This document shows, piece by piece, positions 1 to 64,000 of a stretch of DNA of 64,000 nucleotides. A program made the position numbers and the translations under genes. Each line of letters starts with the position of its first letter. The first letter of the stretch is position 1. The notes beneath the pieces were generated by a model. That model did not search any database, was not told the DNA's origin, and saw nothing but the letters and a program-made list of their open reading frames with translations. Source of the stretch: Winogradskyella costae (GTDB taxonomy: Bacteria; Bacteroidota; Bacteroidia; Flavobacteriales; Flavobacteriaceae); NCBI RefSeq assembly GCF_013403865.1, contig NZ_JABFDK010000001.1, positions 558,001-622,000 on the forward strand, in the 5' to 3' direction.

Positions 1-2
1 AA

Positions 3-191
3 AATTTTGGCGCTATAAAATCTTTAACCACTACCGGAATTCAAGAAGGACATATGAAAATGCATCTCATGAATATTTTGAATCAGTTTGAAGCAACAGA
101 GAATGAGAAAGTGATGCTTGTTGAACATTTTAAGACTAATGTGGTAACTCATAGTGCGGTAGTTGAGGCAATAAAAAATATAAGGCCATAA
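3..191 (+). CDS. Hydroxymethylglutaryl-CoA reductase, C-terminal end (partial)
   Basis: The frame is open from the window edge to the TAA at 189-191 and gives 62 residues. It contains LTTTGIQEGHMKMH, the kind of TTxGIQxGHMxLH segment found near the C-terminus of class II (bacterial/archaeal) HMG-CoA reductases, followed by a helical tail. The family makes mevalonate from HMG-CoA with NAD(P)H. The next gene is a GHMP kinase in the same orientation, which fits a mevalonate-pathway neighbourhood typical of Flavobacteriia. Only the tail is visible, so the assignment rests on this one motif and on the neighbour. Confidence 0.72.
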   Translation, partial: NFGAIKSLTTTGIQEGHMKMHLMNILNQFEATENEKVMLVEHFKTNVVTHSAVVEAIKNIRP

Positions 192-213
192 AGTAATCCC
201 AAAATAAAAATTT

Positions 214-1146
214 TTGAATTCAAAGCCTAAAACATATAGAAGTAACGGAAAACTCCTACTAACAGCTGAATATGCTGTTTTAGATGAAGCAAAAGCTTTG
301 GCGATACCAACTAAATACGGACAGAGTTTACTTGTTAAAGCAAATGATTCTAACATTATAAATTGGAAGAGTTATAATGAACTGGGAGCAATTTGGTTTG
401 AATGCCATATATCATTTAATGAGATTGCTACGACAGACTTAAATAGTCCAGCTCTCAATGACGTTAAAGAACGTTTGTTACAAATTTTAAAAGCAACTCA
501 AAGCTTGAATTCTGAGTTTTTAGTTTCAAATCAAGGTTATGATATCACAACGCATCAAGATTTTAATAGACTTTGGGGTTTGGGTACATCGTCTACCTTA
601 ATTAATAATATTGCAAATTGGGCAAATGTTGATGCTTACCAATTACTTAAAAAAACATTTGGTGGTTCTGGTTATGATATTGCCTGTGCTCAAAATGATA
701 CTTCAATTACATTTCAATTACAAGCAGATCAAAATCCACTGGTAACCTCAGTCAATTTTCAACCCTTATTTAAAGACCATCTCTATTTTGTATATCTCAA
801 TCAAAAACAAAATAGTAGAGAAGGGATTTTAGCATATAAATCATTAGGTAAAATTGATTCTAAAATCACGTCTAAAATCGATGCTATAACTGAAGAAATG
901 ATTACGTGTACTTCACTTTCAGAATTTGAAAACTTAATTGAAGCTCATGAAAAAATCGTTTCTAATCTCATAGAACAAGACCCTATTAAAACGAGACTTT
1001 TCTCTGATTTTAAAGGCGCGGTAAAAAGTCTTGGAGCTTGGGGAGGCGATTTCGTTTTGGTAGCTTCTAATACTAATCCTACCGCTTATTTTAACGCAAA
1101 AGGGTTTGATACCGTTATTCGTTATGTGGATATGGTTTTAGTTTAA
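214..1146 (+). CDS. GYDIA-family GHMP kinase
   Basis: 310 residues. The N-terminal strand GKLLLTAEYAVLDEAKALA (12-30), the phosphate loop GLGTSS (122-127) and the family-naming GGSGYDIA (150-157) mark it as the GYDIA-type GHMP kinase found in Flavobacteriia. GHMP kinases phosphorylate small alcohols or phosphates such as mevalonate; the exact substrate of this subgroup is not something I can read from the sequence. It follows the HMG-CoA reductase end by 22 bp, so a mevalonate-pathway step is the best guess. The start must be the TTG at 214: an in-frame stop lies at 205-207, there is no ATG before the conserved N-terminal strand, and the family begins only a few residues ahead of that strand. 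Confidence 0.85.
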   Translation: MNSKPKTYRSNGKLLLTAEYAVLDEAKALAIPTKYGQSLLVKANDSNIINWKSYNELGAIWFECHISFNEIATTDLNSPALNDVKERLLQILKATQSLNSEFLVSNQGYDITTHQDFNRLWGLGTSSTLINNIANWANVDAYQLLKKTFGGSGYDIACAQNDTSITFQLQADQNPLVTSVNFQPLFKDHLYFVYLNQKQNSREGILAYKSLGKIDSKITSKIDAITEEMITCTSLSEFENLIEAHEKIVSNLIEQDPIKTRLFSDFKGAVKSLGAWGGDFVLVASNTNPTAYFNAKGFDTVIRYVDMVLV

Positions 1147-1216
1147 ATAATACTTACACGGTTTCAAAAACATTGCAAGAAAATAAAATTATTACCAATC
1201 TTATTTAATTCTATAG

Positions 1217-1271
1217 ATGCTGAAACAAGTTCAGCATAAAAAAATGGCTTCACATTTCTGCAAAGCCATTT
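1217..1271 (-). terminator. Intrinsic terminator between convergent genes
   Basis: A 9-bp stem pairs 1242-1250 with 1263-1271 (AAATGGCTT/AAGCCATTT, 12-nt loop). Read on the minus strand it is followed by a T-run, as expected for the end of the ppiD-like transcript. A second perfect hairpin, ATGCTGAA/TTCAGCAT (1217-1224 with 1230-1237), lies just beyond it. The element sits between the stop codons of the GHMP kinase (+) and the PpiD-like gene (-). Confidence 0.75.
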
Positions 1272-1300
1272 ATAATTATATTTTAAACGCTATTGTAAGG

Positions 1301-3448
1301 TTAGTAAACCGTTCTAGCTCTGTTATCTTCAATTTCTGCAGCTTCTTCTAACGCCGTAAACACCTTAGTTTGAACCGTATTTCTACGCTCTGCATTTAAT
1401 CTATTTACAATAGCTCCGTAGTTGTCTAACTTAGTAGCTTCGTTAATTTTATCTAGTTTCACAACATACACCCCTTTTTCACCATCAATTGGTTTAGACG
1501 TTGCGCCTTCAGCCAATCCGAATGCTGCACCTACAACTTTAGGCTCAACACCAGCGCCTGATAACGTTGTATTTTTAATCGTAACTGCTGCAGCTGTTCT
1601 CACAGTCTGACTTTGATTTTTAGCGATATCAGCTAATGTAGTCGCTGTAATTTTCTCACGAATCATTTTCGCTTTTTTCTCTTTTCTTATTTCTGGCAAA
1701 GCAGTAATAGAAGCATCTTCAGTGCTCATTAACCCCTCTTCTTTCTTCTCTACAACCTTAGCCACTATAAAACCAAAATTAGAAATTGGGAAGTTCTTAA
1801 AATCACCTGCATCAGTATCTTCATTAAAAGCCCAACGCACTACTTCTCTTTGACTTCCTAAACCTGGAATATTTTCATCTAAAGCTTCAAATGAAATAGG
1901 CTTTACTGTTAAGTCACGTTCTTTAGCTAAGGCATTAAAATCACCATCTTTAGCCGCAATTTCAAATTTAGACATTACGTTAAACACATCTTGAAGTGTT
2001 TGATCTGAAGGCTCAATTTTACTTGCTATTGTTGCTATTTTTACTGCACTATTAAAACTCTTCTGCTCTAATACTTCAATAATATGATAGCCGAAAGATG
2101 TTTGAACAACATCAATATCACCCTTTTTATTATCAAAAGCAAAGGCTTTAAATTCTGGTGCCATTCCTGCTAAATAATCAAATTCAATTTCACCATCTTG
2201 CTCGTTACTTACTTTATCAGAAGATAATTCTAATAAATCCATAAATTTAGTACCAGCCTTAATTTGTGCAAAAATACTATCTGCTGTTTTCTTAGCTTCT
2301 TCTGGTGTTTTAGTTACAGAAGCATCTGCTCTTTGTCCACCTACAAAAGGAACTAATATATGACGAACTTTTACTGAATCTGGTAATTGCTGACTTGCAA
2401 CAATCTTAGATAATTTATAAAACCCACCATCTTTATAAGGCCCATAATAGCTACCAACACCTAAATTCATCAATGTGTCCTTAGCTACAGCTGGTAATTG
2501 TGCCGCTCTTAAAAAAGTATCATTATACTTTATTGCTGAGTTTGAATTTACAAATTCTTCTACATCAGTAGCAGAATCAAATCCTGGAATCGTTTCTGTG
2601 TTCTTACTGTTTTCGTTATATTCTGTTCTATCAGATTTTAAAGCTAATAAATCTGCTTTTATTTTATCTTCATCAGCTTTAGACGCCTCTTCCTTAAACT
2701 CAACATAAACAACTTCTGTCGTTGCATCTGTTTTATAAGTATCCTCATGCTTCTTCATGTAAGCTGTGATTTCACTTTTAGAAACAGGAACTGAGCTATC
2801 TTCAATAGTTGTGTATGGTACTTGAACATAACTAATATCTGCCGTCTTAGAATCACCGAAATAATCTTCTTCTGCTTCAGAAACCGTTGTTCCAATGCCA
2901 GCTTTAATCATATTATAATACGTTTGCTGAATTGCGTTCGCAGCAATTGTTTGCTCATTGTTTGTCCAACTTTCGTAGTTTACTAAGAAGTTTCCTAAAG
3001 GAGCAGTGTCACCATTTAAATCTCTTAAATTTGCAATAAATGCATTTAAACGATTAACATCAAAGCTTCCGTTTGCATCTTGAAATTCTGGATATGAAGA
3101 AAAACTAGTTTTCAATAAATCTCTCATTTCATCTTTTTCGACAGACAATCCTAATTCTTCAAATTCTGATTGTAATACAATTCTACGAACTTCTTGGTTG
3201 TAAATAGCATTCATAGACTGTGTGGACGTTTGTCTTCCACCAGATCTATCTTGGTAATTTTTTACTTTTTGCTGAAACTCATTTCGGTTAATATCTGTTC
3301 CGTTAACAGTAGCAACCACATCTAGTGATCCACCTGTTAAGGCATCAGAATTTTTGAATAAATCTCCAATTACGAATGAAAATAACGCTAATGCAATTAC
3401 TAATATTAATACTAGTGAGCGTTGTCTAATTTTATTTAAAACTGCCAT
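1301..3448 (-). CDS. PpiD/SurA-type periplasmic peptidylprolyl isomerase
   Basis: 715 residues, the usual length for flavobacterial PpiD-like proteins. A short cytoplasmic start is followed by one membrane anchor (about 12-32), then a SurA_N-type helical region and a parvulin (PpiC) domain from about residue 359, recognisable by VRHILVPF and, near its end, SFGYHIIEVLE. The C-terminal third looks like a second, degenerate parvulin-like region. The protein should be an inner-membrane-anchored chaperone that helps outer-membrane and secreted proteins fold as they leave the Sec channel. It is transcribed alone toward the terminator at 1242-1271; its start is 198 bp downstream of the end of the CNNM gene. 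Confidence 0.88.
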   Translation of the reverse strand: MAVLNKIRQRSLVLILVIALALFSFVIGDLFKNSDALTGGSLDVVATVNGTDINRNEFQQKVKNYQDRSGGRQTSTQSMNAIYNQEVRRIVLQSEFEELGLSVEKDEMRDLLKTSFSSYPEFQDANGSFDVNRLNAFIANLRDLNGDTAPLGNFLVNYESWTNNEQTIAANAIQQTYYNMIKAGIGTTVSEAEEDYFGDSKTADISYVQVPYTTIEDSSVPVSKSEITAYMKKHEDTYKTDATTEVVYVEFKEEASKADEDKIKADLLALKSDRTEYNENSKNTETIPGFDSATDVEEFVNSNSAIKYNDTFLRAAQLPAVAKDTLMNLGVGSYYGPYKDGGFYKLSKIVASQQLPDSVKVRHILVPFVGGQRADASVTKTPEEAKKTADSIFAQIKAGTKFMDLLELSSDKVSNEQDGEIEFDYLAGMAPEFKAFAFDNKKGDIDVVQTSFGYHIIEVLEQKSFNSAVKIATIASKIEPSDQTLQDVFNVMSKFEIAAKDGDFNALAKERDLTVKPISFEALDENIPGLGSQREVVRWAFNEDTDAGDFKNFPISNFGFIVAKVVEKKEEGLMSTEDASITALPEIRKEKKAKMIREKITATTLADIAKNQSQTVRTAAAVTIKNTTLSGAGVEPKVVGAAFGLAEGATSKPIDGEKGVYVVKLDKINEATKLDNYGAIVNRLNAERRNTVQTKVFTALEEAAEIEDNRARTVY

Positions 3449-3646
3449 AGTCTATTGTAATGTCTTTAATTTGGTGTAAATAAGTCTGCGAAAATAGTAT
3501 ATTCTACTAAATAATAAAAGGAGAAGCGTAGTTTTTATAAGTGCAGGATACTTTATTCAAAATTTCATTAAAATGCACTTAAATAATAGCTCTACAATAT
3601 GATGAAATAACTATGAAATTCTAACTAATGACGCTCTAAAAGTTAA

Positions 3647-4936
3647 CTAATCTACATCTAGAACCTTAAGTATAACCTCATCTATTTTTGTTGAAGATAC
3701 TTCTGTAATTGTAAACTTAAAGTTTTCGATTTGTACATCATCATTTTCTTGAGGAATACCTTCAGTAGCGTGAACTATTAATCCTCCTAGGGTTTCATAA
3801 TTTTCACTTTCTGGAAGATTTAACTTATACGTTTCGTTAATATAGTCCACTTCTAATCTTGCCGTAAACTTATAGGTGTTATCACTGAGTTGTTCTTCTA
3901 CCATTTCTACTGTATCGTGTTCATCTTCAATCTCACCGAAAAGTTCTTCAACAATATCTTCCACGGTCATAATCCCTGAGGTACCACCATATTCGTCAAT
4001 AACCACTGCCATACTTCGGCGTTTTTTAGTTAAAATATTCAACACGTCTTTAATAAGTATGGTTTCTGGCACAAAGGCCACACGGATAATTATGGACCTA
4101 ATCGTTTCGGGTTTTTTAAACAGCTCAAACGAATGCACATAGCCTAAAATATCATCGATACTATCCCTATAAACGATAATTTTAGTTCTACCTGTTTCAA
4201 TAAATAGTTGACGCAAGTTTTCAATGGAATCTGAAATATCTACAGCCGTAATTTCTGTTCGTGGCACCATTACCTCGCGTGCTTTTACTTCCGAAAATTC
4301 TAATGCATTCTGAAAAATTTGAATTTCACTATCAACATCGTCATGATTTTCAACAGACTCCATTTGCTCTGTAATATAATTACCAAGCTCTACTTTAGTC
4401 ATGGCTAAAACAACATCTTCTCCTTCGGCTTTAAATATATATTTTAAAACGGCATCCGATATCCAGATAATAAAATCTGAAACCCACGAAAACAAGATAT
4501 AGAAAATGTAAGTTGGAAAGGCTAGTACTTTTAATAGGGTATTCGCATAAATTTGAAAGAATACTTTTGGTAAAAACTCTGCTGTAATTAAAATTACTAA
4601 AGTTGAAATTACGGTTTGTGTTAACAATTGCAAATCAACAAACATATAATTTAAAGCGGCGCTATCTGAAGGCAGCATGGTTTGAAACCAACGCACCAAC
4701 ACCTCGCCCATTTTAAACCCATAGATAACCAATGCTATATTATTCCCAATAAGCATGGTTGCAATATATTTGGAAGGCTTGGCCGTTAATTTACCCAAGA
4801 TTCTCCCTAAAAAATCTCCTTGTTTCTTCTCTAATTCGATATGAATCTTATTAGAAGACACATAAGCAATTTCCATACCAGAGAAAAATGCTGAAAGTAT
4901 AAGTGTACTTATGATTATGACTATGTCAGAAGTCAT
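3647..4936 (-). CDS. CNNM/CorC-type membrane protein (hemolysin family, DUF21-CBS-CorC_HlyC)
   Basis: 429 residues. Residues 1 to about 190 form a DUF21/CNNM membrane domain with four hydrophobic segments and the SGMEIA motif near residue 20; two CBS domains occupy about 210-335, with VIDEYGGTSGIMTVEDIVEELFGEIEDE at their end split between CBS2 and the linker; the CorC_HlyC domain fills the C-terminus. Proteins of this layout are magnesium/cobalt transport or homeostasis factors; GldE of gliding flavobacteria shares the architecture. I cannot tell the two apart here. The upstream 63-codon gene ends 3 bp before its start, so they are one operon. 'Hemolysin' is a historical family name and not evidence of toxicity. 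Confidence 0.85.
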   Translation of the reverse strand: MTSDIVIIISTLILSAFFSGMEIAYVSSNKIHIELEKKQGDFLGRILGKLTAKPSKYIATMLIGNNIALVIYGFKMGEVLVRWFQTMLPSDSAALNYMFVDLQLLTQTVISTLVILITAEFLPKVFFQIYANTLLKVLAFPTYIFYILFSWVSDFIIWISDAVLKYIFKAEGEDVVLAMTKVELGNYITEQMESVENHDDVDSEIQIFQNALEFSEVKAREVMVPRTEITAVDISDSIENLRQLFIETGRTKIIVYRDSIDDILGYVHSFELFKKPETIRSIIIRVAFVPETILIKDVLNILTKKRRSMAVVIDEYGGTSGIMTVEDIVEELFGEIEDEHDTVEMVEEQLSDNTYKFTARLEVDYINETYKLNLPESENYETLGGLIVHATEGIPQENDDVQIENFKFTITEVSSTKIDEVILKVLDVD

Positions 4937-4939
4937 AAA

Positions 4940-5131
4940 TTATTGGTTGTTTCGGTCTTCAAATTTTTTACTGAAACGCTTTCTGAAGAAAAACATAAAC
5001 GTTGCTAAAGCTGCAAATACCAATGACATGTATGCACCATCTCTATTATCGGTCCATTTAGTAATGGCGTCATATACAAATAGTACGGCGAAAATAATAT
5101 AAGCGTAATGAAAAATTTTCTGTATTTTCAT
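4940..5131 (-). CDS. Small two-segment membrane protein, unknown function
   Basis: 63 residues: two hydrophobic helices (about 8-22 and 34-49) separated by a short charged loop, then a strongly basic tail (RKRFSKKF). I do not recognise a named family, but its tight spacing (3 bp) ahead of the CNNM gene and its plausible membrane topology argue that it is real rather than a chance frame. A consensus-like promoter lies upstream at 5245-5252. Confidence 0.6.
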   Translation of the reverse strand: MKIQKIFHYAYIIFAVLFVYDAITKWTDNRDGAYMSLVFAALATFMFFFRKRFSKKFEDRNNQ

Positions 5132-5244
5132 GTGATAATATTTATAGTTTTTTTACGTATTGCATACCGTACACACTCCATATTTAAAAAGGCTTGAAGT
5201 TATGTTTTTTACGTGGCTACGTGTTAAGCAAAATGATTATTGTG

Positions 5245-5252
5245 CAAAGATA
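5245..5252 (-). promoter_or_regulatory. Putative -7 promoter element for the small membrane protein/CNNM operon
   Basis: The minus strand reads TATCTTTG, an exact match to the Bacteroidetes TAnnTTTG -7 element. No convincing TTTG -33 element lies 19-20 bp upstream, so it may be weak or chance. It overlaps the 3' edge of lptC and would give a leader of roughly 100 nt. Confidence 0.35.
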
Positions 5253-5253
5253 G

Positions 5254-5820
5254 TTAATTATCAAATTGAAAGTCCCCTCCCATTTCTAACATCTGAAAAT
5301 TGTTAAATTCCTTATTAGAATCAAACCCAATACCGTGTGTATTATTTGTTAAACTCTTAAACACAAAAGGCATATTGGTAAATGCCCATTCTAGCTTTTG
5401 ATTGTAATATAACTGCTCTGTAAACAAAGTGTCTTTTTGATGCGTTGCTATTATTACATTACCTCGTAGATCAATAATATCTGTATCAGAATAAATGATA
5501 GCATAGTTTGAAGTAATAGTTGTTTTATTCTTTTCATCATCAAAAATTAAAAGCTCGATACCTTCTGGAAATTCATTAAATGCAAAATTTCTATTAGAAT
5601 AATCTAACATTTTAGGGCTTATTAAATTTGCAATTAACCTAATGGTATCTTCCTCTAACTCGGTATATTTTAAATCTATATTTTCCGCTTCACCAATGGG
5701 CTGATTTTGTAGCACACCCACTTTTTGAACTTCGTTAAAGTCATTATTACATGAAAAAAACAAAGTCACAACGATTGCTGTGACTAGGTTTTTAATATTA
5801 TGTGATTTACTTTTTATCAT
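5254..5820 (-). CDS. lptC: LPS export protein LptC (lipoprotein)
   Basis: 188 residues. A hydrophobic start ends in a lipobox-like FFSC at Cys24. The rest is the LptC/OstA-like beta-jellyroll with repeating strand patterns (ISPKMLDYSNRNFAFNEFPEGI, then ADxI-type strands such as YAIIYSDTDIIDLRGNVI). LptC bridges the LptBFG transporter and LptA in carrying lipopolysaccharide across the periplasm. Its start codon overlaps the stop of the preceding TPR gene by one base (TAATG), so the two are translationally coupled. In flavobacteria lptC commonly follows coaX, a barrel gene and a TPR gene, as here. Confidence 0.85.
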   Translation of the reverse strand: MIKSKSHNIKNLVTAIVVTLFFSCNNDFNEVQKVGVLQNQPIGEAENIDLKYTELEEDTIRLIANLISPKMLDYSNRNFAFNEFPEGIELLIFDDEKNKTTITSNYAIIYSDTDIIDLRGNVIIATHQKDTLFTEQLYYNQKLEWAFTNMPFVFKSLTNNTHGIGFDSNKEFNNFQMLEMGGDFQFDN

Positions 5821-7181
5821 TAATTACTAGGAACGGTTACTGAACGTCCTATCCAACAACCAATAGATATAGACTCTCCTTTATTTCCTTCCTGAAATAT
5901 ATCCGTTTTAGAGGGCGCACTTGCTCTATAACTCGTTGCCGTTTGAGTTGCTGCACTTCTTAGACGTCCATCTACTCGACCAGCCTTTTCTGCTTCGAGA
6001 GCAGCTAACCAAAATACAGCTCTTTTATTAAAGTTTGAATCTCCACAGCTGTTTGCACTCTTAGCATACATATTAGCAATTGATAAATGCGGAGAACCAT
6101 CTGAAGGGTTAAGCTTTAACGCTTCCATATAGTATTGTCTTGCTTTTCCGTAGCTTCCTTTATCTTTAAGTTCTTTTGCTAACCCCTTGTATAGTTTTGC
6201 CTTTTTTAATGGATCTGTAGACAAAGCAATGGTTTGATCCACATATTTCTGCTCACCTGTAAGTATGTATAAATAATATGCCGTATCAGCATTTGGCTCA
6301 ATAGTATTCTTTTGTTCTACTAATTTTAAAAATAAAGGATCTCCCTTACAATCTTTAGCATACATTCTATTCATTGCACGTTGCAACCACTCTCCATTCG
6401 TTTTATTTGCTTCAAAATCCTTTTCGTATAATGGCACTAAAATCTCACAAGTTGCTCTTTCTCCAACTTTATTATCCATACTAGACTTTACTTTATCAAA
6501 AGCTCCCAAATTAGCTTCATAATTAGCTTTATATTTTGGTTCATTCTTAGTCAAGGCCGTACCAGCTTCTTCTTTCTCTACTAATTTGTTTAGTTTCTCT
6601 GTATAAGATTCCTCAATAGATTCAATCATCTCCATTACATCGTCATACTTATCAAACATTTGTTGCGCAGTTTTCTTTTCAGCATCGTATAAATCCACAG
6701 CTAAAGAAAAATATGTGTACAAACCTATTGAACTATCAAAGTTTTCAGGATCTTTTGTAAATGCTTCATCAAACATATTATAAACTTCCTCATCTGACTT
6801 GTTTAACTCTTTTCTGTATTTGTAAGCTAAATTAGCTTTATCCGCTAATATTTCACCTAAATCATATCTAGATTCATAATGCACTCTACTCTGATCATAT
6901 AAAAGCATTAAATCATTAAGGTGTGCTACTTGCTCTTCTCCAGAAGAGTTTTCAATTTTATGCTTTAGGATTTTTTCACCATGAACATAAATAGCTCTAT
7001 TAAAATTTGGACATTTTTCTCTAACTATTTTCCATGGTCCATAAGCATCATCATACTTTTTACTCTTTACATAACTATCAAAAATTGATAGATTGTTTCC
7101 ACATTCTTCATCTTGCTGAGCAAACCCAAAATTAACACTCATGAAAAGCATTAAAAGCAGTAAGGTAATTCTCGTCTTCAT
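5820..7181 (-). CDS. Secreted tetratricopeptide-repeat protein
   Basis: 453 residues from the chosen start: a signal peptide ending near FGFAQQ (about residue 21), then mostly helical sequence with TPR-like units, clearest at the C-terminus (KAKLYKGLAKELKDKGSY, then ARQYYMEALKLNPSDGSPH). It is probably a periplasmic or outer-membrane scaffold in envelope biogenesis, as its neighbours are an outer-membrane barrel and lptC. An upstream in-frame ATG at 7220 would add 13 hydrophilic residues in front of the signal peptide and overlap the previous gene, so I take the ATG at 7179-7181. Function beyond scaffolding is unknown. Confidence 0.78.
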   Translation of the reverse strand: MKTRITLLLLMLFMSVNFGFAQQDEECGNNLSIFDSYVKSKKYDDAYGPWKIVREKCPNFNRAIYVHGEKILKHKIENSSGEEQVAHLNDLMLLYDQSRVHYESRYDLGEILADKANLAYKYRKELNKSDEEVYNMFDEAFTKDPENFDSSIGLYTYFSLAVDLYDAEKKTAQQMFDKYDDVMEMIESIEESYTEKLNKLVEKEEAGTALTKNEPKYKANYEANLGAFDKVKSSMDNKVGERATCEILVPLYEKDFEANKTNGEWLQRAMNRMYAKDCKGDPLFLKLVEQKNTIEPNADTAYYLYILTGEQKYVDQTIALSTDPLKKAKLYKGLAKELKDKGSYGKARQYYMEALKLNPSDGSPHLSIANMYAKSANSCGDSNFNKRAVFWLAALEAEKAGRVDGRLRSAATQTATSYRASAPSKTDIFQEGNKGESISIGCWIGRSVTVPSN

Positions 7182-7197
7182 CTTTAAGTTGTTTTTT

Positions 7198-8520
7198 TTA
7201 TTTATACTTCTTTTGTTCAAACCATCGCGAGTTCAAAGATAAACTTACATTGAAGTTTATGAAATTCTCTTGAATTAAGTTTTGATTCGTTGTTCCTCGC
7301 TTTCCAAACTCTAAACCTAAATTGGCATTAGAGAACAAGTTTCGATTCCCAACTGGTAAACCTAAACCAAAAGATATGCCAAACTCATTTATAGATTCAT
7401 CTTTTACAACTAAACCTGTGTTAGAAAAGTTAAATCCTGCTCTATAAACTACACGTTTTAAGTACCCTGAGAACGCACTGTAATCTGGGATAAAAAAACC
7501 ACCAACCGCAATCTTTGAAGAGTTTTCAAATGTAGAATTTTGATTCGGAAAGACAGGATTGGAAAAATCGGATGAATTTTGATAAGTATATTCAGTACCT
7601 ACAAACCATGATCTTGGACTTCCAACACCTACACCAAAAGACACAGTTCCTGGCAAGGTTAATTTTGTTTTTTTAAGATTTTGCCCTTCGAGGTCTGCCT
7701 CAATTGTATTAGAAGTCGATGTCGTCTCAAGCGTTGAACCACTTACGGTAACCGTTGAAAACGTTCTTGTATTATCTGAGTTAAGTTTACTTCCTGGCGC
7801 ATAAGTAGCCGATGCTGATAGTTCTAACTTATCAGTTATCATGGTTTTGTAATTCACCCCAAAGTTAACGTTTAAACCACTTAAGTCAGATCTATTAAAC
7901 TCACGTGTTTGATACTGCACCACATCACCCTCTGGAGTATATTCAATTTCTAGAGCAGAATTCTGGATATTCCCAAAGTTGTAGTTAAAGTTGACACCAG
8001 CACTCAATTTCTCTGTGATTTGATACCCTACACCGGCAAAAACCCTATTTAAACCTCCTTCACCACTGAAACGGTTCTCTATAACATTTTCATCATTGAG
8101 ATCATCTAATCTATAGCCAACAGACGTGTATGGCACTAAACCAAATCCCACACCAAATTTACCAATTGGTACTGCTACAGCTAAATAATCAAAAATAGTA
8201 CTATTGGTATTTGCTTCACCAGAGTTACTTTTCAATGTAGATTCAGTCATAGTTCCTGCAACTGTAAATTTTACTGGTCGACTTTCACCATTAAAATAAC
8301 CGCCCTTCAAAGGGGCTCCTGCGTAAGACGCGGGATTTTTCAAATTAAAATGTATACTATCTAAGTAAACACTCATGCCCCCCATACTACGGTTCTCTAC
8401 AGTTCCTTTGAACTTTAGACTACCAATACCGTAAAAAGAGTATGGAGAACCTGTTCCTTGTTGTGCAAAAGCTGCAGAACTTATAATTGTAATACAAATT
8501 ACAATAAAACGTTTTATCAT
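7198..8520 (-). CDS. Outer-membrane beta-barrel protein (FadL/OmpP1-like)
   Basis: 440 residues with a signal peptide cut near SSAAFAQQ (about residue 20). The mature start, GTGSPYSFYGIGSLKF, and the alternating strand pattern with many aromatic-ended strands through to a C-terminal SRWFEQKKY match flavobacterial FadL/OmpP1-like barrels. The N-terminal NRSMGGM segment resembles the RGMGGA-like hatch motif of this superfamily. The substrate is unknown; FadL relatives carry hydrophobic molecules. It lies between coaX (one-base overlap at 8520) and the TPR protein. Confidence 0.75.
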   Translation of the reverse strand: MIKRFIVICITIISSAAFAQQGTGSPYSFYGIGSLKFKGTVENRSMGGMSVYLDSIHFNLKNPASYAGAPLKGGYFNGESRPVKFTVAGTMTESTLKSNSGEANTNSTIFDYLAVAVPIGKFGVGFGLVPYTSVGYRLDDLNDENVIENRFSGEGGLNRVFAGVGYQITEKLSAGVNFNYNFGNIQNSALEIEYTPEGDVVQYQTREFNRSDLSGLNVNFGVNYKTMITDKLELSASATYAPGSKLNSDNTRTFSTVTVSGSTLETTSTSNTIEADLEGQNLKKTKLTLPGTVSFGVGVGSPRSWFVGTEYTYQNSSDFSNPVFPNQNSTFENSSKIAVGGFFIPDYSAFSGYLKRVVYRAGFNFSNTGLVVKDESINEFGISFGLGLPVGNRNLFSNANLGLEFGKRGTTNQNLIQENFINFNVSLSLNSRWFEQKKYK

Positions 8521-9248
8521 TATTTTGAATTATATTCTAGAATGAAATTCAAACCTTCTAAAAGAAAATTTGATTTCGCAAATATGGTATTTTTTAATTG
8601 GTTTGACAAAAATTTACTATCTCCTCCTGTTAAAATAACTGTTAAATCTGAGTAATCTTCTAGATATCTATTAATAACCCCATCAATTTCATTGATTGTG
8701 CCATAAACAACACCTGAATGAATTGATGTGTCTGTTGAATTGCCGATAACATTATCGGGCAACTTGGTTTCTAATAACGGAAGATTCGCAGTTAAATTAT
8801 TTAAAGACAAGTATCTCAATCGCAACCCTGGTGAAATAGCACCTCCTTTGTAATGATTTTCTTTAGTTACAAAATCGTACGTAATGCACGTGCCTGCATC
8901 AATGATTAATACATTTTTGTTAGCAAACTGATGTACTGAAGCACAAACTAAAGCAATACGGTCTACACCTAAGGTTTTTGGCGTTTGATAATCATTATTG
9001 AATGGAAATTTTAGTTCTGATGTTAATACCAAAACATTTAAATCCGTTTCTAAGATTTCAACTTGCGCTTTTGACAAGAGACCAACCGAAGAAATGATTG
9101 CTTTTTTCAACTTAGGGAAGTCTTTTTTTACGATTTTATACTGTTTTTCAAACTCATTAAGCTTAAAATTCAATTTATAAATTAAATCTGCGTCATAAAA
9201 AACAGCAAACTTAACATACGTATTACCCACATCTACAATAAGATTCAT
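8520..9248 (-). CDS. coaX: Type III pantothenate kinase
   Basis: 242 residues from the ATG at 9246-9248. The first ASKHA phosphate motif is D6-V-G-N-T10, TLGVDR (92-97) is the pantothenate-site segment, and DAGT (117-120) is the second phosphate motif; GGAISPG follows. The enzyme phosphorylates pantothenate, the first step of CoA synthesis. A longer frame to 9344 would place 32 low-complexity residues before the universal MNLIVDVGNT start and is rejected. Its stop overlaps the barrel gene's start by one base, suggesting an operon coaX-barrel-TPR-lptC. Confidence 0.93.
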   Translation of the reverse strand: MNLIVDVGNTYVKFAVFYDADLIYKLNFKLNEFEKQYKIVKKDFPKLKKAIISSVGLLSKAQVEILETDLNVLVLTSELKFPFNNDYQTPKTLGVDRIALVCASVHQFANKNVLIIDAGTCITYDFVTKENHYKGGAISPGLRLRYLSLNNLTANLPLLETKLPDNVIGNSTDTSIHSGVVYGTINEIDGVINRYLEDYSDLTVILTGGDSKFLSNQLKNTIFAKSNFLLEGLNFILEYNSK

Positions 9249-9266
9249 ATTAATTTTGATTAGTTG

Positions 9267-9274
9267 CAAATTTA
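9267..9274 (-). promoter_or_regulatory. Putative coaX promoter -7 element
   Basis: The minus strand reads TAAATTTG, matching TAnnTTTG, 18 bp upstream of the coaX start codon; transcription would begin only about a dozen bases before the ATG. A TTTG lies 16 bp further upstream (plus-strand CAAA 9291-9294), a slightly short spacing. It is divergent from the tRNA-Phe promoter. Confidence 0.45.
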
Positions 9275-9299
9275 TAAAATCAAATTTTATCAAATTCTT

Positions 9300-9330
9300 T
9301 TTGTTAATAATAAAAATGCTTTTATATTTG
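9300..9330 (+). promoter_or_regulatory. Promoter of tRNA-Phe
   Basis: TTTG (9300-9303) is followed after exactly 19 bp by TATATTTG (9323-9330). This is a full match to the Bacteroidetes sigma-ABfr promoter (TTTG-N19/20-TAnnTTTG). The expected start site near 9337 is about 15 bp before the tRNA 5' end. Confidence 0.85.
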
Positions 9331-9351
9331 CACCCGCTTAACAAAGCAATT

Positions 9352-9427
9352 GGTGCCTTAGCTCAGTTGGTAGAGCAAAGGACTGAAAATCCTTGTGTCC
9401 CTGGTTCGATTCCTGGAGGCACCACCA
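9352..9427 (+). tRNA. tRNA-Phe (anticodon GAA)
   Basis: The sequence folds as a complete cloverleaf: acceptor GGTGCCT with AGGCACC, D arm GCTC/GAGC, anticodon stem AAGGA/TCCTT (9378-9382 with 9390-9394) around loop CTGAAAA with anticodon GAA at 9385-9387, and T arm CCTGG-TTCGATT-CCTGG. The discriminator A (9424) and CCA (9425-9427) are encoded. It stands alone between its own promoter and terminator. Confidence 0.97.
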
Positions 9428-9431
9428 CCAT

Positions 9432-9472
9432 AACCTGTAACAGTCTATTTATTAGAAAGTTGCAGGTTTTTT
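9432..9472 (+). terminator. Intrinsic terminator of tRNA-Phe
   Basis: AACCTGTAAC (9432-9441) pairs with GTTGCAGGTT (9459-9468), ten pairs including one G-T, with a 17-nt loop and a T-rich tail (TTTTGGTTTT). It begins five bases after the tRNA CCA end. Confidence 0.72.
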
Positions 9473-10126
9473 GGTTTTATCATATACTTATATGTTTGTT
9501 ATATTAAGCTATCCTTAATTTCTTATATTAAAACAATCTTGTTATTTCTGCTGCTGACAAGTACTTCCTAACAAGATATTATCTCATTAAGAATCTAAAA
9601 AAATTACGTTAACTTTATAATTAGCACAAATTCTGCTTTAAGATTATCGCATCAAAACCTTTGAACTGCCAGAAAAAAATTTAAAAATGAAAATTATTTA
9701 ATCTTCCCTCTCTATTCAAAGCTTATTAAGATAGAATCCACACTAAACCCATTACAACTCAATCACAAACCGAAATTCCTTCACCGTTATATATATTGAG
9801 AACGTAGCATAAGCTTCACTTTTAGTCCACCATACATCATCTAAATTACATTTAAAACTACGGGTTAATTAAAATTTTTATCAGCATTCATCAATGCCAA
9901 CGTATCGCTTCAGCAGTTATAATTTTTATAATTCAACCTGTACATCATAATTACTAATGTTACATTTTCAACTGACATTTATCATAGTTTAAAATGTATT
10001 TAATCTATAATTTTACACCATAGACCAACAGATAAAAATATATAAACCAGAACATTACATATCAAATATTATAAAACACTTAGTAAAGATAACGTAGCAT
10101 TCTAACCTTAATATAAATAAGTAATT
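9473..10126 (+). other. Gene-free AT-rich interval before the usp pair
   Basis: About 650 bp with stops in all frames and no coding pattern I can support. I see no full TTTG/TAnnTTTG promoter. The ten-base word AACGTAGCAT occurs twice (9801-9810 and 10091-10100, the second 27 bp before the first usp start); two copies in this length may be chance. Long leaders are common for stress-regulated genes, but nothing here proves a control element. Confidence 0.5.
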
Positions 10127-10957
10127 ATGTCAAAAAATATTCTTTTACCAACGGATTTTTCAGATAACGCCTATAGTGCTGCGATATACACATTAAAACT
10201 ATATAAAGAAGAACAATGTACATTTCATTTTTTACATTCCTCTAAGCTCAATGCTTCTTCTATGTCTAGCATGTCTAATAAATTAGCACGTGTTTTAGCA
10301 GAAAAAGCAAGACTAGACTTAACTGATTTAAAAACCAAGATAGAAAGAGACTATGCCAATGATAATCATACTTTCGAAATTATATTAAGCACTAATGATT
10401 TGCATAGTTTAATTGATGTTGTCGTGGAAAAAGAAAACATAGACCTTATTGTTATAGGCACAAAAGGGGAAACTAAAGCTAAAGAAATACTTTTTGGAAG
10501 TAACACCGTGAATACGATTAAACAGGTAAAAAACTGCCCTATTTTGGTTATTCCAAATAAATTTGATTTCGTAAAACCTGAACAAATTGCTTTCCCCACA
10601 GATTTTAACCGCGTTTATGGCGATGAATTGTTACCTCTAAAACAATTAGCAGATCTCAATAATTCTAAAATTAGAATCGTACATATCAATAATGAAAATG
10701 ATATTTCAGAGCCACAAAAACAAAATTTAGCTTTATTAGAAACAACCTTAAATCAATATAATTATAGTATTCATTGGATGTCTAATTTTGATAGAAAGGC
10801 AAAAGCTATTCAAGAATTTACCGAAGAGTTCCGAATTGACATTTTAGCCATGGTAAATTATAAGCATAGCTTTATAGAAAACATAATGAAAGAACCTGTA
10901 ATTACTAATATTAGTTTCCACCCAACTATTCCTTTTTTAATTATACCTCAAAACTGA
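10127..10957 (+). CDS. Universal stress protein, tandem UspA domains
   Basis: 276 residues forming two UspA folds (about 1-145 and 150-276). The first domain has the opening ILLPTDFSDNA and the nucleotide-binding G-x2-G-x9-G-S motif in GTKGETKAKEILFGS, so it should bind ATP; the second domain opens with QIAFPTDFN but lacks the glycine motif. Such proteins are cytoplasmic stress factors of unclear biochemical role. The next gene is a close paralogue, 57 bp downstream, so this is a tandem duplication. Confidence 0.9.
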   Translation: MSKNILLPTDFSDNAYSAAIYTLKLYKEEQCTFHFLHSSKLNASSMSSMSNKLARVLAEKARLDLTDLKTKIERDYANDNHTFEIILSTNDLHSLIDVVVEKENIDLIVIGTKGETKAKEILFGSNTVNTIKQVKNCPILVIPNKFDFVKPEQIAFPTDFNRVYGDELLPLKQLADLNNSKIRIVHINNENDISEPQKQNLALLETTLNQYNYSIHWMSNFDRKAKAIQEFTEEFRIDILAMVNYKHSFIENIMKEPVITNISFHPTIPFLIIPQN

Positions 10958-11014
10958 TATAAATCATTTTTCTTAAAACCATCATACTTTAAATTTGCTT
11001 AGATATAAACGACT

Positions 11015-11851
11015 ATGAGACACCACATATTACTTCCAACAGATTTTTCAGAGAATGCATGGAGTGCTATACTTTATGCACTACAACTATACGCTAACAA
11101 ACCGTGTACATTTTATTTGTTACATACTTGGTCTTTTAAAAACCCAACTTCTAGGACCTATATCACTTCAACTTTTATTGATTTAAACAAAGAAGAAACT
11201 ACACAAGATTTAGTTGACTTAAGAGATAAAGCGAAGGCTTTAAGAACAAATCCTGATCACAAGTTTGAAACTGTTTTTAGCACAGAGCCTTTATTAGATG
11301 CGATTAAAAACACGATAAAGAACTATAACATTAACTTAGTCATTATGGCCACTAAAGGTGCCACTGGAGCTAAAGAATTTCTTTTTGGTAGTAACACCGT
11401 TAATATCGTTGAAAAAATAAGATTATGCCCTGTTCTAATTGTGCCAGATGCTTATGACTTTATTGAACCAAAGCAAATTGCTTTTCCTACGGATTTTAAT
11501 AGATTTTATGGGGATGAATTACAACCGTTATTAGAATTAGCTGAATTATATTCATCTAAAATACAAGTTGTTCACGTTAATATCAAAGACAGCTTAACAG
11601 AAAAACAAAGTTATAATTTAGCAATGCTGAAAGCGTACCTTGAAGATCACCCAAGTGCTATTAATTGGAAGCCCAATTTTGGCACTAAAGAAGAAGCCAT
11701 CACTGAATTTATTGATGAATTTGATATTAATATACTTACTATGATAAATTATAAGCATAGTTTTATTGAAAGCTTTTTAAACGAACCTGTTATTCAGAAA
11801 ATAGGATTTCATGCAATGATCCCATTTCTAGTTGTTCCAGAATTTAGATAA
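11015..11851 (+). CDS. Universal stress protein, tandem UspA domains (paralogue)
   Basis: 278 residues and collinear with the preceding Usp, sharing PTDFSENAWSA at the start, the KEFLFGSNTVN segment, QIAFPTDFNR at the second-domain start, and NYKHSFIE near the end. The binding motif reads ATKGATGAKEFLFGS, with Ala in place of the first Gly, so nucleotide binding may differ from the upstream copy. It is probably co-transcribed with that gene and ends before the terminator at 11902. Confidence 0.9.
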   Translation: MRHHILLPTDFSENAWSAILYALQLYANKPCTFYLLHTWSFKNPTSRTYITSTFIDLNKEETTQDLVDLRDKAKALRTNPDHKFETVFSTEPLLDAIKNTIKNYNINLVIMATKGATGAKEFLFGSNTVNIVEKIRLCPVLIVPDAYDFIEPKQIAFPTDFNRFYGDELQPLLELAELYSSKIQVVHVNIKDSLTEKQSYNLAMLKAYLEDHPSAINWKPNFGTKEEAITEFIDEFDINILTMINYKHSFIESFLNEPVIQKIGFHAMIPFLVVPEFR

Positions 11852-11901
11852 CCTCTATTAATTTTCACACTCACTTAGCCCTAGTTTTGGTTCTAACATA
11901 A

Positions 11902-11927
11902 AAACCCGATTCTAACGAATCGGGTTT
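11902..11927. terminator. Bidirectional intrinsic terminator
   Basis: Perfect 11-bp stem AAACCCGATTC/GAATCGGGTTT with loop TAAC. It is followed by a T-rich tail on the plus strand (CTTTATATTT) and a T-run on the minus strand. It separates the usp genes (+) from the sugar transporter gene (-). Confidence 0.9.
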
Positions 11928-11955
11928 CTTTATATTTAAAATTTCAGGATAATAC

Positions 11956-13332
11956 TTACTTCCAAAAGCCTTCAATCTCCTCTAATGACTTTCCTTTAGT
12001 TTCTGGTATAAACTTATAGGTTACAAAGACTATGATTAAGATAAATGCTATAAATATATAGTATGGCAATGATCCATTCCAAGGCGCACTATTATTTACG
12101 TCACTTCCCATTACAACAGGAAACGATTGTGAAACCACATAATTAGCCGCCCATTGTGCTGCAACAGCTACAGACATAGCAGCACTTCTTATTTTGTTTG
12201 GAAACATTTCTGATAGTAAAACCCATACTACTGGCCCCATTGACAATGCGAAGGAAGCAATAAATAGCAATACTCCAATTAAGGATAGCACTCCTACGCT
12301 TTCTTGTTGTAACGTAATCCCTAAAAGTAAGAACCCTATTATCATACCAACAGATCCGATATAAAGTAATGGTTTTCTACCAAACTTATCTACTGTAAAC
12401 ATCGCTACGAATGTGAATACTAAATTTACAAACGCCAACAATATTTGTTGCGCAAGGACATCTTCTTTTCCAAATCCAAGTGCTTTTTCAAAAATATCTG
12501 CACCATAATATAATACAGCGTTAATTCCTGTAAATTGTTGTAACATCGAAAGCACCGTACCAATGGCAATAATAGCTAATATCCCTTTAGAAAAATAGCT
12601 TACTTTAATACCATCGTTAGTTTTATTTAGAGACTCCTTAATTTGAAGCATCTCTTTTTCAGCAACTTCATCTCCATTAATTTTCTGCAAAACAGCTAAA
12701 GCATCAGCATCTTTACCTTTTAAAGCTAACCACCTCGGACTTTTAGGAACAATAAATAATAAGATTAAAAACAGAAGACTTGGTATTAATTCTGACCAGA
12801 ACATTCTTCTCCATCCAAATTCAATGTTTTCTTCTACAGTTAAATCATTACCTATAAAATAAGTCGCTAAGAACACTACAAAAAAGCCAATTACAATAGC
12901 CAACTGATAGTATGTGACCATACGCCCTCTAATATTTGAAGGTGCAATTTCTGCGATATACATGGGAGCATTCATAGATGCCACACCAATACCTAAACCA
13001 CCAATAATTCTAAAAACTACTAGCATACTAACAGTCTGAGGAAATAGTTCTGGTAAACCCGATCCATAAGCGGAAACGGTAAAGAATATTGCGGAAATTA
13101 TTAAAGATTTTTTTCTACCTATTTTAATGCTTAAAGGTCCGGCAATAATAGCTCCAACAAAACACCCAATAAGTGCACTACCAACAACCCAGCCTTTTAA
13201 GGCATCGCTTAAGTCAAAATACTCTGTAAGATAAAATTGGGCACCATTAATAACACCTGTATCATAACCAAAGAGCAAGCCACCTAAAGCCGAAACCGCT
13301 GCGATTAATAATAAAAAAACACTTTTTTTCAT
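11956..13332 (-). CDS. Sugar porter of the major facilitator superfamily (XylE/GalP type)
   Basis: 458 residues with twelve predicted membrane segments. Sugar-porter signatures are present: GGLLFGYDTGVINGA in helix 1, GRKKS after helix 2, PKSPRWL at the end of the first half (PESPRWL-like), QQFTGINAVLYYG in helix 7, GRKPLL after helix 8 and PETKGKSLEEIE at the C-terminus. It should import a monosaccharide by proton symport across the inner membrane. It is the last gene of the minus-strand polysaccharide locus, so its sugar is probably released by the upstream hydrolases. It ends before the bidirectional terminator. Confidence 0.92.
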   Translation of the reverse strand: MKKSVFLLLIAAVSALGGLLFGYDTGVINGAQFYLTEYFDLSDALKGWVVGSALIGCFVGAIIAGPLSIKIGRKKSLIISAIFFTVSAYGSGLPELFPQTVSMLVVFRIIGGLGIGVASMNAPMYIAEIAPSNIRGRMVTYYQLAIVIGFFVVFLATYFIGNDLTVEENIEFGWRRMFWSELIPSLLFLILLFIVPKSPRWLALKGKDADALAVLQKINGDEVAEKEMLQIKESLNKTNDGIKVSYFSKGILAIIAIGTVLSMLQQFTGINAVLYYGADIFEKALGFGKEDVLAQQILLAFVNLVFTFVAMFTVDKFGRKPLLYIGSVGMIIGFLLLGITLQQESVGVLSLIGVLLFIASFALSMGPVVWVLLSEMFPNKIRSAAMSVAVAAQWAANYVVSQSFPVVMGSDVNNSAPWNGSLPYYIFIAFILIIVFVTYKFIPETKGKSLEEIEGFWK

Positions 13333-13380
13333 TTTATAAATTTATTTAATATTAGTTAGAGTTTTAGTCTATTTAAACTT

Positions 13381-14202
13381 TTATAGCTGCAATGTAATTA
13401 AAATTGGTAAATGGTCTGAAGGATAATGTAAATTCCAGTTATCACTTAATACGGCGTATTTTTTTACTTCAATGTTATCGCTTACAAATGCAAAATCTAT
13501 TCGTCTAGTAACCGGTTTATTAAAGTCAAAACCATTATAAGTACCTTCCGGACCAAAAACAACATGCGCTATATCTTTTGAATCTTTTAAGTACTCTTTG
13601 ATATAGCTTATACTAGCGTGATTGGGCTCCATGTTAAAATCCCCCGTAAGAACAATAGGATACTCGGCTGTATTGAGTTCTTTTATTTTACTAAGTATAA
13701 CAATAGCACTATTTTTTCTAGCTGCTTTACCTACATGATCAAAATGGGTATTAAACGCCCAAAATAATTGACCCGAAACTTTATCTTCAAATAAAGCATA
13801 AGTACAAACCCTATTACAAACCGCATCCCAACCCATGGAAACTTTCTCTGGTGTTTCAGACAACCAAAAGGTTCCTGATTTTAAAACAGTGAATTTATCT
13901 GTTTTATAAAATAGTGCTGAATATTCTCCAGCATCTATGCCATCGTCGCGACCAACACCAACATAACTATAGTCAACCAAAAGACTATCCATATCTTTCA
14001 TTTGATTTGGCATTGCTTCTTGAACTCCCAAGACATCTGGCTCATAAAACTTTAATTGATTAATAAAAAATGATTTTCTATTTGTCCAGCTATTTTCTCC
14101 TTCTATTGGATAATCCAACTTTATATTGTAGCTCATTATAGAGAAATCTTGAGCAAAACATAAACTAGAAAAAGCAAAACAGACGACTAATAAATACTTC
14201 AT
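13381..14202 (-). CDS. Secreted endonuclease/exonuclease/phosphatase-family protein
   Basis: 273 residues with a signal peptide (about 1-17, SSLCFAQDF). The EEP fold is clear: MSYNIK at the first strand, QEAM for the metal-binding Glu, TGDFNMEPNH for the Asp/Asn pair and SDHLPILI for the catalytic Asp-His. Substrates of such secreted EEP proteins in polysaccharide loci are not settled; phosphoesterase action on a sugar or lipid phosphate is as likely as nuclease action. It lies between the DUF4886 protein and the sugar transporter, 48 bp upstream of the latter. Confidence 0.85.
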   Translation of the reverse strand: MKYLLVVCFAFSSLCFAQDFSIMSYNIKLDYPIEGENSWTNRKSFFINQLKFYEPDVLGVQEAMPNQMKDMDSLLVDYSYVGVGRDDGIDAGEYSALFYKTDKFTVLKSGTFWLSETPEKVSMGWDAVCNRVCTYALFEDKVSGQLFWAFNTHFDHVGKAARKNSAIVILSKIKELNTAEYPIVLTGDFNMEPNHASISYIKEYLKDSKDIAHVVFGPEGTYNGFDFNKPVTRRIDFAFVSDNIEVKKYAVLSDNWNLHYPSDHLPILITLQL

Positions 14203-14278
14203 ATTAAAAAAAAATTTAATGTTATAACCGCTTATTTTAGGGAAATAATTTTCAAGGCTTTTAGATAGAAATAGACAC

Positions 14279-14346
14279 CTCTTTAATTGTTAGTCATTGC
14301 GAAATAATTTATTTGTATTAATCACAAAGCACCAACAATTAAAGAG
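14279..14346. repeat. 13-bp inverted repeat in the gap between the DUF4886 and EEP genes
   Basis: CTCTTTAATTGTT (14279-14291) is mirrored exactly by AACAATTAAAGAG (14334-14346) with 42 bp between, and a smaller TTTGT/ACAAA hairpin inside. It lies in the transcribed gap and has no T-run on either strand, so it is not a simple terminator. It may be an mRNA stem or processing site. Confidence 0.5.
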
Positions 14347-14366
14347 ACCTATTTTATGATTAATAG

Positions 14367-16133
14367 TTATTGTGGCGTTATTTTCATTGCGTTTATATAG
14401 TAAAATTGATTGCTGTTATCATTAGAATCACCTGATGAAACTTTCAAAATAATTTTGCCATCCGCATCAGGCTGAACATTAGAGATGCAAACTGTGTTTG
14501 TAGCATTATTTGCAGCATCTAAAGTAGCAGACTGCTCAGTAGCACCAACAACTGTATATTTTGTATCTCTATTATCACTAACACCATTTCTTGAACCATA
14601 GAAGCAAAGTTCATAGGTATCATTCGACTGAAAACCTGTAAATTCTATCACACTCTCTTCCAATCCAGGATTAGACCCCCAATCTAATGCATGAGAATAA
14701 AAATTAGAACGTGATACTTCATCTGGCATATTTAAATCTGTTGTTGTTGAACTTGCACCCGAAGTGTTATTTAAACCTCTAAATCGGGCAGTTGTAGTCG
14801 CTGCTACACCTGTAAACCCACCACTTGGGTACAAAATATTAGCGATACCAGATCCTTCTAAAAAGCTTGAATAAGCATTCCAACCTTCAGGATTACCTGA
14901 GCTAGCGAAATTAATAAATACTGGCTCTGAAATAATACCGTTACCTCCCGCAGTTGCGAAGTCGGTTAAAATCGTAATTTCATTAGGACTCAACACAGCC
15001 TCGTGTGCTGCATGTTGTGCTAATTCTTTATAATAAGGTAATATCCCATCAGGCTCATAAGCATTTCCTATTACCGACTCACCAAACATCATTTCAAACC
15101 AAGTACATGATGCTGCATATTGACCTAAATCGTTTAAGTGATATCCATCACGTGTAAAACCATCACCTAAAAAACTAGTTCTTGCATTTTGTATTGCAGT
15201 TGCTGTAGGCACTACCATTGCTGTAGGTATTAAGTTTTCCGCCTGACTATAAGCTTCAATAATCCCATTAAACATTGTTGTCTGATCATTATTATAATTC
15301 ACAAAACCTGAATGGGTTGAGTTTTGAGCATAAGCCCAAGTTTTGTGTAATATATACTTTGTACATGGGTTAGGATTCTGCCCTTTTACAACGTTATAAA
15401 GTGTTTGAAGCGGATTTATAAATGTATCAAAAAGTCCAGATTCGTAACTCGCTTGCTGAAAACTTATATAATCCCAATCTTCATCAGCTATTGCCTCAGA
15501 GATTGAAAAACTTGATGTAACAGTACGATTTCCATCTAAGTCAATTTTTCTATAGCTGTAACTATTTGAATTGCTCGTTGCATTGGCAGCGTGGGTATCT
15601 AAATTTGCAGAACCTACATACATATTACCAACTACAACTTGTTTACCAGCAGCATTAGCCAAACCCCAAAAATTAGCTTCTAAAGCATCTTCTGAAAAAC
15701 TATTACCTATAGCTAAGATTTTTAGAACACCATCATTTTCATCATCTATAATGACCTCAACAGAGGCGGAGACCTCACCATCATCTGACTCTAAAGTCAA
15801 CGTCACATTTCCTTCCGAGATTGTTTGAACTGTTACTGCAAAAGTTAAAGGATCTACTGCAAGCTCTACTAATTCAGCTGGCTGTGCTGACCATGTATAA
15901 TTCCTTGCCGCAAAAATAACACTATTAAATTCTGGAGTAATTGTGTGTTGACAGCCTGAAATTAACGTAACATTATCGGGTACTAATGCTTGGGTTTCGA
16001 CGTTTAGCGTCTCCTTACTCCCTAAAGGAGTAATATCATCTTCTTTAGTACATGAATTAAAATTAATCAATAAGAACACGCAAAAGCAAAATTGCGCCAA
16101 CTTAATCAATCTGTTGGTTGTTAGATTTTTCAT
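14367..16133 (-). CDS. DUF4886 SGNH-hydrolase-like lipoprotein
   Basis: 588 residues. A lipoprotein signal ends at Cys28 (FNSC), an Ig-like stretch covers about 40-132, and a DUF4886 domain follows from about 137. The domain has an SGNH-like block I, AIGNSFSED (142-149, candidate nucleophile Ser145 or Ser147), and a D329-G-Y-H332 block V. The C-terminal 200 residues form a beta-rich domain resembling those at the end of other secreted hydrolases. DUF4886 proteins in Bacteroidetes sit in carbohydrate loci and are probably esterases that remove acyl groups; activity has not been read from this sequence. It is presumably surface-exposed. Confidence 0.78.
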   Translation of the reverse strand: MKNLTTNRLIKLAQFCFCVFLLINFNSCTKEDDITPLGSKETLNVETQALVPDNVTLISGCQHTITPEFNSVIFAARNYTWSAQPAELVELAVDPLTFAVTVQTISEGNVTLTLESDDGEVSASVEVIIDDENDGVLKILAIGNSFSEDALEANFWGLANAAGKQVVVGNMYVGSANLDTHAANATSNSNSYSYRKIDLDGNRTVTSSFSISEAIADEDWDYISFQQASYESGLFDTFINPLQTLYNVVKGQNPNPCTKYILHKTWAYAQNSTHSGFVNYNNDQTTMFNGIIEAYSQAENLIPTAMVVPTATAIQNARTSFLGDGFTRDGYHLNDLGQYAASCTWFEMMFGESVIGNAYEPDGILPYYKELAQHAAHEAVLSPNEITILTDFATAGGNGIISEPVFINFASSGNPEGWNAYSSFLEGSGIANILYPSGGFTGVAATTTARFRGLNNTSGASSTTTDLNMPDEVSRSNFYSHALDWGSNPGLEESVIEFTGFQSNDTYELCFYGSRNGVSDNRDTKYTVVGATEQSATLDAANNATNTVCISNVQPDADGKIILKVSSGDSNDNSNQFYYINAMKITPQ

Positions 16134-16214
16134 AATTATATTTATTTAGTTAAAGTTTAGTTTAAATCCTAATAAAAACCATCACTCGCGTTATGGTTAA
16201 AATATATCACATTA

Positions 16215-18062
16215 TTACTCAACAAAAATCACTTCACTTGACTCAGAAATACCGTTTTCACTAAATGCTTCTATCGTAAAATAATACGGTGTATCACGAT
16301 CTAGAGAGCGCATAAAATGTTCGTTAGTATCATAAACTTGCCAAGACTGATACAGCTTATCCTCCGCTATTCCCCAACGGATATTATAACCTTGGGCTCC
16401 TTCTACAAGATTCCAAGTCAATGACACATCTCTTCGGTCTTCCTCTCTTTTTACCTCGAATTTAGAAACATTCGCTGGCTGCGCTCCTAATCCTAAACCA
16501 AACACTCTAAATTCTGACATTGCAAAATTCGCGCCAGGTACTTTTATATTTTTATAACGTACATACTTTGCCTGTACCGCTTCGTCTAATACAATATAGG
16601 CATTTGGAGTATCCTTTTCGCTATTGCTTCGATCCACTACAGTTTGCCATTTAGTTCCATCTTCTGAAACCTCTATAGTAAATTGATGTTTTAATTCTTC
16701 GACACGTGTGTAAATTCCAGATTCATGGTCATGAAAATTAAGTTGAAAAGCCTGAATATTCCCAAGGTTTTGCATTTCAATTGTTATCCATTGCTTATTA
16801 TCATTTGCTTCTGCAACCCAAAATGTTTTAGGGTTTTCATCGGTCAATATTTCAGAAGTTATTAGACCGTTCGCATCTTTTTTGAGAGGTAATTCGGTGA
16901 CTTTTACTTCGTCATCATTCGATGTAAATTTCATAATTTGCATTAACGACGATGACACTGTAACATCTCCTTTATAAGAAAGTAACATCCAACCATTGTG
17001 TTGTCCTGCTTTTGTAGGATGACTAGAACCAAAACGCGGATAATCTCCATAAGCGGTATTAGTGTACATTAAACCATCGGCATCAAAATAAGTTGGAAAC
17101 ATGCACAAACGACGTTCCCATTGTGCGTTAGATGCTAGTGCCATAGTACCAAAATGCCAATATTGCCCATTAGTTTGTTTAACCGTTATGCCGTGTCCCG
17201 CTCCATTTGTAAATCCACCAGGCTTAAAGCTCATTGGATTATTTTTCATATATGTGAAAGGCCCAAGAGGTGTATCTCCAACATAAACGCCATCTGCATA
17301 CACATTAAATTGTGTGCCAGGTGCTGCATATTGCAAATAATATTTTCCGTTGTGTTTGGTCATGGAAGCACCTTCCATATATCCTTCTTTTAAAGTCGGG
17401 TGAAAGTTATTCTCCCCAAAACGTTCCCATCCGTGTTCTTCTTCAATAAGGTTGAATAATTCTTTCTGAACTCCTGTTTCTAAAAAGCGATCGTCTTTAT
17501 TCAACATTTTTACACGAAGTGGATTTATGTTAGAGGAACCCCAATATAAATAGGTCTGTCCATCATCATCAATAAATAATTCCGAATCCTGAATATTAGT
17601 AGATATAGACGCAGTTGGTTCCCATTTTCCACTTTTTGGATCATCTGTGTACAAAATACTTCCGTAACCAGCAGGATTACCAGCAAAGTACACTAACGAA
17701 TCTTTGTAATTAAAAGCTGTTGGCGCATTGCTACCTTCAAAAAACCATTGTTGCGGCTTAATAAAATTCCAATTAATTAAATCGGTAGAATGCCAATAAC
17801 CAAAAGAGCGCGTTACAAACATGTAGTATTCTCCTTTAAATTCTATAACCGCAGGATCTGCACCGGAACGGTACGATTTGTTTTGGCTAGAATTATAAAC
17901 CATATAAGTATAATCTATATCTAATGGATTAATATAAGTATCAAGCCCTTTTATTAATTCTGCTTTTTCTTGAGTATTAGAAATTTGTTCTGAATGCTGA
18001 CTCTTCTCGTTATCACAGGAGAAAAGAAATACTATTAAGAATAGAAAAAGTATGTTCTTCAT
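16215..18062 (-). CDS. GH43-family glycoside hydrolase lipoprotein with F5/8 and FN3 domains
   Basis: 615 residues. A lipobox Cys16 (FSC) is followed by a five-bladed GH43 domain (about 40-375): catalytic base Asp69 in GADPAVI, the middle Asp159 in QDSELFIDDDG, and a candidate acid Glu230 in GYMEGAS. An F5/8-type (discoidin, CBM32-like) domain occupies about 395-525 and a fibronectin type III domain about 535-615. GH43 enzymes typically cleave arabinofuranosides, xylosides or galactosides; the subfamily cannot be assigned by eye. The gene starts 3 bp after the sulfatase stop, so they are co-translated. Confidence 0.82.
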   Translation of the reverse strand: MKNILFLFLIVFLFSCDNEKSQHSEQISNTQEKAELIKGLDTYINPLDIDYTYMVYNSSQNKSYRSGADPAVIEFKGEYYMFVTRSFGYWHSTDLINWNFIKPQQWFFEGSNAPTAFNYKDSLVYFAGNPAGYGSILYTDDPKSGKWEPTASISTNIQDSELFIDDDGQTYLYWGSSNINPLRVKMLNKDDRFLETGVQKELFNLIEEEHGWERFGENNFHPTLKEGYMEGASMTKHNGKYYLQYAAPGTQFNVYADGVYVGDTPLGPFTYMKNNPMSFKPGGFTNGAGHGITVKQTNGQYWHFGTMALASNAQWERRLCMFPTYFDADGLMYTNTAYGDYPRFGSSHPTKAGQHNGWMLLSYKGDVTVSSSLMQIMKFTSNDDEVKVTELPLKKDANGLITSEILTDENPKTFWVAEANDNKQWITIEMQNLGNIQAFQLNFHDHESGIYTRVEELKHQFTIEVSEDGTKWQTVVDRSNSEKDTPNAYIVLDEAVQAKYVRYKNIKVPGANFAMSEFRVFGLGLGAQPANVSKFEVKREEDRRDVSLTWNLVEGAQGYNIRWGIAEDKLYQSWQVYDTNEHFMRSLDRDTPYYFTIEAFSENGISESSEVIFVE

Positions 18063-18065
18063 GAT

Positions 18066-19760
18066 TTATAGTTTGGTATCTTTATCTGTTATAGGATCGT
18101 AAGACGTCCCCGTCTGACCTCTTAATCTTTTAAATTGTTTGTAACCGCGTTGTACTTGTTCTTCAGAGGCGCGTTCAAAATCTGTAGGTGTTACCTCGTA
18201 TTTTTCTTGAAGCTCTACTAATTTAATTCTGAGATTTTCTTCAATTGTATCATATTCAGGATTATCAATTTGGTTATGTATCTCTTTTGGATCTTCCTCT
18301 AAATCGTATAATTCCCAAGTATCAATATCATCATAAAAATGCATTAACTTATAACGTTTAGTGCGCACTCCATGATGTTTCTTTACCATATGAAATGCAG
18401 GATAATCGTAATAATGATAATAAACTGCATCTCTAAAATCAGTACCTTCAAAGTTATTCTCTAACAAAGGACGCAAGGATTTACCTTGCATATCCTTAGG
18501 AATATCAACTTGCGCATAATCTAAAAACGTTTCCGCAAAATCTAAATTCTGAGTCATCTCCTCTATGACAGTTCCAGGCTGAATAATATTTGGATACTTA
18601 ACAACTAAAGGCATTGCTAGAGATTCTTCGTACATATAGCGTTTATCAAACCACCCTTTTTCACCTAAATAAAAACCTTGATCTGTTGTATAAATCACAA
18701 TTGTATTTTCATCCAATCCGTTTTCCTCCAAATAATCTAAAACCTCACCAACGCCCTCATCTAGAGAAGCAATCGTTGCCAAATAATCTTGTAAATAACG
18801 TTGCCCTTTATATTTTGCTAAATCTTTGCCCGATAAATTTGCATCATGAAACGCATCATTTTTTGCTTGATAAGCCTTATCCCAAGCCATACGCTGTTTA
18901 ATCGTCATACGTTCAAAATCAGATTTCCATGGATTATGAGCCAATTCTGGACTTCCTTTCGTTTTGGTCAATTTTAAATCATGACCTTCGTACATATCCT
19001 TATAAATCGTTTGTTGCTGCTGTTGCGAGCTTAATGAACCTTCATGAGCCGTGAAATAGCTCTCTGGCAATTCGAATTCGATATCATCAAATTTATTGGC
19101 ATGTCGCAAGGCTGGCATCCAATTTCTGTGTGGTGCTTTGTGCTGCAGCATAAGCATAAAAGGTTTGTCGCTGTCCTTTACAGAATTGAGATAGGCAATA
19201 CCATTTTGTGTAATAATGTCTGTAGCATAGCCTTCAATTCGAGTTGTATCTGCTACTTTCGTTGCGTCATTGATTTCTATAAAATCTGGATTGTAATAAT
19301 TGCCTTGGTCCGTTAATATTTTCCAATAATCAAAACCCTGTGGCAAATCATGTAAATGCCATTTACCAATAACAGCGGTATTGTAACCTGCTTTTTGAAG
19401 TAGCTTAGGAAAGGTTTGTTGGCTACCATCAAATTGGTCGCCATTCATTCTAAAACCATTGGCATGGCTAAATTTCCCCGTTAAAACCACGGCTCTACTA
19501 GGTCCGCAAATAGAATTAGTACAAAAGTTATTCTTAAACAAAGCACCCTCTACTGCAATACGATCAATATTTGGTGTAGGTGCTAATTTACTTATCGGAT
19601 GACCATAAGCACTGATGGCTTGTTCAGCATGGTCGTCTGCCATAATATAAACGATGTTTGGTCGTTTTTTAGGCACCAATTCTACCTTCTTTTCTAGTGA
19701 ATTATTCTTGCACGATTGAAAAGCAAAAAGCATTAATAAAATAACAACTAAGTTTCTCAT
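18066..19760 (-). CDS. Type I (formylglycine) sulfatase, lipoprotein
   Basis: 564 residues. A lipobox Cys17 (QSC) is followed by the N-terminal strand NIVYIMADDH with metal-binding Asp42/Asp43, then the formylglycine signature C85-G-P-S-R89 with the downstream LTGK, and TTDQGFYLGEKGWFDKR in the second half. The active-site Cys85 would be converted to formylglycine by a maturase that is not in this window. The S1-family fold removes sulfate from carbohydrates. It is tightly packed between an esterase (1 bp) and GH43 (3 bp), which argues that the locus targets a sulfated, esterified glycan at least in part. Confidence 0.93.
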   Translation of the reverse strand: MRNLVVILLMLFAFQSCKNNSLEKKVELVPKKRPNIVYIMADDHAEQAISAYGHPISKLAPTPNIDRIAVEGALFKNNFCTNSICGPSRAVVLTGKFSHANGFRMNGDQFDGSQQTFPKLLQKAGYNTAVIGKWHLHDLPQGFDYWKILTDQGNYYNPDFIEINDATKVADTTRIEGYATDIITQNGIAYLNSVKDSDKPFMLMLQHKAPHRNWMPALRHANKFDDIEFELPESYFTAHEGSLSSQQQQQTIYKDMYEGHDLKLTKTKGSPELAHNPWKSDFERMTIKQRMAWDKAYQAKNDAFHDANLSGKDLAKYKGQRYLQDYLATIASLDEGVGEVLDYLEENGLDENTIVIYTTDQGFYLGEKGWFDKRYMYEESLAMPLVVKYPNIIQPGTVIEEMTQNLDFAETFLDYAQVDIPKDMQGKSLRPLLENNFEGTDFRDAVYYHYYDYPAFHMVKKHHGVRTKRYKLMHFYDDIDTWELYDLEEDPKEIHNQIDNPEYDTIEENLRIKLVELQEKYEVTPTDFERASEEQVQRGYKQFKRLRGQTGTSYDPITDKDTKL

Positions 19761-19761
19761 G

Positions 19762-20646
19762 TTATTTAGTTCTTATAATTTTAGTTTGAATAACGTCCTT
19801 ATTTAGCATCGCTCGCTCAAAAAACTGAAATATCATCTCTAAATCTTCAAATGGAATTCGGGCAATCTCGTGGCCACCACCTTTAACGATATTGAACGCA
19901 TATGCGGTATCAAATTCTTCGAGTTGATTTACTATAATTTCAGAACCATCTAACATAATATAACCGTCTTTCTTCGGGTCGCAATAATGATGTGATGCAC
20001 TACCAAACGGCACTAATTGATCGTCTGTTCCATGATAAATAACTGCTGGAACTGCATTTTCTGCAGTAATATATCGTGCATCAACTACAGCACCTGCACA
20101 AGAAAACACACCTGCAAATGACACGTTATTATAAGCGTCTTTATTCGATACAAAATAATCCTTCATATACACGGCATTTAGTATGCCCTCTGCTCCAGCA
20201 CTACTCCCACCTGCTATAATTTTGGTAGGATCAATTTGAAGACTTTTAGCACGTTCAACTAAAAATTTTGCCGCATCTAAATAATCAATTGCAGCTTGTT
20301 TAAAAGTTTCCATTTTCTCGTCTTTGGTGCAATCACAACCAAAACCTGTAGCTTTATTTTTTCTAAGTAAACGGTAATCGATAGAAACCCCTATATAATT
20401 TTGTTTTTCGGCAGCGTACTTAACCAAACTACCATCATCTGGATAGGCACGGTGACTGCCCGAAAACCCACCACCATGCATCCAAAGTAATACAGGAAGT
20501 GAATCGGTTTTATTAATATTTTCTGGAGTGAACACATCCATTCTCAAGGTATCTTTTCCTTTAATAGAATAGATATAAGTCTCTTTTTTTTGAGCGGAAA
20601 GACTAAACGTAATGAGGATTACAAGCGTTGTTAGTATATTTTTCAT
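19762..20646 (-). CDS. Secreted alpha/beta-hydrolase carboxylesterase
   Basis: 294 residues with a signal peptide (about 1-18). The oxyanion motif HGGGF is at 57-61 and the nucleophile elbow G147-S-S149-A-G151 follows; the acid is in GTDDQLVP and the histidine in GGGHEIAR. This is a hormone-sensitive-lipase/carboxylesterase-like enzyme, probably a deacetylase for substituted sugars. It is the first gene of the lower half of the polysaccharide locus, after the terminator-like hairpin at 20816-20877. Confidence 0.85.
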   Translation of the reverse strand: MKNILTTLVILITFSLSAQKKETYIYSIKGKDTLRMDVFTPENINKTDSLPVLLWMHGGGFSGSHRAYPDDGSLVKYAAEKQNYIGVSIDYRLLRKNKATGFGCDCTKDEKMETFKQAAIDYLDAAKFLVERAKSLQIDPTKIIAGGSSAGAEGILNAVYMKDYFVSNKDAYNNVSFAGVFSCAGAVVDARYITAENAVPAVIYHGTDDQLVPFGSASHHYCDPKKDGYIMLDGSEIIVNQLEEFDTAYAFNIVKGGGHEIARIPFEDLEMIFQFFERAMLNKDVIQTKIIRTK

Positions 20647-20815
20647 TTAGTTTATGTTCTCAACTAAAATTCCACTTATGAGAGTTTCACTTTCAATTGA
20701 ATTAAGAGTAATTGGTAATCTTATATTGCTTACAGCGTATTAAACTGAGTTACAATTCTTTTATTTTCTGCACTGTCAACTAGATTGTACTTTTTATAGC
20801 AAAATCACTATTCCA

Positions 20816-20877
20816 CCAAAAAAGCCATACTTAACAAGACGTAAAAGAAGAAAACTTTATATGTTGTTAGGTATGGC
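20816..20877 (-). terminator. Terminator-like long hairpin inside the polysaccharide locus
   Basis: GCCATACTTAACAA (20824-20837) pairs with TTGTTAGGTATGGC (20864-20877), 14 pairs with one G-T, 26-nt loop. Read on the minus strand the second arm is followed directly by six T residues. It lies downstream of GH3 and upstream of the esterase, so it may end or thin the upper transcript. The remaining gap (20647-20815 and 20878-21094) is AT-rich and shows no gene or consensus promoter I can support. Confidence 0.55.
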
Positions 20878-21094
20878 ATAAATTTGACAATCAATCTATT
20901 GAGTTAAACTAAGGACCTCACGCCCTTAATTAAGACCTTAAAAACCTAAATTCTTAAGATCAGTAATAATTATTTAAAAATATATTCTTTGTTTAAACCA
21001 TTTATTTATCCAAATTGGACTTATAATTTTATTGAAATTTTGATTTACAATACGAAATAGTATTACGTCTCGAAATATCGATTTCAGGACCCTT

Positions 21095-23437
21095 CTATTT
21101 CGTTAACACAAATTCTTTCATCATCTTAGTATCAGAATCCGTACCTACAAATACCTGAAAATCTCCAGGTTCGGCAACAAAATCTAAATCTGAATTATAG
21201 AATTTCAAATCTTCAACGGTCAGTTTAAAAGTAACTGTTTTCGTTTCTCCTTTTTTAATTTGAACTTTTTGAAACCCTTTTAACTCTTTAACGGGTCTTG
21301 TTACTGACCCAACTACATCTCTAAGGTATAACTGCACCACTTCTTTACCATCGTAATCTCCAGAATTAGTTACCTCTACAGAAACCTCTACAACACCATC
21401 CATAGCAATTGAAGATGTATTAATATTAAAGTTAGAATAATCAAATGAGGTATAGCTCAATCCATAACCAAATGGATATAATGGCTCGTTACGCACATCG
21501 ATATAGTTACTTTTAAATTTCTCGAATTTACCGTCTTCATTTCCTAAAGGACGACCTGTATTTTTATGGTTGTAAAAAATTGGTACTTGCCCCACGTTTC
21601 TTGGAAAAGTTGCCGTTAATTTACCTGATGGGTTAACATCTCCAAACAATACATCTGAAATTGCTAAACCAGCTTCACTACCTGGAAACCAAACATTAAG
21701 AATTGCTTGCACGTTTTCATTCTCTTCAACTAAAACAAGTGGGCGTCCGGTAAACAGAACCAAAACCACAGGTTTTCCTGTTTTCAATAAAGCGTTTAAC
21801 AAATCTTTCTGCACTTGGGGAATACCCAAATCAGTTCTACTACTACTTTCTCCACTGAACTCTGCAGATTCACCAATTGTTGCTACAATAACATCAGATT
21901 TAGCTGCTATTTGAAGCGCTTCATCTAATAACTGCTTATCTGTACGGCCATCGCGCGGAATATCTTTACCAAACATTGTTGCACGTTGCTCTAACTCTAA
22001 ATCGTAATCAATATTGCTCCCTTTAGCATATAACAAAGTGGCTTTATCACCAATAACTTCGGTTAGACCATCAAAGACTGAGTTTGATTCTTCCTGTTTT
22101 GTGGCCACACTCCAAGTACCAGCCATATTATTTCCTGCTTTAGCTAACGGACCAATTAAACCAATAGTACCAGATTTATTTATAGGTAATAATTGCGCTT
22201 CATTCTTAAGTAATACCATAGATTCAGCTGCCACTGTACGGGCGAATGCTTTATTTTCTGGTGTAAATATTTCGGTTTCTGACCTATTAACGTCACAATA
22301 TTTGTAAGGGTCATCAAATAATCCTAATTGAAATTTAGCCGTTAGCATTCGTCTTACTGCAGCATCAATATCATCCATTGAAACCTTTCCATTTTCATAA
22401 GATTCTTTCAAGGTTTTTACAAAAGCTGCTGGTATTGATGGCGAATCACCTGCCATATCCATATCCACACCTGCTTTTAAAGCTTGTTCTGAAACTTGAT
22501 ATTTATCTCCAACTCCATGTTCTGTCATTTCAAAAATTCCGGTGTAATCAGTTACTACAAAACCATTAAAGCCCCAGTCGTCTCTTAACAAATCAGTAAG
22601 CAACCACTTGTTTCCAGTTGCTGGCACACCATCAATTTCGTTAAAGGATGCCATAACAGAACCTACACCTGCATCAATGGCCGCTTTATAAGGCTCTAAA
22701 TATTCGTTGTACATTCTAATTTTACTCATATCCACCGTATTGTAATCTCTACCAGCTTCGGATGCGCCATATAAAGCAAAATGCTTTACACAGGCCATTA
22801 ATGTGTTATTTAGACTTAAATCATCTTGTTGATACCCTTTAATCATAGCTTCTGCTATTCTACTTCCTAAGAAGGGATCTTCTCCGTTTCCTTCAGAAAC
22901 ACGCCCCCAACGAGGGTCTCTAGATATATCAACCATTGGTGAAAACGTCCAATTGATACCAGCTGCACTTGCTTCATTTGCTGCTACACGTGCCGTTTTT
23001 TCTATCATCTCCATATCCCAAGAACTAGACAGCCCTAAAGGAATAGGAAATGTAGTTTCGTAACCATGAATAACATCCATTCCAAAAATTAAAGGAATAC
23101 CTAATCTACTTTTTTCGACAGCTATTTTCTGAACTTCATAAATCTTTTCTACTGTTTTTATATTAAACAAACCTCCCACTCTTCCTTCTTCAATACGTTT
23201 TCCTACATCGGATCCTTTCGCTGAACCTGTTGTAATATCTCCTGAAGTTGGTAAATTAAGCTGCCCTATTTTTTCATCAATAGACATTAATTCTAAAATA
23301 GAATCCACTTTTGAGGCAAATGGATTCTCTGTAGTCATTTTGGATTCAGCCATTGTCTTAGTGTCTGAATTACAACTTGAAAGTAATATTGCTAAAAAAG
23401 CAATTGTGATTGTTTGAACGTTAATTAATCTCTTCAT
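21095..23437 (-). CDS. GH3 beta-glucosidase lipoprotein (BglX-like)
   Basis: 780 residues. A lipobox Cys22 (SSC) precedes the GH3 barrel: FGMDVIHG, SRDPRWGRVSEGNGEDP (172-188), KHF (218-220), and the nucleophile Asp297 in VVTDYTG. The alpha/beta sandwich follows with GESAEFSGESSSR, which carries the likely acid/base Glu, and a C-terminal fibronectin-like domain. The enzyme removes terminal beta-glucose units. With two GH144-type enzymes upstream, cleaving sophorose-type oligosaccharides is the expected role. It lies 5 bp after the PHB-type esterase gene. Confidence 0.92.
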   Translation of the reverse strand: MKRLINVQTITIAFLAILLSSCNSDTKTMAESKMTTENPFASKVDSILELMSIDEKIGQLNLPTSGDITTGSAKGSDVGKRIEEGRVGGLFNIKTVEKIYEVQKIAVEKSRLGIPLIFGMDVIHGYETTFPIPLGLSSSWDMEMIEKTARVAANEASAAGINWTFSPMVDISRDPRWGRVSEGNGEDPFLGSRIAEAMIKGYQQDDLSLNNTLMACVKHFALYGASEAGRDYNTVDMSKIRMYNEYLEPYKAAIDAGVGSVMASFNEIDGVPATGNKWLLTDLLRDDWGFNGFVVTDYTGIFEMTEHGVGDKYQVSEQALKAGVDMDMAGDSPSIPAAFVKTLKESYENGKVSMDDIDAAVRRMLTAKFQLGLFDDPYKYCDVNRSETEIFTPENKAFARTVAAESMVLLKNEAQLLPINKSGTIGLIGPLAKAGNNMAGTWSVATKQEESNSVFDGLTEVIGDKATLLYAKGSNIDYDLELEQRATMFGKDIPRDGRTDKQLLDEALQIAAKSDVIVATIGESAEFSGESSSRTDLGIPQVQKDLLNALLKTGKPVVLVLFTGRPLVLVEENENVQAILNVWFPGSEAGLAISDVLFGDVNPSGKLTATFPRNVGQVPIFYNHKNTGRPLGNEDGKFEKFKSNYIDVRNEPLYPFGYGLSYTSFDYSNFNINTSSIAMDGVVEVSVEVTNSGDYDGKEVVQLYLRDVVGSVTRPVKELKGFQKVQIKKGETKTVTFKLTVEDLKFYNSDLDFVAEPGDFQVFVGTDSDTKMMKEFVLTK

Positions 23438-23442
23438 TATTT

Positions 23443-24243
23443 TTATTTAGTATTTGAAAAAAGCCAATTTAAAAGGTCTGGTTCTGCAAAAGCTGGGTCC
23501 CAACTGTTATGATTTGCAAAGTCATATAAAGTTAGTTTAGGGAAACCACCTGCACTAATTATTGCAGATGCCATATTTAAAGATAATTTGGGATCAACTA
23601 CATCATCTTTTGCTCCATGTAAAATCCATAACGGAATAGTTTTAGCGTAGGGTGTCACAGATTCTGGATCTCCACCTCCACAGATAGGTATTGCCGCAGC
23701 GAACATTTTAGGGTTACGGTGAATGATTTCAAACGTTCCCATACCTCCCATTGATAATCCCATTGCATACACCTGATCAGTCTTTATGTATGGCTGAGCA
23801 ACCATCTCGTCCATTAAATCCATCACTAAGGCCATTGCAGTAGTCGGTACATCTTTGTATTTATACTTAAATGTTATAGGTTTTGTTGAGCGGTCTGCTT
23901 CCAATTTAGACCAATAATCATCTCTAGGGCATTGCGGAAAAATCACAATGGCAGGAAATGCATCTCTTATGGTATCATTTAAAAATAATTTGCTGCCATG
24001 AGCGAGTTGTTTTTTATTATCATTGCCGCGTTCACCCGCTCCATGAAGCATTAACACTAATGGATAGGTTTTAGACGCATCAAAATCCTTAGGTAAAAGC
24101 ATTCTGTAATTGAGCGTATCTTCATTTACAATATGATTTTCGTATGAAAATAATTCCTTTTGAGATTCAGTCTGCTGTGCTTTTACAACACCTGAACTAA
24201 AAATCATAATACTAAAGATTAGAGTTAACATTTGATGTTTCAT
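23443..24243 (-). CDS. Secreted esterase (PHB-depolymerase/esterase-D-like alpha/beta hydrolase)
   Basis: 266 residues with a signal peptide (about 1-22). HGAGERG (67-73) forms the oxyanion region, the nucleophile elbow is G162-L-S164-M-G166, the acid lies in HGAKDDVVDP (Asp213 or Asp214) and the histidine is His245 in ANHNSWDPAF. Proteins like this in polysaccharide loci are usually carbohydrate esterases. It is packed between the first GH144 gene (14 bp) and GH3 (5 bp). Confidence 0.85.
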   Translation of the reverse strand: MKHQMLTLIFSIMIFSSGVVKAQQTESQKELFSYENHIVNEDTLNYRMLLPKDFDASKTYPLVLMLHGAGERGNDNKKQLAHGSKLFLNDTIRDAFPAIVIFPQCPRDDYWSKLEADRSTKPITFKYKYKDVPTTAMALVMDLMDEMVAQPYIKTDQVYAMGLSMGGMGTFEIIHRNPKMFAAAIPICGGGDPESVTPYAKTIPLWILHGAKDDVVDPKLSLNMASAIISAGGFPKLTLYDFANHNSWDPAFAEPDLLNWLFSNTK

Positions 24244-24257
24244 ATTCTATATTTTTT

Positions 24258-25634
24258 TTAATAATTAAAGTCTAAAGCATTCAAGCCATTTTGAACATCT
24301 TCATTTTGCATAAAAAGATTCCAGAATAAACCAGACCTATAATTTTCAATCATTATAATTTCTGGCCCTTGGTCAATAGCCAAATATTGCTCAGTTACCC
24401 AATCATTATACTGTGGACTAAAGGCATCGTAAAATCCTGCTGTTCCCATTAAAATATCTTTTTTACTATAAAAATAATGCATTGCTGCTAATGACTTCTC
24501 TGGCGTATAAGGAATAGAACTTATGGCTGCTGTTGGAGAAATAACGCCTAAATCATTTTCAGGACTGTGTGCTGAATACCCTGTTGATCCATTTGAATTT
24601 CGGCTATAACTTGCTGTTAGACCCCAACAATTCTCACCATAATCAGCATAACTATTGGGATTGCTAACACAGTGTTGATAATTAATATTAGTATGGTTTA
24701 CATTTAAATCCCAATAATTGGCATACTGGTCAGAAAGATTTGTAGGATTTAATCCTAAGAACGAATAGTGCGCCCAAAATAGAGGGCCTGTACCATTACC
24801 GGCATGATCTAATATCAATGGAATACCATATTGACTTGAAGATGACACTATGTTCCCATTATTAGCCCAACCTTGATGGTACGCTTCTGCCGGAATAGGG
24901 AAATCCGGCGAAGCTGCACCTAAGATAAACGCTATTAGCGTTTCATTATATCCTTTGAGTTCTAAATTTATTGAAAAACCATTTTCTGGACTCCAATGCC
25001 AATACAAGGCATTCTGGTTTTGAGTATACCAATCCCACTCTACACCTTTCCATAATTCATCTGCTTGAGTCGCTAAAGCAATTTCTTCATCAGTTCCGTT
25101 TTTAAAATATTCTTTTATACAAATTAGACCCTGTGTAAAAAGTGCGGTTTCGACCAAATCACCTCCATTGTCTTCACTACTAAAAGGAATGACATTTCCG
25201 TTTGTTCCATCAATCCAATGTGGCCATGCTCCATGGAAGCGATCTGCACCTTCAAAAAAGTTTAAAATTTTACTTAATCTAGTAATAGCTACGGCTTTTG
25301 AAACATAACCGCGCTCTATTCCTACTAAAATAGCCATTAATCCAAATCCGCTTCCGCCCGTGGTCACAACATTTTGACTATTTGAAGGATCATTTGGATG
25401 GTAACGTTCTTTAGCGCCGCCTGAATTAAACTCTGCGTAATCCCAAAAGTATTTAAAAGTTTTCTGTTGAGTTAAATCTAACAGTTCTTCATCCGTTAAG
25501 GTTTCTACTATAACAACTGGACCGTCATCATCCGTTAAGTCAGGTTCATTAGGCTCTTGAAAATTTGAGCTGCTATCGTCCGTACCACAACTAAAACAAA
25601 TTAATGCGACTATGAATAGATTAAAAAATCTCAT
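24258..25634 (-). CDS. GH144-type (glycoamylase-like) glucanase lipoprotein, copy 1
   Basis: 458 residues with lipobox Cys16 (FSC) and an acidic linker to about residue 45. The glycoamylase-like (PF10091) domain is clear: GGSGFGLMAILVGIERGY, DRFHGAWPHWIDG, DNGGDLVETALFTQGL, LFWAHYSFLGLNP, and GPEIIMIENYRSGLFWNLFM at the end. Characterised GH144 members are endo-beta-1,2-glucanases. The neighbouring gene encodes a second copy with the same motifs, so this is a tandem duplication; the two may differ in chain-length preference or location. Confidence 0.85.
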   Translation of the reverse strand: MRFFNLFIVALICFSCGTDDSSSNFQEPNEPDLTDDDGPVVIVETLTDEELLDLTQQKTFKYFWDYAEFNSGGAKERYHPNDPSNSQNVVTTGGSGFGLMAILVGIERGYVSKAVAITRLSKILNFFEGADRFHGAWPHWIDGTNGNVIPFSSEDNGGDLVETALFTQGLICIKEYFKNGTDEEIALATQADELWKGVEWDWYTQNQNALYWHWSPENGFSINLELKGYNETLIAFILGAASPDFPIPAEAYHQGWANNGNIVSSSSQYGIPLILDHAGNGTGPLFWAHYSFLGLNPTNLSDQYANYWDLNVNHTNINYQHCVSNPNSYADYGENCWGLTASYSRNSNGSTGYSAHSPENDLGVISPTAAISSIPYTPEKSLAAMHYFYSKKDILMGTAGFYDAFSPQYNDWVTEQYLAIDQGPEIIMIENYRSGLFWNLFMQNEDVQNGLNALDFNY

Positions 25635-25636
25635 AA

Positions 25637-26998
25637 TTAATTCTTTTTATATTTAAAACCCAGCTTATCTAAACCTGATTGTACCTCTTTATTTTTCATG
25701 AATAAATCCCATAATAAGCCTGTTCTATAATTCTCAATCATTACAGGAATTGGACCTTGATCTATGGCCAAATAGCGTGGTGTGTACCAATTAGATTCAA
25801 AACTAAAAGCATCATAAGGTCCATACCTACCTACTAAGCTATCATGATTTTTATAAATATTTTTTAAAACATTCATACTCTCTTTTGGAGTGTATGGAAA
25901 TGAGGATAGCGCTGCTGTTGGAGATATCACTCCAACATCACTTTCAGGTCTATGACCATGGTACCCTTTTATGGAGTAGCTAGAGGTTAATCCCCAAAGA
26001 CTATCACCATATCCTTTATATTGCATTGGATTGTCTACAGCATACTTATAATGAATTTTGGCTTGGTTCTGAGTTAATTTCCAATAATCTGCATATTGAT
26101 CGGATAATCCATTTGGATTTAATCCTAAATATGAATAATGAGCCCAGAATAGCGGTCCAACGGAATGATTATCATGCTCATAATAATTTAGTACAAGATC
26201 TTCTCCGTAATATTTTTTGTTAGATACGATTTTACCATTTCTAGCCCAACCTTTTTCGTAAATGGATTTACTAATTGGATGTGTTGGTGAAGCAGCTGCA
26301 AGAACATACATAATTAAGCACTCATTATAACCACCAACCGGGAAATTCATATCCCAGCCATAACTTGGTGACCAATGCCAATACAATACATCTTCACCAC
26401 CTTTAGTATACCAATCCCATTCTACACTTTTCCAAAGTTCATCTATTTTGAATACTAATTGTTTTTCCTTTTCTGTATTACCATCGAAATATTCTGCAAC
26501 GGTTAACAAACCTTGTATTAAAAATGCTGTTTCTACTAAATCTCCGCCATTGTCTTTTTTGCTAAATGCTAGCACCTTACCTGTCTCCCCATCTAACCAG
26601 TGCGGCCAAGCACCATGAAAACGATCTGCTTTTTCAAGAAAATCTACATTTTTAAGAAATCTATCTAAAGCCTCTTCCTTATTAATAAATCCTCTTTCTA
26701 CACCCACTAAAATCGCCATTACACCAAATCCACTGCCACCAATAGTAACGGTCTGTTTTGGTGATAATGAATAATCATCATCTAAATGCAGACGTTCTGT
26801 TGCTAAACCAGAGTTAGGTTCTGCACCCTCCCAAAAGTAGTTGATGGTTTGGTACTGAATAGTATCTAAGAGACTGCTTTCCGTTAGTTTAATCTGAGAT
26901 CCTGACTCCTCTTTTGACGTGTGCTTTTTTCCTTGTTTACAAGCAAAAAGCGACAAGGCCATGATTAAAATGGTAATATAAAATGTCGAAAATTTCAT
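25637..26998 (-). CDS. GH144-type (glycoamylase-like) glucanase lipoprotein, copy 2
   Basis: 453 residues with lipobox Cys20 (FAC). It matches the downstream copy along its whole length: GGSGFGVMAILVGVERGF, DRFHGAWPHWLDG, DNGGDLVETAFLIQGL, LFWAHYSYLGLNPNGLSDQYADYW and the final VMIENYRTGLLWDLFM. The two genes are 2 bp apart. As for copy 1, the family role is endo-hydrolysis of beta-1,2-glucan at the cell surface or in the periplasm. Confidence 0.85.
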   Translation of the reverse strand: MKFSTFYITILIMALSLFACKQGKKHTSKEESGSQIKLTESSLLDTIQYQTINYFWEGAEPNSGLATERLHLDDDYSLSPKQTVTIGGSGFGVMAILVGVERGFINKEEALDRFLKNVDFLEKADRFHGAWPHWLDGETGKVLAFSKKDNGGDLVETAFLIQGLLTVAEYFDGNTEKEKQLVFKIDELWKSVEWDWYTKGGEDVLYWHWSPSYGWDMNFPVGGYNECLIMYVLAAASPTHPISKSIYEKGWARNGKIVSNKKYYGEDLVLNYYEHDNHSVGPLFWAHYSYLGLNPNGLSDQYADYWKLTQNQAKIHYKYAVDNPMQYKGYGDSLWGLTSSYSIKGYHGHRPESDVGVISPTAALSSFPYTPKESMNVLKNIYKNHDSLVGRYGPYDAFSFESNWYTPRYLAIDQGPIPVMIENYRTGLLWDLFMKNKEVQSGLDKLGFKYKKN

Positions 26999-27107
26999 AT
27001 GTGATTTTTATAAATTTAACTGCACCTAATTCGTTCTAGATGCAGTTAAATTAAAGACTAATTCAAATAATAAAGTGTTTTAATTCTTATGTCTTCTCAT
27101 CCTAAAG

Positions 27108-28523
27108 TTACCAATTAGGATTTTGCGTCATCTCTGGAGTTTGATTGATTTGTAATGATGGAATTGGGAACAACTCATGCTTACCTACTTCAAATGTTTT
27201 TCCATTTGCAGCCATTGCGCTTTGAGCTTCACCAGTTCTAACAAGATCAAACCATCTATCATGTTCAAAAGCCAATTCTAAGCGTCTTTCTTTCCAAATA
27301 TCTGCAAAAGTTGGAGATGTCACAGACCCTAAATTAACTCTATTTCTAACTCTATTTAAAGGAGTCGCTGCATCAGCACCAATACGAAGAGCGGCTTCGG
27401 ATTGAATTAATAAAACTTCAGAAAAACGAAGGATTCTAACATTTTTATCTCCATCACTATCACCTGCATTGGCGCTAGAGTATGCCTTTTCACTGTACAT
27501 TGGGTTTTCTGCAGAAGCACTTACTTCTCTTCCATCCCATAGTGTCTCGCCTGCAAAAATAATAGTCGCATCTCTTCTAATTGCGTCACCTTCAGCATTA
27601 AAAGCATTTAAAAGGTTTTGTGATGGAATATTAAATCCCCAGCCCCATCCACCAGTACCTCTGGCACCTTGAACTTGTGAGTATTGCTGTACACCATGCG
27701 CTATAGACTCACCTCTTCCTTGCACTTCAAAAAGAGATTCTATCCCATTTTCTTGAGACGCCCTCCATACTTCTGCGTAATTAGGGTGTAAATCATAATT
27801 ACCACCTGTAACTACAGCTGTAGCCATATCATAAGAATCTTGCCATTTCTCTTCATATAAATACACTTTAGCCAATAACCCCTGAGCTGCACCCTGGGTA
27901 GATCTTCCTAAATCAGCGCTAGCATATTCATTTTTACTAGGTAACAATTCAATTGCATCCAATAAATCTTGCTCAATAAAAGCATAAACATCTGCTTTAG
28001 GTTGACGTACCACATAATCTAAATGTTGCAATGGTACATCTCCAAAAGAACGTACTAACCAAAAATAGTTTAGAGCTCTCAAAAACTTTGCTTCTCCTAT
28101 AAGTCTATTTTTATAGGCTTCATCAGTTAAGCCGTAATCTGTTGTATAAGTTATAGCGATACTCGCTCTACCAATACTTTTATACCAATGTTCCCACATG
28201 GCTAAAACTGAAGGTCCTGTAGTTGTATGCTCTAAAGCATCTAATAAATGCTTATCTGCACCTGTATCTGATGCTGAACTTCCTTTATCCGCATTATCTG
28301 AAATAATTTCTGTTACACCTAAATAAGAGAACGAATAATCCCAATCTGTAAGCATTCCATATACTCCATTTACAAGTTCCTCTGGTTCAACCACCTCTCC
28401 ACTATCAGCGGCATCTATTTCTGCCCTGCTGTCTACGTCTAAATAATCATCGCTACAATTTGCCACTAAAAGCAAAGTGAAAAGCAACATTCCGAATTTT
28501 ATTGTTTTTAGTTTCATCTTCAA
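27108..28523 (-). CDS. SusD/RagB-family glycan-binding lipoprotein
   Basis: 471 residues with lipobox Cys23 (ANC). The SusD fold is indicated by the N-terminal EELVNGVYGML helix, the TPR-like helices with GEAKFLRALNYFWLVRSFGDVPL, and the C-terminal ERRLELAFEHDRWFDLVRTG motif. It should bind the glycan at the cell surface and act as the lid of the SusC importer encoded 6 bp upstream. It is somewhat short for a SusD protein but complete. Confidence 0.95.
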   Translation of the reverse strand: MKMKLKTIKFGMLLFTLLLVANCSDDYLDVDSRAEIDAADSGEVVEPEELVNGVYGMLTDWDYSFSYLGVTEIISDNADKGSSASDTGADKHLLDALEHTTTGPSVLAMWEHWYKSIGRASIAITYTTDYGLTDEAYKNRLIGEAKFLRALNYFWLVRSFGDVPLQHLDYVVRQPKADVYAFIEQDLLDAIELLPSKNEYASADLGRSTQGAAQGLLAKVYLYEEKWQDSYDMATAVVTGGNYDLHPNYAEVWRASQENGIESLFEVQGRGESIAHGVQQYSQVQGARGTGGWGWGFNIPSQNLLNAFNAEGDAIRRDATIIFAGETLWDGREVSASAENPMYSEKAYSSANAGDSDGDKNVRILRFSEVLLIQSEAALRIGADAATPLNRVRNRVNLGSVTSPTFADIWKERRLELAFEHDRWFDLVRTGEAQSAMAANGKTFEVGKHELFPIPSLQINQTPEMTQNPNW

Positions 28524-28529
28524 TTTTTT

Positions 28530-31500
28530 TTATAGTTCAATATTAACACCGAATAAAAATGTTTTAAGGGTTGGATAAGCTGATAGCTCTATACCACCTG
28601 TACCGGCAGAAGAACCAATAATTTCTGGCGTAAATCCTGAATATTTAGTAAACATGAATGGATTTTGTGCTGTAGCATATAATCGCACTGAACTCACTCC
28701 TTTTATAACATCTTTTAATGTATATCCTAAAGTGATGTTATTGATTCTGAAATAATCACCATCCTCCAAGTAATAACTAGACGCATAAGAATCTCTATTA
28801 GCACCTGGATTTGTATTTGTAGAGCCTTCACCTGTCCATCTATAGTTAAAGACATCTGCTGCTATATTTTCACCACCATTAATACGTGTTCCTTTCAATC
28901 CATTATATATTTTATTACCTCCAGATCCATAGCCTTCAATAATTAAATCGACATTTTTATAATTTAAACCTAGAGAAAGTCCGTATGAAAATGTTGGTAA
29001 ATAAGATCCAAAAAATTTCTTATCCTTATCATCAATAATACCGTCATCATTTAAATCTGAATACTTTAAGTGCCCAGGTAATGCCCCTGAAATACTGGCT
29101 CCATTATCAATCTCTTCTTGATTTTGCCAAACTCCTTCAACATCATACATCCACCATGAATATAGAGGCTGCCCTTCTTCCAAACGTTTTGTAATTTGAC
29201 CATTACTTAAACTTCCTCCCACTTGTCCGTCATAAGCAGACTTAACATTTTCAACATTATTTTTATTTGTAGAAAATATAGCTCCAATGTTATAAGATAA
29301 ATCATCCGTAATATTATCTCTCCATTTTAAATCAATTTCGATACCTTTATTAGTCACTTCTGCACCATGATCGTAAAAGCTACCCGAACCTTCTGTTGTA
29401 TAAATAGGAGTTACTAATAAAATGGCATTTTTAGTGTTTCGGTCGTAATAATTAAATTCGGCATTTAACCTGTTATCAAAAGCCGTTAAATTTAGACCAG
29501 CATTAAGTTCTTCAGTAACCTCCCAAGAAATCGGAAGAATTTCTGCTCCATATGCAGCACCAAATACCAAGTCTTGATTTGCTCCAAACACATAATTTAC
29601 ACTATTACTACCTGTATCAGTTGTTATAGTAGATTGATTAAATGGCACCCTAGAATTACCTACTTGTCCCCATCCTGCTTTTAGCTTAAGAAAATTAATA
29701 AATGGAACATTAAAAAAGCTTTCATCAGAGATTGTCCACCCTGCACTCAGTGCTGGAAAGTTGTCAAAATAATCTTCATTACTATTATTTTTAAAATTAC
29801 TTGTACCATCTCTTCTAATATTTGCTTGCAAGAAATACTTCCCGTCGTAATTATACATTACTCTACCAAAATAAGATTGTTCTCTTGTTGGAGTAGAATA
29901 AAATTGAGATACCACTTTTTCATAACCATCATCAGCAAAATTAATACTCCAGTAATTTTCTTGAGAAGGCACCCCATAACCTAAAGCATACATTGTAAAG
30001 ACGTCATTTCTCTGTCCTCTAGAAAATCCTGCAACAGCATTAACGTTATGTACAGAGTTAAATGTTTTGTCATAAGTTAAAAAACCTTCTAAATTATATC
30101 TATAACTTTCTGAACTTGTATAAGACAAACTATTATTTGCAAAAGTTGTTACTTCTGGATTATTATCTTGATTAATTTGAAATTCCTCATCCGTTCTCGT
30201 TGGGTCACTTATTAACCAAAGTGCTCTTGTATCGTTAAAGCTTCTGTTTTTAGAGTATGATTTTGTACCTGTATATCTACCAGAAGCCTTTAAAGCATCT
30301 GTAATATTAAAATCTGCCTGAAAACTACCTTGTAAATCCGTTGTGTTATTTACCTGATTTGTATACTCTACTGCAGCTATTGGATTACCTACTGAATTTA
30401 GAGACCCAATAACGTCTGTATTAGCCCCTAAATATGTTGCAATACCTGTTGTTTGGTTCCAAAAAGATTGACCATATTGCCCACTTTCATAAAACACAGG
30501 AACAATTGGTGCTTGTCTATAAGCTGAATTAAATGCATTAAACGGTTTAGGTAACGCTTTTATAAAAGATGCACTTACATTAGTACTAATAGTCATACGA
30601 TCGTCAAACAAATCGATACTATTGTTGGCTCTAATTGTATTTCTACTATAATCATGATCCTCTAAAACACCATCTTCACTATAATTATTAAAACTAAAAA
30701 AGTATTTTATATCATCACTCGCGCCAGAAATAGCTACGTTATTAGAATTACTAAATCCAATATCTGTCAATTCATCATACCAATCTGTATCATGCGGTTG
30801 ATTAGGTGATAAGAATGTTGTTTCACCATTCATAAATTGATTTTCGTTAAAATACCTTACGTACTGGCTAGAGTTAGCCATATCAACAGGATTTAACATT
30901 GATTTAGCTCCGTAATAAGAAGACAATTCAACTTTCATTTTTCCTTTTTTACCACTTTTTGTTGTTACAATAACAACACCATTAGCAGCATTCATACCAT
31001 AAATACTTGCAGACGCAGCATCCTTAAGGACATCAAAAGTTTCGATATCTTCTGGGTTAATATTGGTAATACTATTCACCTGTATACCATCTACAATATA
31101 AAGTATGTCACTACCAGCAGACGCCGTACCTATACCTCTTATTGTAATATTAGGCTCACTTCCCGGTGCATTGGTGTTTACAATATTTACACCTGTCATT
31201 TTTCCTTGAATAGACTGAAGAGCATTTGCTGCAGGCTGCTTAGTTATTTCCGAACCTGAAACGCTGGCAATTGCCCCAGTTACTTCTTTACGTTTTTGAG
31301 TACCGTAACCAATAACAACAACTTCGCTAAGGCTTTCTATATCATCAATTAGTGACACGTCAATTTTTGATTCATCCCCAACCGTAACAACAATTGTTTT
31401 AAAACCAATATAACTGTATTCTATTTGGTCTCCTTTATTTACTACTAAAGTATAATTACCGTCAAAATCTGAAGAGGTACCAGTATTTGTACCCTTAATT

Positions 31501-31628
31501 ATAATACTGACTCCTGGCAAAGGCATTGCATCATTTTTACTTGTTACCACCCCATTAATTTCAATTTGCTGTGCCATAGCACAAATTGAAACAAAGAGCA
31601 TCAACAATAGACTGATTTTTGTTTTCAT
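28530..31628 (-). CDS. SusC/RagA-family TonB-dependent receptor
   Basis: 1032 residues. A signal peptide (about 1-19) is followed by a carboxypeptidase-D regulatory-like domain (about 22-100: GVVTSKNDAMPLPGVSI, IEYSYIGFKT), a TonB box region (LSEVVVIGYG), the plug (about 118-225: QGKMTGVNI, NITIRGIGT, VDGIQV, IYGMNAANGVVIVTTK) and a 22-stranded barrel. It imports glycan oligomers across the outer membrane together with SusD. It is the first structural gene of the locus and faces the regulator gene 249 bp upstream; that gap holds no consensus promoter I can identify. Confidence 0.96.
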   Translation of the reverse strand: MKTKISLLLMLFVSICAMAQQIEINGVVTSKNDAMPLPGVSIIIKGTNTGTSSDFDGNYTLVVNKGDQIEYSYIGFKTIVVTVGDESKIDVSLIDDIESLSEVVVIGYGTQKRKEVTGAIASVSGSEITKQPAANALQSIQGKMTGVNIVNTNAPGSEPNITIRGIGTASAGSDILYIVDGIQVNSITNINPEDIETFDVLKDAASASIYGMNAANGVVIVTTKSGKKGKMKVELSSYYGAKSMLNPVDMANSSQYVRYFNENQFMNGETTFLSPNQPHDTDWYDELTDIGFSNSNNVAISGASDDIKYFFSFNNYSEDGVLEDHDYSRNTIRANNSIDLFDDRMTISTNVSASFIKALPKPFNAFNSAYRQAPIVPVFYESGQYGQSFWNQTTGIATYLGANTDVIGSLNSVGNPIAAVEYTNQVNNTTDLQGSFQADFNITDALKASGRYTGTKSYSKNRSFNDTRALWLISDPTRTDEEFQINQDNNPEVTTFANNSLSYTSSESYRYNLEGFLTYDKTFNSVHNVNAVAGFSRGQRNDVFTMYALGYGVPSQENYWSINFADDGYEKVVSQFYSTPTREQSYFGRVMYNYDGKYFLQANIRRDGTSNFKNNSNEDYFDNFPALSAGWTISDESFFNVPFINFLKLKAGWGQVGNSRVPFNQSTITTDTGSNSVNYVFGANQDLVFGAAYGAEILPISWEVTEELNAGLNLTAFDNRLNAEFNYYDRNTKNAILLVTPIYTTEGSGSFYDHGAEVTNKGIEIDLKWRDNITDDLSYNIGAIFSTNKNNVENVKSAYDGQVGGSLSNGQITKRLEEGQPLYSWWMYDVEGVWQNQEEIDNGASISGALPGHLKYSDLNDDGIIDDKDKKFFGSYLPTFSYGLSLGLNYKNVDLIIEGYGSGGNKIYNGLKGTRINGGENIAADVFNYRWTGEGSTNTNPGANRDSYASSYYLEDGDYFRINNITLGYTLKDVIKGVSSVRLYATAQNPFMFTKYSGFTPEIIGSSAGTGGIELSAYPTLKTFLFGVNIEL

Positions 31629-31877
31629 AAAATTGATTACTATTTAAGTTAGACTGTTAGTTTATTTAAAAGACCAAGTTATAATCAAATGTTAAATGAT
31701 ATTAACATCTATTTACATTTTAATTACGTCATGCGTAACCAAGAATGTTAAAAAGTCTTAAGAAAACACCGTTGACGTACTATAAAGCTATAAAAAAAAC
31801 GTTGTAGTTAGAAACAAAATCTTAAAATGACGTATAAATGACGTAGTAGATAACATGAATTAAGTAATGAAACACAC

Positions 31878-34685
31878 CTAATTTTTAACATTTAATAAAT
31901 AATCGACCAAAGAAATGTCATTTTCTAAATTTAATTTCTTTTTTAATCGATATCGATGTGTTTCGACCCCTCTTACTGAGATATTCATAAGTGGTGCAAT
32001 TTCTTTTGAAGATAAATTCATTTTGATGTAGGCGCAAATCTTTAAATCCTTCGATGTAAGTATCGCGTGCTTCGCTTTTAGAACTTCAAAAAACTCATCG
32101 TGAACCTGACTGAAATTATTTTCAAAAACCTCCCATTCATCTTTTAACACAATCGAATTATCTAATTTTTTTACAATCTTTTTATACGAATAGTAGTTAT
32201 TAAATCCTTCTTTGTTCACCATCAAATCTTTTTTGATGTCTTGAAGTGTTTCATTTTTCTTAACTAATGCCATTGCATTATTGGCCAATTGCTTGCTTTT
32301 TAATTTAATCTCATTCTGTAAGGATTCATTTTTAAGCTGAACAATTCGCTTCTCGTTCTCTAGAGTTTGTTCGCGAAGTAATTTTTGTTGCTCTTTCTGG
32401 TATTTGATTTTAATGATGCGCTGTTCTTTGGCAATTTTCTTATTATGTAACGTATAAAATACAACTATAATTACTCCCGCTAAAAGTGCATACAATATAT
32501 ACCCTAATGTATCTCTATACCATGGAGGGTAGACGTCGACTCTTAATGACTGAACAGGAGAAACATTTCCGGCATTATCACTAGTTCTAAAAGCAATGGT
32601 ATAATCACCATCTATAAGGTTAGAAAATTCTACCTTATTACCTTCAACAGCATACCAGGGCTCATTTTCTTTAACTGCCGTTGTCTCTGAGATACGATAC
32701 TCAAAAAAATGATTAAGAGATTTTGAAGACGACAACTCTACTGCCATACTTTCTTTAAATTTAAAATTCGCCGATTTATCGTTAATAGCAGCAACACTTA
32801 GAGGAACACCACTAATAGAAATTGTCTCTATTTCTGGCTTAAATAAACTGACACTTGCAATAGACGTATTATCTATCATCATAAAACCGTTATCAAGATT
32901 TAGCGCATAAATTGAATCTTTAATCTTTGAAACATTTTCGTAGCCAACAATATACCTATTCTTTAAAAATATGTCATTCAAGTAAAAATCACCTTTAGAA
33001 TTATCAAAAGATTTGAACTCTATAAAACCACCTTTATTTTTTAAGGCAAAAACATCTGTATTATCTTCTGAAATAATATAACTATTCTTACCTAATAAAT
33101 CATTGAGCAACTCATAAGGCACTATAGAATCTAGAATCGGTTCATATTTTTGCCATCCTTCATTAGTTTTAAAGCTGATATTATTTCGAATGTTATAAAC
33201 GCGCACATTATAATTAGAACTTAAACCTTTATCGTGATACTCCTTAACTTCAGTAATCGCATTATAATTCTCGTCAAAACTAATCTTAGAAACACCTTTA
33301 GTGGCATGTGCCACCCAAGCCGTATGTGGATTTTCAAATACTAAAAACCGTGAAGGAATTGTAGTTTTACCAAGATATTTTACCTGCCATTCCCCAGATA
33401 CTTTTTCAAATCGTACCAATCCAGAATACGTCCCTTGTATATAGGTCTTTTCTCGTTCTGGCACTTTTTTAATTGTCCAACCACCTGTATAGGTAGAAAT
33501 ATTAATCATTTTATCTGCGCTTACAATAAATGTACCTTCGTTATGACCGCAAAAGAGTTCATCTTCAATAATCTCTAAATCCCATACCTGACCTTGAGAC
33601 CCTTCTATGAATTTCAATTTATCGTCTTCATCTAACCTAAAAAGTCCAGTATTTGTTCCAATATAAATAACACCTTTATACTTCACTACATCATAAACAG
33701 CACCTAATTTACCAGAAACATCGTTAAAAAAATAATTGCTATTATTAAGTTCAATATTCGCAATACCATTATCCAAACCTAACCATAGATTATCCGATTT
33801 ATCTATAGACTGACCTAAAACAGTATTATTAAGTAAGCCATTCTCTTTACTAATATGAAATTTCGTATTCCCATTACTATCTGTTAAAAACACTCCATCC
33901 TTTATGGTTCCGAATACCATATCTCCATTACCTAAAATTGAAAATGCGTTTAACTGATGTAGTTGTATCTGTTTATTTATTTCAAAATCTGTTGGAATTA
34001 GCCGACCTTCATTCAAGAAAAAGCTACCTTTCAGCGAGGTCATAAGTAAAAGCCCGTCCTTATACTTATTAACGGAAACAATTTTAGTATCTAATAGTGA
34101 CTCATTAAAGTAATAAGACTCTAGCTCCTTTTCTTTTAATAAAAAGACACCTTGATTTAAGGTGCTTATATATAAGTCATCTTCAACCTCACTACAAGAG
34201 ATTATAACAGAACCAGGCGTTAGCTGAATGACCTTCTCAAAATCATAGATATAAATATTTAGGAAGGATCTAAAAATAATTTTATCCTTAAAACTAACAA
34301 TTTCCCATATTTCTTCGTTTGGAGATATTAAGTCAAGTACAGTATCACTTAATGAATAATACTTAAGATATCCAAACTCATCTTTTTTCCAATATCCAAA
34401 TTCCTCATAAGATCCAGTATAAACAATAGCATCAACAGCCAAAACAGATCTTACAATCGTTTTATTGGGTAACTGATGAAATTTCCAAATCAAACCGTCA
34501 TATTCTAATAATCCACTATTATTAGCAACATACACTTTACCATCGTCAGCTCTAGAAATACCCCAGTTTTGGTTACCTGCTTTATACTCTGCTAAAGTAA
34601 AGTTATGGATGTTTGGAGAGAATTGACTATAACAGTCTGAAGAAAAAACAATTAAGAAAAATAAAAAAATTAATATTTTTTTCAT
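31878..34685 (-). CDS. Membrane-anchored propeller/Y_Y_Y regulator with LuxR-type HTH
   Basis: 935 residues. A signal peptide (about 1-20) is followed by a long beta-propeller region of two-component-regulator-propeller repeats (about 25-640; e.g. DDGKVYVANNSGLLEYDG, KGVIYIGTNTGLFRLDE), a Y_Y_Y domain (about 650-722, FEYRI and DYTIAFRTSDNAGN), one membrane helix (about 726-746), a coiled coil (about 750-815), and a LuxR-type HTH (about 876-935, LSSKEIAPLMNISVRGVETHRYRL). The periplasmic half resembles that of hybrid two-component regulators, but histidine kinase and receiver domains are absent, so it is a one-component transmembrane regulator. It lies directly upstream of susC and is the obvious candidate for substrate-dependent control of the locus. 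Confidence 0.88.
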   Translation of the reverse strand: MKKILIFLFFLIVFSSDCYSQFSPNIHNFTLAEYKAGNQNWGISRADDGKVYVANNSGLLEYDGLIWKFHQLPNKTIVRSVLAVDAIVYTGSYEEFGYWKKDEFGYLKYYSLSDTVLDLISPNEEIWEIVSFKDKIIFRSFLNIYIYDFEKVIQLTPGSVIISCSEVEDDLYISTLNQGVFLLKEKELESYYFNESLLDTKIVSVNKYKDGLLLMTSLKGSFFLNEGRLIPTDFEINKQIQLHQLNAFSILGNGDMVFGTIKDGVFLTDSNGNTKFHISKENGLLNNTVLGQSIDKSDNLWLGLDNGIANIELNNSNYFFNDVSGKLGAVYDVVKYKGVIYIGTNTGLFRLDEDDKLKFIEGSQGQVWDLEIIEDELFCGHNEGTFIVSADKMINISTYTGGWTIKKVPEREKTYIQGTYSGLVRFEKVSGEWQVKYLGKTTIPSRFLVFENPHTAWVAHATKGVSKISFDENYNAITEVKEYHDKGLSSNYNVRVYNIRNNISFKTNEGWQKYEPILDSIVPYELLNDLLGKNSYIISEDNTDVFALKNKGGFIEFKSFDNSKGDFYLNDIFLKNRYIVGYENVSKIKDSIYALNLDNGFMMIDNTSIASVSLFKPEIETISISGVPLSVAAINDKSANFKFKESMAVELSSSKSLNHFFEYRISETTAVKENEPWYAVEGNKVEFSNLIDGDYTIAFRTSDNAGNVSPVQSLRVDVYPPWYRDTLGYILYALLAGVIIVVFYTLHNKKIAKEQRIIKIKYQKEQQKLLREQTLENEKRIVQLKNESLQNEIKLKSKQLANNAMALVKKNETLQDIKKDLMVNKEGFNNYYSYKKIVKKLDNSIVLKDEWEVFENNFSQVHDEFFEVLKAKHAILTSKDLKICAYIKMNLSSKEIAPLMNISVRGVETHRYRLKKKLNLENDISLVDYLLNVKN

Positions 34686-34778
34686 GCAACAACAATATAC
34701 AAATTTTACGAAAACGCTTTAAAAATAAGAATTTCATTCAACGTAACTATACTTCCGGTAATAATTCGTGAAACAAAA

Positions 34779-34804
34779 AAAGACCCAACCGAAGTTGAGT
34801 CTTT
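34779..34804 (-). terminator. Intrinsic terminator of the fasciclin gene
   Basis: On the minus strand the stem AAAGACTCAAC/GTTGGGTCTTT (one G-T pair) closes on a TTCG tetraloop and runs into a T-run. It lies 24 bp after the fasciclin stop and insulates it from the regulator gene. Confidence 0.9.
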
Positions 34805-34827
34805 AATCAATTGCTTTTTAAACGCTA

Positions 34828-35469
34828 TTATTTCTTAGCCATCAAAACATCATTAATAATATATACTATTCCATTTGATGCATCAATATTTCCTTGAACA
34901 ACTTGAGCTTTTTTACCTCTTGAATCCTGAATCACATATTGATCTCCATCCATCATAGCCGTTAACTCTTCACCCGTGACAGTTTTAAAGGTGTATTTCC
35001 CTTTTCCTCCTTTAATAGCTTCCATCAATTTATCAGAAGTTATTTTCCCTGGCACCACATGATATTGCAAAACGCCTTGAAGACTTTCTTTATTTTCAGG
35101 TTTTAATAAATTATCTACCGTACCTTCTGGTAATTTAGAAAAGGCCTGATTAGATGGCGCAAAAACAGTGTAATTTCCAGGCTCTGATAACATTGTTGCT
35201 AAATCAGCAGCTTTCAATGCCGCTACCAACGTTGTTAAATCTTCATTAGACATTGCTTTACCTGCAATACTAATTTCCATTGCCATGGCCTTTCTTTCTT
35301 CCTCCATCTTTTTATCTTCCATCTCTTTTTGCTGATTAGCCTCCATTTCAACTTTTTCAGCTTCCATCTTCATCTTTTCCTCTTCCTTTTTGCCATCGTT
35401 ACATGCTGTAGTTACTACAAATAACATACATGTTACGATTCCTAATATTCTATTCATTTTTAATTTCAT
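34828..35469 (-). CDS. Fasciclin-domain lipoprotein
   Basis: 213 residues. Lipobox Cys23 (TTAC) is followed by a Met/Glu/Lys-rich, probably coiled-coil spacer (about 27-66), then one fasciclin (FAS1) domain: LVAALKAADLATML, the H1 motif NYTVFAPSNQAFSKLP, LQYHVVPGKI, and the H2-like GIVYIINDVLM. FAS1 domains mediate adhesion or surface interactions; the function of short bacterial ones is not known. An alternative start at the fifth codon (Met5) is equally possible. It is divergent from the ilv leader region. Confidence 0.88.
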   Translation of the reverse strand: MKLKMNRILGIVTCMLFVVTTACNDGKKEEEKMKMEAEKVEMEANQQKEMEDKKMEEERKAMAMEISIAGKAMSNEDLTTLVAALKAADLATMLSEPGNYTVFAPSNQAFSKLPEGTVDNLLKPENKESLQGVLQYHVVPGKITSDKLMEAIKGGKGKYTFKTVTGEELTAMMDGDQYVIQDSRGKKAQVVQGNIDASNGIVYIINDVLMAKK

Positions 35470-35609
35470 AATTAAATTTTATTTATTGGTTATGTTATAT
35501 ACACTGTAATACAGCAGTATGGATGTCATCAGCGCTAGGTTTAATATAACTTTAACAAAAAGTATATTCTTATTTAGTGCACTCCTTTAATAACATCTAG
35601 CTTCTTTAA

Positions 35610-35641
35610 TTTGGATTCTAAAATAAAATGTATAATATTTG
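35610..35641 (+). promoter_or_regulatory. Putative promoter of the ilv leader transcript
   Basis: TTTG (35610-35613), a 20-bp spacer and AATATTTG (35634-35641) match the Bacteroidetes promoter with one mismatch (A for the first T of TAnnTTTG). The start site would fall within a few bases of the leader ATG at 35650, so the leader peptide may have a very short or no 5' UTR. A second candidate, TTAATTTG at 35606-35613, would start about 30 nt upstream of the ATG. Confidence 0.4.
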
Positions 35642-35649
35642 ATTTTAAT

Positions 35650-35724
35650 ATGAAAAACCAAATTATCAATATCATTTCTATTATTAGCATCGTGATTATT
35701 TCGCGAAGCCAAGGAATGCTATGA
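35650..35724 (+). CDS. Ile-rich leader peptide of the ilv operon (attenuator)
   Basis: 24 codons, ATG at 35650 and TGA at 35722-35724. It starts MKNQ and has Ile at residues 5, 6, 8, 9, 11, 12, 14, 16 and 17, Val at 15 and Leu at 24: ten of the thirteen residues 5-17 are Ile or Val. It lies in the long gap before ilvD and is followed 23 nt later by an intrinsic terminator. This is the design of E. coli IlvL-type leader peptides: a ribosome short of charged tRNA-Ile stalls in the Ile run and lets transcription continue. Expression is not shown by the sequence; the case rests on codon content plus the matching RNA stems. Confidence 0.85.
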   Translation: MKNQIINIISIISIVIISRSQGML

Positions 35725-35759
35725 TAAATTAAAATATAGATTTATTTAAAGCCTTCCTT
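35681..35759 (+). promoter_or_regulatory. Protector and antiterminator stems of the ilv attenuator
   Basis: Three segments compete. Segment 1 (35681-35690) pairs with segment 2 (35716-35727): TAGCAT with ATGCTA plus TTAT with ATAA across a 2-nt bulge. Segment 2 (35711-35720, AAGGAATGCT) can instead pair with segment 3 (35750-35759, AGCCTTCCTT) at nine of ten positions. Segment 3 contains most of the 5' arm of the terminator. A ribosome stalled on the Ile codons covers segment 1, freeing 2 to block the terminator; a ribosome that reaches the stop codon covers segment 2, so the terminator forms. Confidence 0.8.
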
Positions 35760-35778
35760 TTTTCGGAAGGCTTTTTTT
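35748..35778 (+). terminator. Attenuator terminator upstream of ilvD
   Basis: AAAGCCTTCC (35748-35757) pairs perfectly with GGAAGGCTTT (35765-35774) around loop TTTTTTC, followed by TTTT. It is a strong intrinsic terminator placed 177 bp before the ilvD start and after no gene other than the leader peptide, which only makes sense as a conditional stop. Confidence 0.9.
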
Positions 35779-35823
35779 ATGTAAAAAATTCACCTACTTG
35801 AACATCATAATAAACAAAACTTA

Positions 35824-35831
35824 TATCTTTG
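35824..35831 (+). promoter_or_regulatory. Possible second ilvD promoter downstream of the attenuator
   Basis: TATCTTTG matches TAnnTTTG exactly; a CTTG 23 bp upstream (35797-35800) is a poor -33 element. If active it would give basal ilv expression that bypasses attenuation. Confidence 0.3.
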
Positions 35832-35955
35832 ATTTTAAGCACATTAAACAACTGTTTAGAGTATTGAATTTAGAATAAGAAATAGAATATTAATAACTAA
35901 ATATAGCATATCAAGTAATTTAGATTTAGCAAATCGATGTTGCACAACTATTATT

Positions 35956-37635
35956 ATGAGCGAATTAAATAAATACAGTAAAACAGTTACACAAGATCCA
36001 ACACAACCAGCTGCTCAAGCCATGCTGCATGCTATTGGATTAACAAAAGAAGATTTTTTTAAACCAATCGTCGGCATTGCAAGTACGGGTTATGAAGGCA
36101 ACCCTTGCAATATGCACCTTAATGACTTAGCCAAATTGGTTAAAGAAGGCACAAAAAATGAAGATGTTATTGGATTAATTTTCAATACTATTGGTGTAAG
36201 TGACGGAATATCTATGGGGACCCCAGGCATGCGTTACTCACTGCCTTCTCGAGACATTATCGCAGATTCAATGGAAACCGTAGTTCAGGCCATGAGTTAT
36301 GATGGCTTAATCACCGTCGTTGGATGTGATAAAAATATGCCAGGTGCTTTAATGGCCATGATTCGTTTAGACAGACCAAGTATACTAGTCTATGGTGGCA
36401 CAATAGATTCTGGCTGCCACGAAGGAAAAAAATTAGATGTTGTTTCTGCCTTTGAAGCATGGGGAAGTAAAGTTGCCGGAACCATGGACGAAACTGAATA
36501 TCAAAGTATCGTTGAAAAAGCGTGTCCTGGAGCTGGTGCCTGTGGTGGTATGTACACTGCAAACACAATGGCTTCAGCAATTGAAGCTTTAGGAATGACC
36601 TTGCCTTTCAATTCTTCAAACCCTGCCTTAAGCGACGCTAAGAAGGAAGAATCGGTAAAAGCTGGTGAGGCTTTACGTTTATTATTAGAAAAAGATATAA
36701 AACCTTCAGATATTATTACTAGAAAATCTTTAGAAAACGCAGTAAGATTAGTGACTATTTTAGGAGGTTCTACCAATGCCGTATTGCACTTTTTAGCTAT
36801 CGCACGAGCGGCACAAATAGATTTTACACTAAAAGATTTTCAAGCAATCAGCGATAATACACCATTTTTAGCCGATTTAAAACCGAGTGGAAAATATTTA
36901 ATGGAAGATGTTCATACTGTTGGAGGTATTCCCGCAGTACTAAAATATCTTCTAAAGAAAGGTATGATTCATGGAGATTGCTTAACCGTTACAGGAAAAA
37001 CAATTGCAGAAAACTTATTAGATGTACCCGATTTAAAAGAAGGCCAAGACGTTATAAAACCAATTGAGGAACCAATAAAAATCTCAGGACATTTAAGAAT
37101 GCTTTACGGGAATTTAGCAACCGAAGGAAGTGTCGCTAAAATCACAGGAAAAGAAGGATTGTGCTTTAGAGGAAAAGCTAAAGTGTTTGAAGGAGAATAT
37201 GCCGCAAACGATGGTATTAGAGATGGAAAAGTTGAAAAAGGAGATGTGGTCGTCATTAGATACGAAGGTCCAAAAGGTGGACCAGGTATGCCAGAAATGT
37301 TAAAACCAACTGCTGCAATTATGGGAGCAGGTTTAGGTAAAGATGTAGCTTTAATTACAGATGGTCGTTTTTCAGGTGGAACACATGGTTTTGTTGTAGG
37401 CCATATTACACCAGAAGCACAAGAAGGTGGCACTATTGCCGTCGTAAAAGATGGAGATATTATAACGATCGATGCCGAGACCAATTCTATTTCATTAGAG
37501 GTCTCAGAAGCCGAACTTCAGAAAAGACGTCAACAATGGAAAGCACCAGAATTAAAATTTGAACGTGGAGTTCTATATAAATATGCTAAAACCGTATCAT
37601 CAGCATCTAAAGGCTGTGTCACTGACGAATTTTAA
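35956..37635 (+). CDS. ilvD: Dihydroxy-acid dehydratase
   Basis: 559 residues, normal length. Iron-sulfur ligand cysteines are Cys51 ([10 protein letters not shown]), Cys124 (GCDKNMPGA) and Cys196 ([15 protein letters not shown]); the C-terminal [19 protein letters not shown] is the active-site segment. It dehydrates dihydroxy-isovalerate and dihydroxy-methylvalerate to the keto acid precursors of Val and Ile. It is the first gene of ilvDBNCA and lies behind the Ile-rich attenuator. Confidence 0.97.
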
Positions 37636-37662
37636 AAAATTTATTTTGTAAGAAGTAACCTC

Positions 37663-37747
37663 TTAAGCGAGAGAACATAAAGCCAATCGCTTAAAAATTG
37701 AATTAAAAGATAAGTATTGAATAACCCGTCTAGTATCCAAAAGGATA
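37663..37747. repeat. Two hairpins in the ilvD-ilvB gap
   Basis: TTAAGCGA (37663-37670) and TCGCTTAA (37687-37694) form a perfect 8-bp stem with a 16-nt loop. TATCC/GGATA (37734-37738 with 37743-37747, loop AAAA) forms a second. Neither has a T-run, so they are mRNA or REP-like structures rather than terminators. Confidence 0.55.
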
Positions 37748-37763
37748 ACAGATTTTAAAATGA

Positions 37764-37785
37764 GATTCCCAATTTCACGGGAAGT
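37764..37785 (+). repeat. TTTC-loop palindrome before ilvB
   Basis: GAT-TTCCC...GGGAA: TTCCC (37766-37770) pairs with GGGAA (37779-37783) around a centre containing TTTC (37773-37776). It ends 7 bp before the ilvB ATG. It belongs to the same family as the elements before ilvA, argC, argF' and argB. Confidence 0.55.
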
Positions 37786-37791
37786 AAAAAC

Positions 37792-39528
37792 ATGAAAGAA
37801 ACTCAAACCATACAAAATAACACTAAAAGCACCGAAACTACAGAACGTATTTCTGGTAGCGAAGCCGTAATAAAATGTTTATTAGCCGAAGGTGTTGATA
37901 TACTATATGGATATCCTGGCGGAGCAATTATGCCAGTTTATGACGAATTATATAAGTATCAAGATAAAATTCATCATGTCTTAACTCGTCATGAACAAGG
38001 CGCCACGCATTCAGCACAAGGTTATGCTCGTATTTCAGGTAAAGTAGGAGTCTGCATGGCAACTTCTGGCCCTGGAGCAACCAATTTAATTACTGGTATT
38101 GCTGATGCACAGATCGACTCTACTCCAATGGTATGTATTACAGGTCAGGTAGGCTCACACCTATTAGGAAGTGATGCTTTTCAAGAAACTGATATTGTCG
38201 GAATCTCTACACCGATTACCAAATGGAATTGCCAGGTTACTAAAGCGTCTCAAATTCCTGAGGCTTTTGCAAAAGCATTTTACATTGCTAGAAGCGGAAG
38301 ACCTGGACCTGTGTTAATTGATATTACAAAGGATGCTCAATTTGAAGAATTCGATTTTAAATATGAGAAATGTAAAGGTATTAGAAGCTACAAACCGATT
38401 CCTGACACGGATGCAAATTCGTTAAAAGCAGCAGCGGAACTCATTAATAATGCTAAGAAACCATTAGTAGTTTGGGGACAAGGGGTTATATTAGGAAAGG
38501 CTGAAGAGGAATTTAAAGCTGTTATAGAAAAAGCCGGCATTCCTTCTGCATGGACAATTTTAGGTGCTTCAGCGATTCCTACGTCACATCCATTAAATGT
38601 TGGGATGGTTGGTATGCACGGTAATTACGCACCTAATGTCTTAACTAACGATTGTGATGTATTAATTGCTATTGGAATGCGATTTGATGATCGTGTTACA
38701 GGAAATTTAGAAACTTATGCAAAGCAGGCAAAAATTATTCATTTTGATATTGATCCTGCGGAAATAGATAAAAACGTAAAAACAGATGTCGCCGTTTTAG
38801 GAGACTCAAAAGCTAGTTTAAAAAGCTTGTTGCCATTATTGAATGAAAATTCTCATAGTGACTGGCATCAAAAGTTTAAAGATTTATATAAAATAGAATA
38901 CGAAAAAGTCATTAAAGACGACTTGCACCCTACTAAAGAAGGCTTAACGATGGCTGAAGTGTTGAAAGAAATCAACATTCAGACAAAAGGAAACGCTGCT
39001 ATTGTAAGTGATGTTGGTCAACACCAAATGATTGCCTGTCGTTATGCCGAATTCAACAAAACCAAAAGTAATATTACATCTGGCGGATTAGGAACAATGG
39101 GATTTGCGCTGCCAGCGGCTATTGGCGCAAAAATGGCAGCTCCAGACAGAGAGGTCGTAATGATTGCCGGCGATGGAGGTTACCAAATGACAATTCAAGA
39201 ATTAGGAACTATTTTTCAACAAAAAGTACCTGTAAAAATTGTGGTATTAAACAATGAATTCCTTGGTATGGTACGCCAATGGCAACAGTTATTTTTCGAT
39301 AAACGCTATGCCTCTACCGAAATGACTAACCCAGATTTTGTAGCCATTGCAAAAGGATATTCTATTGAAGCCCAAAAAATAACCGAACGCAAAGATTTAA
39401 AAACCGCTGTAAAAGAAATGATTGACTGTGAAGGTCCTTATTTCTTAGAAGTTAGAGTAGAAAAGGAAGGTAATGTATTCCCAATGATTCCAACAGGAGC
39501 AAGTGTTTCAGATATACGATTAGAGTAA
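37792..39528 (+). CDS. ilvB: Acetolactate synthase large subunit
   Basis: 578 residues. The cofactor-activating Glu68 lies in RHEQGATHSAQGYAR; the FAD region has GMHGNYAPN and MRFDDRVTGN; the ThDP/Mg motif is AGDGGYQMTIQELGT ending in VVLNN. It joins two pyruvates, or pyruvate and 2-oxobutyrate, into the acetohydroxy acids that start Val/Leu and Ile synthesis. The first 20 residues are a variable tail; ATG at 37792 is the only sensible start. It pairs with IlvN, encoded next. Confidence 0.96.
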   Translation: MKETQTIQNNTKSTETTERISGSEAVIKCLLAEGVDILYGYPGGAIMPVYDELYKYQDKIHHVLTRHEQGATHSAQGYARISGKVGVCMATSGPGATNLITGIADAQIDSTPMVCITGQVGSHLLGSDAFQETDIVGISTPITKWNCQVTKASQIPEAFAKAFYIARSGRPGPVLIDITKDAQFEEFDFKYEKCKGIRSYKPIPDTDANSLKAAAELINNAKKPLVVWGQGVILGKAEEEFKAVIEKAGIPSAWTILGASAIPTSHPLNVGMVGMHGNYAPNVLTNDCDVLIAIGMRFDDRVTGNLETYAKQAKIIHFDIDPAEIDKNVKTDVAVLGDSKASLKSLLPLLNENSHSDWHQKFKDLYKIEYEKVIKDDLHPTKEGLTMAEVLKEINIQTKGNAAIVSDVGQHQMIACRYAEFNKTKSNITSGGLGTMGFALPAAIGAKMAAPDREVVMIAGDGGYQMTIQELGTIFQQKVPVKIVVLNNEFLGMVRQWQQLFFDKRYASTEMTNPDFVAIAKGYSIEAQKITERKDLKTAVKEMIDCEGPYFLEVRVEKEGNVFPMIPTGASVSDIRLE

Positions 39529-39529
39529 A

Positions 39530-39604
39530 TAAACAGAATACAGAGAAAAGAATAAAGACCAATGAGAGAAAAAAGTAAGATAGAACGAAATAAGATTCTG
39601 TTTA
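39530..39604. repeat. 10-bp inverted repeat in the ilvB-ilvN gap
   Basis: TAAACAGAAT (39530-39539) and ATTCTGTTTA (39595-39604) are exact mirror copies, separated by 55 bp of purine-rich sequence containing GAGAGAAAA. The element fills almost the whole gap. A similar arrangement precedes ilvC. Confidence 0.55.
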
Positions 39605-39634
39605 CGATTTTCTTTTATCTATAATCTCAAAGAA

Positions 39635-40165
39635 ATGAGTACAGAAAACAAACAATATACCGTTTCAATTTATACGGAAAACAACATTGGGTTGCTGAAT
39701 AGAATTTCCGCAATATTCCAAAGAAGACACATGAATATTGAAAGTTTAAATACGTCACCATCAGAAATTGAGGGTGTTTCAAGATTTACCATTGTCGTCA
39801 ATATTACCGAATCTCAAATGAAAAAGATTCAGGGTCAGATTGAAAAACAAGTTGAAGTTATAAAAGCATTTTATCACACAGAAGAGGAAATCATTTATCA
39901 AGAATCTTGCATCTTTAAAATGAGATCTAACCTCTTGTTTGATGAGCGCCAAATTCAAAATATTATAAAAGAAAGTAATGCTAGGATTGTCACTGTAAAT
40001 CGTGATTTCTTCGTTATAGAAAAGTCGGGTAAAAAGGAAGAAATAGATTTACTACATAGAGAATTAACTGTTTTTGGAATTATGCAATTTACACGCTCAG
40101 GGCGCATTGCTGTCACTAAAGACGAAATGAAAATATCAACAATGCTTAAAGCGTTGCAACACTAA
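39635..40165 (+). CDS. ilvN: Acetolactate synthase small (regulatory) subunit
   Basis: 176 residues, typical of the longer IlvN/IlvH class. An N-terminal ACT domain (about 8-80) has the NNIGLLNRISAIFQRRHMNIESL core; the C-terminal domain (about 85-170) has the GKKEEIDLLHRELTVFGIMQFTRSGRIA segment. It confers valine feedback control on IlvB. Confidence 0.95.
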   Translation: MSTENKQYTVSIYTENNIGLLNRISAIFQRRHMNIESLNTSPSEIEGVSRFTIVVNITESQMKKIQGQIEKQVEVIKAFYHTEEEIIYQESCIFKMRSNLLFDERQIQNIIKESNARIVTVNRDFFVIEKSGKKEEIDLLHRELTVFGIMQFTRSGRIAVTKDEMKISTMLKALQH

Positions 40166-40185
40166 ATAAATAAAATAAAGCGATT

Positions 40186-40241
40186 AGAAAATAGTGTTGA
40201 GAGACAAGAAAATTACGGAAAGTATATAGCGTCTATTTTCT
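40186..40241. repeat. 9-bp inverted repeat in the ilvN-ilvC gap
   Basis: AGAAAATAG (40186-40194) is mirrored exactly by CTATTTTCT (40233-40241), with purine-rich GAGAGACAAGAAAA between. It resembles the ilvB-ilvN gap element in size, base composition and position, suggesting a second family of intergenic repeats. Confidence 0.5.
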
Positions 40242-40284
40242 CTTTCTCAATTCAGTTTTCTTCAAACAAAAACAACTAGAAACA

Positions 40285-41784
40285 ATGTCAAATTATTTCA
40301 ACACATTACCATTAAGAGAACAATTAGATCAATTAGGAAAATGTCGTTTCATGGACGCTTCAGAATTTGAAGATGGCGTAAACGTATTAAAAGGAAAGAA
40401 AATAGTTATTGTTGGTTGTGGTGCTCAAGGCCTAAACCAAGGATTAAATATGAGAGATTCTGGATTAGACATTTCATACACGCTACGTCAGCAAGCTATT
40501 GATGAAAAACGTGATTCTTACAAAAACGCAACCTCTAACGGATTTACTGTTGGTACGTATGAAGAATTAATACCAACGGCAGATTTAGTGTTAAACTTAA
40601 CACCAGACAAGCAACATACCAATGTTGTAAAAGCGATAATGCCTTTAATGAAAAAAGGAGCAACATTAAGCTATTCACATGGTTTTAATATTGTTGAAGA
40701 AGGCACAAAAATCCGTGAGGATTTAACCGTAATTATGGTGGCACCAAAATGTCCAGGAACTGAAGTAAGAGAAGAATACAAAAGAGGTTTTGGAGTTCCG
40801 ACATTAACTGCAGTACACCCTGAAAATGATCCTGAAGGAAAAGGTTGGGCTCAGGCTAAAGCTTATGCTGCTGCAACTGGTGGTCATCGTGCAGGTGTAT
40901 TGGAATCGTCTTTTATTGCAGAAGTGAAAAGTGATTTAATGGGTGAACAAACTATTCTTTGTGGTTTATTACAAACCGGTGCCATTTTATCTTTCGATAA
41001 GATGGTTGAAGAAGGTATTGAACCTGGTTACGCTGCTAAATTGATTCAGTTTGGTTGGGAAACGATTACCGAAGCATTAAAGCATGGAGGAATCACTAAC
41101 ATGATGGATCGTTTATCAAATCCTGCAAAACTGAAAGCTTTCGAATTATCCGAAGAGTTAAAAGGTATTATGCGTCCGCTTTTCGAAAAGCATATGGACG
41201 ATATTATTTCGGGTCACTTCTCTCAAACTATGATGGAAGATTGGGCAAATGACGATATCAACCTATTAACCTGGCGCGCTGAAACAGAAGAAACTGCCTT
41301 TGAAAAAACAGAATTAACTTCAGATCACATCACAGAACAAGAGTATTTTGACCACGGTGTTTTGTTAATTGCATTTGTAAAGTCTGGCGTTGAACTCGCT
41401 TTCGAAACTATGGTAAGCGCAGGTATTATCGAAGATTCTGCTTATTACGAATCTTTACATGAATTACCGCTGATCGCCAACACAATCGCAAGAAAGAAAT
41501 TATTTGAAATGAACCGTGTTATTTCTGATACAGCTGAATATGGTTGTTATTTATTTGATCATGCTTGTAAACCATTATTAACTGATTTTATGAAAACAGT
41601 GGATACGTCGATCATTGGAAAGCCATTTTCAAAAACAACAGGAGTTGACAATATAGAATTAATCGCTGTTAATGATGCGATTAGAAACCATCCTATCGAG
41701 GCTGTGGGTCATCGTTTACGTGCGGCAATGACTGCTATGAAAGTGATTAAAACTGATGATGTAAAAACATCTGTATTAGCGTAA
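40285..41784 (+). CDS. ilvC: Ketol-acid reductoisomerase (class II)
   Basis: 499 residues, so the long enterobacterial-type class II enzyme with a duplicated knotted domain, not the 330-residue class I form. The NADPH loop is [18 protein letters not shown] near residues 44-60; [17 protein letters not shown] and the metal-binding [15 protein letters not shown] are intact. It isomerises and reduces acetohydroxy acids in Val and Ile synthesis. Confidence 0.97.
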
Positions 41785-41794
41785 CAAAAATTAT

Positions 41795-41845
41795 CCTGTC
41801 AGGTTTTATGATGGCTGAGCGCAGCCAAAGTCAAAACCTGATAGG
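41795..41845. repeat. CCTGTCAGGTTTT palindrome with internal hairpin, ilvC-ilvA gap
   Basis: CCTGTCAGGTTTT (41795-41807) pairs with AAAACCTGATAGG (41833-41845) at 12 of 13 positions. The loop holds a second hairpin, GGCTGAGCGCAGCC (41813-41826). It is a member of the AGGTTTT...AAAACCT palindromes that recur through the arginine operon. Confidence 0.65.
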
Positions 41846-41859
41846 TCTAATAAATAAGA

Positions 41860-41880
41860 GATTCCCTTTTTCAAGGGAAG
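41860..41880 (+). repeat. TTTC-loop palindrome before ilvA
   Basis: TTCCCTT (41862-41868) pairs perfectly with AAGGGAA (41873-41879) around loop TTTC (41869-41872). It ends 6 bp before the ilvA ATG at 41886. Confidence 0.65.
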
Positions 41881-41885
41881 TGAGC

Positions 41886-43154
41886 ATGGAAGAAACAAAA
41901 ACTACATACAGACCAACATTAAAAGCTATTGAAGCTGCAGCAGAAAAATTAATTGGGATTGCGTCAGTAACACCTTTAATTAAAAATGCGAGATATTCTA
42001 AAGACTTTGATGCTAACATTTATTTTAAAAGAGAAGATCTACAAGTTGTCCGTTCTTACAAAATTCGTGGTGCATATAATAAAATAGCCTCTTTGAGTCC
42101 TTCTCAAATTGAAAACGAAATTGTGTGCGCCAGTGCAGGAAATCATGCCCAAGGTGTTGCAATTTCATGTAAGCTTTTAAAAATAAAAGGCACTATTTTT
42201 ATGCCCTCTCCTACTCCAAATCAAAAGATTGAACAGGTAAAAATGTTTGGGGAAGACTATGTTGAAGTTGTTCTAGTTGGTGACACTTTTGATGATGCTT
42301 ACCATGCAGCAATGCAACAATGCAAAGAATTCAATAAAACGTTTGTTCACCCTTTTAATGACGAGAAAGTTATCGAAGGTCAGGCGACCGTTGGCTTAGA
42401 AATTATAGACCAAGCTAAAGTACACCCTATTCATTACGTTTTTGTACCCGTTGGTGGTGGTGGATTGGCGGCAGGATTATCTTCAGTCTTTAAAATCTTA
42501 TCTCCTCAAACAAAAATTATTAGTGTAGAGCCAAAAGGCGCACCAGCGATGTTAACGTCTATTAGAGAAAATAAAAACACAGAATTAAAGACCATTGATA
42601 GTTTTGTAGATGGAGCTGCAGTAAAACGTGTTGGAGATTTAAGTTTTGCTATTTGTAAAGAGACATTACATCGTGTCGTAACGGTAGACGAAGGTAAAAT
42701 TTGTCAGACCATCTTAGACTTATATAACAAAGATGCTATCGTTGTTGAACCTGCAGGAGCTTTAAGTCTTTGTGCATTAGACCAATTTTCTGAAGAAATT
42801 AAAGGTAAAAACGTAGTTTGTGTTATTAGTGGTAGCAATAATGATATCACTCGAATGGCAGAAATTAAAGAACGTGCCCTTCTCTATGCCAATCTTAAGC
42901 ATTACTTTATTATTAAGTTTCCGCAACGTGCGGGTGCTTTGCGTGATTTTGTAGTTGATATTTTAGGACCAACAGATGATATTACCCATTTTGAATACAC
43001 AAAAAAAGTCAACAGAGAAAATGATGTGGCCGTCGTTGGTTTACAGTTAAAATCCCCTGATGATTTAGAGCCATTAATTACTAAAATGAAACTCCATAAT
43101 TTCTATGGAGATTACCTAAATGACAAGCCTGATTTATTTCAGTTTTTAGTATAG
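41886..43154 (+). CDS. ilvA: Threonine ammonia-lyase (biosynthetic)
   Basis: 422 residues from the ATG at 41886. The PLP lysine is Lys59 in RSYKIRGAYNK; the glycine loop is VPVGGGGLAAGLSS; SAGNHAQG binds the substrate. One ACT-like regulatory domain occupies about 335-422 (YFIIKFPQRAGALRDFV), the short IlvA form with a single ACT-like unit. It makes 2-oxobutyrate, the committed precursor of Ile, so it belongs with an Ile-sensing attenuator. An ATG at 41808 is in frame but would translate the intergenic palindromes, so it is rejected. Confidence 0.95.
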   Translation: MEETKTTYRPTLKAIEAAAEKLIGIASVTPLIKNARYSKDFDANIYFKREDLQVVRSYKIRGAYNKIASLSPSQIENEIVCASAGNHAQGVAISCKLLKIKGTIFMPSPTPNQKIEQVKMFGEDYVEVVLVGDTFDDAYHAAMQQCKEFNKTFVHPFNDEKVIEGQATVGLEIIDQAKVHPIHYVFVPVGGGGLAAGLSSVFKILSPQTKIISVEPKGAPAMLTSIRENKNTELKTIDSFVDGAAVKRVGDLSFAICKETLHRVVTVDEGKICQTILDLYNKDAIVVEPAGALSLCALDQFSEEIKGKNVVCVISGSNNDITRMAEIKERALLYANLKHYFIIKFPQRAGALRDFVVDILGPTDDITHFEYTKKVNRENDVAVVGLQLKSPDDLEPLITKMKLHNFYGDYLNDKPDLFQFLV

Positions 43155-43234
43155 GTTAACATATACTTAACCCTCTTAAAGGATACAATTAAGTATCTTT
43201 ATTACTTACAATTAATAGTTCAAAACAAGTTATT

Positions 43235-44827
43235 ATGACTTCAACATTTGTGAATATCCCAGAACAGTTTCAAATTAAAAATTTAGTCGACCAGAACACC
43301 TATTTAGTAGACGGCGCTCTGATTCCTTGGCGAGGAGAAACTTCTAAAGTATATTCCACAATTTCCTCCACTGAAGACTATAAACCTACACTACTTGGAA
43401 CGATTCCCACTTTAGGAAAAAAAGAAGCCATTAAAGCATTAGATGCTGCTGTTTCCGCATACGATAAAGGACAAGGTTTATGGCCAACTATGAAAGTTGT
43501 GGATAGAATTGCCTGCATGGAAAGATTCGTAGTTCAAATGAAAACTAAGCGTGAAGAAATTGTAAAACTTCTCATGTGGGAAATTGGTAAAACTCTGCCT
43601 GACTCTGAAAAAGAATTTGATAGAACCGTTGAATACATTTATGATACTATCGAAGATTATACACAAATGGATCGTGACAGCGCTAAATTTGTCAAAAGCT
43701 CTGGTGTTAATGCACATATTAGAAGAGGACCTTTAGGTGTTGTACTTTGTTTAGGCCCTTATAACTATCCCTTAAATGAAACCTTTGCGCTTTTAATTCC
43801 TGCCTTGATTATGGGGAATACAGCCATTTTTAAACCTGCAAAACATGGTGTACTTTTAATTTCACCATTGTTGGAAGCCTTTAGAGATAGTTTCCCGAAA
43901 GGAGTTGTAAATATCATTTATGGCCGGGGAAGAACAGTTGCTGCTCCAATTATGCAATCTGGTAAAGTTGATGTTTTAGCTTTAATCGGAAATAGCAAAT
44001 CCGCAAATGCGTTACAAAACCAACATCCTAAAAGTAATAGACTACGTTTAGTGTTGGGTCTTGAGGCTAAAAACCCAGCAATTGTATTACCAGATGCCGA
44101 CTTAGATTTAGCAATAGACGAATGTATCGCGGGAACAACCTCTTTTAATGGTCAACGTTGTACAGCATTGAAAGTATTATATGTGCACGAAAATATCATT
44201 GAAGAATTCAACAAACGCTTTTCAGCTAAAGTTGATGCATTAAAATTCGGAAATCCATGGGAAAATGGAGCAAAATTAACACCATTACCAGAACCAGATA
44301 AGCCATCGTATATTCAAGATTTAATTGACGACGCTACGGAAAAAGGTGCAAAAGTAATTAACGAAAAAGGAGGCGAAACAACTGAAAACTATATTTTCCC
44401 TGCCGTTTTATATCCGGTAACAAAAGACATGCGTGTTTTTCAAGAAGAACAATTTGGACCTGTAATTCCTGTAGTGCCTTTTTCAGATATAGAAGAACCT
44501 TTAGATGATATGGCAGAATCTAATTATGGACAACAAGTAAGCTTATTTGGCAAAGACGTTAAAACACTAGCACCACTAATTGACACCTTAGTGAATTTAG
44601 TTTGTAGGGTAAACCTTAATAGTTCTTGTCAACGTGGACCTGACGTTTATCCGTTTACAGGTCGAAAAGATTCTGCGGTTGCTACATTAAGTGTTCATGA
44701 TGCATTACGTTCATTTTCAATTAGAACATTTGTAGCCTCTAAAGACAATGATTATAACAATGCTATTTTAAAAGATTTATTAGACTCTAGAGCTTCCAAT
44801 TTTGTAAGTACAGATTATATTCTCTAG
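43235..44827 (+). CDS. gapN: NADP-dependent glyceraldehyde-3-phosphate dehydrogenase (non-phosphorylating)
   Basis: 530 residues, an aldehyde-dehydrogenase-superfamily protein. Cys309 in NGQRCTALK is the nucleophile and Glu277 in [10 protein letters not shown] the general base; [11 protein letters not shown] (174-184) carries the catalytic Asn. [20 protein letters not shown] near the C-terminus is typical of GapN. It oxidises glyceraldehyde 3-phosphate to 3-phosphoglycerate and yields NADPH, which reductive steps of the flanking ilv and arg pathways use. It starts 80 bp after ilvA; no terminator is visible on either side. Confidence 0.88.
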
Positions 44828-44947
44828 CAGATAGTGTCGTAAAGTGGTTCATATTGAATTATTTAAAGTTTTATTACTAAGAATTAAGAATTTCATAAAA
44901 AAATCAAAAAAAGCACAAACTTTAAGATATTTATTAAATAATAATTC

Positions 44948-44955
44948 TAAATTTA
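44948..44955 (+). promoter_or_regulatory. Weak promoter-like element before the arginine leader
   Basis: TAAATTTA matches TAnnTTTG except for its last base and lies 4 bp before the leader ATG at 44960. At that spacing transcription would start at or after the ATG, so it is probably not the promoter of this frame unless the start site is unusual. I see no better one between 44828 and 44959. Confidence 0.2.
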
Positions 44956-44959
44956 CACT

Positions 44960-45025
44960 ATGTTAAGTCAAAGAAATAGAATTGAAAGACCCACACGCTT
45001 GTTTTTAAACAGGCGACGTCGCTAA
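44960..45025 (+). CDS. Arg-rich leader peptide of the arginine operon
   Basis: 21 codons, ATG at 44960, TAA at 45023-45025. Arg occupies residues 5, 7, 10, 13, 18, 19, 20 and 21; the last four are consecutive (AGG CGA CGT CGC, 45011-45022) just before the stop. CGN and AGG codons of this kind are unlikely to cluster by chance in AT-rich intergenic DNA. It lies 236 bp before the first gene of a nine-gene arginine operon, so it is placed to sense charged tRNA-Arg. Its stop overlaps the ATG of a second frame. I see no strong intrinsic terminator after it, so the output step is unclear. Confidence 0.75.
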   Translation: MLSQRNRIERPTRLFLNRRRR

Positions 45026-45212
45026 TGGAACTACTTAAAACCATTCAGTTAATCAATTTTAATTTTTTCACATTGAACAATTCAACACTTTTATTTCGCT
45101 TTTCAATTTTTTTAGTAAATACAGATACTAACATAGATGCTGTACGCCATATTTTGAATCGTCGCCCGAAAGGGTACAATCTTCATTAGGAACTTAGGTG
45201 TGTCCAGTTCTT
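45012..45212 (+). promoter_or_regulatory. Candidate long-range RNA switch downstream of the Arg leader
   Basis: GGCGACG within the Arg-codon cluster (45012-45018) can pair with CGTCGCC (45160-45166). The latter adjoins a CCC-GAAA-GGG hairpin (45165-45174) and, further on, AGGAACT (45188-45194) pairs with AGTTCTT (45206-45212). GAACT at 45028-45032, just past the leader stop, can compete for AGTTC at 45206-45210. A stalled ribosome on the Arg codons would mask 45012-45018. No arm is followed by a T-run, so control of translation of the first structural gene is as likely as termination. Confidence 0.45.
45025..45189 (+). CDS. Second small frame, coupled to the Arg leader by TAATG
   Basis: 54 codons without a stop in AT-rich sequence. 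The ATG (45025-45027) shares its A with the leader's TAA, the classic layout for translational coupling. The product starts MELLKTIQLINF, is hydrophobic in the middle and ends RHILNRRPKGYNLH with three Arg. I recognise no family. It may be a coupled second leader whose translation controls the structures at 45160-45212, or simply an accidental open frame. Confidence 0.3.
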   Translation: MELLKTIQLINFNFFTLNNSTLLFRFSIFLVNTDTNIDAVRHILNRRPKGYNLH

Positions 45213-45260
45213 CATTTCAAAAAAAATCAAAAATTTTATAATCTATAAAAAACAATCACA

Positions 45261-45911
45261 ATGAAAATTGTTATTGCTGATAAATCACATAGCATTTACG
45301 CAGAACTCATTTGCGAAACCATCGCAGAAGCTGCTAAAGTTAGAGGCACAGGTATCGCAAAACGCCAACCCGAATACATCATTACAAAGATGGAAAATGG
45401 TAATGCCGTTATTGCATTAGAAGGCGATCAGTTCGCTGGCTTTTGTTATATCGAAGCTTGGAGTCATGGTAAATTTGTAGCAAATTCCGGATTAATTGTA
45501 CATCCAGACTTTAGAAATTTAGGGCTAGCCAAACAAATTAAGAAAGTGATTTTTAATCATTCCAGAACCAAATTTCCAGAGTCCAAGGTTTTTAGTATCA
45601 CAACGGGTTTAGCGGTTATGAAAATGAATAGTGAGTTAGGCTATAAACCAGTTACATTTTCAGAATTAACAGACGATCAATCCTTTTGGAAAGGGTGCCA
45701 AACATGCAAAAACTTTGATGTTTTAACAAGAACAGAGCAAAAAATGTGCTTATGCACAGGGATGCTTTACGATCCGGCTAAAGCTGAAATACCAAAACCA
45801 CAAGAACACATTAAAGAACGTGCTTATGATAAAAAAGTGTGGACACGATTAAAACTTATAAAACAGAATATGTTTTTAAAAAAAGACAATAAAGATGAAG
45901 CGAGCAATTAA
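45261..45911 (+). CDS. GNAT-family N-acetyltransferase of the arginine operon
   Basis: 216 residues. GNAT motif A is SGLIVHPDFRNLGLAKQIKK (about 76-95) with the acyl-CoA loop RNLGLA. The C-terminal part has four cysteines in C-x2-C...C-x-C spacing (CQTCKNF, then MCLCTGM), suggestive of a metal site. As first gene of the cluster it probably supplies N-acylglutamate (the ArgA role), since no argA or argJ is present in the window. Similar proteins head flavobacterial arg clusters. Donor choice, acetyl- or succinyl-CoA, cannot be read from the sequence. Confidence 0.78.
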   Translation: MKIVIADKSHSIYAELICETIAEAAKVRGTGIAKRQPEYIITKMENGNAVIALEGDQFAGFCYIEAWSHGKFVANSGLIVHPDFRNLGLAKQIKKVIFNHSRTKFPESKVFSITTGLAVMKMNSELGYKPVTFSELTDDQSFWKGCQTCKNFDVLTRTEQKMCLCTGMLYDPAKAEIPKPQEHIKERAYDKKVWTRLKLIKQNMFLKKDNKDEASN

Positions 45912-45956
45912 ATGCGAACACATTTTACAATTGAAAAACAATAAAAGCGAAAAATG
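45892..45956 (+). repeat. 65-bp duplicated segment with micro-ORF, copy 1 (before argG)
   Basis: This segment begins in the last codons of the GNAT gene (AAGATGAAGCGAGCA) and runs to the argG ATG. It contains a 10-residue frame, MRTHFTIEKQ (45912-45944), ending 9 bp before the argG start. A near-copy with the same frame and the same 9-bp spacing precedes proC at 48287-48352. Confidence 0.75.
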
Positions 45957-47135
45957 AATAAAAAATTAGTTATAGCATATAGTGGAGGATTAGACACATC
46001 TTACTGCGCTGTGAGTTTAAGTAAAGCCGGTTACGATGTACATGCGGTGAGCGTAAACACAGGTGGCTTCACAACCGACGAAATTAAAACGATTGAAAGT
46101 AATGCCTATAAAATGGGCGTTTCGACATATAAAAATATTGATGCCATTGCATCATATTACGATAAAGTAATTAAGTATTTAATTTTCGGAAATGTATTGA
46201 AGAACAATACATATCCTTTATCTGTAAGTGCAGAGCGAATTATTCAAGCCATTGAAATTGTTCAATATGCGAAAAGTATTGATGCCAAATATATTGCTCA
46301 CGGAAGTACTGGCGCAGGAAATGACCAAGTGCGATTTGATATGATTTTTCAAACCTTAGCACCAGAAATCGAAATCATTACTCCTATTAGAGATGGGAAA
46401 TTAACCAGACAACAAGAAATTGATTACCTCGTTGAAAATGGTATCGATATGTCATGGAACAAAGCCAAATACTCAGTTAATAAAGGCCTTTGGGGAACGA
46501 GTGTTGGCGGAGAAGAAACATTAACGTCTGAAAATCCTTTACCAGATTCTGCTTACCCTTCACAATTAAAACATTCAGATCCTGAAAAAGTGGTTTTAGC
46601 CTTTTCTAAAGGTGAATTGGTTGCTATAAATGGAGAAGAAAACAGTCCGGAAGTTAATATTGAAGTTTTAAACAACTTAGCTTCAGCTTATGCTATTGGC
46701 AGAGATATTCATGTAGGAGATACGATTGTTGGTATTAAAGGCCGTGTTGGTTTTGAAGCTGCCGCAGCTTTAATTATCATCAAAGCACATCACCTCTTAG
46801 AAAAACATACCTTAACGAAATGGCAACTACAACACAAAGATTATTTATCTAGTTTCTACGGTATGCATTTACACGAAGGCCAATATTTGGATCCTGTAAT
46901 GCGAGATATGGAAGCCTTTTTACAGAGTAGTCAAGATAAAGTTTCAGGAGAAGTTATCGTAACACTTAAGCCTTATCATTTCTCATTAGATGGTATTAAA
47001 TCTGAACACGATTTAATGAATGCGAAGTTCGGAAGTTATGGTGAAGAAAATAAAGGTTGGACTGCAGACGAAGCCAAAGGGTTTATAAAAATATTTGGCA
47101 ATCAGAATAAGATTTATCAGCAAGTCAATAACTAA
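45954..47135 (+). CDS. argG: Argininosuccinate synthase
   Basis: 393 residues. The ATP pyrophosphatase loop is AYSGGLDTSYC (8-18); AHGSTGAGNDQVRF is the citrulline/aspartate segment and TPIRDGKLTRQQEIDYL follows. It condenses citrulline and aspartate to argininosuccinate, the penultimate step. It is the second gene of the operon. Confidence 0.97.
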   Translation: MNKKLVIAYSGGLDTSYCAVSLSKAGYDVHAVSVNTGGFTTDEIKTIESNAYKMGVSTYKNIDAIASYYDKVIKYLIFGNVLKNNTYPLSVSAERIIQAIEIVQYAKSIDAKYIAHGSTGAGNDQVRFDMIFQTLAPEIEIITPIRDGKLTRQQEIDYLVENGIDMSWNKAKYSVNKGLWGTSVGGEETLTSENPLPDSAYPSQLKHSDPEKVVLAFSKGELVAINGEENSPEVNIEVLNNLASAYAIGRDIHVGDTIVGIKGRVGFEAAAALIIIKAHHLLEKHTLTKWQLQHKDYLSSFYGMHLHEGQYLDPVMRDMEAFLQSSQDKVSGEVIVTLKPYHFSLDGIKSEHDLMNAKFGSYGEENKGWTADEAKGFIKIFGNQNKIYQQVNN

Positions 47136-47138
47136 ATA

Positions 47139-47171
47139 AGACCTCGCAGGTTTTTAAAACCTAGCAGGTCT
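47139..47171. repeat. ACCTNGCAGGT palindrome, argG-argC gap
   Basis: AGACCTCGCAGGTTTT and AAAACCTAGCAGGTCT form an imperfect palindrome (13 of 16 arm positions pair). It begins 3 bp after the argG stop. This is the repeat family found in six gaps of this operon. Confidence 0.7.
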
Positions 47172-47193
47172 GAACAAAGTGTAATCAAATAAA

Positions 47194-47211
47194 GATAACC
47201 GTTTTCACGGT
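47194..47211 (+). repeat. TTTC-loop palindrome before argC
   Basis: ACCGT (47198-47202) pairs with ACGGT (47207-47211) around loop TTTC. It ends 7 bp before the argC ATG. Arms differ from those before ilvA and argB yet stay complementary. Confidence 0.6.
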
Positions 47212-47218
47212 CACTGAG

Positions 47219-48202
47219 ATGAAAAAACTAAAAGTAGGAATAATAGGAGGAGCTGGTTACACAGCTGGCGAATTAATAAGATTATTGATTCATCACTCTA
47301 AAGTAGAAATCGACTTTATTTATAGTACATCTAATGCTGGAAACAAAGTAAGTAAGGTACATCAAGATTTATTAGGTTCAACAGATTTAGTCTTCTCAGA
47401 TGCTACAAATCCGGAAGTTGATGTATTGTTCTTGTGTTTAGGCCACGGCAACTCGAAAGCTTTTTTGGAACAAAACAGTTTTTCTGAAACGACAAAGATT
47501 ATCGATTTAAGTAATGATTTTAGATTAACGGGTGATTCAAATTTTGATGGAAAACCGTTCATTTATGGACTTCCCGAACTGAATAAAACAGCAATTCAAA
47601 AAGCGAATTACATTGCTAATCCAGGTTGTTTTGCTACTGCTATTCAAATGGCATTATTGCCTTTAGCAAAAGCAAATTTATTAAAAAATGACGTTCATAT
47701 TAATGCTGTAACAGGCGCAACTGGCGCAGGAACCTCATTATCAGCTACAACACATTTTACCTGGAGAGATAATAATTTTTCACATTACAAAGCCTTTACA
47801 CATCAGCATTTAGGCGAAATCAATCAAACGGTAAATGGGTTACAATCGGATTTTAGTTCAGAAATCATTTTTATGCCAAATCGTGGTGATTTTTCAAGAG
47901 GAATTTTCGCTACACTTTACACCAAATTTGAAGGTAGTTTAGAAGACGCAAAAACATTGTATTCAGGTTTTTATGAAGATGCTGCTTTTACATTTGTTTC
48001 TGACGAAGAGATTCATTTAAAACAAGTGGTTAATACTAACAAATGCATCCTTCATTTACATAAACATGAAAACAAATTATTAGTTACAAGCATCATTGAT
48101 AATTTATTAAAAGGCGCATCAGGACAAGCGATTCAAAATATGAATTTAATGTATGGTTTTGAAGAAACTGAAGGTTTACGATTAAAAGCTAATTATTTTT
48201 AA
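47219..48202 (+). CDS. argC: N-acetyl-gamma-glutamyl-phosphate reductase
   Basis: 327 residues. The NADPH loop is IIGGAGYTAGEL (8-19) and the catalytic cysteine is in IANPGCFATAIQ (about residue 139); FTHQHLGEI carries the conserved His. It reduces the acylglutamyl phosphate made by ArgB. If the pathway is succinylated, as in some Bacteroidetes, the substrate would be the succinyl analogue. Confidence 0.96.
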   Translation: MKKLKVGIIGGAGYTAGELIRLLIHHSKVEIDFIYSTSNAGNKVSKVHQDLLGSTDLVFSDATNPEVDVLFLCLGHGNSKAFLEQNSFSETTKIIDLSNDFRLTGDSNFDGKPFIYGLPELNKTAIQKANYIANPGCFATAIQMALLPLAKANLLKNDVHINAVTGATGAGTSLSATTHFTWRDNNFSHYKAFTHQHLGEINQTVNGLQSDFSSEIIFMPNRGDFSRGIFATLYTKFEGSLEDAKTLYSGFYEDAAFTFVSDEEIHLKQVVNTNKCILHLHKHENKLLVTSIIDNLLKGASGQAIQNMNLMYGFEETEGLRLKANYF

Positions 48203-48209
48203 CAAACAT

Positions 48210-48242
48210 AGACCTTGCAGGTTTATAAAACCTAGCAGGTCT
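48210..48242. repeat. ACCTNGCAGGT palindrome, argC-proC gap
   Basis: AGACCTTGCAGGTTTA is followed directly by an AAAACCTAGCAGGTCT arm. It begins 8 bp after the argC stop and is the same family as at 47139. Confidence 0.7.
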
Positions 48243-48256
48243 AAACCAAAATATAG

Positions 48257-48276
48257 ATTCTTCCCTTCGCAGGAAT
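48257..48276. repeat. Short GGAATGAC palindrome, argC-proC gap
   Basis: ATTCTTCC (48257-48264) pairs imperfectly with GCAGGAAT (48269-48276) around CTTC. It is the degraded twin of the perfect element at 53281. Confidence 0.5.
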
Positions 48277-48286
48277 GACAAAAAAT

Positions 48287-48352
48287 AAGATGAACCGAGC
48301 ATTTTTAATGCGAACACATTTTACCATTAAAAAACAATAGAAAAGCAAAATG
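48287..48352 (+). repeat. 65-bp duplicated segment with micro-ORF, copy 2 (before proC)
   Basis: It begins AAGATGAACCGAGCA and continues to the proC ATG, matching 45892-45956 with a few substitutions and one indel. The internal frame is MRTHFTIKKQ (48308-48340), one residue different from copy 1; a third-position change in the Thr codon is silent. The stop again lies 9 bp before the next gene. Confidence 0.75.
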
Positions 48353-49150
48353 AAAATAGCAATCATAGGCACAGGCAATTTAGGCAAGTCCATAGCAAAA
48401 GGACTCATCACTAATAATGCTATCACAACATTATACTTAACTAAACGAAACTTAGATGGTATTCAAGATTTAGACGGCTATAAGAATGTAGTACTAACAA
48501 CCGACAATATTGAAGCGGTTAAGCAATCTGACATTTTAATATTCGCTGTTCAACCTGCCCATTTTGAAAAAATTTTAAATGATGTAAAACCTCATTTAAC
48601 AGAAAAACATGTTTTAATTTCTACTATAACAGGATTTTCAATTTCACGCATTGAGGATCAAGTTGGAAGCGATCAATTTATAATTAGAGCCATGCCAAAC
48701 ACAGCCATTGCTGTTGGTAAATCTATGACGTGTATGTGTAGTAATGAATTAGGAAAAAAACGTATTCCTATTGCCGAAGCTATTTTTAACCGATTGGGTC
48801 ATACATTGGCGATTCCAGAAACGCAGATGCAAGCAGCCACCGTAGTTTGTGCGAGCGGTATTGCGTTTTGGATGCGACTAATTAGAGCGACGACGCAAGC
48901 AGCAATTCAGTTAGGTTTTGACGCAAAAGAAGCGCAAGAGTTAGCCATGTACACTAGTGAAGGAGCTGCTAACTTGCTGATAGAAAACGGCAATCATCCA
49001 GAAGAAGAAATCGACCGTGTTACCACACCAAAAGGTTGTACCATTGAAGGGTTAAATGAAATGGAACACAAAGGATTGAGCTCATCTTTAATTCAAGGTA
49101 TGGTCGCTTCGTTTAATAAAATTAGCAATATTAAGAAAGAGCAAATCTGA
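48350..49150 (+). CDS. proC: Pyrroline-5-carboxylate reductase
   Basis: 266 residues. The dinucleotide loop is IIGTGNLGKS (5-14); RAMPNTAIAVGKSMT and TTPKGCTIEGLNEMEHKG are the conserved substrate and C-terminal segments. It makes proline from pyrroline-5-carboxylate. Its presence inside an arginine operon links the two glutamate-derived pathways; ornithine can reach proline through an aminotransferase. Confidence 0.94.
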   Translation: MKIAIIGTGNLGKSIAKGLITNNAITTLYLTKRNLDGIQDLDGYKNVVLTTDNIEAVKQSDILIFAVQPAHFEKILNDVKPHLTEKHVLISTITGFSISRIEDQVGSDQFIIRAMPNTAIAVGKSMTCMCSNELGKKRIPIAEAIFNRLGHTLAIPETQMQAATVVCASGIAFWMRLIRATTQAAIQLGFDAKEAQELAMYTSEGAANLLIENGNHPEEEIDRVTTPKGCTIEGLNEMEHKGLSSSLIQGMVASFNKISNIKKEQI

Positions 49151-49158
49151 TATGATTT

Positions 49159-49187
49159 TCCTACAAGGTTTTTAAAACCTTTCAGGA
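49159..49187. repeat. AAGGTTTTTAAAACCTT palindrome, proC-argD gap
   Basis: TCCTACAAGGTTTTT faces AAAACCTTTCAGGA, a shorter, diverged member of the operon's palindrome family. It starts 8 bp after the proC stop. Confidence 0.6.
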
Positions 49188-49202
49188 TAAAAAATAAAAA
49201 AT

Positions 49203-50330
49203 ATGAGTTTATTTAATGTATATCCACTATTTGACATCACACCTGTAAGTGCAAAAGATGTTTACGTTTACGACGACAAAAATGTTGAGTATCTAGATTT
49301 ATACGGAGGACACGCGGTGATTTCTATTGGACATTCACACCCAAAATATGTATCAGCTATTTCTAATCAAGTTGAAAAACTAGGTTTTTATAGTAATGCG
49401 ATTCAAAATCCATTACAAGTTGAATTAGCAGATAAATTAGAAGCGCTTTCTGACTGTAAAGATTACCAATTATTTTTGTGTAATTCTGGAGCAGAAGCGA
49501 ATGAAAACGCTCTAAAACTAGCGTCATTCCACAATGGAAAACAGAAAGTTTTAGCGTTTAAAAATTCATTTCACGGTAGAACATCTGCTGCAGTAGCTGC
49601 CACCGACAACCCAAAAATTGTAGCTCCAATTAATGCACAACAACACGTTGACTTTGTAGAATTAGGCGATTTAGATGCTGCTGAACAAATTTTGAAACAG
49701 AACGAAACTTGCGCTATAATTGTCGAATTTATACAAGGAGTTGGCGGTTTAGATCAAAGCACTACAGAATTCTATCAAGGTCTCGAAACACTTTGCAAGC
49801 ACTACAACACAGCCTTAATCGCTGACGAAGTACAATCTGGATTCGGTAGAACTGGCGACTTTTTCGCTTTTCAAAAACACAACATTACACCAGATATTAT
49901 CTCAATTGCCAAAGGGATGGGAAATGGGTTTCCAGTTGGAGGGATTTTAATACACCCTTCAATTAAAGCCTCTTTTGGTTTATTAGGAACCACATTTGGA
50001 GGTAATCACTTAGCATGCGCTGCAACATTATCTGTTTTAGACGTTTTAGAAGAAGAAAACTTAATGGAAAATGCTCATAACATTGCAGATTATTTTCAAG
50101 AAAAAGCCAAAGGATTACCCAACTTAAAATCGATTAAAGGTCGTGGTTTAATGATTGGATTGGAATTTGATTTTCCAATTTCCGAATTGAGAAAAAAATT
50201 AATTTTCGATCATCATATTTTCACAGGAAGCGCAAAGAATCCAAATTTGATACGTATTCTTCCTCCATTAACGATTCAGAAAAAACACATTGATGTCTTT
50301 TTTGAAGCGTTAGAAAAAGAATTAGTTTAA
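49203..50330 (+). CDS. argD: Acetylornithine/succinylornithine aminotransferase
   Basis: 375 residues, a class III PLP aminotransferase. YDDKNVEYLDLYGGHAVISIGH is the N-terminal signature, CNSGAEANENALKLA the phosphate-binding segment, ADEVQSGFGRTGDFFAF carries the PLP Asp, and the Schiff-base lysine is in SIAKGMGNG. It transaminates acylglutamate semialdehyde to acylornithine. Confidence 0.94.
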   Translation: MSLFNVYPLFDITPVSAKDVYVYDDKNVEYLDLYGGHAVISIGHSHPKYVSAISNQVEKLGFYSNAIQNPLQVELADKLEALSDCKDYQLFLCNSGAEANENALKLASFHNGKQKVLAFKNSFHGRTSAAVAATDNPKIVAPINAQQHVDFVELGDLDAAEQILKQNETCAIIVEFIQGVGGLDQSTTEFYQGLETLCKHYNTALIADEVQSGFGRTGDFFAFQKHNITPDIISIAKGMGNGFPVGGILIHPSIKASFGLLGTTFGGNHLACAATLSVLDVLEEENLMENAHNIADYFQEKAKGLPNLKSIKGRGLMIGLEFDFPISELRKKLIFDHHIFTGSAKNPNLIRILPPLTIQKKHIDVFFEALEKELV

Positions 50331-50336
50331 TAAAAA

Positions 50337-50359
50337 GAGATTCCCACTTTCGCGGTAAA
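50337..50359 (+). repeat. TTTC-loop palindrome (degraded) before the carbamoyltransferase gene
   Basis: GAGATTCCCAC-TTTC-GCGGTAAAT (50337-50360): five of seven arm positions pair. The in-frame ATG at 50359 lies inside the repeat's 3' edge, which argues that the real start is the ATG at 50365. Confidence 0.5.
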
Positions 50360-50364
50360 TGAAT

Positions 50365-51300
50365 ATGAAAAATTACACCAAAATAAAAGACATTTCAAAC
50401 CTATCTGAAACCATAAAGGAAGCTATTTTACTAAAAATGAATCCTTTTGAATTTCAAGATTTAGGAAAACATAAAACCTTAGTCATGCTGTTTTTTAATT
50501 CGAGCTTAAGAACACGATTAAGCACAGAAAAAGCAGCAAAAAACCTAGGCATGGATGTCATGATTTTAAACGTGAATGACGCCTGGAATATTGAGTTTGA
50601 AGATGGCTCAATTATGAATGGGAACTCATCGGAACACATTAAAGAAGCCGCACAAGTGATTTCGCAATACGCAGATATCATTGCTGTAAGAGCATTTCCA
50701 ACATTACAAGATAAAGCTAAAGATGAATCAGAATACATTCTCAATAACTTTAAAAAATACGCAACTGTTCCAATCGTGAATATGGAAAGTGCCACAGCAC
50801 ATCCATTGCAAGCTTTAGCAGATGCAATAACTATTTCTGAACTAACTGAAAACGCTAGACCAAAAGTGGTTATTTCTTGGGCACCGCACCCAAAAGCATT
50901 GCCACAAGCCGTCCCAAATTCGTTTGTAGAAATGATGCAACATTTAGAGGTTGATTTAACCATCACACATCCTAAAGGTTATGAATTAAGTGAAGACATC
51001 ACTAAAGACACACCAATAAATTACAATCAAGAAGACGCTTTAAAAGATGCTGATTTTGTTTATGTAAAAAACTGGAGTAGTTACAATGACTACGGAAAAA
51101 TATTGAGTCAGGATAACAATTGGATGATGACCAAGTCAAAATTAGGTCATGCAAAATTTATGCATTGCTTACCTGTAAGACGAAATGTAATTGTTGAAGA
51201 TGCGGTTTTAGATAGTGATCAGTCTGTGGTGATTAAACAAGCGAACAATAGAACTTATGCTGCCCAAGTTGTTTTGAAACAAATTTTAGAGGATTTATAA
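50365..51300 (+). CDS. argF': N-acylornithine carbamoyltransferase (acetyl- or succinyl-)
   Basis: 311 residues from the ATG at 50365 (313 if 50359 is used). The carbamoyl-phosphate motif is FFNSSLRTRLST, HPLQALAD the second, and MHCLPVRRN the third. It resembles the Bacteroides succinylornithine enzyme more than classical ArgF: WAPHPKALPQAVPNSF and FNSSLRTRLST are both shared. The residue that sets acyl specificity in this family (Pro90 in the Bacteroides succinyl enzyme, Glu92 in the Xanthomonas acetyl enzyme) is Ser89 here, in GNSSEH. It makes N-acylcitrulline, so ArgE acts after it. Confidence 0.88.
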   Translation: MKNYTKIKDISNLSETIKEAILLKMNPFEFQDLGKHKTLVMLFFNSSLRTRLSTEKAAKNLGMDVMILNVNDAWNIEFEDGSIMNGNSSEHIKEAAQVISQYADIIAVRAFPTLQDKAKDESEYILNNFKKYATVPIVNMESATAHPLQALADAITISELTENARPKVVISWAPHPKALPQAVPNSFVEMMQHLEVDLTITHPKGYELSEDITKDTPINYNQEDALKDADFVYVKNWSSYNDYGKILSQDNNWMMTKSKLGHAKFMHCLPVRRNVIVEDAVLDSDQSVVIKQANNRTYAAQVVLKQILEDL

Positions 51301-51311
51301 TCCGGCTATCT

Positions 51312-51341
51312 GACCTAGCAGGTTTTAAAGCCTTCCAGGTC
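51312..51341. repeat. GACCTNGCAGGT palindrome, carbamoyltransferase-argB gap
   Basis: GACCTAGCAGGTTTT faces AAAGCCTTCCAGGTC with the outer GACCT/AGGTC arms intact. It begins 11 bp after the stop. Confidence 0.65.
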
Positions 51342-51365
51342 TTAAAAAAAAGTAGAAATCAAAAA

Positions 51366-51383
51366 GATACTCGCTTTCGCGAG
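51366..51383 (+). repeat. TTTC-loop palindrome before argB
   Basis: CTCGC (51370-51374) pairs perfectly with GCGAG (51379-51383) around loop TTTC. It ends 6 bp before the argB ATG at 51390. Confidence 0.65.
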
Positions 51384-51389
51384 CATAAG

Positions 51390-52166
51390 ATGAAAACATT
51401 AAAAGTCATAAAAATAGGAGGAAACATCATCGATAATGAAGAAGCATTAGCTGCATTCATTAAAGAATTCTCAACTATAGAAGGACCAAAAATTTTGGTT
51501 CATGGAGGGGGAAAATTGGCAACTAAATTAGCTAGCCAAATGAATATCCCTGTACAAATGAACGAAGGTAGACGTGTCACAGATGCAGCAACCTTAGACA
51601 TCATCACTATGGTTTATGCTGGAAAAATTAATAAAACTATTGTGGCTCAATTACAAGCTAATAATTGTAATGCTATCGGATTTTCTGGCGCTGATGGCAA
51701 CACCATAATTTCTGAAAAACGCCCATTAAAAACTATTGATTACGGTTTTGTTGGAGATGTTATAAAAGTAAACACAGAAACTTTACAAATCTTATTAAAC
51801 AACCATATTACACCTGTTTTTTGTGCCATTACTCATGATACAAACGGACAATTACTGAATACGAATGCCGATACTGTAGCTTCAGAATTAGCCATTGGTT
51901 TATCTTCAATTTGTAACACCGAATTATATTACTGTTTCGAAAAAAACGGTGTATTAGAAGATGTTGACAATGAGCATTCAGTCATAGAAAATATCAGCAC
52001 AGAAAGTTACAAAACACTAAAAGCTAATAATATCATATTCGAAGGCATGTTACCTAAATTAGATAATTGCTTTCATGCTATAAATAAAAATGTTCAAAAA
52101 GTTTGTATCGGAAAATCAGACATGCTTTTCAATACAAATAGTAAACACACAACCATAACCCAATGA
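51390..52166 (+). CDS. argB: Acetylglutamate kinase
   Basis: 258 residues, the short arginine-insensitive form. KIGGNIIDN (8-16) opens the amino-acid-kinase fold, LVHGGGKLATKLA binds the acyl group, and the later NTNADTVASELA segment binds nucleotide with its conserved Asn and Asp. No N-terminal regulatory helix is present, so feedback by arginine on this enzyme is unlikely; control would have to occur at another level, in keeping with the Arg leader. It overlaps argE by 4 bp (ATGA). Confidence 0.94.
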   Translation: MKTLKVIKIGGNIIDNEEALAAFIKEFSTIEGPKILVHGGGKLATKLASQMNIPVQMNEGRRVTDAATLDIITMVYAGKINKTIVAQLQANNCNAIGFSGADGNTIISEKRPLKTIDYGFVGDVIKVNTETLQILLNNHITPVFCAITHDTNGQLLNTNADTVASELAIGLSSICNTELYYCFEKNGVLEDVDNEHSVIENISTESYKTLKANNIIFEGMLPKLDNCFHAINKNVQKVCIGKSDMLFNTNSKHTTITQ

Positions 52167-53224
52167 TTGAAAAACTAACCCAAGAAGCCATTGCTTTATT
52201 AAAGCAACTTATAGAAACAGAATCATTTTCATCAGAAGAAGACGACACGGCGTTACTTATAGAAGATTGGTTTAAATCACATAAAATTCCTTTTAAGAGA
52301 GATCATCACAACATTTGGTCGACGAACAAATATTTTGACGAGAGCAAACCAACCTTATTACTAAATTCCCATCACGATACGGTAAAACCTAATAATGGTT
52401 ATACCAAAGACCCGCTTAAAGCTATTGTTGAAGATGGTAAATTATACGGCTTAGGAAGTAATGATGCTGGTGGATGTTTAGTCTCTTTAATTGCGACATT
52501 CACTTATTTCTATGACAAGAAAAACCTTAACTATAACTTAGTAATTGTCGCTTCAGCTGAAGAAGAGAGCAGTGGTCCAAACGGATTGAATAGCATGCTC
52601 AGTATCATTCCAAAAATTGATGTTGCTATTGTTGGAGAACCCACATTAATGAATTTAGCTATTGCAGAAAAAGGTTTAGTTGTTTTTGATGCTAAGGTAA
52701 AAGGTACAGCTGGTCATGCCGCTCACCCAAATAAGGATAATTCGATTTACAATACTATTGAGGTTTTAAAATGGTTTAAAGATTATCAGTTTGCACGAAA
52801 CTCACCTGTTTTAGGTGATGTAAAAATGACCGTAACTCAAATCAATGCAGGCCGACAGCACAATGCCATTCCTGCTGAAGTTGATTTAGTCATTGATGTC
52901 CGCGTGAATGACAAATACACCAATCAACAAATTGAAGAGATTTTAATTAGAAAGTCACCATGCACAAGTATTAAAGCCCGTAGTTTGCGATTGAATTCCT
53001 CTTCAATTCCTATTAATCACGAATTAGTTGAAGCAGGTATAGAACTCGGAAGAGAAACTTACGGTTCACCAACATTATCAGACCAATCCGTATTAACTTG
53101 CCCTTCACTGAAATTAGGCCCAGGAGATAGCACGAGGTCGCATACAGCCGATGAATTTATTTATTTAACTGAAATTGAAGAAGGTGTTGATTTGTATATT
53201 AAATTATTAGAGAAAGTATTGTAA
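52163..53224 (+). CDS. argE: M20-family deacylase (ArgE role)
   Basis: 353 residues, a dinuclear zinc M20 peptidase-fold enzyme: His70-x-Asp72 in NSHHDTVKP, then LGSNDAGGC, EEESSGPNGL for the catalytic Glu, and a dimerisation domain starting around AIAEKGLVVFDAKVKGTAGHAAHP. Because the carbamoyltransferase acts on acylated ornithine, this enzyme should deacylate N-acylcitrulline to citrulline. It overlaps argB by 4 bp. Confidence 0.87.
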   Translation: MIEKLTQEAIALLKQLIETESFSSEEDDTALLIEDWFKSHKIPFKRDHHNIWSTNKYFDESKPTLLLNSHHDTVKPNNGYTKDPLKAIVEDGKLYGLGSNDAGGCLVSLIATFTYFYDKKNLNYNLVIVASAEEESSGPNGLNSMLSIIPKIDVAIVGEPTLMNLAIAEKGLVVFDAKVKGTAGHAAHPNKDNSIYNTIEVLKWFKDYQFARNSPVLGDVKMTVTQINAGRQHNAIPAEVDLVIDVRVNDKYTNQQIEEILIRKSPCTSIKARSLRLNSSSIPINHELVEAGIELGRETYGSPTLSDQSVLTCPSLKLGPGDSTRSHTADEFIYLTEIEEGVDLYIKLLEKVL

Positions 53225-53233
53225 AAAGAAAAT

Positions 53234-53266
53234 AGACCTAGCAGGTTTTTTCAACCTAGCAGGTCT
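53234..53266. repeat. AGACCTAGCAGGTT palindrome, argE-argH gap
   Basis: AGACCTAGCAGGTT and AACCTAGCAGGTCT flank a 5-bp T-rich centre; each arm contains CCTAGCAGG. It begins 9 bp after the argE stop. Confidence 0.7.
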
Positions 53267-53280
53267 AAAATTAAAAATAG

Positions 53281-53300
53281 ATTCCTGCCTGCGCAGGAAT
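53281..53300. repeat. Perfect ATTCCTGC palindrome, argE-argH gap
   Basis: ATTCCTGC (53281-53288) pairs with GCAGGAAT (53293-53300) around CTGC and is followed by GACAAAAAC. It matches the diverged copy at 48257 and resembles dispersed flavobacterial intergenic palindromes. Confidence 0.65.
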
Positions 53301-53320
53301 GACAAAAACAAGGAATGCGT

Positions 53321-54607
53321 ATGAAACTTTGGGACAAAGGATTTTCAATAAATAAAAAGATAGAATTATTTACCGTTGGTAACGATAGAGAAATTGATAT
53401 GCATATTGCTAAATATGATGTGGAAGCATCACGAGCACATGCTGTGATGTTAGAGTCTATAGGGATTATTACTTCGGAAGAATTGATTCAACTAAAATCA
53501 GGATTAAAAATCTTAGCTGACTCTATAGACGCTGGAACGTTTAGTATTGAAGAATCATTTGAAGATGTACATTCTAAAATTGAACACGAGCTTACCAAAA
53601 CTTTAGGCGAGGTCGGTAAAAAAATTCACACAGCACGCTCTAGAAATGATCAAGTTTTAGTGGCCCTTCAACTCTACTATAAAGAGAACCTTGAAATTAT
53701 AAATTCTAAAACAAAAACCTTTTTCGATACACTTTTAGATTTAGCAGAAACACACAAGACTCAACTTCTACCTGGTTATACCCACTTACAAGTTGCTATG
53801 CCTTCCTCATTTGGTTTATGGTTTTCTGCTTATGCGGAATTGTTAATTGATGATGTATACGTGTTGAATGCCGTCTCAAAAATTACAGACCAAAATGTGT
53901 TAGGTTCAGCTGCTGGTTACGGAAGTTCATTTCCAATTGACAGAAATATTACAACTAAAGAATTAGGCTTTTCAACCTTAAAATATAATGTAGTTGCGGC
54001 ACAATTAAGCAGAGGAAAAAGTGAGCGCGCTATCGCAAGTGCTTTAGGTGGCTTATGTAACACTATGGCACGTTTTGCTATGGATATTTGCTTGTATATG
54101 AGTCAAAATTTTGGGTTTATTACGTTTCCAGATGAGCTAACCACAGGAAGTAGTATAATGCCACACAAAAAGAATCCTGATGTGTTTGAATTAATACGAG
54201 GTAAGTGTAATAAAATTCAAGCTTTACATTCTGAAATGTTATTAATCACTAATAATTTACCAAGTGGTTACCACAGAGATTTCCAATTGTTGAAAGAAAA
54301 CATCATCAATGCTTTTGAAGACGTAAAGGACATTTTAGACATCTTTAATTATTCCATTCAACAAATCATCGTGAAGGATATTGACCTCACTGACGAAAAA
54401 TATCAATACCTATTTACAGTAGATAGCATTAATAATTTGGTCGTAGAAGGCATGAGTTTTAGAGAAGCGTATCAAAAAATTGGAGGAGAAGTACAAGCAA
54501 AAACTTACAAACCAGATTTAGGTAAAGAGCACTCTCATATTGGAAGTATTCATAATTTATGCCTAGATGATATTCGGGCTAAGTTTCCTATAAAAGACCA
54601 ATCTTAA
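53321..54607 (+). CDS. argH: Argininosuccinate lyase
   Basis: 428 residues from the ATG at 53321 (the ATG two codons earlier, 53315, is less likely because the family begins MKLWDKGFS). EDVHSKIEHEL, HTARSRNDQ, and the signature GSSIMPHKKNPDVFELIRGK with its catalytic Ser are intact. It splits argininosuccinate to arginine and fumarate. It is the last gene of the operon. Confidence 0.96.
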   Translation: MKLWDKGFSINKKIELFTVGNDREIDMHIAKYDVEASRAHAVMLESIGIITSEELIQLKSGLKILADSIDAGTFSIEESFEDVHSKIEHELTKTLGEVGKKIHTARSRNDQVLVALQLYYKENLEIINSKTKTFFDTLLDLAETHKTQLLPGYTHLQVAMPSSFGLWFSAYAELLIDDVYVLNAVSKITDQNVLGSAAGYGSSFPIDRNITTKELGFSTLKYNVVAAQLSRGKSERAIASALGGLCNTMARFAMDICLYMSQNFGFITFPDELTTGSSIMPHKKNPDVFELIRGKCNKIQALHSEMLLITNNLPSGYHRDFQLLKENIINAFEDVKDILDIFNYSIQQIIVKDIDLTDEKYQYLFTVDSINNLVVEGMSFREAYQKIGGEVQAKTYKPDLGKEHSHIGSIHNLCLDDIRAKFPIKDQS

Positions 54608-54617
54608 TAATACCAAA

Positions 54618-54690
54618 TCCTGCAAGGTTTCAAAACCCTTGTAGGCCTAAAAACGAAAACAATAACTACAAGATCTACAAAACCTTGCAG
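54618..54690. repeat. Palindrome remnants after argH
   Basis: TCCTGCAAGGTTT faces AAAACCCTTGTAGGCCT (54618-54647), and a half-element CTACAAAACCTTGCAG follows at 54675-54690. Both belong to the same family as in the upstream gaps. Confidence 0.55.
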
Positions 54691-54701
54691 CATAAAAAAC
54701 A

Positions 54702-54730
54702 AAAAAGCATCTGTAAAACAGATGCTTTTT
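54702..54730. terminator. Bidirectional terminator between argH and gltD
   Basis: AAAAAGCATCTGT (54702-54714) pairs perfectly with ACAGATGCTTTTT (54718-54730) around AAA, giving a T-run on both strands. It separates the convergent arg (+) and glt (-) operons. Confidence 0.93.
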
Positions 54731-54787
54731 ATTTCTACTCTAATAAAAGACTACCCTAGAATTTATAGCAGCAGAAGTATTGTTAAA

Positions 54788-56251
54788 TTATAGCCCCACT
54801 AAATCACCATCTTCACTTTTTGTTGCTAAATCAGACTTACCCATTAAGTAAATATCAACCTGACGAGCAGCTTCTCTACCTTCAGAAATTGCCCAAACAA
54901 TTAAAGATTGTCCTCGTCGCATATCTCCTGCGGTGAATATATTTGGAATATTAGTTTGGTATTTACCATATGCTGCTTTATAATTAGAACGCACGTCTCT
55001 TTTTAAACCTAATTGATCTGCAATTGTAGATTCGGGCCCCGTGAAACCTAGAGCTAATAATGCTAAATCACATTTCCAGGTTTTTTCTGAACCTGCAACT
55101 TCAACTAATTTAGGACGCTCTCCTGGCACCATTTCCCACTCAACATTTACCGTTTTTAGGGCGGTTAATTTCCCCTTAGCATTCGTTACAAATTCTTTGG
55201 TATTAATTAACCAATTACGCTCAACACCTTCTTTATGAGATGTAGATGTTTTTAATTGCAGTGGCCAGTATGGCCATGGTGTTGCAGGCGAGCGATGTCC
55301 TGGCGGCTTTGGCATAATTTCAAAATTAACAACCGATTTTGCACCTTGACGATTCGATGTTCCAATACAATCTGAACCTGTATCTCCACCGCCAATAACA
55401 ATTACATTTTTACCAGTCGCTAATATTTGATCTTTTACCTTTTGTCCAAAAACAACTTTAGTTTGTTGGGTTAAAAAGTCCATGGCTTGCACAACTCCAT
55501 CTGCATCAATTCCTGGTGTTGGCAAACTTCTTCGTTCTGTTGCGCCTCCGCAAAGTACAATGGCATCAAACTTTTTTAATTCTATAATATCATAATTAAC
55601 ACCAACGTTAACGTTAGTTTTAAAGACAATACCTTCGGCTTCTAAAATCGCTAAACGACGATCAATAATACCTTTTTCCATTTTAAAATTAGGAATTCCG
55701 TAACGTAGTAATCCACCTATAGCATCATCACGCTCGAAAACAGTAACGCTATGGCCTGCTCTGTTTAATTGTTGAGCAGCCGCTAAACCTGCAGGACCAG
55801 AACCTACAATCGCAATTGTTTTCCCAGTTCTTATTTTTGGTGGTTCTGGTTTAATCCAACCTTCTTTAAAAGCGCGTTCAACAATGTTTTTCTCGATATT
55901 TTCTATTGAAACTGGATCTTCTATAATACCTAAGACACAAGCTTGCTCACAAGGAGCAGGACACAAGCGCCCTGTAAACTCCGGAAAGTTATTTGTAGAA
56001 TGCAGAATCCAGGAAGCTTTCTGCCATTCTCCTTGGTGTACCATATGATTAAAATCTGGAATTAGATTTCCTAATGGACAACCACTATGGCAAAATGGGA
56101 TTCCACAATCCATACAACGCGAACCTTGCTCTGTCATATCCTTATCCTTCAAAGTCACTGTAAATTCATTATAATGCTTTACACGATCCTTTACCGGCTT
56201 GTAGGATTCATCTTTTCTTTCGAATTCTTTAAAACCTGTTACTTTTCCCAT
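54788..56251 (-). CDS. gltD: Glutamate synthase small subunit
   Basis: 487 residues. N-terminal 4Fe-4S ligands are Cys46, Cys49, Cys54 and Cys58 (CMDCGIPFCHSGCPLG) and Cys97, Cys101, Cys105 (CPAPCEQAC). FAD loop VGSGPAGLAAAQQL and NADPH loop VIGGGDTGSDCIG follow, with the C-terminal FTAGDMRRGQSLIVWAISEG. It passes electrons from NADPH to GltB. It starts 4 bp after the gltB stop. Confidence 0.97.
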   Translation of the reverse strand: MGKVTGFKEFERKDESYKPVKDRVKHYNEFTVTLKDKDMTEQGSRCMDCGIPFCHSGCPLGNLIPDFNHMVHQGEWQKASWILHSTNNFPEFTGRLCPAPCEQACVLGIIEDPVSIENIEKNIVERAFKEGWIKPEPPKIRTGKTIAIVGSGPAGLAAAQQLNRAGHSVTVFERDDAIGGLLRYGIPNFKMEKGIIDRRLAILEAEGIVFKTNVNVGVNYDIIELKKFDAIVLCGGATERRSLPTPGIDADGVVQAMDFLTQQTKVVFGQKVKDQILATGKNVIVIGGGDTGSDCIGTSNRQGAKSVVNFEIMPKPPGHRSPATPWPYWPLQLKTSTSHKEGVERNWLINTKEFVTNAKGKLTALKTVNVEWEMVPGERPKLVEVAGSEKTWKCDLALLALGFTGPESTIADQLGLKRDVRSNYKAAYGKYQTNIPNIFTAGDMRRGQSLIVWAISEGREAARQVDIYLMGKSDLATKSEDGDLVGL

Positions 56252-56255
56252 TGTC

Positions 56256-59200
56256 CTATACTGTTTCTAATTCTTCAAACATTTGTTCTTCTGTCTCTAA
56301 ACGTTTTAAAGCACGTTTGTATTCTGTTGGCATCACGCGAACAAAATTGCTTAAGCTTGTTTCCCAATCACCCAATAATGATTTTCCTAATTCGCTATCT
56401 GTATATTTTACATGCTTTTCAATTAAAGTTTTTAAATCGTTGGCATCTTTCTTCAGAATTTTTTCAAATTCTATCGTTTCGATATTACACAATCCGTTAA
56501 TAAATTTACACTCGGGATCATATACGTATGCAATTCCCCCACTCATACCTGCAGCAAAGTTTCGTCCTGTTTTACCAAGAACAACGACTTTTCCTCCTGT
56601 CATATATTCGCAACAATGGTCTCCTACCCCTTCTACAACTGCTGTTGCACCTGAGTTTCTAACCGCAAAACGTTCTCCTGCAATTCCATTAATATAAGCC
56701 TGCCCTTCAACCGCTCCAAAGAGACAAACATTTCCGATGATAATATTATCTTCTGCTTTAAAATCTGCTCGCGTTGGTTTCTTAACAATAAGTTTTGCTC
56801 CAGACAATCCTTTTCCTAAATAATCATTTGTATTACCTTCTAGTTTAAACGTTAATCCGTGTGCTCCAAAAGCTCCGAAACTTTGTCCGGCTGAACCTTC
56901 AAAATTGATATTCAACGTATCTTCTGGTAAGCCTAAATGACCATATATTTTTGAAATTTCATTACTCACAATAGCTCCGACCGTACGATTTGTGTTCTTG
57001 ATAGGATATGCCAAAGTCATTTGCTCTTTTCTATATAAAGCGCGATGCGAATCTTTTAAGATTTTAAAATCGAGAACATTATCTAAATTATGCTCTTGTT
57101 TTTGTAAATTCTTAACTGGCATTTGACTGTATTCTGCTGGTCGATGTAATATCGAAGACAAGTCTAAACCTTTAGCCTTATAATGACTTATAGCTTTATT
57201 GGCATTAATTTTATGTGTCTGCCCTACCATTTCTGACATAGACCTAAACCCTAGTTCTGCCATAATCCCTCTCAGTTCTTCCGCTATATAATAGAAGAAA
57301 TTAATAACATGCTCTGGTGTGCCTTTAAAGTTTTTACGCAATTCTTTGTCTTGCGTTGCAATACCAACTGGACACGTATTTAAATGACATTTACGCATCA
57401 TAATACAACCCGAAGCTACAAGAGGTGCTGTTGCAAAACCAAACTCTTCTGCGCCTAATAATGCTGCAATAGCGACATCTCTTCCTGTTTTTAATTGGCC
57501 ATCACATTCAACAACTATTCTACTTCTTAAGTTGTTTAGCACTAGCGTTTGTTGCGCCTCAGCTAAACCAAGTTCCCAAGGTAAACCTGCATGTTTTAAT
57601 GAGGTTAAAGGAGATGCTCCTGTTCCTCCATCATAACCTGCAATAAGAACCACATCGGCTTTTGCCTTAGCGACACCTGCGGCAATAGTTCCAACACCAA
57701 CTTCTGAAACTAACTTTACATTAATTCTAGCTTCACGATTGGCATTTTTTAAATCGTATATTAATTGTGCTAAATCTTCAATCGAATAAATATCGTGATG
57801 TGGCGGTGGCGAAATTAAACCCACAAATGGTGTAGAATTTCTCGCTGCTGCAATCCATGGTAATACTTTTTCACCTGGCAACTGACCACCTTCTCCAGGT
57901 TTTGCACCTTGAGCCATTTTTATTTGAATCTCTTTAGCATTAGTTAAATAATGCGACGTCACTCCAAAACGACCAGAAGCCACTTGCTTTATTGCTGAGT
58001 TTCTACTATCCCCATTGACATCTGGCTGAAAACGTCTTCTATCTTCTCCTCCTTCTCCAGAATTAGATTTCCCACCAATTCTATTCATGGCAATCGCTAA
58101 ATTTTCATGTGCTTCTCTCGAAATTGAACCATAAGACATTGCACCTGTTTTGAAACGTTTTACGATTTCGGTCCAAGGCTCTACCTCTTCGATCGGTATG
58201 GGATCTATATTATTAAATTCGAATAACCCACGAATGGTCATTAAATTTTCAGATTGTTCATTTATAGTTTTAGCATAAACATCATAACTAGCCTGATCAC
58301 TTAACCTAACAGCTTGTTGCAATTTCGCTACCGTTGTTGGGTTAAATAAATGCTTTTCTCCATTACGTCTCCATCTGTAATCTCCACCAATATTTAAACC
58401 CAAACGTTTGTCGAGTACATTACTCGGATAAGCATGCTGATAACGTTTATCTATTTCTTTTTCAATTTCATATAAACCAATACCTTCAATTCTTGATGTG
58501 GTATAAGGGAAATATTTTTCTACAAATTGAGAATTGAATCCAACGATTTCAAATATTTGAGACCCTCTATAAGATCGTAAGGTTGAAATTCCGATTTTAT
58601 TCATCACTTTTAGAATTCCTTTTCCAATAGCTTTATTGAAATTATCAACCGCTTTTTGTTCATCCATATCCGTAATGAAGCCTTCTTTAACTTGCATTCT
58701 GATAATTTCATTTACCATATATGGATTAACTGCACTTGCTCCGTAACCAAATAAAGTTGCGAAATGATGTGGCTCACGAGGCTCTGCAGATTCTATAATA
58801 ATATCGAAATACGAACGCTTACGCAAACGATTCATTTGATGACTCACGTAAGAACACGCTAGTAAAGGCGGAATTGGAGCCATATCCTTACTTACACCTC
58901 TATCTGATAAAATGATAATATTTGTTTTTCGGACTAAGGCTTTTTCAATTTGAACAATGATATTATCTAAAGCATCTTCAAGCCCATTTAAACCTTTGTC
59001 TTTTTGATATAACATTTCAATGGTTTCGGCTTTAAAACCTTCAACATCAATATGCCGTATTTTATCTAAATCATCATTTGAAATTACAGGATTCTGAATT
59101 TTCAATTTTCTACATTGTCTTTCAGTAATACTAAAGATATTTCTATCCTTACCTAATGCCAAACTAATATCTGTTACAATTTCTTCTCTAATGCCGTCTA

Positions 59201-60770
59201 AAGGAGGATTGGTAACCTGTGCAAATAATTGTTTAAAATAATTTGAAATTAATTGCGGTTTATTTGACAATACAGCTAAGGGTGTATCTGTTCCCATTGA
59301 GCCTAAAGCTTCTTTGGATTTTTGAGCCATTGGCGTGATGACTTCCTGAATATCCTCGTATGTATAATTAAATAGACGTTGTCTTGTTTTTATATCTAAA
59401 GATTCTATTGGACACGTTTCTCCTGTGTATGGAATATCTTTAAGATGTAATCTTGTTTTATCTAACCATTCTTGATATGGTCTTTCTTTTACAATTTTAC
59501 TTTTTATTTCTTCATCATTGATAATTCGACCTTGATTCATATCTACCAAGAACATCTTTCCTGGCTCTAATCGCCCATGACTTTCGACATCTTCTGGTGC
59601 AATATCAACCACTCCAATTTCTGAAGACATGATCAATTTTCCGCTTTTAGTAACTGTATATCTTGACGGCCTCAATCCGTTTCTATCTAATAAAGCTCCA
59701 ATATAATTTCCATCTGTAAACGGCACAGAAGCTGGTCCATCCCAAGGCTCCATAATACAAGAATTATAATCGTAGAATGCCTTACGTTCTTGAGACATTG
59801 TCTTATGTTTCTCCCATGCCTCTGGAATCATCATCATCATCACTTCTGGCAATGAGCGCCCTGTATGCGTCAACAATTCAACGACCATATCCATTGAAGC
59901 CGAATCAGACTTTCCTGGTAATATTATTGGAAATAATTTTTCTATCTGCGGACCAAATACATCACTTTTCATGATTTCCTCACGAACACGCATTCTACTG
60001 ACATTACCCCGAAGTGTATTAATTTCTCCATTCTGACACATAAATCGGAATGGTTGTGCTAACTCCCAAGTTGGCATCGTGTTTGTAGAAAAACGCTGAT
60101 GAACTAACGCTAAGCGCGTTACCAAATCATCTTCTTGTAAATCTTTGTAATAAGGCCCTATATCTTCGGGCATAATGATACCCTTATAGATAAGTGTATT
60201 CATTGATAAACTAGACACATAGAAATAAGAACTTTGTGACATCTTAGATTTTCTGACCGTGTGTTCTGTTATTTTCCTAGCAGCGTAAAGTTTAGCTTTA
60301 AAATCGGGCTCAGAAACCTCATTAGACTTCCCTACAAAAAGTTGTTCTATATTTGGTTCTGATGCTAATGCTATCTCACCCAGCTGCGTTGAATCTACAG
60401 GAACTTCTCTCCACCCTATAACAGTTAGCCCTTGAGCAATGATTTCTTTTTCGAAAGTATCTTTGCAAAATTTATACTGATTTCTGTTTTTTGGTAAGAA
60501 TACCATCCCAACCGCATATTTTCCTTTTACAGGCACTTTAAAACCACAAACGCGCTTAAAATAAGCATGTGGAATATCGATTAATAAACCTGCACCATCT
60601 CCTGTTTTTCCATCTGAACTCACACCACCTCGATGCTCTAATTTTACTAGGATTTCTAAGGCATCATGTATAATTTGATTTGTTTTCTCTCCTTTTAGAT
60701 TACAGATAAAACCTGCACCACAATTTTCGTGTTCAAACTCTGGCGAATACAGCCCTTGCTTCTTAAACAT
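56256..60770 (-). CDS. gltB: Glutamate synthase large subunit
   Basis: 1504 residues. The class II glutaminase nucleophile is Cys17 (ENCGAGFIC) behind a short propeptide that would be removed. The central region leads to the FMN synthase domain ([16 protein letters not shown], then [12 protein letters not shown]), the 3Fe-4S cysteines are in [13 protein letters not shown], and the C-terminal GXGXG beta-helix holds [14 protein letters not shown] and [23 protein letters not shown]. It makes two glutamates from glutamine and 2-oxoglutarate. Confidence 0.98.
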
Positions 60771-61084
60771 ATTTTAAAAAAATTTAAAGGTTTTTTACAC
60801 CTTATTACTCCTCTAATATATATTCAAAAAATTGATTTAGAAAATAGTTGAAACACTTTTCCCATATCGATAGATAAGTGCATTCATAATGAAAATATTG
60901 CAATAATAACAAGATATAATGACGAATAAACAATTATAAATATGTAACAAAATTCACACTTTATTGCGAAAACATCTAAAACCAAGATATAGAACTAACT
61001 ATAATCTAAATTTTAGATGTTTTTTATCAATTTATGAAAATTCCAATTATTGATATAATAAAAAAATCACTCAATTTAATTTTA
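60771..61084. other. Divergent intergenic region between gltB and the porin-amt pair
   Basis: AT-rich sequence with stops in all frames and no coding pattern. AAGG-N9-CCTT (60787-60803) just upstream of gltB is a weak palindrome. CAATTATA (60931-60938) is one base from a minus-strand -7 element and may serve gltB, but it has no -33 partner. The rest shows nothing I can support. Confidence 0.4.
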
Positions 61085-61103
61085 ACCCTAAATTTTATAG
61101 GGT
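61085..61103. promoter_or_regulatory. Palindromic operator-like box 1 upstream of porin-amt
   Basis: ACCCTAAATTTTATAGGGT: ACCCTA and TAGGGT are mirror arms around seven A/T bases. Its centre lies near -93 from the expected start site. Box 2 has the same length and outer ACCC/GGGT arms. Confidence 0.6.
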
Positions 61104-61137
61104 ATAAAATTGAATATTCATAAAAATCACATTTAAA

Positions 61138-61156
61138 ACCCAATTTTTAATAGGGT
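61138..61156. promoter_or_regulatory. Palindromic operator-like box 2 upstream of porin-amt
   Basis: ACCCAATTTTTAATAGGGT, 53 bp downstream of box 1 (start to start). Its centre is near -40 from the expected start site and it covers the place where a TTTG -33 element would be, a typical position for an activator. Confidence 0.6.
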
Positions 61157-61172
61157 GTAAACAAAGATTATA

Positions 61173-61180
61173 TAGATTTG
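61173..61180 (+). promoter_or_regulatory. -7 element of the porin-amt promoter
   Basis: TAGATTTG matches TAnnTTTG exactly. No TTTG lies 19-20 bp upstream; box 2 occupies that region instead, so the promoter probably needs an activator. The start site would be about 61187, giving a 25-nt leader. Confidence 0.6.
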
Positions 61181-61211
61181 ACTCGAACTAACTATTACTA
61201 AATATATTATT

Positions 61212-62231
61212 ATGAAAAAAATTTTTACATTAAGCTTACTATTAATGTCAGTAGTATTAACAGCGCAAGACTCTACAGAAGTTGCTAAGGAACAGAAATT
61301 TACATTATCAGGAAGTGTAGACGCTTACTACCAAACCTTAATAAATGCTTCTGATGATTCAGGACAAGCCTTCGGAACTGCTTTTGCAAATCAAACCGGT
61401 TTCGCTTTCGGAATGGGTAACATCATTGCGAGCTACGAAAGTGGTAAAGTAGGCGCTGTACTAGATTTAGTAACAGGACCAAGAGGTGGTGCGGCTACAT
61501 TCAACACCGACATTGTTGATGGTATTGTAAACCAAGCTTATGTTTATTGGAATGTTTCTGAAACAACAACTTTAACTATGGGACGTTTTAATACGTTTTT
61601 AGGATATGAAGTTATTGCACCAGCAGCAAATTTTAACTACAGCACATCATATTTGTTCTCTAGCGGACCTTTCTCTCATATGGGTTTAAAAGCTGATTTT
61701 GCTTTATCTGATGATTTTAGCTTAATGTTAGCAGTTATGAATCCTTGGGATACTAACGACACTTCTACTACAGGTGAATATTCATTCGGAGCTCAATTAG
61801 GATACTCTGGTCAATATTTAAATTTATACTATGACAGTGGTAACAATGGCGGATTAGGATTTGAAGTAGACTACACAGGTGGATTCGATATTGACGATAC
61901 CTTATTCTTAGGAATCAACGCTGCGTATAATGATAATGACGGGAGTGGTTTTTACGGTGCTGCACTTTACCCACAGTACTCGCTATCTGATGATTTCGCT
62001 CTTGGAATAAGAGGAGAATATTTCTCATTACATGATGATGATTTTGATGATTTACCAAGCGTAATTGGACTAACTGTAACAGGTAGCTATACTGTAGACA
62101 GCAACTTAATTATCAAGCCAGAAGTAAGGTTAGACTCTTGGAGCAATAACGATGATGCTTTCTTTGATGCTGACGGAGAAGACATGAGTAGCTTACAAGC
62201 TTTTACTTTAGCTGCAATCTACACATTCTAA
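61212..62231 (+). CDS. Outer-membrane porin of the BBP2 (OmpL-like) family
   Basis: 339 residues with a signal peptide (about 1-18). Residues 28 onward have the alternating strands of a BBP2-type barrel: FTLSGSVDAYYQT, VYWNVSETTTLTMGRFNTFLGYEVI with its marked GRF/GYE turn, FSHMGLKADF, and a C-terminal AFTLAAIYTF ending in Phe. It lies 27 bp before amt and is probably co-transcribed, so it likely eases ammonium or small nitrogen solute entry through the outer membrane; that role is inferred from context. Confidence 0.82.
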   Translation: MKKIFTLSLLLMSVVLTAQDSTEVAKEQKFTLSGSVDAYYQTLINASDDSGQAFGTAFANQTGFAFGMGNIIASYESGKVGAVLDLVTGPRGGAATFNTDIVDGIVNQAYVYWNVSETTTLTMGRFNTFLGYEVIAPAANFNYSTSYLFSSGPFSHMGLKADFALSDDFSLMLAVMNPWDTNDTSTTGEYSFGAQLGYSGQYLNLYYDSGNNGGLGFEVDYTGGFDIDDTLFLGINAAYNDNDGSGFYGAALYPQYSLSDDFALGIRGEYFSLHDDDFDDLPSVIGLTVTGSYTVDSNLIIKPEVRLDSWSNNDDAFFDADGEDMSSLQAFTLAAIYTF

Positions 62232-62258
62232 ACCACAACACTAACTAACACATTTATT

Positions 62259-63557
62259 ATGATACATAATTTTTTAACAATACTCCCAACTCTAGCAGCA
62301 GTACAAGATGCTGCCGAACCTACTGAAGTCGAAGCTGCAGTTGCCGCAATAAATGGCGATATGGGAATGCTTTGGATGCTGATCTCTGCAATCTTAGTAT
62401 TCTTTATGCAAGCTGGTTTTACTCTTGTTGAAACAGGAATGACACGCTCTAAAAACGCGGCTAATATCGCAATGAAAAACCTACTTGATATTTGCGTAGG
62501 ATCACTAACATATTGGTTTGTTGGTTATTCTTTAATGTATGGAGATACTTCAAACGGATGGTTTTTCTGGAGTGGTATAATGCAAGGCGAAGGAGCTGAT
62601 TTATTATTCCAAACAATGTTTGCTGCTACAGCTGCAACTATTGTATCTGGAGCTATTGCAGGTCGTACTAAATATTCTACCTATGCTATATTTTCAATCG
62701 TAATGACAGCATTAATCTACCCTATTGCTGGTGGATGGCAATGGCAAGGTTCGGGCTGGTTAACAGAACTCGGATTTATTGACTTTGCAGGATCTTCAAT
62801 TGTACATTCTGTTGGTGGATGGGCAGCTTTAGTAGCAGCTTACATGGTAGGACCAAGAATTGGAAAATACATAGATGGAAAAGTAATGCCAATACCAGGT
62901 CACAACCAAGTACTTGCAACTTTAGGTGTTTTTATCTTATGGTTAGGATGGTTCGGATTTAACGGTGGTTCTCAACTTGCTTGGGGAGGCGCAGATTCTA
63001 TCGCAGCTTCTAATGTTGTTTTAATAACAAATTTAGCAGCAGCTGCAGGTGGTTTAGGAGCATTAATAACGACATGGATCTGGTACGGAAAACCAAATCT
63101 ACCACAAACTTTAAACGGAGCTTTAGCTGGTTTAGTAAGTATTACTGCTGGCTGCGGAAACATGTCTACATTAGGTGCCATTTTAGCCGGATTAATTGGT
63201 GGTATCATCGTTGTATTCTCTATAGAGATTATAGAGAAGAAACTTAAAATTGATGATGCTATTGGTGCAGCCTCTGTTCATGGTGTTGCCGGAGTTTGGG
63301 GAACACTTGTTATTGGCCTTTGGGGAATCGATGGCGAAACAGGAATAGGCCTATTTAATGGTGGTGGATTTTCACAATTAGGAGTTCAAGCAACTGGTGC
63401 TTTAGCTTACGGCGTATGGGCAGTTGTCCTATCATTCATTATTCTAAAAATATTGAAATCTACAATGGGTCTTCGTGTTAGTGAAGAAGAAGAACTAGTT
63501 GGACTTGACCTTTCTGAACACGGTGAAATTGCTTACCCAGGAAAAAGAGAAAGATAA
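62259..63557 (+). CDS. amt: Ammonium transporter
   Basis: 432 residues with eleven predicted membrane helices after a short cleaved or extracytoplasmic start. The twin pore histidines are His183 (SSIVHSVGGWAALVAA) and His341 (AASVHGVAGVWGTL). FTLVETGMTRSKNAANIAMKN and the phenylalanine-gate and tryptophan positions of the Amt family are present. No GlnK gene follows within the window. It should take up ammonium for GltBD and glutamine synthetase, and lies next to gltBD and ppc. Confidence 0.96.
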   Translation: MIHNFLTILPTLAAVQDAAEPTEVEAAVAAINGDMGMLWMLISAILVFFMQAGFTLVETGMTRSKNAANIAMKNLLDICVGSLTYWFVGYSLMYGDTSNGWFFWSGIMQGEGADLLFQTMFAATAATIVSGAIAGRTKYSTYAIFSIVMTALIYPIAGGWQWQGSGWLTELGFIDFAGSSIVHSVGGWAALVAAYMVGPRIGKYIDGKVMPIPGHNQVLATLGVFILWLGWFGFNGGSQLAWGGADSIAASNVVLITNLAAAAGGLGALITTWIWYGKPNLPQTLNGALAGLVSITAGCGNMSTLGAILAGLIGGIIVVFSIEIIEKKLKIDDAIGAASVHGVAGVWGTLVIGLWGIDGETGIGLFNGGGFSQLGVQATGALAYGVWAVVLSFIILKILKSTMGLRVSEEEELVGLDLSEHGEIAYPGKRER

Positions 63558-63617
63558 TTAACTTGTAATATTCTTGCACATAAGTTTAACTTGATAATTA
63601 ATTTAATTTGTTAGAAT

Positions 63618-63651
63618 AAAAACCTTCGAAGCCTAACCTTCGAGGGTTTTT
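63618..63651 (+). terminator. Terminator of porin-amt
   Basis: AAAAACCTTCGAAG (63618-63631) pairs with CTTCGAGGGTTTTT (63638-63651), 14 pairs with one G-T, around CCTAAC. Confidence 0.92.
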
Positions 63652-63682
63652 ACTTTAATACGTTTTAATAATTGCATAAAAA

Positions 63683-63714
63683 AAATCCTCAGAAGTTTTA
63701 ACTCCTGAGGATTT
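63683..63714 (-). terminator. Terminator of ppc
   Basis: AAATCCTCAG (63683-63692) pairs with CTGAGGATTT (63705-63714), with an inner AGT/ACT extension. On the minus strand it runs into a long T-run. It ends the incoming ppc transcript, convergent with amt. Confidence 0.9.
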
Positions 63715-63736
63715 ATAATATTTCTAACTAATTGTC

Positions 63737-64000
63737 TTATGCAGAATTACGACTCGCGTTTATATTACCAAACAAAGATCTAGTTACCATCTTCTCAAAG
63801 ATCTTTATCTGTTCCTCATCTCTAACCTCAGCTTTCTCTAGCTCTTGAATTTTCTTTAAAGCATATTGCTGAATTGTTAATAATGGTAAAACAATAGATT
63901 CCCTAACTGCAATCGATGCTTTCCCTGAAGGCTCCTCTTGCATTAACTCACTATAACCTGTAAGTTTTAGAATCAGACGCTTTGAGGTTTCGTATTCTTT
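63737..64000 (-). CDS. ppc: Phosphoenolpyruvate carboxylase, C-terminal end (partial)
   Basis: The frame is open to the window edge and gives 87 residues ending at TAA/TGA 63737-63739. It reads KLTGYSELMQ, then RESIVLPLLTIQQYAL, and finishes VTRSLFGNINASRNSA, matching the C-terminal helices of flavobacterial PEP carboxylases. The Asn-rich end corresponds to the carboxylate-binding tail of the family (E. coli ends RNTG). The enzyme fixes bicarbonate onto PEP to make oxaloacetate, supplying carbon skeletons for the ammonium assimilated by the neighbouring gltBD/amt. Confidence 0.82.
   Translation of the reverse strand, partial: KEYETSKRLILKLTGYSELMQEEPSGKASIAVRESIVLPLLTIQQYALKKIQELEKAEVRDEEQIKIFEKMVTRSLFGNINASRNSA

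Follow-up and report, generated by a model that had tools for sequence, protein, structure and literature searches.

Ribosome-mediated attenuators control the ilvGMEDA, leu, his, trp and thr operons of Escherichia coli. Each has a short frame enriched in codons for the amino acid that the operon makes, together with a pause helix, an antiterminator, an intrinsic terminator, and a stop codon so placed that a ribosome that has finished the frame covers region 2. Vitreschak et al. reportedly predicted some attenuators in Bacteroidetes/Chlorobi in 2004, and a comparative study is said to have been made by Lopatovskaya et al. in 2010. Another 2010 paper was aware of no cases outside Proteobacteria and Actinobacteria before its own case from Firmicutes (PMC2965389). 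As described, the Corynebacterium ilvBNC attenuator (PMC11857589, PMC10272879) resembles the locus analysed here in placing a branched-chain operon under leader control, although it belongs to a different phylum. Nearer in descent, work on Flavobacterium psychrophilum sees 'strong clues' that amino-acid operons are preceded by attenuators of the leader-peptide kind (PMC9723704). These predicted attenuators share with the present locus both the family and a position upstream of amino-acid biosynthesis operons, but 'ilv' is absent from the searched text of that paper (Table S7 aside), and its passages show no comparative test. A passage on Bacteroides thetaiotaomicron mentions short ORFs 'reminiscent of leader peptides' (PMC7366714). 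Our search of open-licence papers found no ilv attenuator in Flavobacteriia; the first-pass annotation of this DNA, which knew of no characterised example in the class, must nonetheless be tempered, since leader-peptide attenuation has already been proposed in F. psychrophilum (PMC9723704).

The window, to which all positions refer, is the whole stretch of 64,000 nucleotides analysed from Winogradskyella costae (contig NZ_JABFDK010000001.1, positions 558,001 to 622,000, forward strand). Its sole Rfam match at gathering score is a tRNA gene at 9352-9424. The IlvD encoded in the window is 98% identical to that of Winogradskyella psychrotolerans, the nearest named relative found. Upstream of ilvD, the segment 35650-35778 is likely a ribosome-mediated transcription attenuator that would allow read-through into ilvDBNCA when charged tRNA-Ile (and, to a lesser degree, charged tRNA-Val) is short. 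What sequence and comparison show is the frame, the helices that could form, the covariation within the pause and terminator helices, and how far the codons stand from the helix. The features concerned are as follows.

35610..35613, + strand: TTTG, a possible -33 element for the predicted promoter P1, with the -7-like box 20 nt further on
35634..35641, + strand: AATATTTG, predicted P1 -7 box, departing from TAnnTTTG at one position
35650..35724, + strand: leader frame, 24 codons, with counterparts in 57 of 106 family loci and 13 of 29 classified same-genus loci (directly before ilvD)
35663..35679, + strand: region 1, strand of the pause helix pairing with region 2 (-10.9 kcal/mol; covariation; swap test)
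35711..35727, + strand: region 2, partner of region 1 or (35711-35720) of region 3, containing the leader stop codon
35748..35778, + strand: hairpin of the intrinsic terminator (regions 3:4) with its U run (-14.3 kcal/mol), conserved in relatives
35750..35759, + strand: region 3, 5' arm of the terminator and alternative partner of region 2 (-10.4 kcal/mol with 35711-35720)
35798..35877, + strand: conserved block (DE), TTGAACATCATA - palindromic core - TTGAATTTAG (right part also given as TTGAATTTAA), with nearly fixed spacing
35916..35923, + strand: TAATTTAG, predicted -7 box of promoter P2, pattern TA[ACT]TTT[AT]G
35956..43154, + strand: ilvD, ilvB, ilvN, ilvC and ilvA (gene names by NCBIfam)

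The segment has a frame, pause helix and terminator like those of the E. coli attenuators, along with a candidate antiterminator, and would work by the same logic. If the RNA starts, as predicted, about 4 nt ahead of the leader ATG, the ribosome would board it very near its 5' end. Under isoleucine shortage, the ribosome would halt within the Ile codons and mask region 1, so that region 2 could pair with region 3 and the terminator would be prevented; with ample isoleucine, it would go on to the stop codon and mask region 2, allowing the terminator to fold. P2, together with a site shared with leuA, would add a second control layer independent of the attenuator. Unlike the E. coli attenuators, the one described here is predicted to have its RNA start about 4 nt ahead of the leader ATG; its codons are mainly Ile with Val and little Leu, and a predicted promoter lies behind the terminator. 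Some relatives also differ from E. coli in carrying two units in series.

The frame at 35650-35724 (+) encodes MKNQIINIISIISIVIISRSQGML and ends with a stop codon. Ile occupies residues 5, 6, 8, 9, 11, 12, 14, 16 and 17, and Val residue 15: translation thus bears out the 24-codon frame, with nine Ile and one Val within residues 5-17, that the first-pass annotation had described. The two strands of the whole window together have 642 ORFs that begin with ATG and span 10-60 codons; of these, the leader alone has at least nine Ile per 13 residues, and this density is reached by none of 58,067 ORFs simulated in 60 first-order Markov windows. A laxer measure (at least ten Ile, Leu or Val in 13) is less striking: two ORFs in the window vs 53 over the 60 simulated windows.

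The terminator, AAAGCCTTCC-N7-GGAAGGCTTT followed by a U run, has a folding energy of -14.3 kcal/mol for 35748-35778 and lies 177 nt from ilvD. It is strong, as had been claimed, and the claim that no gene precedes it agrees with the nearest long ORF upstream (34828-35469) being on the minus strand. Two mutually exclusive pairings had also been proposed. One stands as described: the antiterminator, 35711-35720 with 35750-35759, has nine pairs and one U.C mismatch (-10.4 kcal/mol). The pause pairing named alongside it, with a first strand put at about 35681-35690, is present (about 35679-35691 with 35715-35727) at -8.6 to -9.0 kcal/mol, but is the weaker of two; the stronger, 35663-35679 with 35712-35727, reaches -10.9 kcal/mol and overlaps the helix conserved in relatives, in which region 2 likewise begins at or near the leader stop. 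Because the terminator (-14.3) outcompetes the antiterminator (-10.4) at equilibrium, the switch must be kinetic.

Conservation was assessed in a family sample of 149 genomes, one per genus. A match to ilvD was obtained in 110, from which 106 upstream regions were taken (G016, G062 and G065, near contig starts or fragmentary, were left out, as was G067). The detector sought a GC-rich hairpin with a U run, preceded by a short frame that ends no more than 75 nt before it and has five or more Ile, Leu or Val in 12 residues. A terminator together with a branched-chain-rich leader frame was found in 57 of the 106 regions; the codon runs are conserved, which is what an alignment of related Flavobacteriaceae had been proposed to check. 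By the same detector 49 loci have no attenuator, among them L026, which has no upstream sequence, and L082, whose attenuator was missed. A hairpin kept with its frame lost, the outcome named beforehand as counting against the proposal, turned up only at isolated loci: within the genus at L332 and L350, and in the wider family at L093 and L097, whose frames are degenerate. The terminators fall into two sequence types, T1 (GCCTTCC/GGAAGGC, the type of the window) in 43 loci and T2 (CCTGTATC/GATACAGG) in 23. Nine loci carry both, T1 first and each with its own leader frame; L084 is a tenth, its T1 hairpin and frame having been missed by the detector. Ile makes up 31% of T1 leader residues, Val 14% and Leu 6%, and in 14 of 23 T2 loci the UGA stop of the leader is the start of the antiterminator strand.

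Covariation among these loci divides the helices. When the pause and terminator helices are scored jointly, 86% of cells are paired in T1 (41 sequences) and 96% in T2 (21 sequences), with covariation of 0.255 vs 0.188 shuffled and of 0.363 vs 0.210 shuffled, respectively (0/500 in each case). The T1 terminator helix (41 sequences) has 96.3% of its cells paired and shows changes on both sides in five of eight pairs. Pause strands pair better with their native than with swapped partners (0/2000 permutations in T1 and in T2). For the antiterminator, the swap test gave 1/2000 in T1 and 117/2000 in T2; column covariation in T1 was as high in 431 of 500 shuffles, and the strands hardly vary. At L041, by eye, the terminator arms and region 2 have changed together. 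The covarying stems for which the first-pass annotation suggested a search are thus present in the pause and terminator helices, but the T1 antiterminator columns show no excess over shuffles. The T1 swap test omitted L025; the remaining T1 tests omitted both L025 and L028, and most T2 tests omitted L015 and L035.

A further question concerns the placement of the control codons. The distance from the first base of the last Ile/Leu/Val codon to the first paired base of region 2 has a median of 15 nt both in T1 (IQR 13-16, n=41) and in T2 (IQR 9-17, n=21). Folding of the RNA up to region 3 was modelled with an assumed ribosome footprint that reaches 16 nt back and 12 nt forward from the A-site base. 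For the window, the modelled antiterminator probability stays at 0.72 while the ribosome is on any codon through the last Ile, falls to 0.61 and then 0.32 on the two codons that follow, and is 0.02 on the stop. Mean probabilities at the last three Ile/Leu/Val codons vs the stop are 0.62 vs 0.06 in T1 (higher in 40 of 41 loci) and 0.73 vs 0.14 in T2 (higher in 21 of 21). In the folding model, then, the control codons are so placed that a stalled ribosome would free region 2 and a ribosome at the stop would hide it. Folding without a ribosome gives 0.72 for the window and means of 0.47 for T1 and 0.26 for T2; at 31 of 41 T1 loci, the last three Ile/Leu/Val codons exceed the value that the locus gives with no ribosome. 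Since the antiterminator of the window stands at 0.72 even without a ribosome, extra termination in the absence of translation is not predicted here; and since a stall at any other codon of the stretch would be equally effective, specificity would come from codon content alone. On both points the model departs from the textbook scheme.

According to a passage on Flavobacterium johnsoniae, transcription starts 4-5 nt after the -7 box and the -33 element is weak (PMC6847099). Because of this box-to-start spacing of 4-5 nt, the leader mRNA of the window is predicted to start near 35646, 4 nt before the ATG. Boxes matching TAnnTTTG with at most one mismatch lie 8-10 nt before the leader ATG in T1 (31 hits in 41 loci; background 0.030 per locus-position), and similar boxes lie 4-5 nt before it in solo T2 loci (nine hits in 13 loci; background 0.015 per position), whose leader RNAs are predicted to start at or next to the ATG. 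For these counts, three T1 frames and four T2 frames were taken to begin at an inner Met. No such box was found 4-12 nt before the second leader in the nine tandem loci. The same source gives leaders of more than 10 nt for 87% of cases in F. johnsoniae (PMC6847099), and leaderless mRNAs are put at 5.5% in F. psychrophilum (PMC9723704).

The reach of the attenuator was explored with R1, a covariance model of T1, run on 395 genomes of the phylum. Tallies of 136/395 (E 0.05) and, in the genus, of 33/60 (E 0.001) overcount; the cut-offs used were E below about 3e-5 for the phylum and 1e-6 for the genus, and at the latter 19 of 60 genus genomes have R1. Weak matches in the genus (L314-L322, E 1e-4 to 1e-3) were rejected as attenuators, being 3' ends of genes with the GCCCTTCC terminator, and serve as a warning for searches that use short-leader models; L311, at a contig end, was excluded. 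Thirty best-match loci were examined (L107 and L117-L145, one per genome, E up to 2.7e-5), and 26 precede a gene matching IlvD or IlvN, either directly or after one gene. The other four are L137 (at a contig end), L139 (ilvE downstream), L142, and L141 (G150:C1:2234262-2234393), where a Thr/Ile-rich leader, MYNSTIIITIIITTGRNLAEE, stands before an aspartokinase/homoserine dehydrogenase-like gene. The L141 leader resembles a thr attenuator, in Bacteroidota. Leaders that mix Thr and Ile, for example MITRTTITVIINVIGTKYRPGK, occur directly before ilvD at L133, L140 and L143 (family f24).

Among 80 named ilvD loci, R1 or R2, the other attenuator model, matches at E 1e-5 or better in Meridianimaribacter, Gaetbulibacter, Tenacibaculum, Lutibacter, Aquimarina, Flavobacterium, Chryseobacterium, Dokdonia, Zobellia and Maribacter. 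A reach of R2 beyond the family was rejected: only four of 247 genomes gave E < 1e-5, and all four belong to that same family. In the window's own genome, an R2 match (L368, E 1.2e-4) was rejected, its leader not being branched-chain-rich. Serial pairs with Ile/Val-rich frames are found in Gaetbulibacter (L189), Tenacibaculum (L190), Lutibacter (L214), Aquimarina (L197) and Chryseobacterium (L244); at L190 and L244 the units lie 1.0-1.4 kb before ilvD. Outside the class, G212 and G495 (family f17) each have two adjoining R1 matches (E 5.6e-6 and 1.6e-5; 4.0e-7 and 3.3e-5). In genus g128, two serial leaders with terminators, of eight to ten Ile and zero to two Val each, precede an IlvN-like gene (below curated cut-offs) at L361, L362 and L363; at L362 this gene is followed by ilvA. 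The ilvD leaders of the same genus (five counted) have 5-9 Ile and 4-6 Val. Leaders of the IlvN-like gene are thus Ile-heavy where ilvD leaders have more Val, and codon content follows the product of the pathway or operon. As described, the tandem attenuators of Salmonella mgtCBR (PMC3641672) likewise control elongation through two leader frames within a single leader region, but they concern other genes and signals, whereas here some relatives have two serial leader-terminator units for the same amino acids.

Within the genus, ilvD is present in 38 of 60 genomes; loci were obtained for 30 of the 38 and 29 were classified (L340 was left out). Thirteen have an attenuator directly before ilvD, 14 are without a complete one (L332 and L350, with a similar hairpin, among them), and two have another coding frame (ilvE, by eye) directly before ilvD. 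The conserved block at 35798-35877, by comparison, is present in 27 of the 29, including L325 and L326, which have a 99% identical IlvD and no attenuator. It seems, then, that the attenuator is a module that can be present or absent while the operator-promoter region behind it stays constant. At L332 (G587), a T1-like terminator stands without a recognisable leader frame and is possibly a decaying attenuator. Where the leader persists, its peptide drifts (IISIISIVIIS, IISIIRIEIIS, IISITRIVIIS), while the load of Ile codons and the pairing elements stay.

The block itself is probably a protein-binding DNA site outside the attenuator. Its alignment comprised 62, then 60, of 71 candidate loci, the remainder being left out by eye; a structured RNA was rejected, RNAalifold finding zero pairs in 62 sequences. 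R3, a sequence-only model of the block, was built with most ilvD places and without leuA places. In the window's own 4.1-Mb genome it ranks ilvD first (E 7.7e-11) and a place upstream of leuA second (0.0013; gene name by NCBIfam). Loci of leuA were covered for 30 of the 56 genomes that have the gene: R3 matches (E 0.05 or better) lie about 90-165 nt upstream of leuA in 26 of the 30, and the attenuator models R1 and R2 each match 0/30 (E 0.5). The wider R3 tally, 78 of 80 family genomes (E 0.05), includes many weak palindromes and training sequences, and only the leuA places count as evidence. The block, with a palindromic core common to the ilvD and leuA promoter regions (upstream of leuA at L147 and L265-L294), is likely the operator of a branched-chain regulator; six AsnC/Lrp-type genes in the genome singled out no regulator for it. 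As for P2, its box pattern, TA[ACT]TTT[AT]G, was chosen after viewing the sequences; of 29 same-genus loci, 25 have it no more than 70 nt from ilvD, and in 19 of these it stands 32-33 nt before the ATG (background 10 of 315 70-mers), and family-wide it has no single sharp position. P2 behind the terminator and the site shared with leuA probably form a second control layer independent of the attenuator, which a promoter so placed would bypass.

These findings bear on how much the attenuator contributes. It could be real but minor, most ilvDBNCA mRNA coming from P2 under a block-binding regulator and P1 adding a small Ile-tuned part. The P2 box and block are indeed kept in relatives that have no attenuator, two of them with a 99% identical IlvD, and the core of the block stands upstream of leuA at 26 of 30 loci where the attenuator models score 0/30. 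Against this, the attenuator keeps its pairing and geometry where it is present and is found in 13 of 29 same-genus loci, which argues for its relevance there; we regard a minor role as rather unlikely. The control by charged tRNA-Ile originally proposed survives in its attenuation logic and in Ile (with Val) as the likely signal, but given the predicted P2 and the block shared with leuA, tRNA-Ile would not act alone.

Readings that dispense with the attenuator fare worse. If the hairpin were a plain terminator against stray transcription and the Ile-rich frame an accident, then loci such as L332 and L350, which keep a similar hairpin without a recognisable leader (at L350 directly after a gene end), would be natural, as would R1 matches at E 1e-4 to 1e-3 that include gene ends with a terminator. 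However, none of the 58,067 simulated ORFs is equally rich in Ile, frame and terminator occur together in 57 of 106 loci, and the covarying pause helix and codon spacing also speak against an accident, which we consider very unlikely. An amino-acid operon with an upstream terminator would equally suit a T-box or another tRNA- or ligand-binding leader RNA, the short frame then being untranslated; yet Rfam scores fall below gathering throughout the region (the best, Phe_leader, has 26.4 bits vs 55), T-box is not among the matches and the codon runs are conserved, so that this alternative is highly improbable. Leader peptides act as arrest peptides in some other systems, and the peptide itself might sense a small molecule here; the drift of the peptide within the genus, while Ile codon load and pairing elements stay, makes this hardly credible.

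The preferred reading, a ribosome-mediated attenuator, thus describes what we infer to be a conserved device of classical type with local features: a predicted near-leaderless start, serial units in relatives, and a constant second layer. More widely, Bacteroidota may hold a phylum-wide set of modular, near-leaderless Ile/Val(/Thr) attenuators, boarded at the 5' end, serially double-checking the same tRNAs in several lineages, gained and lost over an operator-promoter common to leuA, and working only with close coupling of ribosome and RNA polymerase and without Shine-Dalgarno pairing; this we offer tentatively, as a possibility about which we remain somewhat more sceptical than convinced. In a passage of PMC6847099, the mRNAs of Bacteroidota are described as naturally lacking Shine-Dalgarno sequences. 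If the attenuator works as proposed, the ribosome must trail RNA polymerase closely in this phylum, and read-through at the terminator of the window would be an easy readout of how closely the two are coupled. The genus offers natural controls, since the same P2 region occurs in relatives that have the module and in others that lack it, and the serial form in relatives poses a question of its own: why would a cell test the same tRNAs twice?
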